DNA from: a virus
Virus record (IMG/VR): IMGVR_UViG_3300047202_000025
Span: 1-42,352 of that record
Reading direction: 5' to 3' (one strand)
Length of the DNA stretch: 42,352 nt
Under the pieces are notes generated by a model. The model worked only from the letters and a program-made list of their open reading frames with translations. It ran no database searches and was not told where the DNA came from. How positions within the stretch are numbered: the first letter of the stretch is position 1; each line of letters begins with the position of its first letter. Shown piece after piece: positions 1-42,352 of the stretch. The position numbers and the translations under genes were made by a program.

Positions 1-47
1 CCTGAATCGGTGATACGGAGGCGACTATTGTAAAATTTAGTTGCCAT
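1..47 (-). CDS. Partial gene at left edge (N-terminus only)
   Basis: Only the first 15 codons are inside the window, beginning MATKFYNSRLRITDS; the rest lies beyond the left edge. Two adjacent ATGs occur at 50 and 47. The second is preferred because AGGTG sits about 6 bases upstream of it. The gene follows the 164-residue gene in the same direction, so it belongs to the structural operon. No function can be assigned from this fragment. Confidence 0.6.
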   Translation of the reverse strand, partial: MATKFYNSRLRITDS

Positions 48-55
48 CATTTCAC

Positions 56-550
56 CTATTCATAAAGGTAAGCCACATCAATATAAATGGTCGTGGGAGT
101 AAGAGTGCTTGCCAGAAACAAAAATCTATCACAAGCAAAAGTCCTAACAAAATAGTGTGCTATCTGGTCTGTTAGATTTACTTCCTCCCCGTCAAACAAA
201 GTATCTTCGTTGGCCGGAGTTATTGTGTCCACAAAATATATTAACCCAGTTTGTAGTTGTTGTCCTTGAAGTATTGTTAGTTGGGCAATCTTATGATAAT
301 AGTCATTTCCTCTTGCAGAATATAATTGAAGAACAGAACTACCATCATTAGACCCATCAGTTCTAAATCTAAACAATAGAGCAGCAGGTCTCCCATCTGG
401 TTTTACAGAAACCAGATAGGTAGAACCCAATGCCTCGGCAGTTGCAACAGCCCTTGTGGTTACTGTCAATTCTGCGTGTGAAGCAGTAATACTTCCAATA
501 TCTCTCCAATGGGTTTGAGACCCAATGGTATATCCACCACTTCTACTCAT
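56..550 (-). CDS. Hypothetical small beta-rich structural protein
   Basis: A 164-residue protein with no recognised family. The sequence is rich in Thr, Ser, Val and Ile with alternating hydrophobic residues, as in beta-sandwich virion proteins. There is no signal peptide or membrane segment. It starts at an ATG with AAGGAG seven bases upstream. It lies 10 nt downstream of the 122-residue gene in the head-tail end of the left-arm operon, so a virion role (minor tail, head fibre or decoration) is plausible but inferred from position only. Confidence 0.7.
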   Translation of the reverse strand: MSRSGGYTIGSQTHWRDIGSITASHAELTVTTRAVATAEALGSTYLVSVKPDGRPAALLFRFRTDGSNDGSSVLQLYSARGNDYYHKIAQLTILQGQQLQTGLIYFVDTITPANEDTLFDGEEVNLTDQIAHYFVRTFACDRFLFLASTLTPTTIYIDVAYLYE

Positions 551-560
551 TTTTTACTCC

Positions 561-929
561 TTAAGCTAAACTACAACCCTCATAATATACAACATCCCAA
601 TCTGTTCCATTCCAAAGAAGTTTTATATATTCTCCAGCAGCTTCCAATGTAATAACATCCTCACTTGCATTTGCAGAAGTGGTAACCGTAAGAGTTGCGT
701 CCTTATCGGATGTATTAGCTTCTACCACAACCAACACCTCTTGTCCAATGTAAGAGCCATCTGGCAGAGTGATAGCAATATCATCTGCGGGATTATACAC
801 GCAAACTGGATTGTCAAGTATCCCGTTGTGTGAGGATAGTCCAGTCTTAATGGTATAAGCCGCACTTACTCTTTTCTTCTTCAACTCATAGTTTCTCTTT
901 TTCTCTAATTCCCAATTTCCACTACTCAT
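561..929 (-). CDS. Hypothetical small structural protein
   Basis: A 122-residue protein with a charged Lys/Arg/Glu-rich first 20 residues followed by a predicted beta-rich body with the pattern TLPDGSYIGQEVLVVVE. The body resembles small phage proteins used as fibre or decoration domains, but I cannot name a family. An AAGGTG ribosome-binding site precedes the ATG. It is co-directional with the adaptor gene upstream, separated by about 55 nt. Virion role inferred from position. Confidence 0.7.
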   Translation of the reverse strand: MSSGNWELEKKRNYELKKKRVSAAYTIKTGLSSHNGILDNPVCVYNPADDIAITLPDGSYIGQEVLVVVEANTSDKDATLTVTTSANASEDVITLEAAGEYIKLLWNGTDWDVVYYEGCSLA

Positions 930-983
930 CTTTCACCTTTCTTTCGGGATACATCCAACTATTCCCTTTGTAAAATAATAATC

Positions 984-1736
984 CTATTCTTGGTAAACAT
1001 CACTTTCTGTGAGTTTCTGGAGGAATCGTCCTCCTCTTATTTCGTAAATACCAACATCTAACATCTTTCCTACCGTGTCTGGAATATCAACAAAATCATT
1101 CTGGATAAGTGTCTGTATTAACCTGTTTGCTTCCGCTGTATGAACACCCTGTTTTTCGTCTCCTTCCGTTTCAGTAATTGCAAGACAACTCTCAAGTATG
1201 GCCTCTGCCGCCTCCACCCCCCCGACAAAAACATCAGTAGTTGCAGAGGGTTTCTCAGGGTTGATAATATACAAACAGTGAATCCTGTAAGAATCATCTG
1301 GCTCTCCATAGAACCACACCTGCCAACTTGCTCCCGTTGTTGCGTCATAGGGAGTTCTTACCAAAGCATAAAAAGAGGGATAGGTTGATTCTGTTCCCAA
1401 CGCCCGCATTTTTAAAATCTCTTGTGCAGAAACCTTTTTAGGGGAAGAATAACCAGTATCCTTATCAAAGAAAAATCCATCTGTCTCTTTAAAGTTTATG
1501 GGAAGTTCATATTGCCATTGACCCGATTGAGTTAAAAATACAAGATGTCTTTTTAGGAAAGACCAAATATGCCTTCTGCCTGTTCTTTTATCTATTGGAA
1601 ATAGAAATTGTCTATATCCACGATAGACCATTGCCTTTGCATTAGTCAGGTCTGTTCCGGTGGGGGCAGAACCTGTGCCATAAACCTCAGAGGTCTTGTT
1701 ATATATCTCAGCAAACGAAAGTTCCAATGAACTCAT
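984..1736 (-). CDS. Putative head-tail connector/adaptor protein
   Basis: A 250-residue soluble protein. The N-terminus (SFAEIYNKTSEVYG, then AKAMVYRGYRQFLFP and HIWSFL) and the segment QWQYELPINF match the layout of phage adaptor-type proteins that dock below the portal, in which a helical N-terminal bundle is followed by a beta region with a YELP-like turn. This is recognition of a general pattern, not a proven homology. The gene lies downstream of capsid and decoration genes, as expected for a connector. The ATG follows a ggagtgat leader. Downstream genes are small beta-rich proteins. An alternative is a tail-tube-like minor protein. Confidence 0.5.
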   Translation of the reverse strand: MSSLELSFAEIYNKTSEVYGTGSAPTGTDLTNAKAMVYRGYRQFLFPIDKRTGRRHIWSFLKRHLVFLTQSGQWQYELPINFKETDGFFFDKDTGYSSPKKVSAQEILKMRALGTESTYPSFYALVRTPYDATTGASWQVWFYGEPDDSYRIHCLYIINPEKPSATTDVFVGGVEAAEAILESCLAITETEGDEKQGVHTAEANRLIQTLIQNDFVDIPDTVGKMLDVGIYEIRGGRFLQKLTESDVYQE

Positions 1737-1751
1737 ATCACTCCTTATAAA

Positions 1752-1813
1752 GTCAGTGGGTGAACAGGTAAAGTGGCAAACCTGCCCACCTTTAATCTTA
1801 CCACTTCACTGAC
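1752..1813. other. Intergenic two-part inverted repeat
   Basis: The gap between the 103- and 250-residue genes holds GTCAGTG (1752-1758) pairing with CACTGAC (1807-1813), with AAGTGG (1771-1776) pairing with CCACTT (1801-1806) inside it. The two stems stack on one side with a 12-nt bulge on the other. CAGG/CCTG elements in the bulge and loop could pair alternatively. No U-run follows on either strand, so it is not a canonical terminator. It could be an RNA processing or translational control element. Confidence 0.4.
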
Positions 1814-1838
1814 CGGAGACAGGTTTAAATTTCCCGTC

Positions 1839-2150
1839 CTATTTTGTTTCCAATAAATCCCAACATAGTTTTACAATGTAGGAATTATAAACTTTACCAA
1901 TTCGGTCTTTTATCTGTGCAATCTCCTCCACAGACAACTCAACCTCATTGTTCTCATACACCCTGTCAGCCAGTTTGCTTCGTTCATATTTCTTTATTGG
2001 TTGTTCATTTTTGTCTGATTCTAAAGTTGATTCCAAAGCATTGATAATAGCCATTCTCAAGGTTGCTTCAATTATTTTACCCTGACTATCACCATCTTTA
2101 ATTGGCTCACCGTTGCGTTGTTTTAATACCTGAGTTACTAACAATTTCAT
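1839..2150 (-). CDS. Small conserved-type phage protein
   Basis: A 103-residue protein. The N-terminal MKLLVTQVLKQRNGEPI and the C-terminal segment ELSVEEIAQIKDRIGKVYNS resemble a family of roughly 100-residue phage proteins encoded between head and tail genes, which typically read LSAEEIALIKD.IGK.Y. Their role is unknown to me. It is predicted to be mostly helical, with no membrane segment. A GGAGACAG leader precedes the ATG. It follows the terminator at 2161-2197. Confidence 0.65.
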   Translation of the reverse strand: MKLLVTQVLKQRNGEPIKDGDSQGKIIEATLRMAIINALESTLESDKNEQPIKKYERSKLADRVYENNEVELSVEEIAQIKDRIGKVYNSYIVKLCWDLLETK

Positions 2151-2160
2151 ATCTGTCTCC

Positions 2161-2197
2161 TTTAAAAAATAAAAGGAAGGGGAGGAACATCCTCCCC
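2161..2197 (-). terminator. Intrinsic terminator after the decoration-like gene
   Basis: Read on the minus strand, GGGGAGGA and TCCTCCCC form a perfect 8-bp stem with a 3-nt TGT loop, followed directly by a T-rich tract (TTCCTTTTATTTTTT). It begins 14 nt after the stop of the 395-residue gene. It probably reduces transcription into the adaptor genes, setting capsid and decoration protein levels above those of the low-copy connector. Confidence 0.8.
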
Positions 2198-2210
2198 GTT
2201 CCTAATCAAA

Positions 2211-3398
2211 TTACACACCAGTATCCGCAAAAGCTACAAGATACTTTGTTGCACCGGCAATATAAATTGGAATCATTATATCACCAGTTGCCAAAGCGGG
2301 AGCATTGCCAGTCGAAGCATAAGCACTAATTGTTGCAAGAGCGTCAACATTCAACAGATAGGTAAACCCTGTGTTTGCTCCAGTTTCCTGAACCTTCAAA
2401 ACAGCATTTACTTCTGTTGCCAGAGAGGCATTTTCATTTCTAACACGAATACCAAACTCTGTTTCAGCAACAGTTCCCTCATTACAGAGAATTATGTCAA
2501 TCCCACCAAGAACCGTTCCCGTTCCTGTGCAAGTTCCAAAATTCTCAACCTTAATGCTTAAACCAATAACATTAGTAGCAACACCACCACCATCATTCTT
2601 CGTTCCCAGAAAACTTTCAATTCGGTCAAGTGTGCCACTGTTATTACAAGCAACATTCAAAGAACGGAAAATATAACTTGTGGCATTGGTTGCTTCATTC
2701 TCACCGGCGATTTTTAAAATACCGCCGTAACAATCACCACTTGATGCAACCGATTTAGTCCCTTGGAAGTGAACTAAGTATTCCTGAGCGCCCGCCACAC
2801 CCTTAAAGAAGTTATCACCGGCAACGGTAAAACCATAACTTCTGCCATTCTGATAAGATGTAGGCATTAAAAATCCACTCAAACCAGAAAGAGTTACACC
2901 AGTTTGGAACAACTTGGCAAGAACCAATCCGTTAATGCTGGAACGATTTACTGTTTCCATACAAATAGCACAAGAATAGGGGTCTCCATCCCCCGTTGGG
3001 CCAGCATAATAAACCGCACCCGAAGCCATTCCAAGTTCATCACCTATTGTGCAGTTCTTGTTGGTTCTAACGGGAACAATTGCCCCATTGGGAATGTAAA
3101 TATCCAACCACATTGGGCCAACTTTTCCTACCCACGAACCGGCACAAACCGCTCCTGCGTGCCAATTTGCATTAGTCTCTGATGGTGCTTCAACACGAAG
3201 GAACTTACCTTCATTTTGATACCCCTCGGCAGTTGTAGTTCCTTCTGCATCAGAAGATTTACTCCAACCAGAGATATTATCTGTAGTATCCTGATTATAA
3301 CAAACAGGCATACCTTGATAAACTGTGGTAGCATCTTCAAAATAAACTCTTTTTCTTACGGCCATTGTATCTTGACCGTATCCCATTACATTACTCAT
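2211..3398 (-). CDS. Putative head decoration / structural protein
   Basis: A 395-residue Gly/Thr/Ala/Asn-rich, almost Lys-free beta-rich protein. Residues ~12-130 (AVRKRVYFEDATTVYQGMP ... VRTNKNCTIGDELGM) look like a capsid cement/decoration domain of the kind that binds the capsid surface. Residues ~190-395 show regular beta-strand spacing suggestive of a beta-solenoid or fibre. It is encoded immediately after the major capsid gene and before a strong terminator, the usual place for an abundant head protein. RBS aaaaggga precedes the ATG. Exact function is inferred; a head fibre is the main alternative. Confidence 0.55.
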   Translation of the reverse strand: MSNVMGYGQDTMAVRKRVYFEDATTVYQGMPVCYNQDTTDNISGWSKSSDAEGTTTAEGYQNEGKFLRVEAPSETNANWHAGAVCAGSWVGKVGPMWLDIYIPNGAIVPVRTNKNCTIGDELGMASGAVYYAGPTGDGDPYSCAICMETVNRSSINGLVLAKLFQTGVTLSGLSGFLMPTSYQNGRSYGFTVAGDNFFKGVAGAQEYLVHFQGTKSVASSGDCYGGILKIAGENEATNATSYIFRSLNVACNNSGTLDRIESFLGTKNDGGGVATNVIGLSIKVENFGTCTGTGTVLGGIDIILCNEGTVAETEFGIRVRNENASLATEVNAVLKVQETGANTGFTYLLNVDALATISAYASTGNAPALATGDIMIPIYIAGATKYLVAFADTGV

Positions 3399-3430
3399 TC
3401 TAATTTCCCTTTTCTAAAAAGTTACGTTGA

Positions 3431-3457
3431 GCCAGCCGTTACGTTGCCCCGACTGGC
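3431..3457 (-). terminator. Weak hairpin between capsid and decoration genes
   Basis: On the minus strand GCCAGTC pairs with GGCTGGC (one U-G pair) around a 13-nt loop. A TTTTT run occurs 10 nt further on, so it is at best a leaky terminator or an mRNA-stability hairpin. The flanks contain a direct repeat of CAACGTAAC. Confidence 0.3.
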
Positions 3458-3510
3458 CCTATTCAGAGGATAAGGACTTCCATCCCGCCCTCACGTTTTA
3501 CTATTTACTT

Positions 3511-4133
3511 CTACTGTTGGTTCACTAAGAAACCGGCGTGTCTGAGATTCTCACCCACGATACAATACTGTAAATCAATGTAAGTTGACAACACCAAGTG
3601 ATTGTCATCTCTTGGCGAAGGTTTACTTACCTTGAAGTCCCAACTCGAATGAACCACAGGATAAATCAATTCGTGATTCAGTCCAAAAATCGGGTCAGTT
3701 CCATAGGTGTCAGTGTCCGCCGTGTCAAATAAATCAACATACTCAAAAGCCATTCCCTTAAATACAGGAACTCCAAAGTGAGAACCAATTCGGTATCCCA
3801 TTTGGTCGTCTGACTTCGCATATAGAAGATTTATTGAGCCAATAACAGAGTCATTGGAATACAGTGAATACTTCGCATTGGTAGTCGGGTCTGGTAACGC
3901 CTGTGGAGCAGTTGGGCCTGTAAAGTGCAACTTACGAGTAGCCCTATCCAAAATTACCAACAGACTATCATCCAAATCCCCTGCGTGGTCGGCATAGTAA
4001 TTTGCCCATCGAGGATTTACAGCAGATGTGCAAGCAATACCACCCTTATTAAAGGAAGTAGCACTACCATCGTTGTAATGTCCAGTGTAACCAGTAAACC
4101 CACCAGTAGAATTATTTGTGCCAAAACTTATCC
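3511..4133 (-). CDS. Major capsid protein, exon 2 (C-terminal part)
   Basis: This open frame continues the capsid protein whose first part is at 4787-5243. It has no credible start of its own: the only in-frame start-like codon is an internal TTG at 3975, and the coding frame clearly extends upstream of it (GGFTGYTGHYND..., VNPRWANYYADHAGD). It is therefore exon 2 of a gene interrupted by the group I intron at 4134-4786. Joining after base 4787 creates a Trp codon (t + gg) and gives GIPG-W-ISFG. A Trp just after the GIP motif is typical of this capsid type. Exon 2 contributes 206 whole residues; its C-terminus reads YCIVGENLRHAGFLV. The spliced product would be 359 residues. Confidence 0.85.
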
Positions 4134-4786
4134 CTACAATATTTCTATTGCTTGGACTATATCATCAGTTTTTCTCTACCAAACTGTTCCGTGTATAGTC
4201 TCTGAAGTTTTTCAAAAGAAGCGTCATTTTTATTATTAAGTCGTCTAATCTCAATTAACATAACAAACTCCTCAGATGATATTCTATTGTAACCTTTTCC
4301 TTGTCCTTTTGTAAGACGACTCTTTAAATACTTTAAAAGAAGTTCTGCCTGTCTTTTTTTACCAGACTTCATAAACGGCAAAACTGCCTCTAATAATTTA
4401 GAGCAACGCTTTACACCTTGCCAAGTTAGCGTCCAACTTGGTTTGTGTCGTGGATCTCTTCTTCGATGTGTTATATAGCCACCAGTAACATAACAACCAG
4501 CTTTATAACAAGCATCAATAAACTGCCAGTCTGTGTTATAAACACAAACTATTGGAGTAATCTCAGTAGGACTTCCACCTCGTTTTATGTGTGCTCCAAT
4601 ATGAAAGGAAATACTACCTTCCCCTTCAATAGCAGCCGCTAACCACGAAAAATCTATTTCTTTTGAACTTACCTGCTGATTGTCCATTGTTCCAACCTTT
4701 CAATTTTAACCTCGTTAGTCTAAAAGGTATTAGGAGTTTCCAGCAATTTACGAAATTTAACCGGGTCAGATTTTAATTTTGGGCAT
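4134..4786 (-). ncRNA. Group I self-splicing intron in the capsid gene
   Basis: A 653-nt intron separates the two capsid exons. P1: exon end CCGGGUU (4793-4787) pairs with the internal guide GACCCGG, with the diagnostic U-G pair at the splice site. P10: exon 2 GGAU (4133-4130) pairs with AUCU just 5' of the guide. The intron ends in G (base 4134). P7 is GACUAUA (4200-4194) with UAUAGUC (4161-4155); P8 is CAGUUU/AAACUG (4186-4181 with 4171-4166). The segment AAATTGCTGGAAACTCC resembles the conserved P3/P4 entry of group I introns, and GATATAGTCC the 3' core. Splicing keeps the frame: 457 + 623 nt = 360 codons. Subclass not assigned. Confidence 0.88.
4157..4687 (-). CDS. LAGLIDADG homing endonuclease encoded in the intron
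   Basis: A 176-residue protein with one LAGLIDADG helix near residues 15-26 (WLAAAIEGEGSI, in which the acidic catalytic position is Glu), followed by the beta-sheet DNA-binding layout and a late segment LPFMKSGKKRQAELL typical of single-motif phage and organelle enzymes, which act as homodimers. It would cut intronless capsid alleles and so spread the intron. It has its own RBS (aaaggttgg) and ATG. Its last codons (about QRLYTEQFGREKL) encode RNA that also forms intron P7 and P8, so the reading frame and ribozyme core overlap and constrain each other. Confidence 0.88.
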   Translation of the reverse strand: MDNQQVSSKEIDFSWLAAAIEGEGSISFHIGAHIKRGGSPTEITPIVCVYNTDWQFIDACYKAGCYVTGGYITHRRRDPRHKPSWTLTWQGVKRCSKLLEAVLPFMKSGKKRQAELLLKYLKSRLTKGQGKGYNRISSEEFVMLIEIRRLNNKNDASFEKLQRLYTEQFGREKLMI

Positions 4787-5243
4787 AACCCGGAATACCG
4801 ATTGGATTGTTCTCATCGGTTGAGGATGTCGGCGTAGTAACAATCGCTTTGTATATCTCATCAACCATTTCCCTCAAAGCGTTGTTATACTTCAACTTCA
4901 ATACATCATAAATCTGGGCTTGGCCATTATTCAAATCCATTTCAGGCCAGTTGTAACTAAAGTTACCTTTTGCAAACCGCCACTCAGTTGTGTATTTCTT
5001 GGTAATATTCTTTACAACGTGAGTATCATCAGCCCATCTATTCTTATGTCCAGCATTACCTTCATCACCAAGGGCAATATATCTTTCTATGTTCTTTCCA
5101 CCCTCAAGTTTCATCCTGTTTTTCCAGAACGAATTAAAGAGAGCGTAGGAACTGTAAAGATAAGTCATAGGACAACTATTCTTACGAATGTCCTGTAGAG
5201 TGCCGTTGGTTATATCGATTGCTTGGTCTAAAGACACATCCAT
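4787..5243 (-). CDS. Major capsid protein, exon 1 (N-terminal part)
   Basis: Residues 1-152 of the major capsid protein plus the first base of codon 153. Unspliced reading would append YAQN and stop at 4773, giving a 156-residue truncated product. The N-terminal half has the long helix and extended-loop features of HK97-fold phage coat proteins (YLYSSYALFNSFWKN, EWRFAKGNFSYNW), ending in the NPIGIPG segment that normally continues into a Trp. It lies directly downstream of the scaffold-like gene, as is usual for capsid genes. Ribosome-binding site gaaagggaaag precedes the ATG. Full capsid assembly depends on intron splicing into exon 2 (3511-4133). Confidence 0.85.
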
Positions 5244-5264
5244 TTTCTTTCCCTTTCTTAAATT

Positions 5265-6194
5265 TTACAAACTTACGCCAGCTTTTTCAGCCGCATCTCT
5301 AACGACAGCAGCTTTTCTATCCTCCTCACTTTCGTAAGTCTTTACAACATTCTTTCTGCTTTTCTTGGGTGTCAACTGTTCCGACTTTTGCTTCATACCT
5401 TTAATGACATCATCTTTAACTTTGTCTTTGTAATGTTTGCCTTCATACATTTCCAAAGATTCGGTCAAAGCGTCCTTAAAGGACAAAGATTCATCGGCCT
5501 TGAACAACCTCACAGCACGTTCCCATACTTCACCTCTGGCTTTTACGGCGGGGTCAGTAGGCACTAACTGTCCGTTCCCGTTGGGAACTTTGGGTAAGTC
5601 CTCTGTCTTGCCAAAAACGGGGAATGATTTTTCAAACTCGTCAAACATCCCATTAGCCATAGTCAATTTACCAGCAGATTCTTTAAGAGAGTCTTTTTCC
5701 TGAACTTTGCCTAAACCTTGCTTTAGGGTGTCCAATTCCTCTCTCGTTTTAGTTAATTCTGCTGATAAAGACTCTATAGTAATATCTCCAGCTTCCTTCT
5801 TCTCAGGTTCAACCGGAGGTTCTACTTTTACCTCTACTTCTTTCTTAAACAGAATATCAATAGAAGAATCCAAATCTTCATTTGATTTATCAGAGGCATA
5901 ATCTATAATTTGTTCTGGTGTCCACCCTGCTTTTCCTGCTGACTCAATAAAGTTAGGACTGATTTCCTCACCATACTCATCGGTGGGTTCAACAACGGTA
6001 TCTTCCTTTGCTTCTTTAACCCCCGTAAGTTTATCTTTTAGTTTTTCAAGAAAACCCTTAGACGGCCCAGCAGCAGTTCCGTCAAGGTTCATATTTGGTT
6101 TTTCTTCTTTAACCTCTGTGGTTTCTTTACCTTCCTCTGCTGTAGAAGTATCAACCAATTCATCCTGATTTTCTGTCTCTTTTATCTCTGCCAT
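5265..6194 (-). CDS. Putative capsid scaffold protein
   Basis: A 309-residue, very acidic and Lys/Glu-rich protein with low-complexity N-terminal repeats (residues 1-130) and a coiled coil around 140-180 (ITIESLSAELTKTREELD). It ends in a strongly basic segment (about 270-300, KQKSEQLTPKKSRKN), the hallmark of scaffolds whose basic tail contacts the coat protein. There is no membrane segment. It sits between head genes and the capsid gene, 21 nt upstream of the latter. No protease domain is visible, so it is a plain scaffold and not a protease-scaffold fusion. Function inferred from composition and position. Confidence 0.75.
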   Translation of the reverse strand: MAEIKETENQDELVDTSTAEEGKETTEVKEEKPNMNLDGTAAGPSKGFLEKLKDKLTGVKEAKEDTVVEPTDEYGEEISPNFIESAGKAGWTPEQIIDYASDKSNEDLDSSIDILFKKEVEVKVEPPVEPEKKEAGDITIESLSAELTKTREELDTLKQGLGKVQEKDSLKESAGKLTMANGMFDEFEKSFPVFGKTEDLPKVPNGNGQLVPTDPAVKARGEVWERAVRLFKADESLSFKDALTESLEMYEGKHYKDKVKDDVIKGMKQKSEQLTPKKSRKNVVKTYESEEDRKAAVVRDAAEKAGVSL

Positions 6195-6449
6195 TTACTT
6201 TGTCTCCTTTGCTTTCTCCAATGCCTCGACCCGTTTCTCCAATGATTCAATAGCTGTTCCCATCTTTCCTGCCCTGTCCTCATAAATAACTTCCTCACCT
6301 TTTCCAACAACAACCGTAACTTTGCCCTCGTTATTGGGGTCGCAACCATAACAGAACTTACGACCTTTCTCATTTGGCTCAGGACGAAATCCTGTATGGC
6401 AACCTTCACACTTCACTTCATTTTTCAAACTTTTCGGAACTGGTTTCAT
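6195..6449 (-). CDS. Small zinc-binding protein with coiled-coil tail
   Basis: An 84-residue protein. Residues ~13-36 hold CEGC ... CYGC, a two-CxxC zinc ribbon; the C-terminus (about 60-84) is a short heptad coiled coil (IESLEKRVEALEKAKE). The ATG at 6449 is chosen because GGAG lies 9 nt upstream; a longer reading would need a TTG at 6470. It ends one base before the scaffold-like ATG, so the two are translationally coupled. It overlaps the upstream 96-residue gene by 32 nt. It may be an assembly partner of the scaffold; that is inference. Confidence 0.65.
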   Translation of the reverse strand: MKPVPKSLKNEVKCEGCHTGFRPEPNEKGRKFCYGCDPNNEGKVTVVVGKGEEVIYEDRAGKMGTAIESLEKRVEALEKAKETK

Positions 6450-6708
6450 TTGTTTTGTCTCCAAAAACAATTTCTCTTATTTCAAAATCATAACTATAAC
6501 TTGACTTTTTTTTGTCCGTATTTTCACGAATACCAACAAAATCCATTTTAACCTGACAAGTAAAAATTTTACCAACATCGTCTGACTCGATGGGCAACTT
6601 TTTATCATAAATACAAAATGTCGGATAAATAATTCTATTCTCATTTGATGAAGAAATTTCTTGAGGTTTTTCTTGTTTTTTACCAAGATTTATTCTTCGC
6701 AACATCAT
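6418..6708 (-). CDS. Hypothetical head-region protein
   Basis: A 96-residue soluble protein of unknown family. The N-terminus is basic (MMLRRINLGKKQEK), and the centre is beta-rich with a DDVGKIFTCQVKMDFVGI segment. It begins at TAATG overlapping the upstream stop, with GGAGGAA as a strong ribosome-binding site. Co-transcribed with portal and scaffold genes; no function can be stated. Confidence 0.65.
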   Translation of the reverse strand: MMLRRINLGKKQEKPQEISSSNENRIIYPTFCIYDKKLPIESDDVGKIFTCQVKMDFVGIRENTDKKKSSYSYDFEIREIVFGDKTNETSSEKFEK

Positions 6709-7088
6709 TAATGTTCCTCCATATTATGTTCTTTCATCAATCTTTTTTTCTCCGTGCGATTTTTTACCAACAGTTGCCCCGTATTGAGATTATAAACCCT
6801 GTCGGGGTATTGTTTCTGCATCTTGGGAATATCTTCTACATTCACCGCCATTGCCCACGACCAACGGGGGTTCTCCTGAAAACCAATGTTGACAAATCCT
6901 TTATTGTTTAACTTTCTTTCCTTATCATCATCAAGTTCAAATGCTTTTATTTCATCATCACAAATAATAAATGTTCTTCCTTTGCCATTGTGTTCCCAAT
7001 CTCTTTCATCAACCAATTCTTTGTAGGATAAACTAACTAATTCTTTATTATCCTCACGTTCAAAATAATATCTATAATCTTCTGACAT
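6708..7088 (-). CDS. Hypothetical acidic head-region protein
   Basis: A 126-residue acidic protein with a basic, His-rich tail (NRTEKKRLMKEHNMEEH). No motif recognised and no membrane segment. It starts in a 1-base overlap with the upstream stop, as do its neighbours, so it is firmly part of the portal-to-capsid operon. Candidates include a portal-associated or internal head protein, without direct evidence. Confidence 0.65.
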   Translation of the reverse strand: MSEDYRYYFEREDNKELVSLSYKELVDERDWEHNGKGRTFIICDDEIKAFELDDDKERKLNNKGFVNIGFQENPRWSWAMAVNVEDIPKMQKQYPDRVYNLNTGQLLVKNRTEKKRLMKEHNMEEH

Positions 7089-7480
7089 TACTTTCCCACC
7101 AAAATATACTGAATCTGTGCGGTTGCAGCACTACCAAGAAGTCTAATTCCCGGCATAGCTGTTGCGTTTGGATTCAGGGGAAGAATACACGCCGTTCCCT
7201 GTAAAAGATAAAGATGAGACAAAGTAGCAGAAGGAGTTGCATCAGCAGAACCAAGGGTAACATAAACATTTCCAGAAATTGCTTCAAGATATAAAGAACA
7301 AGCACTTCCAGCAGCAATGTTTCCTAAATCAAGAGAAATGGCAGAGTTTCCAATTATGGGTTTTCCCTGAACAACCTCAGTAGGAACATTAGAGTCTGTA
7401 AACCCATAATTCCTCTCATCATCCCCACCGCCGAGACCAGTAATTTTTATATATTGTTTAATTGCGAGAGTAGCGGCCAT
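7088..7480 (-). CDS. Hypothetical beta-rich structural protein
   Basis: A 130-residue protein rich in Ala, Gly, Leu and Ile, with alternating hydrophobic positions (YLEAISGNVYVTLGSAD, GSAATAQIQYILVGK), suggesting a small beta-sandwich of the kind used as capsid spike or decoration domains. Only a few charged residues are present. It overlaps the upstream 52-residue gene by one base. Virion role inferred from fold-like composition and location. Confidence 0.65.
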   Translation of the reverse strand: MAATLAIKQYIKITGLGGGDDERNYGFTDSNVPTEVVQGKPIIGNSAISLDLGNIAAGSACSLYLEAISGNVYVTLGSADATPSATLSHLYLLQGTACILPLNPNATAMPGIRLLGSAATAQIQYILVGK

Positions 7481-7638
7481 TATTTACCTTTCTTCCTGTA
7501 AAGTTTTTTTCGTTTTTGAGTAGAGGGAGTCCAACCCGTTTTTCTCAAAGTTCCATAAACATATCTGTCTGCCCTCTCACCAGTAAATCCTTTTTTTGCT
7601 GCCTCTCTTTTCAATTTATTTTCCAGTGCTTTTGGCAT
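7480..7638 (-). CDS. Small basic protein, 52 residues
   Basis: A short gene beginning MPKALENKLKREAAKKG, containing ERADRYVYGTLRKTGW and ending in a cluster of Lys/Arg (TQKRKKLYRKKGK). Start and stop overlap both neighbours by one base (TAATG at each end), which is strong evidence that it is real. Tiny basic proteins with this RYVYGTLRKTGW pattern are common in phage head operons, where the same sequence type often accompanies portal genes. Possibly DNA-binding; function unknown. Confidence 0.75.
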   Translation of the reverse strand: MPKALENKLKREAAKKGFTGERADRYVYGTLRKTGWTPSTQKRKKLYRKKGK

Positions 7639-7994
7639 TATTTTCTTCTCCGAAGTCTGGCCATTTCTGTATCTGTTATTCCGGCCTCACTAAGACCTCT
7701 TTCAGTGGCCGATGTTCTTACTGTCTTTCCTTTTTCCTCTTTTAACTTTTTTCGTCTATACCATTTTTCTCCATACCACGCCAACTCAAGCCAAGAGGGT
7801 TTTTTCTCTGTTTGTTCCACAGGTTTTTTTACCACACCATACTTATCAACATCAGTAAGGGCTTCACCAACACCTTTGGGAAGTCCTCCAACTTGACTCA
7901 TTCTATCTGCCTTCATTAAAGCGTCCTCATCGGACATACCTTGTTTTTTATATCTATCATAAAGTTGTTGACGAAATAAATTCATTCCAGCCAT
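7638..7994 (-). CDS. Hypothetical basic protein next to portal
   Basis: A 118-residue Lys/Arg-rich helical protein (MNLFRQQLYDRYKKQGMSDEDALMKADRM near the start, LEEKGKTVRTSATERG late). No recognised domain. It directly follows the portal stop and overlaps the 52-residue gene by one base. The N-terminal helix-loop pattern resembles small phage proteins accompanying portals; function unknown. Confidence 0.65.
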   Translation of the reverse strand: MAGMNLFRQQLYDRYKKQGMSDEDALMKADRMSQVGGLPKGVGEALTDVDKYGVVKKPVEQTEKKPSWLELAWYGEKWYRRKKLKEEKGKTVRTSATERGLSEAGITDTEMARLRRRK

Positions 7995-9770
7995 TTATTT
8001 TACTCCCATCATATTATTAAGTTCCTGTTGTGGTGCTTCCTGTGTTTGTTGCCGATTTAGGTTTGCATTTTTACTGCCCAACGTAGCCCCCGTTGAGTCA
8101 TTTCCCTGCCCCGGAGATTTGCCAAATGGAAGCATTTTGTAGGCAATTCCTTCCATTTCACTTGGAACGGCAGTTTTATACCACTGGTTAAGAGAGGTCT
8201 CCCCAATATAAGAAGCAAGAATCTTAGACACAGTTGAGACATCAATCTGAGTCCCCTGAGCAGAAGCAATCTGAGCCGTTGGAAGAACCCACTGGGTAAG
8301 AAACTGCATAAGTCTCTGATACTGCATTTCTGGAGAAGTTCTCTGTGTAGAGTAGGGAACTATATCAAAAACAAAATCGTAGAAATCCCCAACTTTGTAG
8401 GTATCGGAGAAAATAGCGGGAAACTCACCAACACCTGAAATTTCCTTTACAACGGGAACAATAGTTGTTGGGTCAGTAATATACTGCCAAGCCAGTTTAC
8501 GAATAATAGAAACCGTAAACCTATGAAAACGATTATACATATTATTGATAATTCTCGTTGCGTTGGAGAAAATCAACTGTTCCTGTCCAAGTGTGGGGGC
8601 TTGACTACCTCTCCCACCTATCACATCCGAACTAGGAGTAGCGGACTTGGTAAACTGTTGTTCAGCAAAAGTTACCCATTGGTAATTAAGTGGGTTCACC
8701 CCGCCAAACTCAAGTTTCTTCATTGCATCTACGTTGTCAACCCTAACCGTCCCTTGGTTTGGTGTTTTGACCATTCTTTTTACATCTTCTTCTGCTTCGG
8801 CAGAATAGGCCACTATGTCCTTTTGAGCTTCGGCCTGTTCCTTCATCTTATCCATCAGAATATTTATAGTCTCATCAAGGTCATTCCAAGACCACGCTGG
8901 AGGAAGCGGGGTTGGTTCATTAGGAAATCCTTTATACCAGAGTTTATCATATGGCCCACCCTCCGGCCCTTTCCACTCTACTTCCCGAAGAATCTTTGCC
9001 TTTTTCCCATGTGGCATTATTGTAACTATAGTGTTTTCATCATAAAGATAGAGGTCTATAAATGTAGTATAGTTTCTTAAAGCAAGACGGTCTCTATCAT
9101 AATCTATCTGAGAAATCTCCTGTGGAGAATACTGTTCAATCAACTTCCCATCAGAAGTAATATCATCCGCCGTCTGATGTCCCCACCTGTCTTTCTTGGC
9201 AAAGAAATCTTTAGCATAGATGGTAGGGAGTCTGTAAATATCCCCCTCAAAAGTAAAATCACTTACCCGTTTAGCCGAACAATCCCCAATGTATTCTGTA
9301 TCATCTATCAATTCCACAATAGGACGGCCATACTTTATTGGTTCATCTAAAAGAGAGATTGTTCTGTCATATTCAAAAGCACTTCTTGTTATTGCAAACC
9401 CAAACATCGAGTTTATTGCGGCGGGAATCAATACGTTTTCAGCCAAACTTAATTTATTTATAAGAAAATTCAAGGCCAGTTGGATAGTATAGGCCCAACC
9501 CCTGAACTTTGGAATCTCGGTTTTAACAAGAACCCTTGGGTCTCCCTCTACCAAGAAAGGGGTAATAGAAGAAACCCCTCTGTCAATCAAATTAAGAATG
9601 TGCCTTCGGGTGTAACCAGAATCATAATACCCAGAGGCATACGCCTTGAGCATTTTCTGTCTGTGCTTCAATGCCCCCTCATTGCTCTTTTGCCAGTAAC
9701 GAGATAACATTTGAAGTCTTGATGCAAATGACTGGTTTTCGTAATCTTTAAAACTTGGTGTTCGTTTCAT
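7995..9770 (-). CDS. Portal protein
   Basis: A 591-residue protein that would form the dodecameric ring at the capsid vertex for DNA entry and exit. Evidence: length in the usual portal range, position right after the large terminase, an N-terminal helical region (SRYWQKSNEGALKHRQKML), a central stem/wing region and a Pro/Gln/Asn-rich C-terminus (TGATLGSKNANLNRQQTQEAP). The start is the ATG at 9770, sharing one base with the terminase stop (TGATG), which couples translation. No fused protease or MuF domain is seen. Confidence 0.85.
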   Translation of the reverse strand: MKRTPSFKDYENQSFASRLQMLSRYWQKSNEGALKHRQKMLKAYASGYYDSGYTRRHILNLIDRGVSSITPFLVEGDPRVLVKTEIPKFRGWAYTIQLALNFLINKLSLAENVLIPAAINSMFGFAITRSAFEYDRTISLLDEPIKYGRPIVELIDDTEYIGDCSAKRVSDFTFEGDIYRLPTIYAKDFFAKKDRWGHQTADDITSDGKLIEQYSPQEISQIDYDRDRLALRNYTTFIDLYLYDENTIVTIMPHGKKAKILREVEWKGPEGGPYDKLWYKGFPNEPTPLPPAWSWNDLDETINILMDKMKEQAEAQKDIVAYSAEAEEDVKRMVKTPNQGTVRVDNVDAMKKLEFGGVNPLNYQWVTFAEQQFTKSATPSSDVIGGRGSQAPTLGQEQLIFSNATRIINNMYNRFHRFTVSIIRKLAWQYITDPTTIVPVVKEISGVGEFPAIFSDTYKVGDFYDFVFDIVPYSTQRTSPEMQYQRLMQFLTQWVLPTAQIASAQGTQIDVSTVSKILASYIGETSLNQWYKTAVPSEMEGIAYKMLPFGKSPGQGNDSTGATLGSKNANLNRQQTQEAPQQELNNMMGVK

Positions 9771-11743
9771 CAATTATACCTGAATGAACGATATTTTCTT
9801 TTTGCTTCTATTTCTTCTTTTTCAAATTCTTCTATTCGTGTTCCCACACAACTCTTTGGATGAACTTTTTTTTCTTCTATCTTGGCAGGAATATTATATT
9901 GAAGTCCAAGAATTAACAAAGCCGCTCCGATAACACGGTCTCCGTGCCGTGCCCTCGCACCAGAGGACAAATCCACCATTTCACCTGAATCTGCCTCGCC
10001 TGTCTTATAGAAAATATAAGTATCCAGTTCATTGATTAACTCCTCAGAGTAAACCATAAGATACTTATTTGTTTTTTGTGTCTTTAAAGATTCTTTCAAA
10101 GCCGCCTTCAACCCATAAAGAACATCATCTTTTGTCTGTTTAGTTGAAGTCCAGCCATATCTATTTTTTCTTTTCTTGGTCTTGGTGTCCTCAGAGGTAT
10201 CAGTATAAACTCTCCTGAATCCCTGCTTCATCAATCTTCGACCAAAGTTCTTTCCACCACCACCGTTACGTTCCCAAATAAAGTAAGGTTCACCAAGAGA
10301 ACCACCAACCCATCTACCCAAAGCTGCAACTAATTCAGCAAAATCGGCGGGGTCGTGTTCAGCAGTAACATATTCCCCGACTAATTCATTGGTATTCACA
10401 TCCGCTATTTCCGCCGTAGAGTTAGAAGCACCCGTGCCAAAACCAATATCACAAGCAACAATAAAATTGTGGTTCTGATTGGGTCGTCCATTTATTAACT
10501 CCCCCCACCACCTAAAGTGCTTTTTTCCAAACTCAGGTTTAAAAATGGGTTTAACAACTTTACCATCTTCCAGAGAATAAACAATTTCACCCGCAATTTT
10601 TGACGGCTTACAAAATTTTCTTCGTATTTTACTGTTGACAACAGCATCAAAATACATATCAGAAGCCCCTGTTGGGTAGGCCCAAAGATTCATACAAAGA
10701 CTTCTATAATTGTCCAACTCTAATTCTTTTTTATCGTGCCAAGGACTTCTACAGGATATAGGGGGCTTCTCACCCCCATCAGCAATAAAAACAATATCAG
10801 AACATTTTTTACTAAACTCAAGATAGTCGAAGGGTTGATTCAAATCCATTGTTGTAAATATTTCAGGCCGTTTTTCCAAATAGTATTTTTTATCTAAAAC
10901 AGTAACTTCCCCCACTTTTGTTGACTCATAAAGTCCCTCATTCTTAACCGGATTATTATACCACATCATAGTTATTCGTTCAATTCCGGGTTTATCCAAC
11001 ACTCTTGCAAATGCGTGGGTAGGGCCGTAAAAATGAGTAGAATTATAGATTATACAATTAGAAACAGAAAATACACTAAATTCAATACTATTAGCCACTT
11101 GTGGTTCAACTTGTCCAAATTCATCCAAACCAACAAATGTTGCTCTTTTGCTTGCCCCAAAATGTGCGGAAGTGGCTTCTCCATTTATAGAACTTCCATT
11201 ATCCAAGTTACGAATATTTTTAAAAGTTCGCTCAAGATGTAATAAGCCCCTCCACCACGGGGGTAGGTTTTTTATTGCATAATCTATTTTTGCAAACAAA
11301 GTCATTGGGTCATTTGATTTATCAACCAACTCCTCTGTTCTTGACCCCCACAAAATTACTGTCTCAGGAAAAAGTAAAAATTTCCAAGTGGAATATTTCA
11401 TCAAAGTTTCAGTAGCACCTTCTTCCCTTGTTTTATTTATAGCAGCACTACGCCCCTCATTAACACACTTATTAACTTTTAAAAGAGCATCTTCCTCATT
11501 AGGTCTCAAAATAAATGGAAAATTTCTTGGCCCTATTGGGGGTCTCGGCTCAAATACCCAAAAAACGGCGTTGAACATTATTCTTGGGTCAGCTTTACAT
11601 AGTTGTAAAAATGTTTTTTGAAATTCAGTATCCTTTGCAAGCAACCTATGAAGATTCTTACGAAATTCAATATTTTCATCCAAACTTTTGGGAATATTTT
11701 GGAAAAAAAGTTCGGGGGAATCAATCTTTGTAAAGTTCATCAT
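9770..11743 (-). CDS. terL: Terminase large subunit
   Basis: A 657-residue DNA-packaging motor. The N-terminal ATPase has a deviant Walker A around residues 97-110 (INKTREEGATETLM, Lys and Gly retained), a downstream GSRTEELVDKSNDP segment typical of this terminase type, and Walker B FVGLDEFG near 215. The C-terminal RNase H-like nuclease shows ACDIGFGTGASNS (first Asp), IWERNGGGGKNFGR, and RHGDRVIGAALL (late Asp). It lies between an HNH endonuclease gene, which it overlaps by 23 nt, and the portal gene. Two ATGs (11743, 11740) are possible. Acts with TerS and portal to translocate and cut concatemeric DNA. Confidence 0.93.
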   Translation of the reverse strand: MMNFTKIDSPELFFQNIPKSLDENIEFRKNLHRLLAKDTEFQKTFLQLCKADPRIMFNAVFWVFEPRPPIGPRNFPFILRPNEEDALLKVNKCVNEGRSAAINKTREEGATETLMKYSTWKFLLFPETVILWGSRTEELVDKSNDPMTLFAKIDYAIKNLPPWWRGLLHLERTFKNIRNLDNGSSINGEATSAHFGASKRATFVGLDEFGQVEPQVANSIEFSVFSVSNCIIYNSTHFYGPTHAFARVLDKPGIERITMMWYNNPVKNEGLYESTKVGEVTVLDKKYYLEKRPEIFTTMDLNQPFDYLEFSKKCSDIVFIADGGEKPPISCRSPWHDKKELELDNYRSLCMNLWAYPTGASDMYFDAVVNSKIRRKFCKPSKIAGEIVYSLEDGKVVKPIFKPEFGKKHFRWWGELINGRPNQNHNFIVACDIGFGTGASNSTAEIADVNTNELVGEYVTAEHDPADFAELVAALGRWVGGSLGEPYFIWERNGGGGKNFGRRLMKQGFRRVYTDTSEDTKTKKRKNRYGWTSTKQTKDDVLYGLKAALKESLKTQKTNKYLMVYSEELINELDTYIFYKTGEADSGEMVDLSSGARARHGDRVIGAALLILGLQYNIPAKIEEKKVHPKSCVGTRIEEFEKEEIEAKRKYRSFRYN

Positions 11744-12224
11744 TATTTCTCAAATAAGAAATTGCTGAACAAAGTAAATCAACCCCCTCACCATTATCAA
11801 CTAAAAAATGCCCCAAAGCAACATTACAGTGATTGCAAAGCAAACCACGAAACTTCCCTGTAATATGGTTGTGGTCAACAGATAGGGATTGAATACCGCT
11901 ATGATTTTTGTGCGTTTCCTTTTTACCACAAATCATACAAAAACCATTTTTCTTTTCTAATATCTCGTCAGCAACCTCTCCCACCAAACCAAACTTTACT
12001 TTTAATTTATTTTTTCTTTGGTTTTTTCTGTTGGAAGCGTTATATTTTTCTCTGTTATTTTCTATCCACTTTTTACAACTTGCCCTACGTGCTACTTTAT
12101 TGTTATTGTAGTATATTCTATTTTTTTCTCTTATACTATCTTTATTTTTCAAGAAGTATTTCTTGTTGTATTCCTTTGCTTTCTCCTTGTTCCTCGTTCT
12201 TTTTTGTAATATTGTCTGTTCCAT
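11721..12224 (-). CDS. HNH homing-type endonuclease (endonuclease VII-like)
   Basis: A 167-residue protein with a very basic helical N-terminus (residues 1-80), then a zinc-bound HNH unit: CMICG ... LSVDHNHITGKFRGLLCNHCNVALG. The DH-NH-T/G-RGLLC-xxCN order is that of recombination endonuclease VII-like enzymes. It is inserted between terS and terL and overlaps both, by about 83 nt and 23 nt. ATG 12224 is chosen because GGAG lies just upstream; a GTG at 12236 lacks a site. It is most likely a free-standing homing nuclease; cleavage during packaging is an alternative because some phages need an HNH protein beside TerL. Confidence 0.85.
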   Translation of the reverse strand: MEQTILQKRTRNKEKAKEYNKKYFLKNKDSIREKNRIYYNNNKVARRASCKKWIENNREKYNASNRKNQRKNKLKVKFGLVGEVADEILEKKNGFCMICGKKETHKNHSGIQSLSVDHNHITGKFRGLLCNHCNVALGHFLVDNGEGVDLLCSAISYLRNNDELYKD

Positions 12225-12777
12225 CTGTCTCCACACATTTACTGTTTATTTGTTTTCGTAGATTTCCAACCAACAGTTCAATTTGTTCTGCCTCAATATC
12301 CCCAGTTATTGATAAATTTGAATTGTTTGACCTAACATCCAGTCTTTTAACGTCTTTCCAGTTTTCAGAATCCCTGTTTAATAGAATAAATTTAAGTAAA
12401 TCACCATTGGGCGGAATATGTTCTGTTACAACTGTAACAACTTTTTTATCATCTGTAGAAACCTCATTTCCCAACTCATCAATAGAAACATTAAATTTTT
12501 CAGTTCTTTTTTCGGCGGAATATCCCCACGCACAACGAAGCATCTGTGCGATTGTAATAGATTTAACCGCCTCCCTTGCCTCCTCTACCGATTTAGCAAA
12601 CTTAGGGTATCTCTGTTGCCAATCCTGAATAGTGTGTCCTTTTACAGCAAGAAGATAACCAATGTCAGTATAAGTCATACCAAAGGCCAATGCCCTGCCC
12701 ACAATACCAGCGGTCTTTGAGTCCCATTTGGCATCACTTCTAACCTTATGTTGACGTTTTTCTTCTTTCCACGCCAT
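12142..12777 (-). CDS. Terminase small subunit (putative)
   Basis: A 211-residue protein. Residues ~15-65 read as a helix-turn-helix (TAGIVGRALAFGMTYTDIGYLLAVKGHTIQDW), the DNA-recognition part of small terminases; the middle is helical and the C-terminus is Glu/Lys-rich. It lies directly upstream of the HNH and terL genes on the same strand. Its last ~28 codons overlap the endonuclease gene in another frame, so its C-terminus may have been recut by that insertion. RBS aaaggg precedes the ATG. It would bind the packaging site and stimulate TerL. Confidence 0.75.
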   Translation of the reverse strand: MAWKEEKRQHKVRSDAKWDSKTAGIVGRALAFGMTYTDIGYLLAVKGHTIQDWQQRYPKFAKSVEEAREAVKSITIAQMLRCAWGYSAEKRTEKFNVSIDELGNEVSTDDKKVVTVVTEHIPPNGDLLKFILLNRDSENWKDVKRLDVRSNNSNLSITGDIEAEQIELLVGNLRKQINSKCVETDGTDNITKKNEEQGESKGIQQEILLEK

Positions 12778-12778
12778 A

Positions 12779-12961
12779 TTATCCCTTTGGGCCGTAAATT
12801 AAGGCAATGAGTCCCAAGATATAAGGAATTCCAGTTGCCACAAGGGTTGGGCCAGCCGTTAATATGACCAACAATATCCAACTTAAATTCCAAGTGTGTG
12901 TTAATTTTAAAATCAGTAGTAACAAAAAACTAAATATAACCACAAGAATTGGTAGTTTCAT
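12779..12961 (-). CDS. Small membrane protein, 60 residues
   Basis: Two hydrophobic segments: residues ~4-20 (PILVVIFSFLLLLILKL) and ~28-55. The end is short and basic (YGPKG). It lies one base before terS and in a run of three membrane-protein genes. Phages of T7-like layout place holin/spanin genes next to terS, so a lysis role is possible but unproved. Confidence 0.6.
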   Translation of the reverse strand: MKLPILVVIFSFLLLLILKLTHTWNLSWILLVILTAGPTLVATGIPYILGLIALIYGPKG

Positions 12962-12962
12962 A

Positions 12963-13226
12963 TTAGTCTGCCCCCCAAAATAAATGTCCTATAATGCAAC
13001 CACAAAGGACAGTTACAAAAAAGTTTGGCCCAAGAATTGCCCAAATCCCTATCATAATTCCACACAAAACAATAGCATCTCCCCATCGTGGAAACCACCT
13101 GTGAACTTTTTGAGTAATTGTCTTTTTTCCTGTTTGAGATAAATAAATGTCATAAACACCAACACTTATCAGGAAAATCAAAACCAACAAACCAACAACA
13201 TTTAACCCCAAAAATACAGGTTGCAT
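12963..13226 (-). CDS. Small two-span membrane protein
   Basis: An 87-residue protein with transmembrane segments at ~6-26 and ~48-82, joined by a basic loop (KTITQKVHRWFPRWGD). It overlaps the 158-residue gene by one base. Size and topology suit a holin or an inner-membrane phage factor; no family is recognised. It is part of a three-gene membrane cluster ahead of terS. Confidence 0.6.
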   Translation of the reverse strand: MQPVFLGLNVVGLLVLIFLISVGVYDIYLSQTGKKTITQKVHRWFPRWGDAIVLCGIMIGIWAILGPNFFVTVLCGCIIGHLFWGAD

Positions 13227-13702
13227 TATTTTTTCTCCTCTAATTTGAGTAATGCCACAATTTCTCTTTTCTTATACTGCCACGTTTTAAATACAAAAAT
13301 CCCAACGAGAACTATCAGTGCTGTGAGGAAAATCCATTTTATATACAAAACTGCTTGGACTATGAATATAAGTGTCAACAGTCCACCCCCCGCTGTTATT
13401 GGAATATACCACATCCAAGAACTTTTAGTGAGAAGGGCGAAGAGAACCCCGCCAAGTAAAATAATAAATAGACCGGCATACATTATTCCGTTATACCGGA
13501 ATAAGTCCTCTATCCTGCTGGCTTCATTGGTCACATTGTCCGCCATCTGTTGAATCCAGATATTAGCGGCCTCCCCCCAGAGTTCCATAGTAGAATTGGG
13601 GTCAGAGGGGTTGGCTGGATTAGGAACTATGATATGAGATTGTTGACAACTTGTAAATGATATAATCATTAAAGTTAATACAATTAAAATAACCTTTTTC
13701 AT
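13226..13702 (-). CDS. Signal-peptide membrane protein (possible lipoprotein)
   Basis: A 158-residue protein. Residues 1-19 form a signal peptide ending in IISFTSC, where the Cys could be a lipidation site (the -3 residue, Phe, is unusual for a lipobox). A 50-residue exported region rich in Asn/Pro follows, then three hydrophobic segments at about 72-90, 94-115 and 118-140, and a basic tail. It starts inside an ATGA overlap with the HNH gene. It could belong to a lysis or superinfection-exclusion set; function unknown. Confidence 0.6.
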   Translation of the reverse strand: MKKVILIVLTLMIISFTSCQQSHIIVPNPANPSDPNSTMELWGEAANIWIQQMADNVTNEASRIEDLFRYNGIMYAGLFIILLGGVLFALLTKSSWMWYIPITAGGGLLTLIFIVQAVLYIKWIFLTALIVLVGIFVFKTWQYKKREIVALLKLEEKK

Positions 13703-14085
13703 ATCGCCCTTGTTTTTAGAGAAATAAAGAGGTTTTCTATTTGACGTTCTTGAAAAGAACGAACTTTTACAATTCCCCTATCTCTATATTGCATAATAAA
13801 GGAATTTCTTTTTCTTATATTTTCAGAGCGGGTTACAATTTCTAAATTTTCCTTTCTGTTGTCTAAAGGATTGTAGTTTATATGATAAACCTGTAACCCA
13901 CCACCTTGTTTTATCCCCATTATTATATTGTGTAATCCAATATTTTTACTATTAAACACATAATATACCCCCTTTTTAGCACATCTTATATGCCAATTTT
14001 GGGTATTTAAAGAATCAAAATCATCATCATCTACAAAAGCAACCAAGGGGGTTGGTTTTTTGTTTTTAAATTTCAGTTCTTTCAC
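13699..14085 (-). CDS. HNH endonuclease (putative homing)
   Basis: A 128-residue protein. The N-terminal half holds WHIRCAKKGVYYVFNSK and LHNIIMG, and the C-terminal half an HNH core VYHINYNPLDNRKENLEIVT, the H-N part of the phage HNH fold; the usual first DH is YH here. It starts at a GTG at 14085 with no visible Shine-Dalgarno; an in-frame stop 18 nt upstream prevents extension to another common start. It overlaps the next gene by ATGA. About 106 nt of apparently non-coding DNA precede it. Free-standing homing nuclease is the best call. Confidence 0.7.
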   Translation of the reverse strand: MKELKFKNKKPTPLVAFVDDDDFDSLNTQNWHIRCAKKGVYYVFNSKNIGLHNIIMGIKQGGGLQVYHINYNPLDNRKENLEIVTRSENIRKRNSFIMQYRDRGIVKVRSFQERQIENLFISLKTRAI

Positions 14086-14191
14086 AATGTGAATTTTTAA
14101 TCAAAAAATGAGTGTTTGTTAACTGGTTACCAAACTTTTATTTTAGATAGACCCCAGCTTTACTAAGATATAATAGTAACTTATAAAACTA

Positions 14192-14365
14192 TTAGTTACT
14201 TACAATATAATCATACAGATAAGAATCCGTTCTGTTGTGTGTGGTCTCAAAGCCAACTTTGGTTATCTTAGTAAATTGGAAGGACAGGCCAAAGATATAT
14301 TTTACTCCATTAGATGGCCCTCTGGGGTATGTCCTGTCAGTTAAGATTCCCACACCTATTCGCAT
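14192..14365 (-). CDS. Small protein, 57 residues
   Basis: An open frame starting MRIGVGILTDRTYPRG, overlapping the end of the 88-residue gene by 10 nt and ending DYIVSN. It is followed by the ~106-nt gap before the HNH gene, whose invasion may have truncated it. The sequence just past the stop contains AGTTACTATTA-like repeats. No family recognised. Confidence 0.45.
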   Translation of the reverse strand: MRIGVGILTDRTYPRGPSNGVKYIFGLSFQFTKITKVGFETTHNRTDSYLYDYIVSN

Positions 14366-14622
14366 TTTGTCTCCACCGGTTGCTTGTTTTCATTTCTCAC
14401 CGGCCTGTATTGATTGTAAAATCCAAATCTTTTGAAATGTCTATACTTTTGAGGACTTAATAATTCAACATCGTGGCATCGAATACTATCAAACAATCTT
14501 TTTGGATTGATTTTGCCACTTTTACTTGCTTTTTCGGGGTCTTTGGTGTAATGTCTCATTCTGTCTATAGCATCGGCCTCTTTTGCGGCCTCTAAGTCAA
14601 ATTGGTCAATAGTTCTTTTCAT
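14356..14622 (-). CDS. Hypothetical protein, first gene of the leftward operon
   Basis: An 88-residue hydrophilic, mostly basic protein with no motif recognised (FDLEAAKEADAIDRMRHY, SPQKYRHFKRFGFYN). It is the first gene downstream of the leftward promoter at 14654-14682. The AAGGAG site is 17 nt from the ATG, unusually far, and an in-frame TAA blocks any longer start, so initiation may be weak or aided by RNA folding. Confidence 0.6.
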   Translation of the reverse strand: MKRTIDQFDLEAAKEADAIDRMRHYTKDPEKASKSGKINPKRLFDSIRCHDVELLSPQKYRHFKRFGFYNQYRPVRNENKQPVETKCE

Positions 14623-14653
14623 AAAGTTTTACAGAATTTCTCCTTACAGTATC

Positions 14654-14682
14654 ATTGTATCACGCCCTTTATTGTTTGTCAA
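14654..14682 (-). promoter_or_regulatory. Leftward sigma70-type promoter
   Basis: On the minus strand TTGACA (14682-14677) and TACAAT (14659-14654) are separated by exactly 17 bases. Transcription would start near 14647, just before the AAGGAG of the 88-residue gene. This is the only strong promoter I see ahead of the left structural arm. Confidence 0.8.
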
Positions 14683-14802
14683 GGGGGTAAGACCATAAAA
14701 ATATAAATATTTTTGAATGTTTTACTTAACTTATTATAGAATAAGGACTTATGGTTAAAAATATTTTTTATTATAAAATATACACTTTTTTTGAGAAAAC
14801 AC

Positions 14803-14831
14803 TTGACTTTTACTATATGTAATGTTATACT
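14803..14831 (+). promoter_or_regulatory. Rightward sigma70-type promoter for replication genes
   Basis: TTGACT (14803-14808), 17-base spacer, TATACT (14826-14831); start expected near 14838, followed by AAGGA (14841-14845) and the first plus-strand gene. The preceding 100 bases are extremely A/T-rich. Together with the leftward promoter it forms a divergent early/late switch region. Confidence 0.82.
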
Positions 14832-14848
14832 ATAGACAGAAAGGATAA

Positions 14849-15115
14849 ATGATGAACCCAGAAAAATTGACTGAGAAAGAATTAGAAACCTTTGGTAAAT
14901 CCATTGAAAACAGTGTGTATTTTAGAGACTTTTGTTCCTGTTGTCGAGAACCAATAAGAGTTCCAAGTGAAAAATTATATAATGATAACTATTGTTTTGA
15001 CTGTAATGGACATCAAAGACCCGGAAGAACTTCTGCTTTAGCACACTTGCAAGATTACAATGGGCCAGATGATGCAGAAGGTGGTTTTGGAATAAGTGAA
15101 TTTGATTATGATTAA
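14849..15115 (+). CDS. Small zinc-ribbon protein
   Basis: An 88-residue protein with CSCC (about 31-34) and CFDC (about 50-53), a two-knuckle zinc ribbon, and an acidic tail (YNGPDDAEGGFGISEFDYD). Two ATGs, 14849 and 14852; the second has better spacing from AAGGA. It is the first gene after the rightward promoter and overlaps the polymerase start, so it is probably expressed early. Possible transcription or replication accessory factor; no family named. Confidence 0.7.
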   Translation: MMNPEKLTEKELETFGKSIENSVYFRDFCSCCREPIRVPSEKLYNDNYCFDCNGHQRPGRTSALAHLQDYNGPDDAEGGFGISEFDYD

Positions 15116-16955
15116 ATCTTTCCCAAAATCCTGTAAAGAAGTTCAAGAGTGGTTTAGAACAGCCAACATCCCCACTCTTGTCGTTGACTGTGAAACAGAC
15201 GGTCTCCGTTGGGGTTGTAGTCTAAAAGGAATTTCCTTCTGTGATGGCAAACAGGCGTGTTATATAAATCTTGAAAACAACAACGATTACATAAATATTC
15301 TGGAAACCATTAAGTTTGAAATTCGACTTTGTTGGTTATCTGATTCTTTGATTATTGGACACAATTTAGTGTTTGACCTTCGGGTTTTAGAACAGGCCGG
15401 AATAAAATGGGATGGCAGAATCTTTGACACAATGGTTGCTGCCCATCTTCTTAATGAAAATGATTCCTGTGCCTTGAAAGAGTTGGCGGTTCGAGTTTTG
15501 AAAGTTCCAAGGGAAAAAGTTCTTACCTTTAAGAAAGCGGTTGTAAATGGCTATTCCTCGGAAATGTTTAAAAACTATGCAATAAATGATTCTATTTGGA
15601 CTTACCAACTTTATGAAAAAGAGAAACCACTTATTGAAAAAGATTTCAAGAAACTTTTTTACTCGGCGGAAATGCCATTTCAGTTCGTTTTAATTGACTT
15701 ATATAAAAATGGGATTAAAGTTGATACTGAGAGATTGGAAGAAATTGATGATGTTCTCTCAGCCAGAAAGATTTTACTTGAACAGGAAATGGTTGAATCT
15801 CTTGGGATGAAAATGATTGAAACCCCCACTCTGTTTGGCCACACAGAGGTATCTTCTCCTGTGAATTTTGATTCCCCTGACCAAGTTAGAAAAATCATAG
15901 AGGAACAACTTAAACTAAAACTTCCCTATAAAACAAAGGGGGGAAAGTCAGGAAAGAAAAAATCTTCAACTGGAAAGAGGTCTCTTGCCAGACTTAAAGG
16001 AAAACATAAATTCATAGATTTGATGTTGGAGTATAATTCTCTCTCATCTATTCTTGCTACATTTGTTCAACCAATTTATGAACTTCTGGATTCAGACGGG
16101 AGAATAAGAACTTCTTTCAATGATTGTGGAACTAAGACAGGAAGATTAAGTTCTTCTGAACCAAATCTTCAAAATCTTCCAAAAGAGATAGATAAAGACA
16201 CTAACAAAATACGTTCTCTCTTTATAGCTGAAAAAGGATACAAATTAGTAAACAAAGACTGGTCAGGTCAGGAGTTGCGAATGTTGGGAGTTGTCTCTAA
16301 CGACTCGATTATGGTAGAAGCATTTAGACGTGGATTAGACTTACATCTTTTTACCGCTAATAGATGTTTTCTTCTTTCTTTGACTAATGAAGAATTTATA
16401 GAGGGAACAAAACAAAATGATTTGGCCAGAGAGAAATACAAGAAAGAACGTCATATTGGGAAGAATGGTGTGAACTTCCCAATTATCTATGGTTCAACAG
16501 CAAGGGGTATTGCTGCCAATAACAATGTAAGTGAGGATGAGGCCCAACGGTGGATAGATACATTCTTTTCTCTTTATCCCGATGTTAAAAAGGCCATAAG
16601 AGAAACAAAACAGGAACTTATCATAAACCACTATGTTTCTACAATATTTGGACGTAAAAGAAGATTTACAGAAATAAATGATAAAGCCATTCGTCAGGCA
16701 TTTAACTTTAAGATTCAAAGTGCGTGTGCAGACTTTCTTCGTATGGCTATGATAAAGGTAAGAGAACTTTATCAGGAACACCCTGATTGGGAAGCAAGGA
16801 TGGTTTTAACTGTTCACGATGATTTCTCAACAGAAGTTAAAAAAGAATATGCCGAGATGTGTGGAAAAGCAGAGAAAGAGATAATGGAAAATATAGTAAA
16901 ATTGAGTGTTGGATTTCCTGTGGATTTAAAGATTGTGGATAACTTAGGTGAATAA
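15108..16955 (+). CDS. DNA polymerase, family A
   Basis: A ~615-residue phage replicase with a 3'-5' proofreading domain and a polymerase domain but no 5' nuclease. Exo motifs: VVDCETDGL (~30), GHNLVFDLRVL (~92), YAINDSIW (~165). Polymerase motifs: A, KDWSGQELRML (the usual DYS is DWS); B, HIGKNGVNFPIIYG (K, F and YG of the O-helix present, with Pro where Gly is common); C, TVHDDFS (HDD in place of HDE). The ATG at 15108 overlaps the upstream stop by 8 nt; a GTG at 15096 is the alternative. It acts with the helicase, primase and SSB-like proteins downstream. Confidence 0.93.
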   Translation: MIKSFPKSCKEVQEWFRTANIPTLVVDCETDGLRWGCSLKGISFCDGKQACYINLENNNDYINILETIKFEIRLCWLSDSLIIGHNLVFDLRVLEQAGIKWDGRIFDTMVAAHLLNENDSCALKELAVRVLKVPREKVLTFKKAVVNGYSSEMFKNYAINDSIWTYQLYEKEKPLIEKDFKKLFYSAEMPFQFVLIDLYKNGIKVDTERLEEIDDVLSARKILLEQEMVESLGMKMIETPTLFGHTEVSSPVNFDSPDQVRKIIEEQLKLKLPYKTKGGKSGKKKSSTGKRSLARLKGKHKFIDLMLEYNSLSSILATFVQPIYELLDSDGRIRTSFNDCGTKTGRLSSSEPNLQNLPKEIDKDTNKIRSLFIAEKGYKLVNKDWSGQELRMLGVVSNDSIMVEAFRRGLDLHLFTANRCFLLSLTNEEFIEGTKQNDLAREKYKKERHIGKNGVNFPIIYGSTARGIAANNNVSEDEAQRWIDTFFSLYPDVKKAIRETKQELIINHYVSTIFGRKRRFTEINDKAIRQAFNFKIQSACADFLRMAMIKVRELYQEHPDWEARMVLTVHDDFSTEVKKEYAEMCGKAEKEIMENIVKLSVGFPVDLKIVDNLGE

Positions 16956-17344
16956 TGATAATACAAATTGATACCCAAAAAATTACAGACCCAAATGAAT
17001 TTGGTGAAATTCTAAGAGAGTATTGCTTCATTGACAAACCTTGTATGACAATGACAGGATTTCATAAACCCTACGGCTGTTACTCAACTTTTGAATTAAA
17101 AAAAGGTTTTATTAAGCTATCCCAAGATTCTTCTATTTGGAAAAAACTGGCAGAACTTTCTGGATATTTTAATGGGGATGAAAGAGGTGGCTTCTTTGTC
17201 TTTACAAAGGGGAATATACACATTGGGTGGTATTGGGATGGTGATGGGTGTTTAGTAATTCAGGAAGGAAATAAAATTGCAGTAAACAACGATTGTAAAT
17301 GTGATTATACTTGGGAATGGATTTATGAAAAGAAAAAAACTTGA
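16955..17344 (+). CDS. Hypothetical protein
   Basis: A 129-residue soluble protein, starting in the TAATG of the polymerase stop. It is rich in aromatic residues (IHIGWYWDGDGCLVI, YTWEWIYEKKK). The pattern of short beta strands suggests a small beta-barrel, but no family is recognised. Translational coupling to the polymerase suggests early expression. Confidence 0.65.
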   Translation: MIIQIDTQKITDPNEFGEILREYCFIDKPCMTMTGFHKPYGCYSTFELKKGFIKLSQDSSIWKKLAELSGYFNGDERGGFFVFTKGNIHIGWYWDGDGCLVIQEGNKIAVNNDCKCDYTWEWIYEKKKT

Positions 17345-17591
17345 AAGGGGAGAACTTGTTGAAGTATTTTGGTTTGATACAGAATCAGTTCCAACGTGGA
17401 CTAATATAAGTGAACTCAAGAATCTCAGACCACCTCTTTGCACAACCGTTGGATATTACCAAGAATGTCATAAAGAGAATAAAAAAATACAGTGGATTAT
17501 AATTGCACACAACAGACACGATGGGGGACAACAATGTGATTATACGGTAATACCCTATGGTTGTATCCAAAGAATTGAGAAGATAAAATGA
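17325..17591 (+). CDS. Hypothetical protein
   Basis: An 88-residue basic protein (MKRKKLERGELVEVFWFDTES...) with a likely small beta-barrel: GELVEVFWFD at the start and VIPYGCIQRIEKI at the end. Proteins of this pattern occur in many phage early regions without known function. ATG 17325 is preferred over an upstream ATG at 17301 because it overlaps the upstream stop only slightly and is preceded by GGGAATGG. Confidence 0.6.
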   Translation: MKRKKLERGELVEVFWFDTESVPTWTNISELKNLRPPLCTTVGYYQECHKENKKIQWIIIAHNRHDGGQQCDYTVIPYGCIQRIEKIK

Positions 17592-17725
17592 AAAAACTAC
17601 TTAAAATTTTAAATCCCTTTATTTGGTTAATAAATATCGGAGGGTATTTTGGTTCTTTACCCACCGATTGGCCTAAAAACCGCAAGGCCGACTTCACTAA
17701 ATGGACAGATATAAAGTATTTCTAA
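17588..17725 (+). CDS. Small protein, 45 residues
   Basis: Begins MKKLLKILNPFIWLINIGG and ends DFTKWTDIKYF. ATGA overlap with the upstream gene and TAATG overlap with the next, so it fits a translationally coupled chain. One amphipathic or weakly membrane-associated N-terminal helix. Function unknown. Confidence 0.55.
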   Translation: MKKLLKILNPFIWLINIGGYFGSLPTDWPKNRKADFTKWTDIKYF

Positions 17726-17838
17726 TGACAAAAACCGATTTAACTACTATTGGTTGGCTTGTTCTAAAACTTATGGTAGATTTTTTAGTTGTTATCTATC
17801 TCATCTGGAGATTGGGAAATGGGAAAACTAACAGTTAA
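17725..17838 (+). CDS. Small membrane protein, 37 residues
   Basis: One transmembrane segment (about residues 9-28, IGWLVLKLMVDFLVVIYLIW) with a short basic end. It is coupled to the upstream gene by TAATG and overlaps the next gene by 20 nt. Function unknown. Confidence 0.5.
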   Translation: MTKTDLTTIGWLVLKLMVDFLVVIYLIWRLGNGKTNS

Positions 17839-18100
17839 GCAACAGATATTGGGGCTACAAGACAAACTTATGGAGGAGTTTGAGGCCCATTATATTCTGG
17901 TAAGTTGTCTTTATTTGGATGAGGCAAGACATTTGAAGGTTAATGTAAATTACCCTTTGGCCACCAATGAACTTACTTTGGATGTTTTAGTTCCTCAAAC
18001 AAAGTTGAAACAATTTTTTCTGTTTATAGAACAAGACCTAAAGGTCAATATTTACAAATTTATAAAAGAGAGTGCGAAACGGTGGGGTTATGGAACTTAA
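17819..18100 (+). CDS. Hypothetical protein
   Basis: A 93-residue protein beginning MGKLTVKQQILGLQDKL. The start at 17819 has GGAG 9 nt upstream; a TTG further upstream is less likely. Mixed alpha/beta, no motif recognised. In the early operon between polymerase and recA. Confidence 0.6.
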   Translation: MGKLTVKQQILGLQDKLMEEFEAHYILVSCLYLDEARHLKVNVNYPLATNELTLDVLVPQTKLKQFFLFIEQDLKVNIYKFIKESAKRWGYGT

Positions 18101-18314
18101 AGATGTTAATATAAACTACAAGGATATTGGTTGTGTTCTCCTTTATCTGAAACCAGAAAGCGGGAGGCAGGACTTCGCCATCTGGGGCAATACTGTTGAG
18201 GCGTTTCGTGCGGTATTAAAAGAGAAACATCCTGAATTGGTTACAGAATTTAATCAACTGGTAGAGTGTTTTTACACACCACACCAGAGAAAGGGGTTGG
18301 AAGAGACAAGATGA
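18090..18314 (+). CDS. Hypothetical protein
   Basis: A 74-residue protein (MELKDVNINYKDIG...). The ATG at 18090 follows GGTGGGG directly and overlaps the upstream gene by 11 nt. No family recognised. Predicted small alpha/beta fold. Confidence 0.6.
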   Translation: MELKDVNINYKDIGCVLLYLKPESGRQDFAIWGNTVEAFRAVLKEKHPELVTEFNQLVECFYTPHQRKGLEETR

Positions 18315-18490
18315 AAATTATGTTTACACCTAAAATTTGGGCTTTGCCATTAGAAATATTTTTCCACAGATGGACTGATTTTCGAGGAAACAAATGGCGG
18401 GAATTTAGTGTCCGTATTTTATGTTGGTTATTTTGGTTTAGTAACTTGAGGGGGTTTGATGAACAAAGGCATAACACAACCAATTCATAG
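18311..18490 (+). CDS. Small basic protein
   Basis: A 59-residue, Trp-, Phe- and Arg-rich protein (MKIMFTPKIWALPLEIFFHRW..., WREFSVRILCWLFWF), ATGA-coupled to the preceding gene. It could associate with membranes through amphipathic helices. Function unknown. Confidence 0.5.
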   Translation: MKIMFTPKIWALPLEIFFHRWTDFRGNKWREFSVRILCWLFWFSNLRGFDEQRHNTTNS

Positions 18491-18716
18491 AAATATATCC
18501 ATTGGAAGAAATGAACCTTGCCTCTGTGGTTCAAAGATTAAGTTCAAATACTGTTGTTTCTTGAAAATAAAACCACCTTTAACACAGTTGGCCGAGAAAG
18601 AAAGACAGAAAGAATATAGATACTATGAAAAAAGATATAAACGTGAAACAGGTAAAAACTTAAATGATAAAACCCCCTCCGGGAAGTGTAATAGTCCGGC
18701 CAACAAAATTGATTAG
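18459..18716 (+). CDS. SEC-C motif small protein
   Basis: An 85-residue protein with GRNEPCLCGSKIKFKYCC near residues 16-33, a clear SEC-C zinc motif (CxC...CC), the module found at the SecA C-terminus and in many small accessory proteins. The rest is a Lys/Arg/Tyr-rich helix. The start ATG at 18459 follows GGGGG. In SecA the module binds zinc and SecB/ribosome; the role in this phage is unknown. The 3' 53 nt overlap a second short frame at 18664-18786. Confidence 0.7.
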   Translation: MNKGITQPIHRNISIGRNEPCLCGSKIKFKYCCFLKIKPPLTQLAEKERQKEYRYYEKRYKRETGKNLNDKTPSGKCNSPANKID

Positions 18717-18786
18717 TTCCGTAAGACAGGACACTCTTAGAAATACCCGTCCTGTATCTGGGGAAATTGTAGTTAAAATGAGATAA
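18664..18786 (+). CDS. Possible mini GroES-like protein, 40 residues
   Basis: An open frame in another phase at the end of the SEC-C gene, reading IKPPPGSVIVRPTKL ... RPVSGEIVVK. This order (P-G-x-VIVRP ... GEIV) resembles the beginning and middle of GroES/Cpn10, but the total of 40 residues is less than half a Cpn10. The ribosome-binding site is weak. It fills the 70 nt left between the SEC-C stop and recA. It may be a remnant or a chance frame. Confidence 0.35.
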   Translation: MIKPPPGSVIVRPTKLISSVRQDTLRNTRPVSGEIVVKMR

Positions 18787-18789
18787 ATT

Positions 18790-19569
18790 ATGCACCAATT
18801 AAAATCAACTTTGGCCAAAATAAATTCTGATTATGGGGAGAGAACCATTTTTGAAATATCTGACAAGGAAAATCTCAAAGTTGAATTTATCCCCTCTGAA
18901 ACCCCTGTGGATTCAATAATAGGTGGTGGATGTCCAAAGGGAAGGATTATTGAGGTATTTGGCCCAGAGGGAAGTGGTAAAACAACCTTTTCTCTCAAGG
19001 TGGTTGCCTCTGGTCAAAAACTGGGAAAATGTGCCTTTATTGATATGGCAAACGCCGTTGAGTTAGATTGGGCCAGAAAACTCGGGGTGAACACAGATAA
19101 GTTGATTCTGACCCAACCTGACTATGCCGAGAAAGCCCTTGATATTCTAAAACGCCTGATTGAGTCTGAACAGTTTCAAGTGATTGTAGTGGACGATGTG
19201 GCTTCTTTAGTTCCAAAGGCGGAAATTGAGGGGGAAATAGGAGACGCAAATATTGGTTTACAGGCCAGATTGATGAGTCAGACAATGAGAATGATTGCCG
19301 CCTCTCTCTCAAAAAGCAAGACTGTGGTTATCTTTATCAACCAAATCAGGATGAAGATAGGAATGTGGGGAAATCCCGAAACCACCGCCGGAGGTCTTGC
19401 CCTGCCTTTTTACGCAGCAGTTCGTTTGCGTCTGTCAAGGAAAGGCAACAAGGAGGAAAAGAAAGAGGTTGTTGGAATGGTGGTGAAGGCAAAATGTGTC
19501 AAAAACAAGGTCTCATCACCGTTCCAAGATTGTGAATTTACAATATTTTTTGATGGGATTATAAAATGA
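18790..19569 (+). CDS. RecA-like recombinase with altered ATPase site
   Basis: A 259-residue RecA family strand-exchange protein. Walker A GPEGSGKT (~57-64), Walker B VIVVDDVASL, IEGEIGDANIGLQAR, FINQIRMK (Gln of motif present) and loop 2 GNPETTAGGLA are all clear. Compared with bacterial RecA, the FIDAEHALDP motif reads FIDMANAVEL, so the catalytic Glu (Glu96 of E. coli) is Ala; Lys216 is Pro. The late KNK (Lys248/250) is kept. The protein stops soon after, lacking the C-terminal domain and most of the N-terminal helix. Alignment by eye. Probably a phage core-only recombinase. Confidence 0.9.
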   Translation: MHQLKSTLAKINSDYGERTIFEISDKENLKVEFIPSETPVDSIIGGGCPKGRIIEVFGPEGSGKTTFSLKVVASGQKLGKCAFIDMANAVELDWARKLGVNTDKLILTQPDYAEKALDILKRLIESEQFQVIVVDDVASLVPKAEIEGEIGDANIGLQARLMSQTMRMIAASLSKSKTVVIFINQIRMKIGMWGNPETTAGGLALPFYAAVRLRLSRKGNKEEKKEVVGMVVKAKCVKNKVSSPFQDCEFTIFFDGIIK

Positions 19570-19775
19570 GATTTAGACGATTGAAAATAGAGAAATGGAT
19601 ACCATTGAAAGCATTGTTTGTTTGTAGATTTCCACTGATTACTAAACCTAAAAGAGAGGATTACAACGCTTTTTCTTGGACAATATTAAACTATTTATTT
19701 CAATGGAACTTAGGGACTTATGGAAATTGGAAACTTTGTAGAACTTGGAGAGAAACAAAGAAATATCTATTTTGA
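19566..19775 (+). CDS. Hypothetical small basic protein
   Basis: A 69-residue Arg/Lys/Trp-rich protein, ATGA-coupled to recA (MRFRRLKIEKWIPLKAL...). No motif recognised. A short frame of 23 codons (19788-19859) follows, too short to call. The region between 19776 and 19903 holds nothing else convincing. Confidence 0.5.
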   Translation: MRFRRLKIEKWIPLKALFVCRFPLITKPKREDYNAFSWTILNYLFQWNLGTYGNWKLCRTWRETKKYLF

Positions 19776-19903
19776 TGGGAGAATTGAATGAGGTTAGGTC
19801 AACTACAATGGGCAGTATTTTTAATGGCATTGGTAGATGAGAGATTTTTTATTGTGTAGTTATTTACCTTATTTTTTACTAATTATGACAAAAGGGACTA
19901 AAA

Positions 19904-20071
19904 ATGGGAAAATTTAGATTTAGGGTCAATATAGTGTTTGAAGAAGAAGGAAAAACACCTTTTGAGGCGTGGATGAAACTGGCAGAAAAGAATAAAGATA
20001 AGGACTGGGCAGAGGTAGTGATAAACAACAATATGATAGATGAGGGTATGAGTATAGACATTATTAGGTAA
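19904..20071 (+). CDS. Small protein, 55 residues
   Basis: Begins MGKFRFRVNIVFEEEGKTPFEAWMK and ends SIDIIR: an alternating strand followed by an amphipathic helix, like a half ferredoxin fold. Preceded by GGGACTAAAA. No family recognised. Confidence 0.55.
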   Translation: MGKFRFRVNIVFEEEGKTPFEAWMKLAEKNKDKDWAEVVINNNMIDEGMSIDIIR

Positions 20072-20124
20072 AAATCAATCCTTAGTGATTCTGGCGTGTT
20101 TTAGGACTATTTAATGGGGGGTTT

Positions 20125-20286
20125 ATGAAAATAAAATGCAATATCTGCAATAAAAGAAGAATACCAGCAAAAGGACGCTCATTTGTTATGTTTTTATCCT
20201 TTGGAAAATTAACTATAGATTATACAGAACCCATATGTGATAAATGTATTAAAAAACTATATGATTATATATGTAAATTTTTCTAA
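20125..20286 (+). CDS. Small zinc-finger protein, 53 residues
   Basis: CNIC (residues 5-8) and CDKC (38-41) form a likely zinc ribbon around a basic, hydrophobic middle. GGGGGG lies four bases from the ATG. It is the kind of small early-region zinc protein that phages carry against host factors, but no role is assignable. Confidence 0.55.
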   Translation: MKIKCNICNKRRIPAKGRSFVMFLSFGKLTIDYTEPICDKCIKKLYDYICKFF

Positions 20287-20330
20287 TTCTTTGTAAATAA
20301 ACAACTTATATAAAAAGAAGGCGGCGTGAA

Positions 20331-20474
20331 ATGAAGTTTGATTGTTATTATAGACAAAAGAAACTACACTGGTATAATAAATGGTATTTTCTATGGAAAG
20401 TAAGAAGGGCATATAAAAAGTTGAATATGCAAGAGAATCTTGAGAGGATAACTAAATTTTCTAAAATTATATAA
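20331..20474 (+). CDS. Small aromatic, basic protein, 47 residues
   Basis: Begins MKFDCYYRQKKLHWYNKWYF and ends in a Lys-rich helix. AAGGCGGCGTGAA precedes the ATG. Last gene of the run that began at 14849; a non-coding gap follows. Confidence 0.5.
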   Translation: MKFDCYYRQKKLHWYNKWYFLWKVRRAYKKLNMQENLERITKFSKII

Positions 20475-20764
20475 AAATGTTTCAGTGGCTTACCGCCTCT
20501 TTATTTCCTTATTTACAGCGTCCCCCCTCCCCGGTCTCTTGCCTCAACGTCCTATAACTATTGATGCAACAAGGGGTTATATAAACATATACAACGGGGT
20601 GATATTGGGTGATTATATAATATTGCTGTTAGTACTGTTACAGGGGACTATTAACAACGTCCTATAAAAGAATTTTAACATAATTACAAGATTTTTCTTG
20701 ACTTTGTGGTGAAGATAGGCGATATTATAAACAGGTTAGATAACACTTTTTAGGAGGAAATAGA
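20475..20764. other. Non-coding gap with direct repeat
   Basis: This 290-nt gap carries two exact copies of CAACGTCCTATAA (20545-20557 and 20655-20667), a C-rich stretch (cgtcccccctccccgg), and an A/T-rich segment with GGGTGAT repeats, then a promoter (20698-20728). A 60-codon GTG frame within it (20485-20667) has no Shine-Dalgarno and ends on the second repeat; I do not call it. The repeats could be binding sites or a remnant of recombination. Confidence 0.45.
20698..20728 (+). promoter_or_regulatory. Probable promoter for the 67-residue gene
   Basis: TTGACT (20698-20703) is followed either by GATATT after 17 bases or by TATTAT after 19 bases (ending at 20728). It lies about 37 nt upstream of the ATG at 20765, which has TAGGAGGAAATAG as its ribosome-binding region. 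The -35 and the following TTG match the promoter at 21132. Confidence 0.6.
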
Positions 20765-20968
20765 ATGTTATACCAAAAAGCGGTCGTGAAAGACAATAAG
20801 GTTGTTATCACTGAATCAAAAGAAATAGACCAAAACACATTAACATCAGATTGCTGGTTGATACAGTTTAACGGATTAAGTGCCTGTAAGGACTGTGAAG
20901 TTAAGAACACCCCGGAATGTGGCGGCGGGAGGACGCTTACAAAGATGCAAACAAAACCGTTGGAATAA
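20765..20968 (+). CDS. Small cysteine-containing protein
   Basis: A 67-residue protein with a Cys cluster in the second half (CWLIQFNGLSAC, CKDCEVKNTPECGGG). An almost ideal Shine-Dalgarno (AGGAGG) and its own promoter suggest strong early expression as a single-gene unit, followed by a hairpin. No family named; zinc binding is likely. Confidence 0.7.
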   Translation: MLYQKAVVKDNKVVITESKEIDQNTLTSDCWLIQFNGLSACKDCEVKNTPECGGGRTLTKMQTKPLE

Positions 20969-20990
20969 TCTTCACTACTCCTCTTTTTCA

Positions 20991-21010
20991 GCCGGGCTTA
21001 ACAGCCCGGC
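20991..21010. repeat. 8-bp perfect hairpin GCCGGGCT/AGCCCGGC
   Basis: A GCCGGGCT stem, TAAC loop and AGCCCGGC closing stem, with no U-run after it on the plus strand (GGTATAATACAG follows instead). It lies 22 nt after the 67-residue gene. The same GCCGGGC unit followed closely by GGTATAATA recurs at 23265-23281, on the far side of the amidoligase cassette. It could be a transcription terminator lacking its U-tract, an RNase site or a cassette boundary. Confidence 0.6.
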
Positions 21011-21131
21011 GGTATAATACAGAATAAGTTATTTATAGTATGCACTAACTTGATTTTCACCCCCGACTTTTTAATGTAAAGTATTGTCAATTAAGGGATT
21101 AAAGAAAATGTTTGAAAAAGAAATTTTTATC

Positions 21132-21160
21132 TTGACTTTGTTGGCCTATTTGTGTATGAT
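21132..21160 (+). promoter_or_regulatory. Promoter of the amidoligase cassette
   Basis: TTGACT (21132-21137), 17-base spacer, TATGAT (21155-21160). The AGGAGG ribosome-binding site follows 13 bases later. It drives the 36-residue gene, the amidoligase and the amidotransferase as one unit. It may explain cassette expression independent of the promoter at 14803. Confidence 0.8.
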
Positions 21161-21182
21161 GTAGTCAAATATAGGAGGAAAT

Positions 21183-21293
21183 ATGAAAAAACCTATAAAC
21201 TGTAAAAACTGCCAATATTACAATAAAGAATGTGTCTATCATCAGCCAAAAAAGACCATTCTGGACCAGTGCATAAGATATAAACCAAAATAA
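21183..21293 (+). CDS. Small cysteine-rich protein, 36 residues
   Basis: A short protein, MKKPINCKNCQYYNKEC..., with CKNC, EC and a later Cys, a zinc-knuckle-like pattern seen in small phage proteins. Strong AGGAGG five bases upstream and its own promoter. It ends two bases before the amidoligase ATG, which has no Shine-Dalgarno of its own, so it may work mainly as a translational leader for the cassette; alternatively it is the peptide substrate. Confidence 0.6.
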   Translation: MKKPINCKNCQYYNKECVYHQPKKTILDQCIRYKPK

Positions 21294-21295
21294 CT

Positions 21296-22459
21296 ATGAA
21301 CTGCCCGAACTGTAACGCCAAAACTGCTCAAAACAGGTTATTGAACATATCCGGGACGGACTATTGCCCGGAATGTAGGCCAGAACATATACCTTGTTTT
21401 GGTTGTAATAGTCTGTTTTTGGATAATGACTTAACAGAAATTGACGGCGAATACTACTGTGAAATGTGCCGGGATGAGGAATTTGGGTTTTGCCAACATT
21501 GTGAAAATTTAGTAGCTTTAGATGATTTGCAGGAATTTGACGGAGATTATTATTGTGAAAGCTGTTTTGATGATAATTTTGGCTGTTGTGATGGTTGTAG
21601 TAAAACTTTTTGTAATGACGACTTGAGATACCACCAGGGCCAAGATGGATGTTACTGCGAAAACTGTTATCCGCAAGATAATGAAAATATACATGACCAT
21701 GACTATAAACCACGACTGACTTTTTACAAAAGTGAAAAAGACACTAAAAACCCGTTATTTTTTGGTATAGAGTTAGAAGTCGAATCATACGGCAGCGATT
21801 ATGATTGTATTGTCGGACACCTGCCGGACTGGACATACGCAAAAGAGGACAGCAGTATAAATAATGGTTTTGAAATAGTTACTATGCCGTTTAGCTGGTT
21901 GTGGTATAATGAACACTTAAACGAATTTTCAGCTATGTTGGGACGGTTAAGAAGTAAAAAGTTTAGCAGTTATGAGACCAGCACTTGCGGGATACATATA
22001 CACTTGTCAAAAACAGCATTTTCGACTTTGCACTTTTTTAGGTTTTTAACATTTTTTTACTTAAATGAGGAAAACAAGTCTTTTATCTTGAAAATCAGCC
22101 AGCGTCTTAGAGACCAAATGAATCAGTGGTCGTCTCTGTGGGACACCCAAACAAAAGACTTAGTATATAAAGTGAAAGACGGTAACGATTTTGGACGTTA
22201 TACAGCCGTCAATACTCAAAATAAAAATACTTATGAAGTGCGGATTTTCAAAGGCACTTTGAACCTAAAAAGTTTTTGTAAGAATGTGGAATTTTGTCAA
22301 GCTGTTTATAAATGGACTTTAGAACTTGGAGAAGTTTCGTTATTGGAAAGTCTAAAATCGTTGACAATTGAAAACTTTGTTGACTATGTAAAACGGGAAC
22401 GCAAGGAATACCCGAACCTATTGGATTTTATGGTAAAAAGGAAACTATGTGCCTTATAA
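21296..22459 (+). CDS. Amidoligase-family enzyme with N-terminal zinc modules
   Basis: A 387-residue protein. Residues 1-130 hold CPNC/CPEC, CFGC/CEMC, CQHC/CESC and CDGC/CENC pairs, four treble-clef or LIM-like zinc modules. From ~155 the sequence matches the GCS/glutamine-synthetase-like amidoligase fold: FFGIELEVE (metal-binding Glu residues), KEDSSINNGFEIVTMPF, CGIHIHLSK and NTYEVRIFKG. Such enzymes form amide bonds between a carboxylate and an amine using ATP. It is paired with a class II amidotransferase overlapping it by 13 nt. The likely substrate is a protein or peptide recruited by the zinc modules; that is inference. Confidence 0.82.
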   Translation: MNCPNCNAKTAQNRLLNISGTDYCPECRPEHIPCFGCNSLFLDNDLTEIDGEYYCEMCRDEEFGFCQHCENLVALDDLQEFDGDYYCESCFDDNFGCCDGCSKTFCNDDLRYHQGQDGCYCENCYPQDNENIHDHDYKPRLTFYKSEKDTKNPLFFGIELEVESYGSDYDCIVGHLPDWTYAKEDSSINNGFEIVTMPFSWLWYNEHLNEFSAMLGRLRSKKFSSYETSTCGIHIHLSKTAFSTLHFFRFLTFFYLNEENKSFILKISQRLRDQMNQWSSLWDTQTKDLVYKVKDGNDFGRYTAVNTQNKNTYEVRIFKGTLNLKSFCKNVEFCQAVYKWTLELGEVSLLESLKSLTIENFVDYVKRERKEYPNLLDFMVKRKLCAL

Positions 22460-23190
22460 TAGTAAAACCCCCGGATAAACATATTACACGCAAAGAACTT
22501 TCAAAAGGTTTTCTTGAAAATTCTGATGGTATTGGTTTTATGTTTGTTGCTGATAGGTTGATTGTCAAAAAGGGTTTTACAAGTTTTAGGGATTTCTACA
22601 AGGGGTTTAGAAATTGTGAACGTGAACACCCGAACACCCTATTTGCTGTTCATTTTCGACTTGCAACGCACGGAGATAAGCACGCAATTGATATGATGCA
22701 CCCCTTTGTTGTAAATGATGTTGGAGTTATGCACAACGGTATTTTAAGTAAGTATTGCACACCAAAAAATTCGACAATGAGCGATACAGCTTTATTTTGT
22801 GAAAAGGTTATTGCTGGACTTCCGGCGGGTTGGCTTGCAAATACAGCTATTTTGACATTATTAGAAAACTACGCAAAAGAGGAACACTCAAAATTTGTTT
22901 TTATGAGTAAGGAACACTATTGCATTATAAATGAATCAGCCGGAGAGTGGAAAGACGGTTGCTGGTTTTCAAATAAGCAATACAGTTTTGGCTTTACAAG
23001 GGCATATTTTGGCAAATATACTTATGATGAATATGAAACAGAGGACGAAAAAGAGGAAGGCATTTTACTTTGTGATGTTTGTCAATGTGTAGTTGACCCG
23101 ACCGAGGCCAGGGTTATAGAAGATGCTACATTATGCTTGGATTGTCAAACAGTATTTAAACAGGATAGATGGGATATTGCTACATTATAA
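22447..23190 (+). CDS. Class II glutamine amidotransferase-like protein
   Basis: A 247-residue Ntn-hydrolase relative. Cys2 follows the start Met directly (MCLIIV), as the N-terminal nucleophile requires after Met removal. HFRLATHG (~78), DMMHPFVVND, and GVMHNGIL (~100) match the glutamine-binding and oxyanion elements. A CDVC ... CLDC zinc knuckle ends the protein. It would release ammonia from glutamine, probably for the adjacent amidoligase. It overlaps the ligase gene by 13 nt. Such ligase/amidotransferase pairs have been described in phage and bacterial modification clusters. The substrate is unknown. Confidence 0.85.
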   Translation: MCLIIVKPPDKHITRKELSKGFLENSDGIGFMFVADRLIVKKGFTSFRDFYKGFRNCEREHPNTLFAVHFRLATHGDKHAIDMMHPFVVNDVGVMHNGILSKYCTPKNSTMSDTALFCEKVIAGLPAGWLANTAILTLLENYAKEEHSKFVFMSKEHYCIINESAGEWKDGCWFSNKQYSFGFTRAYFGKYTYDEYETEDEKEEGILLCDVCQCVVDPTEARVIEDATLCLDCQTVFKQDRWDIATL

Positions 23191-23216
23191 ACAAAAAGCA
23201 CTTTTGAGGGGGGAAC

Positions 23217-23271
23217 GCCCGGCACAACAAAACCACAAAACCCTATGTTGGCCTAAAGGTTGATGCCGGGC
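23217..23271. repeat. Inverted repeat GCCCGGC / GCCGGGC after the cassette
   Basis: GCCCGGC (23217-23223) and GCCGGGC (23265-23271) are complementary over 7 bp with a 41-nt loop and lie just after the amidotransferase stop. The right arm is followed closely by GGTATAATA, as is the hairpin at 20991-21010. Together they bracket the amidoligase unit. Confidence 0.55.
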
Positions 23272-23280
23272 TGGTATAAT

Positions 23281-23406
23281 ATGATAAAACGCTTTTTATA
23301 TCGTGCTGAACTTGTTGTAATTGTAGCGGTTTTAGTATGGCTCGCCGGGGTTGAAAACATTTTAAGGGGGATAGCAGAACATTTGCTTAAAATTGTGGGG
23401 AAATAA
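23281..23406 (+). CDS. Small membrane protein, 41 residues
   Basis: Begins MIKRFLYRAELVVIVAVLVWLAG, one transmembrane helix after a basic N-terminus, then an amphipathic C-terminal helix. No Shine-Dalgarno is seen. TATAAT immediately abuts the ATG but lacks a -35. It ends in a TAATG overlap with the YopX gene. Function unknown. Confidence 0.5.
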   Translation: MIKRFLYRAELVVIVAVLVWLAGVENILRGIAEHLLKIVGK

Positions 23407-23801
23407 TGCGAGATATAAAATTCAGAGCGTGGGATAAAAAAACTAAACAAATGGTCAGAAGTGAGGACTTGTATCGACTATCTCAAAGAGAAGACGGTAT
23501 ATTTGCTATTGTGGGTTGTATTGACAAACAAGAAATTACAACATTTCACGATGATTTAGTCCTTATGGAATTCACCGGCCTACTCGACAAGAACGGGAAG
23601 GAAATATACGAGGGGGATATAATTGCACAAAAAGAATGTGGGTACAAGAATAAGTTTCATCGAGAAGGGATAATTGAATACAAGGATTCTGGATTTATTG
23701 TAAAAGGCGACGATGAATCCTATGATTACTTGAAAACTCAACATAGATTTCTTGAGGCTATTGGCAACATCTATGAGAACCCTGAATTGTTGAGAAAATA
23801 A
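23406..23801 (+). CDS. YopX family protein
   Basis: A 131-residue protein with the family's hallmark opening (RDIKFRAWDKKTKQM), the central LMEFTGLLDKNGKEIYEGDII and the late LEAIGNIYENPELL. YopX proteins are common in phages of many hosts; their biochemical role is not settled. It is TAATG-coupled to the small membrane-protein gene. Confidence 0.88.
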   Translation: MRDIKFRAWDKKTKQMVRSEDLYRLSQREDGIFAIVGCIDKQEITTFHDDLVLMEFTGLLDKNGKEIYEGDIIAQKECGYKNKFHREGIIEYKDSGFIVKGDDESYDYLKTQHRFLEAIGNIYENPELLRK

Positions 23802-23803
23802 AA

Positions 23804-23902
23804 ATGACCCTTGAGGAAGCAGACAATTTGATTGAGGCAACACTTTTTGATAATCTAAAATGGGTAAGAATCATTTTGAGACAGATAGTTTATTCCTCCT
23901 AA
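23804..23902 (+). CDS. Small protein, 32 residues
   Basis: An open frame two bases after the YopX stop: MTLEEADNLIEATLFDNLKW..., a short acidic then hydrophobic helix. No independent Shine-Dalgarno beyond the preceding gene's end. Weak support. Confidence 0.35.
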   Translation: MTLEEADNLIEATLFDNLKWVRIILRQIVYSS

Positions 23903-23911
23903 AAATGGCTT

Positions 23912-23931
23912 GGCCACGCCGAGAAGTGGCC
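23912..23931. other. Hairpin ahead of the 72-residue gene
   Basis: GGCCAC (23912-23917) pairs with GTGGCC (23926-23931) around an 8-nt loop, just before an ATG at 23943. No T-run follows. It could limit ribosome access or be an RNA processing site. Confidence 0.4.
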
Positions 23932-23942
23932 TGTAATTATAT

Positions 23943-24161
23943 ATGAAACTAAAAAAATCTGATTTACTTGACGAAATAGAAACCGCCCTTGACCATTTAG
24001 GCAAGGCAGAGCTTCTTGACCTCTATAATTATCTCTTTCCTTGCAAGATGATTGTTCACAAAGAAGATGTTGACTGGGAGGAATATGACCCAAAATTTAC
24101 AAGAGCAAAGTTTGCCAAGTCTAAAAAATCTCCAGTAAAGGTTGATTTATCTGATGATTGA
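23943..24161 (+). CDS. Hypothetical protein
   Basis: A 72-residue protein, helical N-terminal half (MKLKKSDLLDEIETALDHL...LLDLYNYLF) and a Lys-rich linker ending in acidic VDLSDD. No Shine-Dalgarno is obvious; the hairpin lies upstream. It overlaps the HExxH gene by 8 nt, so the two are coupled. Could be its regulator or inhibitor; not shown. Confidence 0.55.
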   Translation: MKLKKSDLLDEIETALDHLGKAELLDLYNYLFPCKMIVHKEDVDWEEYDPKFTRAKFAKSKKSPVKVDLSDD

Positions 24162-24582
24162 ATTAAAAGAAATTGAAAAACTTTCACCCGTAAAAATTGT
24201 ATATACAAATTTATCTGATTGCAATGGAGCATATAGTGGGGCGTGGAGACAAAAAATTCCTCTAATAGAAATTCAAAAGGGTATGGACAGAGAAACAACC
24301 ATTATCTGTCTGCTTCACGAAATTGGGCACGCCGTTTGTGATAAAACTAAGTGCAGATGCCTACATCCAGTTAAATATCCACCAAATTTTTTATCAGAAT
24401 ACCACGCAATAAAATCTGTTTTGGATTTTCTGAGAAAACATCCAGATAAAAAACTAATAAAAACTTTTGATACTTATTTAGGGGGAATAATTTATAATCC
24501 TATTTTTGCTAAAGTGGTTAAAAAAATTAGAAATCTAAAAAGATATAAGTCTTTAATTGACAACCATTTAGGCAAATCTTGA
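24154..24582 (+). CDS. Putative zinc metallopeptidase (HExxH)
   Basis: A 142-residue protein with LLHEIGHAVCD near residues 50-60, the HExxH zinc-binding helix of zincin metallopeptidases, followed by Cys residues (CRCLH) and a conserved-looking SEYHAI, whose Glu could be the third ligand. ATG 24154 is preferred over the TTG at 24142. The size resembles IrrE-like or phage-encoded minimal peptidases. No signal peptide, so it acts in the cytoplasm. The substrate is unknown; a host repressor or toxin is a possibility. Confidence 0.7.
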   Translation: MIELKEIEKLSPVKIVYTNLSDCNGAYSGAWRQKIPLIEIQKGMDRETTIICLLHEIGHAVCDKTKCRCLHPVKYPPNFLSEYHAIKSVLDFLRKHPDKKLIKTFDTYLGGIIYNPIFAKVVKKIRNLKRYKSLIDNHLGKS

Positions 24583-24602
24583 AAGAAATTTTAATTTTAT
24601 TG

Positions 24603-24631
24603 TTGACTTTTTGAGAGGAGGTTGGTAGGAT
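24603..24631 (+). promoter_or_regulatory. Promoter next to a short gene start
   Basis: TTGACT (24603-24608), 17-base spacer, TAGGAT (24626-24631). The start would fall 6-8 bases downstream, essentially at the ATG (24638) of the 40-residue gene. That transcript may be leaderless; the next gene at 24783 would have a normal leader. Confidence 0.6.
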
Positions 24632-24637
24632 ATAACT

Positions 24638-24760
24638 ATGAAAATAGGCAAGTGGCAAATAGGTTGGTTTGGATTTAAAACTGGGTGGAATTATTGGGGC
24701 AGACCTTTTTGTAAAAGTTATTGTTTCTACCTTGGCCCTGTAACCATTTATTTTTATTGA
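24638..24760 (+). CDS. Small Trp/Tyr/Phe-rich protein, 40 residues
   Basis: Begins MKIGKWQIGWFGFKTGWNYWG and ends in a hydrophobic VTIYFY. Very aromatic; probably a small beta protein or membrane-associated peptide. GAGGAGG lies 16-17 nt upstream, too far to act as a normal site, so leaderless initiation from the nearby promoter is possible. Confidence 0.5.
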   Translation: MKIGKWQIGWFGFKTGWNYWGRPFCKSYCFYLGPVTIYFY

Positions 24761-24782
24761 GAGGCAATGAAGGAGTAAAATA

Positions 24783-25643
24783 ATGCGTATAGTAAATGAC
24801 CTTAATTTCCCCCCCGCATATATGAAAGCCATCGAGGGCCAAGACCCGAACTACAAACCAGACCCACAACGAATCGGCGTAACAGCTTTAATAGATAGCC
24901 CACAAATCAGGCAATTAACCCTAAAAGAATGGGATAATATAGTTGTCCCCGCTTCGGATTATTTTACAGGCTTTCTTGGACAAGCAATGCACTCTGCATT
25001 TGAGAAGCACATCCCCGATGGTTGCATGGCTGAAAAAAAGTGGGAAGTAAGGGTTGGTGATTTAACTCTTGTTGGAAAGGCCGATTTAACCAACAGAGGA
25101 ATAGGGGACTATAAGTTGATGTCTGGCTGGAGTTGGGTGTTTGATAAAGAAAAGCATTTTGAGGAACAGTTGAACATTTTAAACTGGCTCAGGATAAAAT
25201 CGGGTGATAAACCCGCCGAGTTTCTAAGAATTTTTTGTTTTATCAAAGACTGGACAGAATACCAGACCCGCAACAAAGACTACCCCCAGCAGAGATATTT
25301 TCAAACAGACTTAAAAATCTGGCCTCTGGAAGAAACAGACCAGTTTATTCAGTCTCGGCTGACTTTACACAGACAGAAAGATTATCAATGCAATGATGAG
25401 GACAAGTGGTGTCGAGTCGAAAAGATAGCAGTAATGCAAAAAGATAGGAAAAACGCTGTTAAACTCTGTGATACCTACGAAGAAGCAAATAAATATATTT
25501 TGGAATACAACTTGACAAAGGGTGTAGCAAGTGGTATAATAAGACTTGTGCAGCGAAAGTCGGAATGTAGGCGGTGTTTGGGGTATTGCGGTGTGCGGTC
25601 GGTTTGTCCCTTTGCCCTAAGTTTGGAGAAGAAAAATATTTAG
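24783..25643 (+). CDS. Cas4/RecB-like PD-(D/E)XK nuclease
   Basis: A 286-residue exonuclease-type protein. Motifs in order: GQAMHSAFEKH (~65, first His/Glu), TLVGKADLTN (~100, Asp), IGDYKLM (DxK-type) and EEQLNILNWL (motif with Gln). At the C-terminus, CRRCLGYCGVRSVCPF (~265-277) supplies the Cys residues of an iron-sulfur cluster, as in Cas4 and AddB-type nucleases. Probably a recombination exonuclease generating ssDNA for the RecA and SSB-like proteins nearby. A promoter lies inside its 3' part. RBS aaggag precedes the ATG. Confidence 0.82.
   Translation: MRIVNDLNFPPAYMKAIEGQDPNYKPDPQRIGVTALIDSPQIRQLTLKEWDNIVVPASDYFTGFLGQAMHSAFEKHIPDGCMAEKKWEVRVGDLTLVGKADLTNRGIGDYKLMSGWSWVFDKEKHFEEQLNILNWLRIKSGDKPAEFLRIFCFIKDWTEYQTRNKDYPQQRYFQTDLKIWPLEETDQFIQSRLTLHRQKDYQCNDEDKWCRVEKIAVMQKDRKNAVKLCDTYEEANKYILEYNLTKGVASGIIRLVQRKSECRRCLGYCGVRSVCPFALSLEKKNI
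25512..25540 (+). promoter_or_regulatory. Perfect-consensus sigma70 promoter inside the nuclease gene
   Basis: TTGACA (25512-25517), exactly 17 bases, TATAAT (25535-25540): both hexamers match the consensus. It lies within the coding region, about 120 nt upstream of the ATG at 25662, and would drive the 25.6-29.2 kb accessory cluster and the replication genes after it, independently of the amidoligase promoter. Confidence 0.75.
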
Positions 25644-25661
25644 TATTGAAGGAAAAAGAAG

Positions 25662-25850
25662 ATGCCAAATAGCATATATTGTATGAGAAAGAAATGTATA
25701 TGGAGAGATAAAGATGATGGAAGATGTGTTAATCCAACAGAAATACACCTTATAAAACAAATGGCATATCAAGAGAATGAGTGTCTTCCTGACTGGTCAT
25801 TATTAGATTGTGTAGAATATAATGAAATGCATAATCCAGATTCGCTGTAA
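25662..25850 (+). CDS. Small cysteine-rich protein, 62 residues
   Basis: Cys positions 7, 12, 22, 40 and 50 (IYCMRKKCIW ... GRCVNPTEI ... ECLPDW ... DCVEY) suggest a zinc site. GAAGGAAAAAGAAG precedes the ATG. First gene downstream of the consensus promoter. Function unknown. Confidence 0.6.
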   Translation: MPNSIYCMRKKCIWRDKDDGRCVNPTEIHLIKQMAYQENECLPDWSLLDCVEYNEMHNPDSL

Positions 25851-25986
25851 ACAATGCGGTGAGAGATTTTTTACCTCTGACCCCAAAGCAATAGGGAGTT
25901 TTGAGCAGGGAATTCCTATTGATTGCCATAGGTGTTCAGAAATAAAGGAGTTACAAGAAAGTGGACATACAGAATTTAAAAATTAA
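25822..25986 (+). CDS. Small zinc-ribbon protein, 54 residues
   Basis: CKQC (9-12) and CHRC (35-38) frame a short basic segment: a standard zinc ribbon. It overlaps the preceding gene by 29 nt and the next by 26 nt. No Shine-Dalgarno is obvious, so it may rely on reinitiation. Tentative. Confidence 0.45.
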   Translation: MKCIIQIRCKQCGERFFTSDPKAIGSFEQGIPIDCHRCSEIKELQESGHTEFKN

Positions 25987-26461
25987 ACAAAATCTCGATG
26001 GATGGTATATTACTTCAACGTGGGATATTTACCTTTTTGCTGATTTAACTTTAATGAATTGGGACATCAAGAGAAAAAAGATTGGAATTGAAAATACAAA
26101 GAAACTTGTTTATTATAATACAAGAACACAAGCAGAATTAACTTTACAGAAATTTTTGGAGAAAAATAAAATGAACATTAAAGAACGGCTCGAACAAAAC
26201 AAAATTGACACAGAAAGGTTGTTAGAGGAAAAAGAGAGGTTGGAGAGGGAGTTGCTTTTATTGAAAGAACAAGAGAAGGTAGTTTTTAAGGCGGGGGATG
26301 TTATAGAATTTCACGGAAGTAAAAGAATTGTGGTTAAAGTAGATGATAAATTGCATTGTTTTGATGGCAGTGGATACCAATGTGGAATAGATGATACAAA
26401 AGATGGAACTTTCAAAGGGTATGAATATAAAAAGATAGGGGAATTGAGAAATATATTATGA
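25961..26461 (+). CDS. Coiled-coil module protein, copy A
   Basis: A 166-residue protein starting at GTG 25961, after AAAGGAG. Three parts: an N-terminal WYITSTWDIYLFADLTL...FLEKNKM domain (1-70), a coiled coil NIKERLEQNKIDTERLLEE (~72-90, then more Glu/Leu repeats), and a beta domain FKAGDVIEFHGSKRIVVKVD to the end. The first two recur in the protein at 26871-27902, and the coiled coil in two more. Function unknown. An internal ATG at 26171 could start a shorter coiled-coil form. Confidence 0.6.
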   Translation: MDIQNLKIKQNLDGWYITSTWDIYLFADLTLMNWDIKRKKIGIENTKKLVYYNTRTQAELTLQKFLEKNKMNIKERLEQNKIDTERLLEEKERLERELLLLKEQEKVVFKAGDVIEFHGSKRIVVKVDDKLHCFDGSGYQCGIDDTKDGTFKGYEYKKIGELRNIL

Positions 26462-26874
26462 AAGCTAAGTTTTATGGTGTGGTGAAAGATGGCAAAGTAG
26501 TTTGGGACAACCCTGACATCTGCAAACTTTGGATTAAGAGGTTGGAAAATAAGCGAATTGAGGGAACATTCCAGAAAGAACAAGAGGACGGCACAGATTC
26601 CCAGCGTGGATACTACTTCTCCTGTATTGTCCGTGCAGCCGTGAATGAGGGGGATTTTGCCGGTTGGGTAGCAGATGAGATTGATGGCTATTTATGCAAA
26701 AAGTTTTTAACTATTGACAAGGGAACACCGAAGGAACGAATACGCAGCCGTTCAAGCGGGGCTTCTTTTACTAAGGAAGATTGGTCGGAATTGATTGATA
26801 AAAGCATAATGGATATGGCAGAACACGGGGTAATTGTGCTTCCGCCATCAAAATTTTGGGGAATTAAAAAATGA
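26458..26874 (+). CDS. NinB-like recombination protein
   Basis: A 138-residue protein matching the pattern of phage NinB/Orf-type recombination mediators: opening KFYGVVKDGKVVWDNPD, Lys/Glu-rich turn with QRGYYFSCIV at the helix, KKFLTIDKGTPKERI, then TKEDWSELIDKSIMDMAEHGVIVLPP, where related proteins read WAAELGIYIPDP. NinB-like proteins bind ssDNA and help RecA-type loading. ATGA-coupled on both sides. A functional partner of RecA and NinG is plausible. Confidence 0.65.
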   Translation: MKAKFYGVVKDGKVVWDNPDICKLWIKRLENKRIEGTFQKEQEDGTDSQRGYYFSCIVRAAVNEGDFAGWVADEIDGYLCKKFLTIDKGTPKERIRSRSSGASFTKEDWSELIDKSIMDMAEHGVIVLPPSKFWGIKK

Positions 26875-27902
26875 AGAAAGATGATTTTGGAATTTATAAT
26901 AGCAAACTCTGTGGTTGGTATATTACGAATGGAAAATATCTTTGGAAAGATTTGACTTTACATAAGTTGACCTTTGAAAAGGGGGATGTTAAAGATGCCA
27001 CTGGCTACTACCACTCAAAACAAGAAGCAGAAGAAACCCTCAATAAATTTTTGGAGACTAAAATGTTAAAAATTGGTGATAAGGTAAAAGTCTTAAAAAA
27101 TGCAAAACGTGGTGCTTATCCGGGGCGGGTTGGTGTAATACAGTGTAAATGTGAATATGAAGGATATGATTGGAGAGTAAAATTTGTAGAACCCTATATT
27201 ACAAACAATACATTTTTAGAATATGAACTTGAAAAAATCAACGAGTTACCAACTCAAGAAGAAATCATAGAGGCAGCAAAAGAATCAGATGAAGCGGCTT
27301 TGGAAATTTCAATCAGAAAGTGGGAAGTATTGTCTGAAATGTCTGATGAAAAACTTAAAAAATTGACAGGATTATATGTTGGTGATACTACTTGTGGTTT
27401 ATGCCAAAGAAAGAAATATCTTAACAGGGATTCGTGTAATGGGTGTTGTTTAGAATATGAAAATAATTGTTGTAAAGAGTGGGTAATTTGCAGACACAAC
27501 TTTATAAACCAAAATTACCCTGAGTTTAGAAAATCAGCTAAAATATTAACTGAAAGATTGGAAGCGGAGTTACAAAAAGAAAGGGACAAAATGGGAACAA
27601 AAGATAGTAACATAAAGGAACGACTGGAGCAGAACAAAATTGATACCGAAAGACTTCTGGAAGAAAAGGCAAAACTGGAGAAACAACAACTTGAAGAATC
27701 AAAAAAGAAACCCCTAAGAAATGGTGATTATGGTAGAAATGATACTGGAACACGGCTTTTATTTCTTGCCCCAAGGAATGAAAAAATGCACAGCTATTCA
27801 AGGGAGGGTCATTTTGACGGAAATGCCGACGATTGTTTATCTTACTACACGGTTCTTGGAAACATATTTGATGATTTAGAAAATAAGAAAGGTGGTATGT
27901 AA
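26871..27902 (+). CDS. Multidomain coiled-coil module protein, copy B
   Basis: A 343-residue protein. Residues ~10-60 (CGWYITNGKYLWKDLTLHK...FLETK) repeat the first domain of copy A. A KOW/SH3-like beta domain follows (~65-110, KIGDKVKVLKNAKRGAYPGRVGVIQ). Residues ~170-215 hold a Cys-rich region (CGLCQRKKYL, CNGCCLEYENNCCKEW). The NIKERLEQNKIDTERLLEE coiled coil then appears at ~245 and a NGDYGRNDTG domain at the end. It looks assembled from pieces found in neighbouring small genes; function unknown. Confidence 0.55.
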   Translation: MKKDDFGIYNSKLCGWYITNGKYLWKDLTLHKLTFEKGDVKDATGYYHSKQEAEETLNKFLETKMLKIGDKVKVLKNAKRGAYPGRVGVIQCKCEYEGYDWRVKFVEPYITNNTFLEYELEKINELPTQEEIIEAAKESDEAALEISIRKWEVLSEMSDEKLKKLTGLYVGDTTCGLCQRKKYLNRDSCNGCCLEYENNCCKEWVICRHNFINQNYPEFRKSAKILTERLEAELQKERDKMGTKDSNIKERLEQNKIDTERLLEEKAKLEKQQLEESKKKPLRNGDYGRNDTGTRLLFLAPRNEKMHSYSREGHFDGNADDCLSYYTVLGNIFDDLENKKGGM

Positions 27903-28174
27903 TGGACATTGAAGAAAGATTAGCACAAAATAAGAAAGACATAGCAGCACTTGAGGTTGAAAAGAAAAAGTTGGAAGTGGGATTAGAAAGGCAGAAAGAA
28001 CCACAACACGGGGACTTTGGATATTATGACCTTAAATTTCAAGGGAAAAGAGACCCGATTGTGTTTCTTAAAGTACGTGATAAAATTAAAGCATACAACA
28101 ATAGTTGTCAACTTGGGGATACCACGTGGAAAGTAGAAATAGTTGGAAACATTTTTAAAGGAGATAGAATATAA
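27902..28174 (+). CDS. Coiled-coil module protein, copy C
   Basis: A 90-residue protein: coiled coil ([25 protein letters not shown]) then a short beta domain [20 protein letters not shown] ending in GNIFKGD. This is the coiled coil plus C-terminal domain of copy B as a stand-alone protein. TAATG-coupled on both ends. Function unknown. Confidence 0.6.
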
Positions 28175-28404
28175 TGGCTTTTGAACCAAGAGACAATAGT
28201 GGGGTTCTCTTTAAGAACCTCAAAAAAGAGACAGCGAAGCATCCTGATTACACAGGAAATTTGACCATTGAAGGAACAACTTACCGTCTTGCCGCTTGGC
28301 TTAAAGAGGGAAAGAAAGGCAAATTCCTCTCATTAGCGGTGTCGGAAGATACCCGAACAAAAGGGCAACAAGCAGAACCAGACAGTTCGGACATCCCGTT
28401 CTAA
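28174..28404 (+). CDS. SSB-like small protein with DIPF tail
   Basis: A 76-residue protein. The body ([14 protein letters not shown]..., [34 protein letters not shown]) fits a small OB-like/DUF736-like phage fold. It ends PDSSDIPF, the acidic DDIPF-type tip that bacterial SSB uses to recruit partner proteins. It lies just upstream of the helicase and primase, so it is a good candidate for the phage ssDNA-binding protein. RBS aaggagata precedes the ATG. Confidence 0.7.
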
Positions 28405-28446
28405 TGCCCTAAAACCCCTCAAGATGCGTCAGGATTGAATAAGTCT

Positions 28447-28584
28447 ATGGGAAGGCATAAAGATACCCCAAATTGCTCAGATTGTGTGTTTCGGGGTGAT
28501 TGCTCAGAGGAAAAACACCGAGAGTGTATGGATAATTACATAAACCAGCAAGATGAAATAAAGAAAGATAAACGGAATGGCTAA
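28447..28584 (+). CDS. Small Cys/His-rich protein, 45 residues
   Basis: MGRHKDTPNCSDCVFRGDCSE... has CSDC, DC and EC: probable zinc finger. It overlaps the following gene by 8 nt. Function unknown. Confidence 0.5.
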   Translation: MGRHKDTPNCSDCVFRGDCSEEKHRECMDNYINQQDEIKKDKRNG

Positions 28585-28867
28585 AGACTGCTCTAAATGC
28601 CCCTATAAACTTGCGGCAAAGTTTAAGAAACCTACAACCGATGAAATTGCCAATTATGCCAGAACCATAGGATATACTACTATTGATGTTGGGTATTTCT
28701 TCTGGAAAAATGAGTCTGTTGGGTGGGTGGATAATCGTGGACTTCCTTATAAAAACTGGAAAGGGGTAGTCCAAACTTGGTTTAGGGCTGCTAAACGCCG
28801 AGGAGAAATTAAGCCGGAAACAAAAACATTTAAAGAAAGGTTTGAGGAGAACAAAAATGAATCTTGA
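28577..28867 (+). CDS. Helix-turn-helix-like replication accessory protein
   Basis: A 96-residue protein. CSKCPY starts the chain; the body reads ANYARTIGYTTIDVGYFFWKN ... WKGVVQTWFRAAKRR, the pattern of the C-terminal DNA-binding piece of phage replication organisers, in which a helix, a YFFxxYE/W turn and a terminal W..xxxRxW helix occur. Here the piece stands alone next to the helicase gene. Function inferred. Confidence 0.55.
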   Translation: MAKDCSKCPYKLAAKFKKPTTDEIANYARTIGYTTIDVGYFFWKNESVGWVDNRGLPYKNWKGVVQTWFRAAKRRGEIKPETKTFKERFEENKNES

Positions 28868-29186
28868 AGAAAAGGGTTATCAATGTGGTCTTGAACAAAG
28901 ACTCGAACAATGCAAGAAAGACATAGCGGTTTTGGAAGAAAACAAGAGGACGTTGGAAGCGGAATTAGGGCAAGAAAAATGGTCTGTTATGTTAGCAGAT
29001 TTCGAAATTTGGAACACCAAAAGTTTACGGGTTCTGATAAAAAGAGAAATCATTGAAAATACTCTAAAAAAATTCCCCAACGGGGCTTTTGATTATTTTG
29101 TTTTTGATAAAATGGGGCTTGCAAATTGGTTTACCGATGAAACAATTAAGAATCAAACAACATATACAAATATAAGACTCTTATAA
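28857..29186 (+). CDS. Coiled-coil module protein, copy D
   Basis: A 109-residue protein with LEQRLEQCKKDIAVLEENKRTLEAELG at ~15-42, the same coiled-coil register as copies A-C, followed by an unrelated C-terminal region (FEIWNTKSLRVLIKREI...). ATG 28857 follows GAGGAGAAC. It touches the helicase ATG in a TAATG overlap. Confidence 0.55.
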   Translation: MNLEEKGYQCGLEQRLEQCKKDIAVLEENKRTLEAELGQEKWSVMLADFEIWNTKSLRVLIKREIIENTLKKFPNGAFDYFVFDKMGLANWFTDETIKNQTTYTNIRLL

Positions 29187-30028
29187 TGAATCCACTAAAA
29201 ACCACTCTTGATTCTGTTGCCCAAAACATAATCTCTGGGGTTGAGATTTCCACCGGCTTTCCCCAGCTTGATGATATGAGTCTGGGGTTTAAGCGGGGGG
29301 AACTAACCTTGATAGCTGGGAGACCTTCGATTGGTAAAACGGCAATGGTAGTGGATATGTCTCTATTTACCGCCCAGAAGTTCAATACGGGGATTTTCTC
29401 TCTGGAAATGGGAAAACAACAACTGATTGAAAGAATGATAACTAATAAACAAGAAGTCTGTTACACAGATTTGAAAAAGGGGTTGGTTGAAGTAAAGAAA
29501 GAAACAACAGATTTGTTAGCAACACTTTTGTTGTGGATAGACGATAGAACTGGGTTGACCCCAGTGAATATATGGGAGACTCTTAAAGAAACTCATATTA
29601 ACTTTGATGTGGTATTTATTGATTATCTTCAATTAGTTCGACCGGCTACAATGAAACGCCAGAGGTATGAAGAACTTGACAGGATTACAGAGAACATCAG
29701 GGAGATTGCCAAACAGATGAATATTGCTATGGTCGTGTCTGCACAACTTAATCGAGGGGTGGACAATCGGGAAAACCACGAACCAAGACTATCTGACCTT
29801 AGAGAAACAGGGGGAATTGAACAAACCTGTGATAAGATTATTCTTCTTCACCGCCCCGCTTACTATAACATTTATGAACAGAGCAACAAAGACGCTGTGG
29901 ATGATGGAGAGGCATATCTGATACTGGCAAAGAATAGAAACGGGCCAACGGGACGTATCCCCTGCGTTTGGCTCGGTGGTCAGATGAGTTTTAAAAGTCC
30001 AAATTTTAAACTTGAAAGTGAGTTTTGA
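29186..30028 (+). CDS. Replicative DNA helicase, DnaB C-terminal type
   Basis: A 280-residue protein without the DnaB N-terminal domain. Markers: STGFPQLDDMSLGFKRGEL, Walker A AGRPSIGKTAM (~44-54), SLEMGKQQL, Walker B VVFIDYLQLV (~145), VVSAQLNRGVDNRE, LSDLRETGGIEQ (arginine finger region) and LAKNRNGPTG. This is the RecA-fold motor that unwinds DNA at the fork and partners the primase next to it. TAATG overlap with the preceding gene. Confidence 0.92.
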   Translation: MNPLKTTLDSVAQNIISGVEISTGFPQLDDMSLGFKRGELTLIAGRPSIGKTAMVVDMSLFTAQKFNTGIFSLEMGKQQLIERMITNKQEVCYTDLKKGLVEVKKETTDLLATLLLWIDDRTGLTPVNIWETLKETHINFDVVFIDYLQLVRPATMKRQRYEELDRITENIREIAKQMNIAMVVSAQLNRGVDNRENHEPRLSDLRETGGIEQTCDKIILLHRPAYYNIYEQSNKDAVDDGEAYLILAKNRNGPTGRIPCVWLGGQMSFKSPNFKLESEF

Positions 30029-30861
30029 TGGTTTTGCCTTATCCGTATAATTTGTTAAAGTTGCAAAGTGAAGATGATAGGCACTGGCGATTTTTTTGTC
30101 CTTTTCACAACGAGACTAAACCATCTTTTACTATAAATAAAACCAACCCTTTTAGATTATTTTTTAGATGCTGGGGTTGTGGGATAAATGGCTCACCCAA
30201 AAAGTTTGCAAGATTGATGGGGTTAAAAACTAACCCAATAATAGAAGGTTTTGTAGAAATGCGAAGTGAAGAAAGACCCAAAGTTGATTGGGAAAAAAGA
30301 CTACAAACAGGGGAATGTCCAGAAGCATTAGAACAACTTGCCGAAATGGTGGGGGTCTCATTAGAAACCATCGAAAAATTTAACATTGGCTGGAATCCAA
30401 ACAGAGACTATACTAAAAGTGTTTACTTAATCCCTATGTATGATGAAACTGAAATCTGTGGTATTCAGGAGACTTGGTTTGAAAATGGAGAACGAAAGAA
30501 GAAATGCCAGAGATATAGCAAACACGGGTGGTTTATAAACCAAAAAAGAAACTATAATTTGTTATCTCCTTGTTTTATTTGTGAAGGATTTACTGATACT
30601 GCTGTTATAACTGAATTGGGATATTTGGCTTATGGCAGATTTAATGCTTTAATGGTTGATAGATTTCCTTACCCAATTATATCTGATAGATTGTATATTA
30701 TTTCTGACACCGACAAATGCGGGATTCAAGGGTCTAAAAAATTGCAGAAGATGATACCGAACAGTAAAATATTATACCCCTTTGGTTTTAAAGACGTGCG
30801 TGAGATGTATCTAAAAGAGGGAACTAAGAAAACAAAACAATGGATAGACAGTAATTTATGA
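30028..30861 (+). CDS. DNA primase, DnaG type
   Basis: A 277-residue protein. CPFHNETKPSF ... CWGCG (about 28-55) is the CHC2 zinc finger with C-x2-H and C-x2-C; the Toprim part shows CFICEGFTDTAVITELG (Glu at ~190) and IISDTDKCGIQGSKKL (DxD). The C-terminal helicase-binding domain is missing. TGATG coupling to the helicase gene supports a helicase-primase pair. It synthesises RNA primers for the family A polymerase. Confidence 0.9.
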   Translation: MVLPYPYNLLKLQSEDDRHWRFFCPFHNETKPSFTINKTNPFRLFFRCWGCGINGSPKKFARLMGLKTNPIIEGFVEMRSEERPKVDWEKRLQTGECPEALEQLAEMVGVSLETIEKFNIGWNPNRDYTKSVYLIPMYDETEICGIQETWFENGERKKKCQRYSKHGWFINQKRNYNLLSPCFICEGFTDTAVITELGYLAYGRFNALMVDRFPYPIISDRLYIISDTDKCGIQGSKKLQKMIPNSKILYPFGFKDVREMYLKEGTKKTKQWIDSNL

Positions 30862-31238
30862 AAAAATTATCTTTAAAATCCCTCCGCAAGAAAGCGGACA
30901 AAGTGTTTAGTCTGTGGCTTAGACGAAGTAGAGCAGTAAATGGGTTGTGTAAATGTTACACCTGTATTACCATAAAAAAGTGGGAACAAATGCACACCGG
31001 TCACTTTCTTTCACGGAAGTTTTTGAATATTCGATTTTCAGAAAATAATGTTCGACCACAATGCCCACTATGTAATATTTTTAAGAACGGAGAACAGTAT
31101 GTTTTTGGAAAAAATCTTGAGGCAAGCGGGGTAAATGTGGTAAAACTCCAGAAAGAATCCAAGAAAAAGGTCAAAAACCCCAGAGAACTCTATGAATGGG
31201 TCATTAAGGAATATACAGAAAGGTTAAAAAATTTATGA
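30858..31238 (+). CDS. NinG-like recombination nuclease
   Basis: A 126-residue protein close to lambda NinG (Rap): LRKKADKVFSLWLRRS at the start, CKCYTC, WEQMHTGHFLSRKFLNIRFSENNVRPQCPLCN. The GHFLSR and QCxxCN elements are the His/Cys nuclease core of this family, which cuts branched recombination intermediates. ATGA overlap with the primase. It complements the RecA- and NinB-like genes. Confidence 0.85.
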   Translation: MKKLSLKSLRKKADKVFSLWLRRSRAVNGLCKCYTCITIKKWEQMHTGHFLSRKFLNIRFSENNVRPQCPLCNIFKNGEQYVFGKNLEASGVNVVKLQKESKKKVKNPRELYEWVIKEYTERLKNL

Positions 31239-31315
31239 AACTTCTTGTTATTTTAGTTGACATTGCTGGTGGAATTGGTATAATAATAATGTTACTATAT
31301 GTTTTATTGGGGTAA
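31235..31315 (+). CDS. Tiny membrane peptide, 26 residues
   Basis: MKLLVILVDIAGGIGIIIML... forms a single hydrophobic segment. ATGA overlap with the ninG-like gene. Short enough to be chance, but the tight overlap and hydrophobic run suggest a small membrane peptide. Confidence 0.3.
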   Translation: MKLLVILVDIAGGIGIIIMLLYVLLG

Positions 31316-31318
31316 AAT

Positions 31319-31519
31319 ATGATATTGTTTTTTGATGCAATTGCAGCCTTTATGGTCTTATTATCATTGTATAAATGTCCTAAAAACAAGAATTGGTGGG
31401 CTTTATATTCTGCTGGTTGTCTTATTTTTATTTTTGTTTTTTTGGGTCGAGAATTATATAGTGCTTCAATTTTAAATATTTTTGGGGTATATATAGGAAT
31501 GAAAAATTATCTCAGGTAA
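31319..31519 (+). CDS. Small two-span membrane protein
   Basis: A 66-residue protein with hydrophobic segments at ~1-18 and ~28-45, and a basic loop (YKCPKNKNW). No family recognised. Between recombination and nucleotide genes. Confidence 0.5.
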   Translation: MILFFDAIAAFMVLLSLYKCPKNKNWWALYSAGCLIFIFVFLGRELYSASILNIFGVYIGMKNYLR

Positions 31520-31522
31520 AAT

Positions 31523-31735
31523 ATGGTTGACGGAAATAGTGGGAAGGGGGATGTTTACCGAAAGGTTGACAAGAGAAAATTTGACAAAAATTACAAAAAA
31601 ATTTTTGGGGGCAAGTGCATTTGTCAAGGGGGGTATTTCGAGGATGAGTGGACAGATGCCAGAGGGGTAAGACACAAGTGTAAAACCAGATGTATTTTAT
31701 GTTCTAAAGGAGACAAAAATGTTAAAGGTAGGTAA
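31523..31735 (+). CDS. Small basic zinc-type protein
   Basis: A 70-residue protein with CICQGG, KCKTRC and ILC: a Cys cluster in the second half, and a Lys-rich first half. It overlaps the next gene by 17 nt. Function unknown. Confidence 0.5.
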   Translation: MVDGNSGKGDVYRKVDKRKFDKNYKKIFGGKCICQGGYFEDEWTDARGVRHKCKTRCILCSKGDKNVKGR

Positions 31736-32318
31736 TAAGGTTAAAGTCATAGCAACAAAAAAAGAATTAGAAAAAATGTGCAGTATTTTTAATGTTCCTC
31801 TTTCTGGTGCAACTGCTGTTATTGTGCATATTAACCCAGCTGATGAACTTCCTATTACAATAGATGCTGGCAATAAGTTGAGGGGAACTTGGTATGTGAG
31901 AGAAAAAGATATTGAGTTGATTGAAACAAAAGAGGAAACAGGTATGCACGATTCGGGAAAACGTCAGGAGTTTAACACAGGTGCGGTTCGGGATACAGCC
32001 GAAGGTAAATCAAGACCCGATTTAATTTCTCCCTTTGCTCAACTTCGTTGTGGAGAGTGGATGAGAAAAGGTGCTGAGAAGTATTCAGAAAGGAACTGGG
32101 AAAAAGGTATTCCAATTAGCCGCTGTATTGCTTCTCTGGAAAGACACCTACAACAGTATAAAACAGGGTTGATGGATGAAGACCACCTTGCGGCTATAGC
32201 AGTAAATGCTCAGTTTATAATGCATTTTGAGGCAATGGTTGAAAAGGGCTTAATGGCAAGAGAAACAGTTTGTGATATGCCCGAATATGAAAGGAAAAAT
32301 AATGGAAAAAATAAGTAA
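31719..32318 (+). CDS. dATP/dGTP diphosphohydrolase-like protein (DUF5664 type)
   Basis: A 199-residue protein. Residues ~1-75 form a beta domain (KVGNKVKVIATKKEL, a KOW/SH3-like start). From ~85 the sequence reads FNTGAVRDTAEGKSRPDLI, AEKYSERNWEKGIPISRC, LERHLQQYKTG and DEDHLAAIAVNAQFIMH, matching the all-alpha MazG-like nucleotide diphosphohydrolase family known as dATP/dGTP diphosphohydrolase. It may adjust dNTP pools or clear dGTP or dATP for an altered base. RBS AAAGGAG precedes the ATG. Confidence 0.8.
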   Translation: MLKVGNKVKVIATKKELEKMCSIFNVPLSGATAVIVHINPADELPITIDAGNKLRGTWYVREKDIELIETKEETGMHDSGKRQEFNTGAVRDTAEGKSRPDLISPFAQLRCGEWMRKGAEKYSERNWEKGIPISRCIASLERHLQQYKTGLMDEDHLAAIAVNAQFIMHFEAMVEKGLMARETVCDMPEYERKNNGKNK

Positions 32319-32700
32319 GGGGTTTTACTATCTGGGGCATCCCTATACGGTTAAAGACCAACACGGCAACTTTGTTCCAGAAGGTGAGGAGGCCAACTTT
32401 AATCTCTGTAACTACCGAAGCGGGAGACTTTTTCTGGCGGGGTATAATATCTATTCCCCCATTTCCCACACCCACCCGATTCACAGAGCTACACCAGAGT
32501 TTCTCCAGAGACACGAACATACAATGTGGTATAAGTTAGACCTTGATTTTATTGAAAAAACCAACTTTGATGGGATTATTCTTGCCCCCAACTGGGAAGA
32601 ATCCTCTGGGTGCAGGTTAGAGAAAAACTGGTTTGAAGAACACGGGAAGATTGTGCTTTTTTACGCAAATATTATTGAAGAAAATATTGGAAAGGATTAA
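32302..32700 (+). CDS. DUF1937-like nucleoside deoxyribosyltransferase relative
   Basis: A 132-residue protein: FYYLGHPYTV at the start, NYRSGRLFLAGYNIYSPISHTHPI in the middle, WYKLDLDFIEKTNFDGIILAPNWEESSGC late. This is the 2-deoxyribosyltransferase-like fold; the E-x-S-x-G-C...E pattern carries the family's active-site features. It overlaps the diphosphohydrolase gene by 17 nt, so the pair is likely co-expressed for nucleotide conversion. ATG 32302 chosen for the adjacent AAGG and minimal overlap. Confidence 0.72.
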   Translation: MEKISKGFYYLGHPYTVKDQHGNFVPEGEEANFNLCNYRSGRLFLAGYNIYSPISHTHPIHRATPEFLQRHEHTMWYKLDLDFIEKTNFDGIILAPNWEESSGCRLEKNWFEEHGKIVLFYANIIEENIGKD

Positions 32701-32701
32701 A

Positions 32702-33475
32702 GTGGAATTACCTATCAATCAGATAATCTGTGGAAACTGTGTAGATGTATTAAAAACCTTTCCTTTATGTGGTATTGACCTTGTGGTTACTTCTCCACCT
32801 TATGATAATTTGAGAGATTATAAGGGATATGATTTTCCTTTTGAGGAGATTGTTTTAAGATTAAAGAATGTTCTTAAAACAGGCGGGGTTATTGTATGGG
32901 TCGTTGGTGATGCTACGGTTGATGGAAGTGAAACGGGGACTTCTTTTGAACAAGCACTTTATTTTAAAAAATTAGGGTTTAATTTGCACGATACTATGAT
33001 TTATGCAAAGAACAACTATTTACCTGCACAAAAAAACAGCAATCGTTATGCCAATGGTTTTGAATACGTATTTATATTCAGCAAAAGAAAACCAAAAACC
33101 TTTAATCCCATAAAAGAAAAGTGTATTTGGGGGGGAAAAGGAAAAGTTGGAACTTTCAGAGGAAAGAACGGAGAAACTACACAACGAAATGTAATTATAA
33201 ATGAAGAAAAAACCATTTCTAATATTTGGTTTTATGAAGTTGGGTATATGAAATCAACCAAAAACAAAATTGCCTATCAACACCCCGCCATTTTTTCAGA
33301 ACAACTTGCTATTGACCACATTAAAAGTTGGAGTAATCCAAATGATGTTGTGTTAGACCCAATGTGTGGAAGCGGAACAACCTGCGTTGCAGCAAAGCAA
33401 CTTGGAAGAAATTATATAGGAATTGACGTGAGTAACGAATATTGTAAAATTGCAAAAGAAAGGATTTCATTATGA
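32702..33475 (+). CDS. DNA methyltransferase, N4/N6 type
   Basis: A 257-residue enzyme. Motif IV TSPPYDNLRDY (~32) precedes the SAM-binding motif I DPMCGSGTTCVAAK (~217), the beta-class order used by N6-adenine and N4-cytosine methylases. The GTG at 32702 with AAAGGA upstream is chosen over a TTG-type start inside the previous gene. No restriction enzyme is next to it, so it may be a stand-alone phage methylase protecting the genome against host restriction or altering regulation. Confidence 0.88.
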   Translation: MELPINQIICGNCVDVLKTFPLCGIDLVVTSPPYDNLRDYKGYDFPFEEIVLRLKNVLKTGGVIVWVVGDATVDGSETGTSFEQALYFKKLGFNLHDTMIYAKNNYLPAQKNSNRYANGFEYVFIFSKRKPKTFNPIKEKCIWGGKGKVGTFRGKNGETTQRNVIINEEKTISNIWFYEVGYMKSTKNKIAYQHPAIFSEQLAIDHIKSWSNPNDVVLDPMCGSGTTCVAAKQLGRNYIGIDVSNEYCKIAKERISL

Positions 33476-34146
33476 CATTAGACCATATTTTTCCCGGCCA
33501 TTGGACAGCCACAGAAATTGATAGACGCAACCGTTGGACTTGTGAACATCGCCACAACGGGTTAAGGCACGCCAACTGCTATAACAAGGCCCACAACCTT
33601 GTTCCACGAATTGGGTTCTTAGACATAGAGACCTCTAACCTAAAGGCCAACTTCGGAATTGCGCTGGCGTGGTGTATGAAAAGAGAAGGGGAAACAGAAA
33701 TCATTTCAGATGTCTTTAGCAAAAATGATTTGGAGAAAGAGATTCTTGATGCACGGCTTGTAAAGAGTTGTGTAAATGCTCTGGGAACGATAGATGTAGT
33801 GATAGGACATTATCTCTCTCGCTTTGATATTCCCTTCCTGAGAACAAGAGCTATAATGCTCGGAATTGACTTCCCTGAATATGGTAAACTAAAAATGATT
33901 GACACCTATGATATAGCCAAAAGTAAACTTTGTCTCCACTCCAAAAGACAGAATGTTATCGCCGAGGCATTGCACGGAAAGACTGAAAAAACAAGGTTGG
34001 ATTTTCATAGTTGGATAGGTGCTTTACAAGGAAAGAAGAAAGACCTTGACTATGTTCTCAATCATTGCATCCACGATGTGAAAGACCTTGAACGCAACTA
34101 CAATAAGTTGAAACCCTTTACCAGATATAATTTAAGGAGTATTTAA
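33472..34146 (+). CDS. DEDD-family 3'-5' exonuclease (RNase H-like)
   Basis: A 224-residue protein. Residues ~20-40 hold CEHRHNGLRHANCY, a Cys/His knuckle. The nuclease follows: GFLDIETSNL (DxE, ~48), VIGHYLSRFDIPFLRTRA (motif II Asp, ~115), and HCIHDVKDLERNY (HD...D, ~195). DEDD exonucleases of this type proofread or process DNA/RNA ends. ATGA-coupled to the methyltransferase. A role in DNA repair or in degrading host nucleic acid is inferred. Confidence 0.8.
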   Translation: MTLDHIFPGHWTATEIDRRNRWTCEHRHNGLRHANCYNKAHNLVPRIGFLDIETSNLKANFGIALAWCMKREGETEIISDVFSKNDLEKEILDARLVKSCVNALGTIDVVIGHYLSRFDIPFLRTRAIMLGIDFPEYGKLKMIDTYDIAKSKLCLHSKRQNVIAEALHGKTEKTRLDFHSWIGALQGKKKDLDYVLNHCIHDVKDLERNYNKLKPFTRYNLRSI

Positions 34147-34859
34147 TGGAAAAATACAAATCACAATTAGGTTTTGTTCAAGTTCCAATCAAAAGAGGTT
34201 TTAATGAAATTGGAAAACTATTTGAAATTTTATGTAATGTGGCACACTCAACAAAAGGAAATGCTTATATTTTAGGTGGTTATGTTAGATGGATGTGTTC
34301 TCCTAAAGAAAACCCAACTAAGGCAGGGGACGTAGATATTTATTGTGAAAATCAGGATGTATTTGATTTAATGAAAACCACTTTATTAAATCTTAATTTG
34401 AAAGTAAAAAATGATAATCCTATGGCACTTACTTTTGAAACTAATCCAGAGTTTTCCAAAACAGTTCAAATTATCAAACCAATAAAGGATGGGGCTATTG
34501 TTGCAATGGGAGGTTTTGAAACAATCTTATCCCACTTTGATTTTACAGTTATTCGTTGCGGGTTAATCAATGAAACAACCGCCTTAGTGGACAGTGATTT
34601 TTTACACGATGAAGAACGTAATTTACTTAGATTAAAAAATATTCATTGTCCAATATCTTCTACATTACGTTGTATGAAATATGCAAAGAAGGGGTATTTT
34701 TTACAACCGTCAGAATGTTTAAAGTTGTTTGCGGATTGGCAAAATCGCAGTGATGATTATAAATTTAAAATAATATCTGGACTTCAAAGAATTGAGGCCG
34801 AGGAACAACTATCAGAAGCAGATATAAATGAACTTGAGAGATTGATGAGGATAGACTAA
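34146..34859 (+). CDS. Nucleotidyltransferase (poly(A)/CCA polymerase head-like)
   Basis: A 237-residue protein with YILGGYVRWM (GG and R of the fold) near 40 and GDVDIYC (DxD, ~60), the catalytic signature of Pol beta-type nucleotidyltransferases, followed by HFDFTVIRCGLI and a helical C-terminus. The head domain resembles CCA-adding or poly(A) enzymes, but the neck and body are short. It could add nucleotides to RNA or modify a tRNA or protein. Coupled by TAATG on both sides. Confidence 0.72.
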   Translation: MEKYKSQLGFVQVPIKRGFNEIGKLFEILCNVAHSTKGNAYILGGYVRWMCSPKENPTKAGDVDIYCENQDVFDLMKTTLLNLNLKVKNDNPMALTFETNPEFSKTVQIIKPIKDGAIVAMGGFETILSHFDFTVIRCGLINETTALVDSDFLHDEERNLLRLKNIHCPISSTLRCMKYAKKGYFLQPSECLKLFADWQNRSDDYKFKIISGLQRIEAEEQLSEADINELERLMRID

Positions 34860-34963
34860 TGGCAGACCCAGACTATGACCCCAAGAAGTTTACTAAAGAT
34901 TGGTATGGGAATCTAACAAAAAAGAAAACTAAACCAAAACACAGAAAGAAGGTAAAGAAATGA
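34859..34963 (+). CDS. Tiny basic protein, 34 residues
   Basis: MADPDYDPKKFTKDWYGNLTKKKTKP... an acidic N-terminal segment then a cluster of Lys/Arg. TAATG and ATGA overlaps with both neighbours. Possibly nucleic-acid binding. Confidence 0.5.
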   Translation: MADPDYDPKKFTKDWYGNLTKKKTKPKHRKKVKK

Positions 34964-35112
34964 AAGTAGCATATCTACTCTTTGGCATCTTCTGTGTAAT
35001 AAGTCAGTTAGGTATAGGGTTTATTTCCTTTTGTTTAGGAAGGTGGAAAGAGGGTATCATAGGGTGTCTGTTTGGCATTGCAAATGGGTTAATTTATTTG
35101 TGGCCAAAATAA
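34960..35112 (+). CDS. Small membrane protein, 50 residues
   Basis: Two hydrophobic segments, ~3-25 (AYLLFGIFCVISQLGIGFIS) and ~32-48 (IIGCLFGIANGLIYLW), separated by a basic GRWK loop. Last plus-strand gene, ending just before the terminator. Function unknown. Confidence 0.55.
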   Translation: MKVAYLLFGIFCVISQLGIGFISFCLGRWKEGIIGCLFGIANGLIYLWPK

Positions 35113-35125
35113 TCTATTCTTTCCC

Positions 35126-35165
35126 TTGGGCTTCTTCTCTTGGTCGGGGGGAAGCCCTTTTTATT
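35126..35165 (+). terminator. Intrinsic terminator ending the plus-strand operon
   Basis: GGGCTTC (35128-35134) pairs with GAAGCCC (35151-35157), followed by TTTTTATTT. It ends the rightward operon and abuts the stop codon of a convergent minus-strand gene at 35165. There is no comparable stem/U-run order for the leftward direction here. Confidence 0.85.
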
Positions 35166-35341
35166 TACAGAACGTGCTTAATAACTAAAACAAGAAATGC
35201 AACAGCTTCAACGGCAATAGCACTAAGCAATACCATATTAAATGTCCAGTGGTGGGCCAGATGGTTTTGTAAATCTATCTTAATATCTTTCAATATAGTT
35301 TCGCACACGGCCATTCGTTCACCTAATGTCTTGTTTTTCAT
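35165..35341 (-). CDS. Small XhlA/holin-like membrane protein
   Basis: A 58-residue protein: an amphipathic N-terminal helix (MKNKTLGERMAVCETILKD, LQNHLAHHW) followed by one transmembrane segment (VLLSAIAVEAVAFLVLVI). This arrangement, with the HLxHHW turn before the membrane helix, resembles XhlA-type haemolysin/holin proteins. ATGA overlap with the internal-virion gene upstream. It probably contributes to lysis; I see no endolysin gene in the window. Confidence 0.65.
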   Translation of the reverse strand: MKNKTLGERMAVCETILKDIKIDLQNHLAHHWTFNMVLLSAIAVEAVAFLVLVIKHVL

Positions 35342-38300
35342 CTGGATTCCTTGTTTGCTAATTTTTCAATCTGCCTTCGAGCCAACTCTTTGGCAAACTC
35401 AATCTCTTTAGTTACTCGTTCAATTTTTCGTTCCTCTTTTAAGTTTACCCACCCCGGCTTTAAGAACAACTTTCCTAATCGGGTATTGATATACTTGGAG
35501 GATAAATCCCTATAGTTTTCATACCTCTGGTCATTCAAGAACCAGTTGGTAGCAATTCTTCTTGACACCGAGGGGATGGGAATAAACAATGATTCAAGGT
35601 TTTTCTGAACACTTTTATTTAGTTCAAGAGGTTCATATTTAATTTCAAACTCTGTAGTTCTTTGCCTTCGGGTAAACTTGGCCTCTTGTTCAGATTGCTC
35701 AATAGTTGGGAATTTCTTTCTTAATTTCTTCTGTGCCTTTGGCCCCAAATCATCCCATATCTTATTGTAATTATCATTGGCTATTTTATTCCGAATCCGT
35801 TCAGATATTGCAGCAGGAGATAGTGGATAAGAAGTAGTTCCCTGTGAGATAAATTCAGAAGTTCCCCTTGCAAATATTGAAGCCCAACCGTCATTTATAC
35901 CAGACTCAAACATAGCACCTAAAAACTGGGGAAGTCGAATCTTCAACATCTCTCTTAAAGCAACAAACGCCTTTTCTTTTCCGGGTGTGCTAATCTTGCT
36001 TTTTCCAATTTTTGCAGCAATTTTAGCAAATGGGCCTTGTCTTTTTCCCACTTCTTCCCAATCGGGAATTTCCCAGAGTTTGTTTCCCTGAAAATCCCTT
36101 CCCGTAATTAACTCAGTTGCTATTCCAATTAAAGCAGTTTCCCTTGATTTGGCATACTGTTCAAGAACACTCAATCGTGGGACTTTCTTTATAAAACCAG
36201 CTTGGTTTTTCATTTCTCCTGTAATCAAGCGAGCAATAGTTCTATAGAACTGAATGTCTCCACCACCAAAATCATAGTGAACGTCATTTACTCTAACTTG
36301 CCCCCAGTTAGTTGAGCGTGGGTCAATATCAGAAGATATTTTAGGTTCACCCTTTTTGTCTTTATAATAATTTCCTATTGTGTTGGCTATTGCGGAGATT
36401 AAAAATATCTTTCCTATCTCAGTTGAGACAAGGGAGGCAGCATACATACGACTTCCCTTGTTGGCAAGTAAAACATAGGGTCGCTTTAGTCTTGAGAAGG
36501 TCATTGAAGGGGAAAATAGAACATAGTTTGCCGCTCTTTGAATGGCCTTTCCTTCGGGGTTTTTTGCCCTCAAAATTTTCATAAAAGTATTAACTGTATC
36601 TGTATAATTCCTTTTATATGCCTCTAACTGTTTTCCAGTAACTCCCTGTTTTTCCCAATGTTTAGTCTGGATATTATAAAGTTCCTGCATAAAACTATTA
36701 GTAGAGGCAACCATACTTCTTTCAGAAGCAACATACCACTTACCCATTCCTCTGACGGGAGCAAGCAAAACTTTAGCAACTTTACCACCGTGTTCTCCTG
36801 CTGTCAGTATTCTTCTAAGCAAAGGATAACCATAAGCAAACTGTTCAGGGGCTAATTCTTTTCCCGCCACTTCTGCCCAAGGAACATCGGAGATAAAGTT
36901 CATTCCGTGTTGTTTTGCGTCCTGATGTAATGGGTCAGTTAGAGTAGTGTTGTGCATCTTCTCTGCATAGGCAGCACTCATATATGCTCTAACAGCTTTA
37001 GTTCCGCCTTTTAAATATTTAATAGGGTGTCTTGCAGCAAAAGAACTTGCCTGTCTAAAGAACTGGACATCATAAGCAAAAGGAGATTTAGCTAACTGAA
37101 CTATACTCTTTACCACATCCCAGCCGGAAAAAGGTTTCATAGCAGATTGCTTATAGTAAAGTTCTGTAGCAAAGTCTTTTCCAAGAATATCAGAGATATA
37201 TTGAAACTGGGCGTTTTGAAGAATCTTTCCATTTCTCCAACTCTGTAATGCCCCTCTTGTATTGTTTATTGCAAATGCGTCTGTGTGAACCTCCAGATTT
37301 TTTTGGAACAAACTGCCCCATTCTGGAGAAGTAAAATTAGGCGGCGTAATCTCAGGAACTTCTGCAAACCCCTTCATTCCCGCAGTTGCTTTAGTCTGTG
37401 CTTCTTCGGGAGAAGTTCCCTTGGCCAACTCGGATTCTAATATGTCTTTATACCCCGCTGCCTGTCTTGCCCTTAACTCTTTAATAGCGGGTTCAGCAAC
37501 AGTTGTTCTCAAATCCTTTACTGTTTTAAGTTGCTCAAATGCCTTATCTCGAATTGTATCTATGGTTGGAACTTCTATTGGTGTAACTAACCCACGATTA
37601 AATGTTTCAAATAGAGAAGGTTCAATAAACTTATTTCCCTCTGGTAAACCCAATGCCTTTTTTTCAGCAATACCTTCGGGGGATTTTAACCAAGTCTGAA
37701 AATCAGACTGTAGTTTTTTCATTCCAAATTTCTTGACATTTTCTGCCATTACATCTACAGTTTTGGGTTCACTAATCTTTTCTGTAACTGGGGCAACTCT
37801 GCCTCCTCTATATGGGGTAAATACTACACCTTGTCCCGCACCCAATATAATATTACCTGTGTCTGCCCCCTGTATTGCTGCTGCACCACCACCAACAATA
37901 CCTCCACCACCTCGGCGTAAAAGGGGATTTTTTACCCCGCCTAAAACATCATACAATTTACCTGTTGCATAGGATTTTGCACCCTCCCACCCTTTGTCTT
38001 GAAGAAACTCAAACCAATCTTCTTCGGTTTGTTCTTTAGTTGGGGCTTGAAGTAAGCTATGTAAACCAAATGTTCCTGCTGCTGTTTTTGTTGGCATACC
38101 CTTTAATTCAAGTATAACTTTTTCAAAATCAACAACAAGATTTTTCCACTTCTCCGGGTCTTTCCAAGACATTTCACTGACAAACAAATGACGTGCATCT
38201 TGCCACGCAGATACTTCCCCTGTTCCCCATTTTCTACTGATATAACTTGTAACACCCATTGGGTCAGCAAACCCCGTCAATGCAAATCCTTCCTTTGTAA

Positions 38301-38580
38301 CCTCTGGATTAGTTTTCATTGCATTATAGAAAAACTGAACCTGTTTATTGTATGTTTCATTAACAACAGGTGGTTTTTGTGGTTGAAAATCTGGGGCAAA
38401 AGATTTGGGTAAGATACCTTTTTCCGAAAGATACTTAAATATATTATGTTTTTGAAACCAAGTATATCCTCTTTCATCAGGAACTTCTGTGTAAACTTGG
38501 TCAAATATGTCAACAGTTTCTGCTGTTGGTTTGTTAATATCAAGAGTATCAGGAGCAATTTGGTCAAAAATATCAGGCAT
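35338..38580 (-). CDS. Large internal virion / DNA ejection protein (putative)
   Basis: A 1080-residue protein. Its N-terminus repeats the DIFDQ motif (MPDIFDQIAPD ... TVDIFDQV), typical of large podovirus internal proteins and polyvalent phage proteins. A Gly-rich/hydrophobic segment sits near 230-265; the rest is helical and charged with long amphipathic stretches. No lysozyme or transglycosylase motif could be recognised. In T7-like viruses the proteins at this place leave the capsid with the DNA. It is preceded by a 246-residue coiled-coil gene that likely forms the same internal core. Confidence 0.7.
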   Translation of the reverse strand: MPDIFDQIAPDTLDINKPTAETVDIFDQVYTEVPDERGYTWFQKHNIFKYLSEKGILPKSFAPDFQPQKPPVVNETYNKQVQFFYNAMKTNPEVTKEGFALTGFADPMGVTSYISRKWGTGEVSAWQDARHLFVSEMSWKDPEKWKNLVVDFEKVILELKGMPTKTAAGTFGLHSLLQAPTKEQTEEDWFEFLQDKGWEGAKSYATGKLYDVLGGVKNPLLRRGGGGIVGGGAAAIQGADTGNIILGAGQGVVFTPYRGGRVAPVTEKISEPKTVDVMAENVKKFGMKKLQSDFQTWLKSPEGIAEKKALGLPEGNKFIEPSLFETFNRGLVTPIEVPTIDTIRDKAFEQLKTVKDLRTTVAEPAIKELRARQAAGYKDILESELAKGTSPEEAQTKATAGMKGFAEVPEITPPNFTSPEWGSLFQKNLEVHTDAFAINNTRGALQSWRNGKILQNAQFQYISDILGKDFATELYYKQSAMKPFSGWDVVKSIVQLAKSPFAYDVQFFRQASSFAARHPIKYLKGGTKAVRAYMSAAYAEKMHNTTLTDPLHQDAKQHGMNFISDVPWAEVAGKELAPEQFAYGYPLLRRILTAGEHGGKVAKVLLAPVRGMGKWYVASERSMVASTNSFMQELYNIQTKHWEKQGVTGKQLEAYKRNYTDTVNTFMKILRAKNPEGKAIQRAANYVLFSPSMTFSRLKRPYVLLANKGSRMYAASLVSTEIGKIFLISAIANTIGNYYKDKKGEPKISSDIDPRSTNWGQVRVNDVHYDFGGGDIQFYRTIARLITGEMKNQAGFIKKVPRLSVLEQYAKSRETALIGIATELITGRDFQGNKLWEIPDWEEVGKRQGPFAKIAAKIGKSKISTPGKEKAFVALREMLKIRLPQFLGAMFESGINDGWASIFARGTSEFISQGTTSYPLSPAAISERIRNKIANDNYNKIWDDLGPKAQKKLRKKFPTIEQSEQEAKFTRRQRTTEFEIKYEPLELNKSVQKNLESLFIPIPSVSRRIATNWFLNDQRYENYRDLSSKYINTRLGKLFLKPGWVNLKEERKIERVTKEIEFAKELARRQIEKLANKESR

Positions 38581-38582
38581 AA

Positions 38583-39323
38583 TTAAAATGTGTATCCTCT
38601 CTGTTTCGCAATCTGTCTTGCTTTATTTTTATCTCCACTCGCTTCTTGAAGAATTGACGAAGCAGTGTTTGGGTCAAGCGGGTTTACTCCGAATCCCTGT
38701 GTGGGTTGATTTGGTTCTGTTAAAGTTAAAGGTTCACCATAAGTGGTTTCCATTTCACCACCAACAGGCCAGCGTTTATTTACAATATTCATTGCTTCCG
38801 CCGGTATTTTTTCCGGCCCGCCAAATCTTTTTGAAGCATAATTTACGGCTTCTTCTTTGTCCAAGAAACTATCATCAGAGGCCAATGCACCAAGAGTTTG
38901 TTCTATATAAGCGGGAGTAAATATTGCTTTTTCTGTTAATAATTTCTCCATAGGAACTTCTGTTTCGACCCTTAACTTCCAGATTTCTTTTTCCTCGTCG
39001 GTTAAGTAATTAGAATCATCTATGGCTTTCTTTTTAGTATCCAGTTCATCCAATAATTTCTGTCTCTTTTTTTCTTCTCTCTGGAAATCCAACCGAGAGG
39101 CAGTTTCCATTTTTTCAATGTCCCACATCTTTGAACGGTTAAATGCCTCTATGTCCCACTGATGTTCAAGTTGAGTCCGTTCTTTCTCCCATTGAACTCG
39201 GCGAAGTTCGGTTGCCTGTCTTTCGGCTTGTTCTGTTTCTCGTTGTGTGGCTATACTTTCTCCGGCAAGTTTAGCAAGACCTGTCATAAGTCCGGCTGTG
39301 CCGGTTGGTTCAACTTTTATCAT
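38583..39323 (-). CDS. Coiled-coil internal virion-type protein
   Basis: A 246-residue protein with a small Gly-rich N-terminus (MIKVEPTGTAGLMTGLAKLAG), then a long, highly charged helix (~40-130, ATELRRVQWEKERTQLEHQW ...), and a Pro-containing C-terminus (LTEPNQPTQGFGVNPLDP). The ATG at 39323 is favoured over a start 84 nt upstream because GGGAG lies just ahead of it and overlap with the next gene falls to 14 nt. Likely an internal virion or tail-base protein. Confidence 0.65.
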   Translation of the reverse strand: MIKVEPTGTAGLMTGLAKLAGESIATQRETEQAERQATELRRVQWEKERTQLEHQWDIEAFNRSKMWDIEKMETASRLDFQREEKKRQKLLDELDTKKKAIDDSNYLTDEEKEIWKLRVETEVPMEKLLTEKAIFTPAYIEQTLGALASDDSFLDKEEAVNYASKRFGGPEKIPAEAMNIVNKRWPVGGEMETTYGEPLTLTEPNQPTQGFGVNPLDPNTASSILQEASGDKNKARQIAKQRGYTF

Positions 39324-39615
39324 TTGTAACTCCCTTTGTCTCCTTGAACTTTTTGCAATCTTCTTCTGTAAAATCACCGCATCCCTGTGGCTTGCTGTCA
39401 TACCCAAACTTTACTTGCAGGGAACACAGATTATCTTTATTCAGCATTTCACAACCGCCGGATTTATTTAATATTATATCAGAAATATCAGGGGAAACAA
39501 CCTTCACTGTTTCCCCATCAAAGGTAGTTTTAAGTATTGGCGAACCCATCCAAGTTATAGGTTCTTGTGTCCTACAACAATCACCACATTTTTTACAAAA
39601 GCCGTTCGTTTTCAT
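39310..39615 (-). CDS. YkgJ-like cysteine cluster protein
   Basis: A 101-residue protein with CKKCGDCCR (~6-14), GGCEMLNKDNLCSLQ (~53-66) and PQGCGDF, the CxxCxxCC...C...C pattern of YkgJ-family proteins, thought to bind zinc or an Fe-S cluster. Start ATG 39615 is preferred to a TTG/GTG within the tail-fibre end. It is unusual between a tail fibre and internal virion genes; it may maturate or modify a virion protein. Confidence 0.7.
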   Translation of the reverse strand: MKTNGFCKKCGDCCRTQEPITWMGSPILKTTFDGETVKVVSPDISDIILNKSGGCEMLNKDNLCSLQVKFGYDSKPQGCGDFTEEDCKKFKETKGVTNDKS

Positions 39616-39641
39616 TTTTAATTCCCATAATTTATTTCCTT

Positions 39642-41888
39642 TTATATCCACCAACCTATTATACCTATGCCAATGAGAGTATATTCTGCATTAAGTGAAG
39701 AATAATCAAAAATTCTATTAGAACTACACCCTATAGCTGCGTTTGAGTCATTATCTGTATTTATAGCTTGTGTTCTCAAAACAATTCTATTATACCAGTT
39801 AGATTGCCCATTTTTTCTCATTTGAAAATAATGCCCTACCGTAGAACTCAAAATATCGAGAGTAAATGCAACGGCTTTTGCACCCGTTGGAATAATTGAA
39901 CTCATATCAAGTTGGTAAGTCCCACCATCTGTTTTGAAACTTCCAGTGTAATAAGATTCCCCATTTGTCATAATGTCCGCATCTAAAGTTAAATCAATTT
40001 CAGAATTGACCGCCGTAACTTTTGCCCAAGTATTATCAGTTGTATTGTTAACATAATCATTAACAACTACTCCGTTTGTTTGAAAAGTAGCTGTGGCATC
40101 TACTAAATGATTTGCAGAGGTTGATGTGGCAGTTCCTTCTTCTTTTCGAAGATTAAAATCCCAAACAGAAGGGTCTCCCCTATCTACAAAACTTGTTGTT
40201 AAAAGAGTAAGGTCGCCACTTGCTAAAATAGAAGAACCATTTATTGATTTTATATTTGTTGCACTTACCAATGTGGGTTGAACGGCCAAATCTCCGCTTC
40301 CCAAAAGCGTGGTTGAATTTACTGTCTTGATATTAGTTGCTGAAACCAAAGTTGCCTGAACTGCTACATCACCAGAGCCAAGTAATGAAGTAGAATTAAC
40401 CGTCTTAATATCTGTTCCAGAAACTGCTGCCCCTATTGTTGTGCCATTAGATTTAACAATACCTGTTACAGCCGCTACTATTGGGTCTGTTTCAGTTATA
40501 GTTGGTGAAGCAACCAAACCTAAATTTGATAAAGCCGTTAGTATATTTCCAGAGGGTTGAATAATCGGAGTTGCATTGTAAAATCCGAGAAGTTGATTTG
40601 TTGCTGTCCCAATTTTTGTTCCAGTAGTTGTGGCTAATGCTATATTTGCCGCCGCCGGTAAAGATAGACCGCCTGTTGCAGTTATTAGACCAGTAACGCC
40701 AAGAGTAGTAGAAAACAATCCTGCCCCTGTTACATCCAAAGTAACAGTGGGAACTACTGCTGAACCAATCCTTAAATTACCATTTATATAACTCTGCGTA
40801 TTTATTCCCAAACCCCACGCTGCGGTAATAGTTCCTGAACCCGGAACATTCTGTCCTGCATCGTAAAAAGCGTATAAAGCAGTTATGGTGCAGTTGGCGT
40901 TATTTAAGGTGGGGGCTAACGCCCAATAATGTGCAGCGGTTGTCATTATTGCCCTGCCACCTCCCGTTGTAGAACCCGTTAAAACGATAGTGGAGTAATA
41001 TGCAGCCGCTGTAACACAGGTATAATTCGTAGGTTCATCAGTAGCCAATGTTAATTCAGGTTGGCCATATGCCCCTAATATGTAACTGGCGGTAGTAGAT
41101 TTGGTGGCACTTTTAATGGGAGCAAAAGTGGAAACAAATTTCTGGCAATATACAAAAATCAAATTCCCTGTTTTTGTAGACGTGGCATTAACATCCGCCC
41201 CGATAACACTTAAATTTGTAGTATCTACAAAGGGACTGTATATTCCTTTTCCCGTTACTATTGCCGTAGTATTAAAAGCCACTTGGCCGGTTGAAACAAT
41301 AGATGTTCCCTTTAAGGTTGTCCCGTTAAAAGTAAGATTGGCACTATCAATCAAAAGTCCTGCGGTTGAGGCATAAGGTATTCTTGTTATAGTAAGGCCA
41401 CTATCAGTGATATTTGCAAAGGTCGGACTATCCCCTGATTTGTAATAAGTGTTTGTATCAAGTCCCAACAATCCCGCCGTAACTTTCATTAACCCCGTTC
41501 CACCACCAAGATTTGTAAAAGTCTGTGGTGTTGTTTGGTCAAGATTAAGAAAACCAGTAGCAGAGGCATAATAAGCGCCGTGCTGGCCATCCAACAGGTC
41601 GGCGTTAAGGTTTGTATTAAGGGTAGTTGAAATGCAAGCAAAAGGGGAAGTTCCAACTGCGATATTGGAAATAAAATTAGTTCCTGTTACAACACCACCA
41701 GAAGTTAATGCACCACTTAAAGTAAGACTTCCCGTAAGGGCAAAAGTTCCAATAATGGTAAGATTTCCGTTTATAGTTCCCCCAGCAAACGTGGGGGTAG
41801 AATTATATCCAAGGCGGGAAGAAAGTTTCTGAATAGCTTTCCTTACGCTTGTCCAGTCCCCATCAATAATATTTGGAACAAGACCCAT
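39642..41888 (-). CDS. Tail fibre / receptor-binding protein
   Basis: A 748-residue Gly/Thr/Ser/Ala-rich protein. Begins MGLVPNIIDGDWTSVRKAIQ, a typical phage fibre attachment start. Repeats of INGNLTIIGTFALTGSLTLSG in the first 60 residues, and three copies of a ~20-residue unit (TxIKTVNSTSLLGSGDVAVQ) near 520-590, are classical trimeric fibre shaft repeats. The last ~150 residues (a beta region) would carry host recognition. A charged middle (DRGDPSVWDFNLRKEEG) is typical of tip domains. Confidence 0.85.
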   Translation of the reverse strand: MGLVPNIIDGDWTSVRKAIQKLSSRLGYNSTPTFAGGTINGNLTIIGTFALTGSLTLSGALTSGGVVTGTNFISNIAVGTSPFACISTTLNTNLNADLLDGQHGAYYASATGFLNLDQTTPQTFTNLGGGTGLMKVTAGLLGLDTNTYYKSGDSPTFANITDSGLTITRIPYASTAGLLIDSANLTFNGTTLKGTSIVSTGQVAFNTTAIVTGKGIYSPFVDTTNLSVIGADVNATSTKTGNLIFVYCQKFVSTFAPIKSATKSTTASYILGAYGQPELTLATDEPTNYTCVTAAAYYSTIVLTGSTTGGGRAIMTTAAHYWALAPTLNNANCTITALYAFYDAGQNVPGSGTITAAWGLGINTQSYINGNLRIGSAVVPTVTLDVTGAGLFSTTLGVTGLITATGGLSLPAAANIALATTTGTKIGTATNQLLGFYNATPIIQPSGNILTALSNLGLVASPTITETDPIVAAVTGIVKSNGTTIGAAVSGTDIKTVNSTSLLGSGDVAVQATLVSATNIKTVNSTTLLGSGDLAVQPTLVSATNIKSINGSSILASGDLTLLTTSFVDRGDPSVWDFNLRKEEGTATSTSANHLVDATATFQTNGVVVNDYVNNTTDNTWAKVTAVNSEIDLTLDADIMTNGESYYTGSFKTDGGTYQLDMSSIIPTGAKAVAFTLDILSSTVGHYFQMRKNGQSNWYNRIVLRTQAINTDNDSNAAIGCSSNRIFDYSSLNAEYTLIGIGIIGWWI

Positions 41889-41899
41889 ATAATGTTCTC

Positions 41900-42352
41900 T
41901 TATAAAACTTTCATACGACCCAGCGGGTAGGAATAAGTTACTTTATTTGTTGGTGCAGTAGTTTGACCTTGAGACGTTTGCATAAGCATTTGTGCAATCT
42001 GTGAATAATCAGGGTAGGTGTCCTCTCGTCTTTCAATCGCACCAGCTTTTTGGCCAAGAGCAGAGGCATATCGTTCTGTTCTAATGTCCTCTAATTTTAA
42101 CCGTGCGGTTGCACCTGTTTCCTGTTCCCACTTTGCACCTGCCGTTGCAGGAATTGAAGTTCCATATAAACCAGATTCAATGCTTTGAGAAGTTGCAGAA
42201 GCCACATCTCTTTTCTTTGTTGCCTCAAGTTCGGCTTTATAGCCAGCCCCAAAAGTTCCGGTCGGGGAATATTGTTCTGCAATCTGATTATAAATACCCA
42301 TCATCTCATCATATCGTTTTAAATTTGCCGCCCTTGCTTCATTTGCCTGATT
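41900..42352 (-). CDS. Partial structural protein at right edge
   Basis: Open to the right edge: codons before the internal MMGIYNQIAEQ continue in frame (QANEARAANLKRYDE), so the N-terminus is outside the window. What is visible is 150 residues, helical, Gln/Ala/Glu-rich (ATARLKLEDIRTERYASALGQKAGAIER) with a Pro/Tyr C-terminal end. Such proteins of the internal-core or tail-base type precede fibre genes in podoviruses. Partial. Confidence 0.65.
   Translation of the reverse strand, partial: NQANEARAANLKRYDEMMGIYNQIAEQYSPTGTFGAGYKAELEATKKRDVASATSQSIESGLYGTSIPATAGAKWEQETGATARLKLEDIRTERYASALGQKAGAIERREDTYPDYSQIAQMLMQTSQGQTTAPTNKVTYSYPLGRMKVL

Follow-up and report, generated by a model that had tools for sequence, protein, structure and literature searches.

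What reaction is carried out by an amidoligase and a glutamine amidotransferase that are encoded side by side in a virus and both carry cysteine-rich zinc modules, and what is its target? The question is raised by a locus in the window (the whole stretch of DNA analyzed here, one virus record of 42,352 bp), in which an earlier note had described a promoter, a 36-residue Cys protein, an amidoligase (AL) and a class II glutamine amidotransferase (GAT) as a single unit, with enzymes that may dock on a host target such as the ribosome, RNA polymerase or a cell-wall factor. All four parts are present (Table 1), the promoter by consensus match only. Phage genomes with paired amidoligase and GAT genes have been on record for over 10 years, and Iyer et al. 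2009 is reportedly the foundational paper on such pairs; what is added here is a better-defined architecture (conserved zinc arrays) and distribution of an already recognized system. The precedent to which the note had pointed is borne out in phages by the amidoligase and GATase genes of MEP401/402 (PMC10580990), phage tf (PMC3517423), UFV-P2 (PMC3890496) and Phage-ZRK32 (PMC10945688).

Table 1. Positions of the locus features in the window
Feature	Position	Strand	Remarks
Promoter-like site TTGACT-17-TATGAT	21132-21160	+	consensus match only, 10/12 positions
Shine-Dalgarno AGGAGGA of 36-aa ORF	21173-21179	+	sequence reading
36-aa Cys-rich ORF	21183-21293	+	stop 2 nt before AL start
Amidoligase (AL), 387 aa, PF12224	21296-22459	+	no Shine-Dalgarno of its own
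AL zinc module 1	21302-21376	+	C3/C6-C24/C27
AL zinc module 2	21395-21469	+	C34/C37-C55/C58
AL zinc module 3	21491-21565	+	C66/C69-C87/C90
AL zinc module 4	21587-21667	+	C98/C101-C121/C124
AL catalytic core	21764-22243	+	G157, E159, E161, D185, S187, E193, H234, H236, R270, E314, R316
Class II glutamine amidotransferase (GAT), 247 aa	22447-23190	+	Cys2 codon 22450-22452; 13-bp overlap with AL
GAT C-terminal zinc module	23071-23145	+	C209/C212-C230/C233

Identity and pairing of the two enzymes

The AL scores above the curated threshold of the Pfam Amidoligase_2 profile (PF12224; 34.5 bits, cut-off 22), and its acidic, His and Arg active-site set (GxExE, HxH, ExR) is complete. All core residues listed in Table 1 are invariant across 78 viral homologues, although the search pattern itself selected in part for E159 and E161 of the GxExE motif, but not for the remaining core residues; the IELEVE and HIH metal residues on which the earlier note had staked its assignment are thus retained at the level of sequence. 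Glutamine synthetase-fold ligases activate a carboxylate using ATP and metal, and it is to the glutamine synthetase/glutamate-cysteine ligase (GCL) superfamily that the AL core belongs by its predicted fold: the AlphaFold (AF2) model (pLDDT 92.4) matches YbdK (7.7e-5), GCL (1.5e-3) and the Pup ligase PafA (3e-3) in Foldseek, and further fold matches are Dop, glutamine synthetase and GmaS (gamma-glutamylmethylamide synthetase). TM-scores are low (0.30-0.37), probably because the model joins the core to the appended zinc array.

The assignment of the second enzyme as a class II amidotransferase of predicted Ntn-hydrolase fold is upheld by a different route from the one first proposed, since its single sequence reaches only 13 bits against the Pfam GATase_6 profile (cut-off 27) and the class is instead indicated by family profile, motifs and fold. 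The strongest match is GlmS both by sequence (5.4e-10 for the family profile) and by predicted fold (AlphaFold/Foldseek, 2.2e-7), followed in fold by EgtC (3.8e-5; probability 1.00 for both folds). The Cys2 nucleophile, the other feature on which the earlier note had made its assignment depend, is likewise retained at the level of sequence, in 97% of 78 sequences, the others being gaps, and H69, R71, H85 and H96-N97-G98 also vary only by gaps; together with H69, R71, T74, H85 and H96-N97-G98 it falls in the range of 97-99% conservation, and D113 is conserved in 92%, so that the Arg (R71), HNG oxyanion (H96-N97-G98) and Asp (D113) residues that bind glutamine are all present. The known proteins that resemble the AL core (GCL, YbdK, PafA) and the GAT (GlmS, EgtC) are like them in fold at a sequence identity of 10-17%; their entries name no tandem LIM-like array, unlike the AL of the window.

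Viral contigs scanned with the single AL or GAT protein as query gave no matches; an alignment-guided search of the same contigs found 162 relatives (80 kept), and one of species genomes found 130 (80 kept). In species genomes a GAT gene follows 80 of the 82 untruncated AL genes, and in viral loci it does so directly in almost every case. The gap between the genes has a median of 3 bp (n = 151 pairs, 28 of which overlap), and distances among ALs correlate with those among GATs (Mantel r 0.48, 0 of 2000 permutations, 37 non-redundant pairs). The pairing is near-obligate and the two genes are co-inherited; this much of the single unit envisaged in the earlier note stands, and its neighborhood comparison bears it out. 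No third gene beside the pair is common to the viral lineages, where recurring neighbors (helicase, exonuclease, terminase) track phage kinship, and PADLOC returned no defense-system match for AL or GAT. In the window the pair lies within a forward-transcribed block, with RecA (18790), a YopX-family gene (23406), DnaB helicase (29186) and primase (30025) nearby.

The number of partners varies at some loci. Two AL paralogues lie near one GAT in most of L017, L020, L021, L037, L066, L069, L073, L085, L128, L133, L135, L136 and L151, of which L017 and L133 contain two AL-GAT pairs each. In L037 the GAT-adjacent AL copy has no zinc array, and the GAT has six CxxC motifs.

LIM-like zinc modules

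Zinc modules are found on both enzymes, as had been claimed: four N-terminal copies in AL with the spacing C-x2-C-x17/19-C-x2-C, and one C-terminal copy in GAT. The 16 Cys residues of AL are invariant in 8 sequences (the window and 7 relatives at 36-41% identity), a degree of conservation that, judged from these divergent sequences, is beyond chance. The number of CxxC motifs varies among relatives, from 0 to 16 in AL and from 0 to 8 in GAT.

By fold and by profile the AL array is LIM-like. Its modules match the LIM pairs of PINCH1 and LMO2 in Foldseek (2e-4 to 1e-3) and LIM arrays in profile comparison (5e-7), and AL scores 22.6 bits against Pfam LIM (PF00412; cut-off 22.9). A LIM domain is defined by two fingers, a two-residue linker and His as the third ligand; in the AL modules the linkers span 6-7 residues and each of the four ligands is Cys, for which reason they are called LIM-like rather than LIM. 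A LIM-type annotation of a phage relative already exists: structural matches in BFVD include an 'Amidoligase enzyme' and a 'LIM domain containing protein' of uncultured Caudovirales phage (A0A6J7X5D3 and A0A6J7X2B6; E 1.7e-27 and 7.1e-19), neither of which comes with a description of function. Because the modules fold like protein-binding LIM arrays, it is plausible that they dock a protein target.

The GAT module, for which 'zinc knuckle' is a loose term, occurs in many relatives and shares the spacing of the AL modules (C-x2-C-x17-C-x2-C), but its profile similarity to them is borderline in the window: a single-module HMM gives 10.1 bits for the best domain against a shuffled maximum of 9.1, whereas the homology of AL and GAT modules is clear for the GATs of L027 (1.6e-7) and L020 (8e-6).

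The AL N-terminus of one phage lineage (L023-L050) is of unchanged length and still shows some repeat-like sequence (e.g. DDxYYWESDGEYH), but almost none of its Cys ligands remain; the GAT beside it retains its own zinc module. The absence of ligands from these ALs suggests that the array is dispensable for catalysis, with the qualification that this is a single lineage and aligns poorly in that region.

Occurrence in phages and integrative elements

Methylophilales phages MEP401 and MEP402 (gp05-06 and gp06-07; PF12224 and GATase_6) have the gene order of the window, with a 10-bp overlap in place of 13 bp, and like the window pair theirs precedes primase, helicase and polymerase; however, identity is only 27% (AL) and 38% (GAT), the AL N-terminus has at most one zinc module, and the GAT has no C-terminal module. 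Mycobacterium phage Marvin resembles the window in having an AL with N-terminal Cys pairs (gp105) followed by a GAT with C-terminal Cys pairs (gp106); its AL is 34% identical over the core and differs by a long C-terminal extension. Marvin gp105 (L004) is annotated as 'glutamine amidotransferase domain', but its sequence is that of an amidoligase. The phiEco32/LUZ24-like system of Pseudomonas phages tf and UFV-P2 likewise combines Amidoligase_2 with a class II GAT, placed in those phages in the early region (PMC3890496, PMC3517423); UFV-P2 has additional PF14395 ligase, ATP-grasp and gamma-glutamyl cyclotransferase (GGCT) genes (PMC3890496). A search of the virus record for GGACT/GGCT domains, with a working control, gave no match; one for PF14395 also gave none, its control being likewise silent, and in both cases the record may be incomplete.

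Beyond phages, the pair occurs in bacterial and other genomes, among them those of gut Clostridia and Ignavibacteria. At 64 of 80 genomic loci the 6 kb around the pair include a gene for a serine recombinase, a tyrosine integrase or a relaxase; a resolvase-family gene is nearby in 18 of 20 loci (17 genomes), where the 321 such genes in 53 Mb of these genomes would predict about 1.6, and MobA/VirD2-type relaxase genes are found at 20 genomic loci. No integrase or resolvase gene was found in the whole virus record of the window. In many Clostridia the recombinase is 3' of GAT on the same strand, at 100-170 bp or ~1050 bp.

The proximity of these genes at 64 of the 80 loci indicates that the cassette also travels on integrative elements and may therefore be regarded as cargo common to phages and mobilizable elements. 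Such carriage disfavors a virion-specific target, and a role confined to capsid or lysis is unlikely on this account; it argues for a target common to both kinds of element, i.e. a host factor, and thereby narrows the search to something that phage and integrative element both encounter in the host. Identity of these genomic relatives to the AL of the window is no more than 25-38%, and their function may for that reason have diverged.

Two observations on individual loci may be added. In gut Clostridia a small serine recombinase of about 180-230 aa begins ~70-170 bp 3' of GAT on the same strand in L097, L100, L101, L103, L105, L107, L115, L121, L123, L125, L129, L138, L145, L148, L150, L151 and others, which suggests a fixed cargo slot for the pair next to the recombinase. 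The contig L091 (JAHPYZ010000033.1, 45,002 bp), labelled as a Lokiarchaeota MAG, is phage-like and has terminase, AL, GAT, an exonuclease-like gene and DnaB in common with the window in identical order; it is either a misbinned phage or an archaeal-host virus.

Possible reactions and targets

The reading that we favor, at a probability of roughly 0.45, is that AL and GAT form a two-subunit glutamine-dependent amidoligase acting on a zinc-held protein. GAT would hydrolyze glutamine through its N-terminal Cys2 and hand the ammonia, presumably by channelling within a complex, to AL, which would activate a carboxylate of the substrate with ATP and metal and then amidate it; the LIM-like modules of both subunits would hold the protein substrate or a scaffold, most likely a host protein bound early in infection. 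What the analysis shows of this is the identity of the genes, their catalytic residues, folds and pairing, and their occurrence both in phages and on integrative or mobilizable elements. Against the ammonia scheme stand the lack of natural AL-GAT fusions among roughly 160 loci and the neighbors of a sister Amidoligase_2 lineage free of zinc modules, which by sequence motif are GGCT-like genes (directly downstream in L173; two beside the amidoligase in L176) instead. Against the zinc-array part of the scheme stands the apparent dispensability of zinc on the ALs of L023-L050.

The GGCT neighbors of the sister lineage fit gamma-glutamyl chemistry better than ammonia supply, and they speak for the main rival, which is rather doubtful in our estimation: AL would ligate a gamma-glutamyl (or other acyl) group to a target amine, as glutamate-cysteine ligase does, and GAT, in place of supplying ammonia, would trim that group or take it off again in the manner of the gamma-glutamyl amidase EgtC. 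GCL and YbdK as structural neighbors of AL, and EgtC as that of GAT, are consistent with such a cycle, as are the same GGCT-type neighbors listed for Tn6164 (PMC3485107) and a class II GAT of phage ctfjg026 (L009:5001-6215) that is fused to a GGACT domain (PF06094, 65.7 bits). It is countered by the fact that the best match of GAT, in sequence and fold, is GlmS, and by the failure to detect GGCT in the window; the conserved GAT residues bind the glutamyl moiety and are compatible with either ammonia supply or gamma-glutamyl removal. Sequence alone does not discriminate between the two.

A further alternative, quite unlikely, is that the substrate is a small molecule, either a metabolite or a precursor of the cell envelope, which the pair amidates or conjugates in an auxiliary metabolic or superinfection-exclusion role, with zinc modules that are only structural or serve subunit contacts. 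Published proposals are of this kind: phiEco32-type amidoligases have been proposed to modify the cell wall against superinfection, the Marvin pair to take part in secondary-metabolite synthesis and that of Phage-ZRK32 in nitrogen metabolism (PMC10580990, PMC10945688); in the excerpts of these papers the roles are put forward as proposals, and no biochemical assay of the enzymes is reported. No substrate of the pair was found reported in the literature. The AL without zinc ligands in one lineage would accord with a small-molecule enzyme, but the presence of at least four LIM-like modules with invariant Cys far exceeds what a small-molecule ligase needs, and no biosynthetic gene recurs as a neighbor of the pair. 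Self-modification, with virion or replication proteins of the phage itself or peptides such as the 36-aa Cys protein as targets, is very improbable, since despite the position of the pair alongside replication genes and of the small Cys ORF immediately 5' of AL, other pairs have no homologue of the 36-aa protein beside them and the pair also adjoins relaxase genes in apparent mobilizable elements.

Returning to the two-subunit amidoligase, an extension of it that is, taken as a whole, unlikely would make the LIM-like arrays of amidoligase and glutaminase a shared docking platform in a phage-born protein-modification machine. Its prey would be one specific host protein, perhaps part of a defense or exclusion pathway, and the machine would be used alike by lytic phages, prophages and mobilizable elements. 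The pair is a clean two-gene system, and the zinc array is a natural bait for finding the target.

The 36-aa ORF, which the earlier note had counted as a component of the unit, drops out of it: no homologue was found beside other AL-GAT loci (best E 0.35), and the protein is by this comparison a local leader outside the conserved cassette. The ORF is preceded by a strong Shine-Dalgarno sequence (TAGGAGGAAATATG), and the GAT start, inside the 3' end of AL, by AAGGA; since AL lacks its own Shine-Dalgarno and begins 2 nt after the ORF, and GAT begins within the end of AL, translation of all three is probably coupled in this virus, with the 36-aa ORF as probable coupling leader for AL. A marginal Pfam score for fungal Zn_clus in the 36-aa protein (21.1 vs 21 bits) was dismissed as noise of Cys composition.

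As to the promoter, a single promoter-like site is weak evidence because shuffled sequences yield 60.1 ± 7.4 such sites, compared with 81 observed in the scan. The site has a near-identical counterpart, the two lying at 20698-20726 and 21132-21160 (TTGACTTTGT...), 5' of a 67-aa ORF (20765) and of the 36-aa ORF (21183), respectively. A pattern built from both has 2 matches against 0.03 expected, these being the very sites from which it was derived; judged by their sequences, the two sites perhaps represent one phage promoter class.
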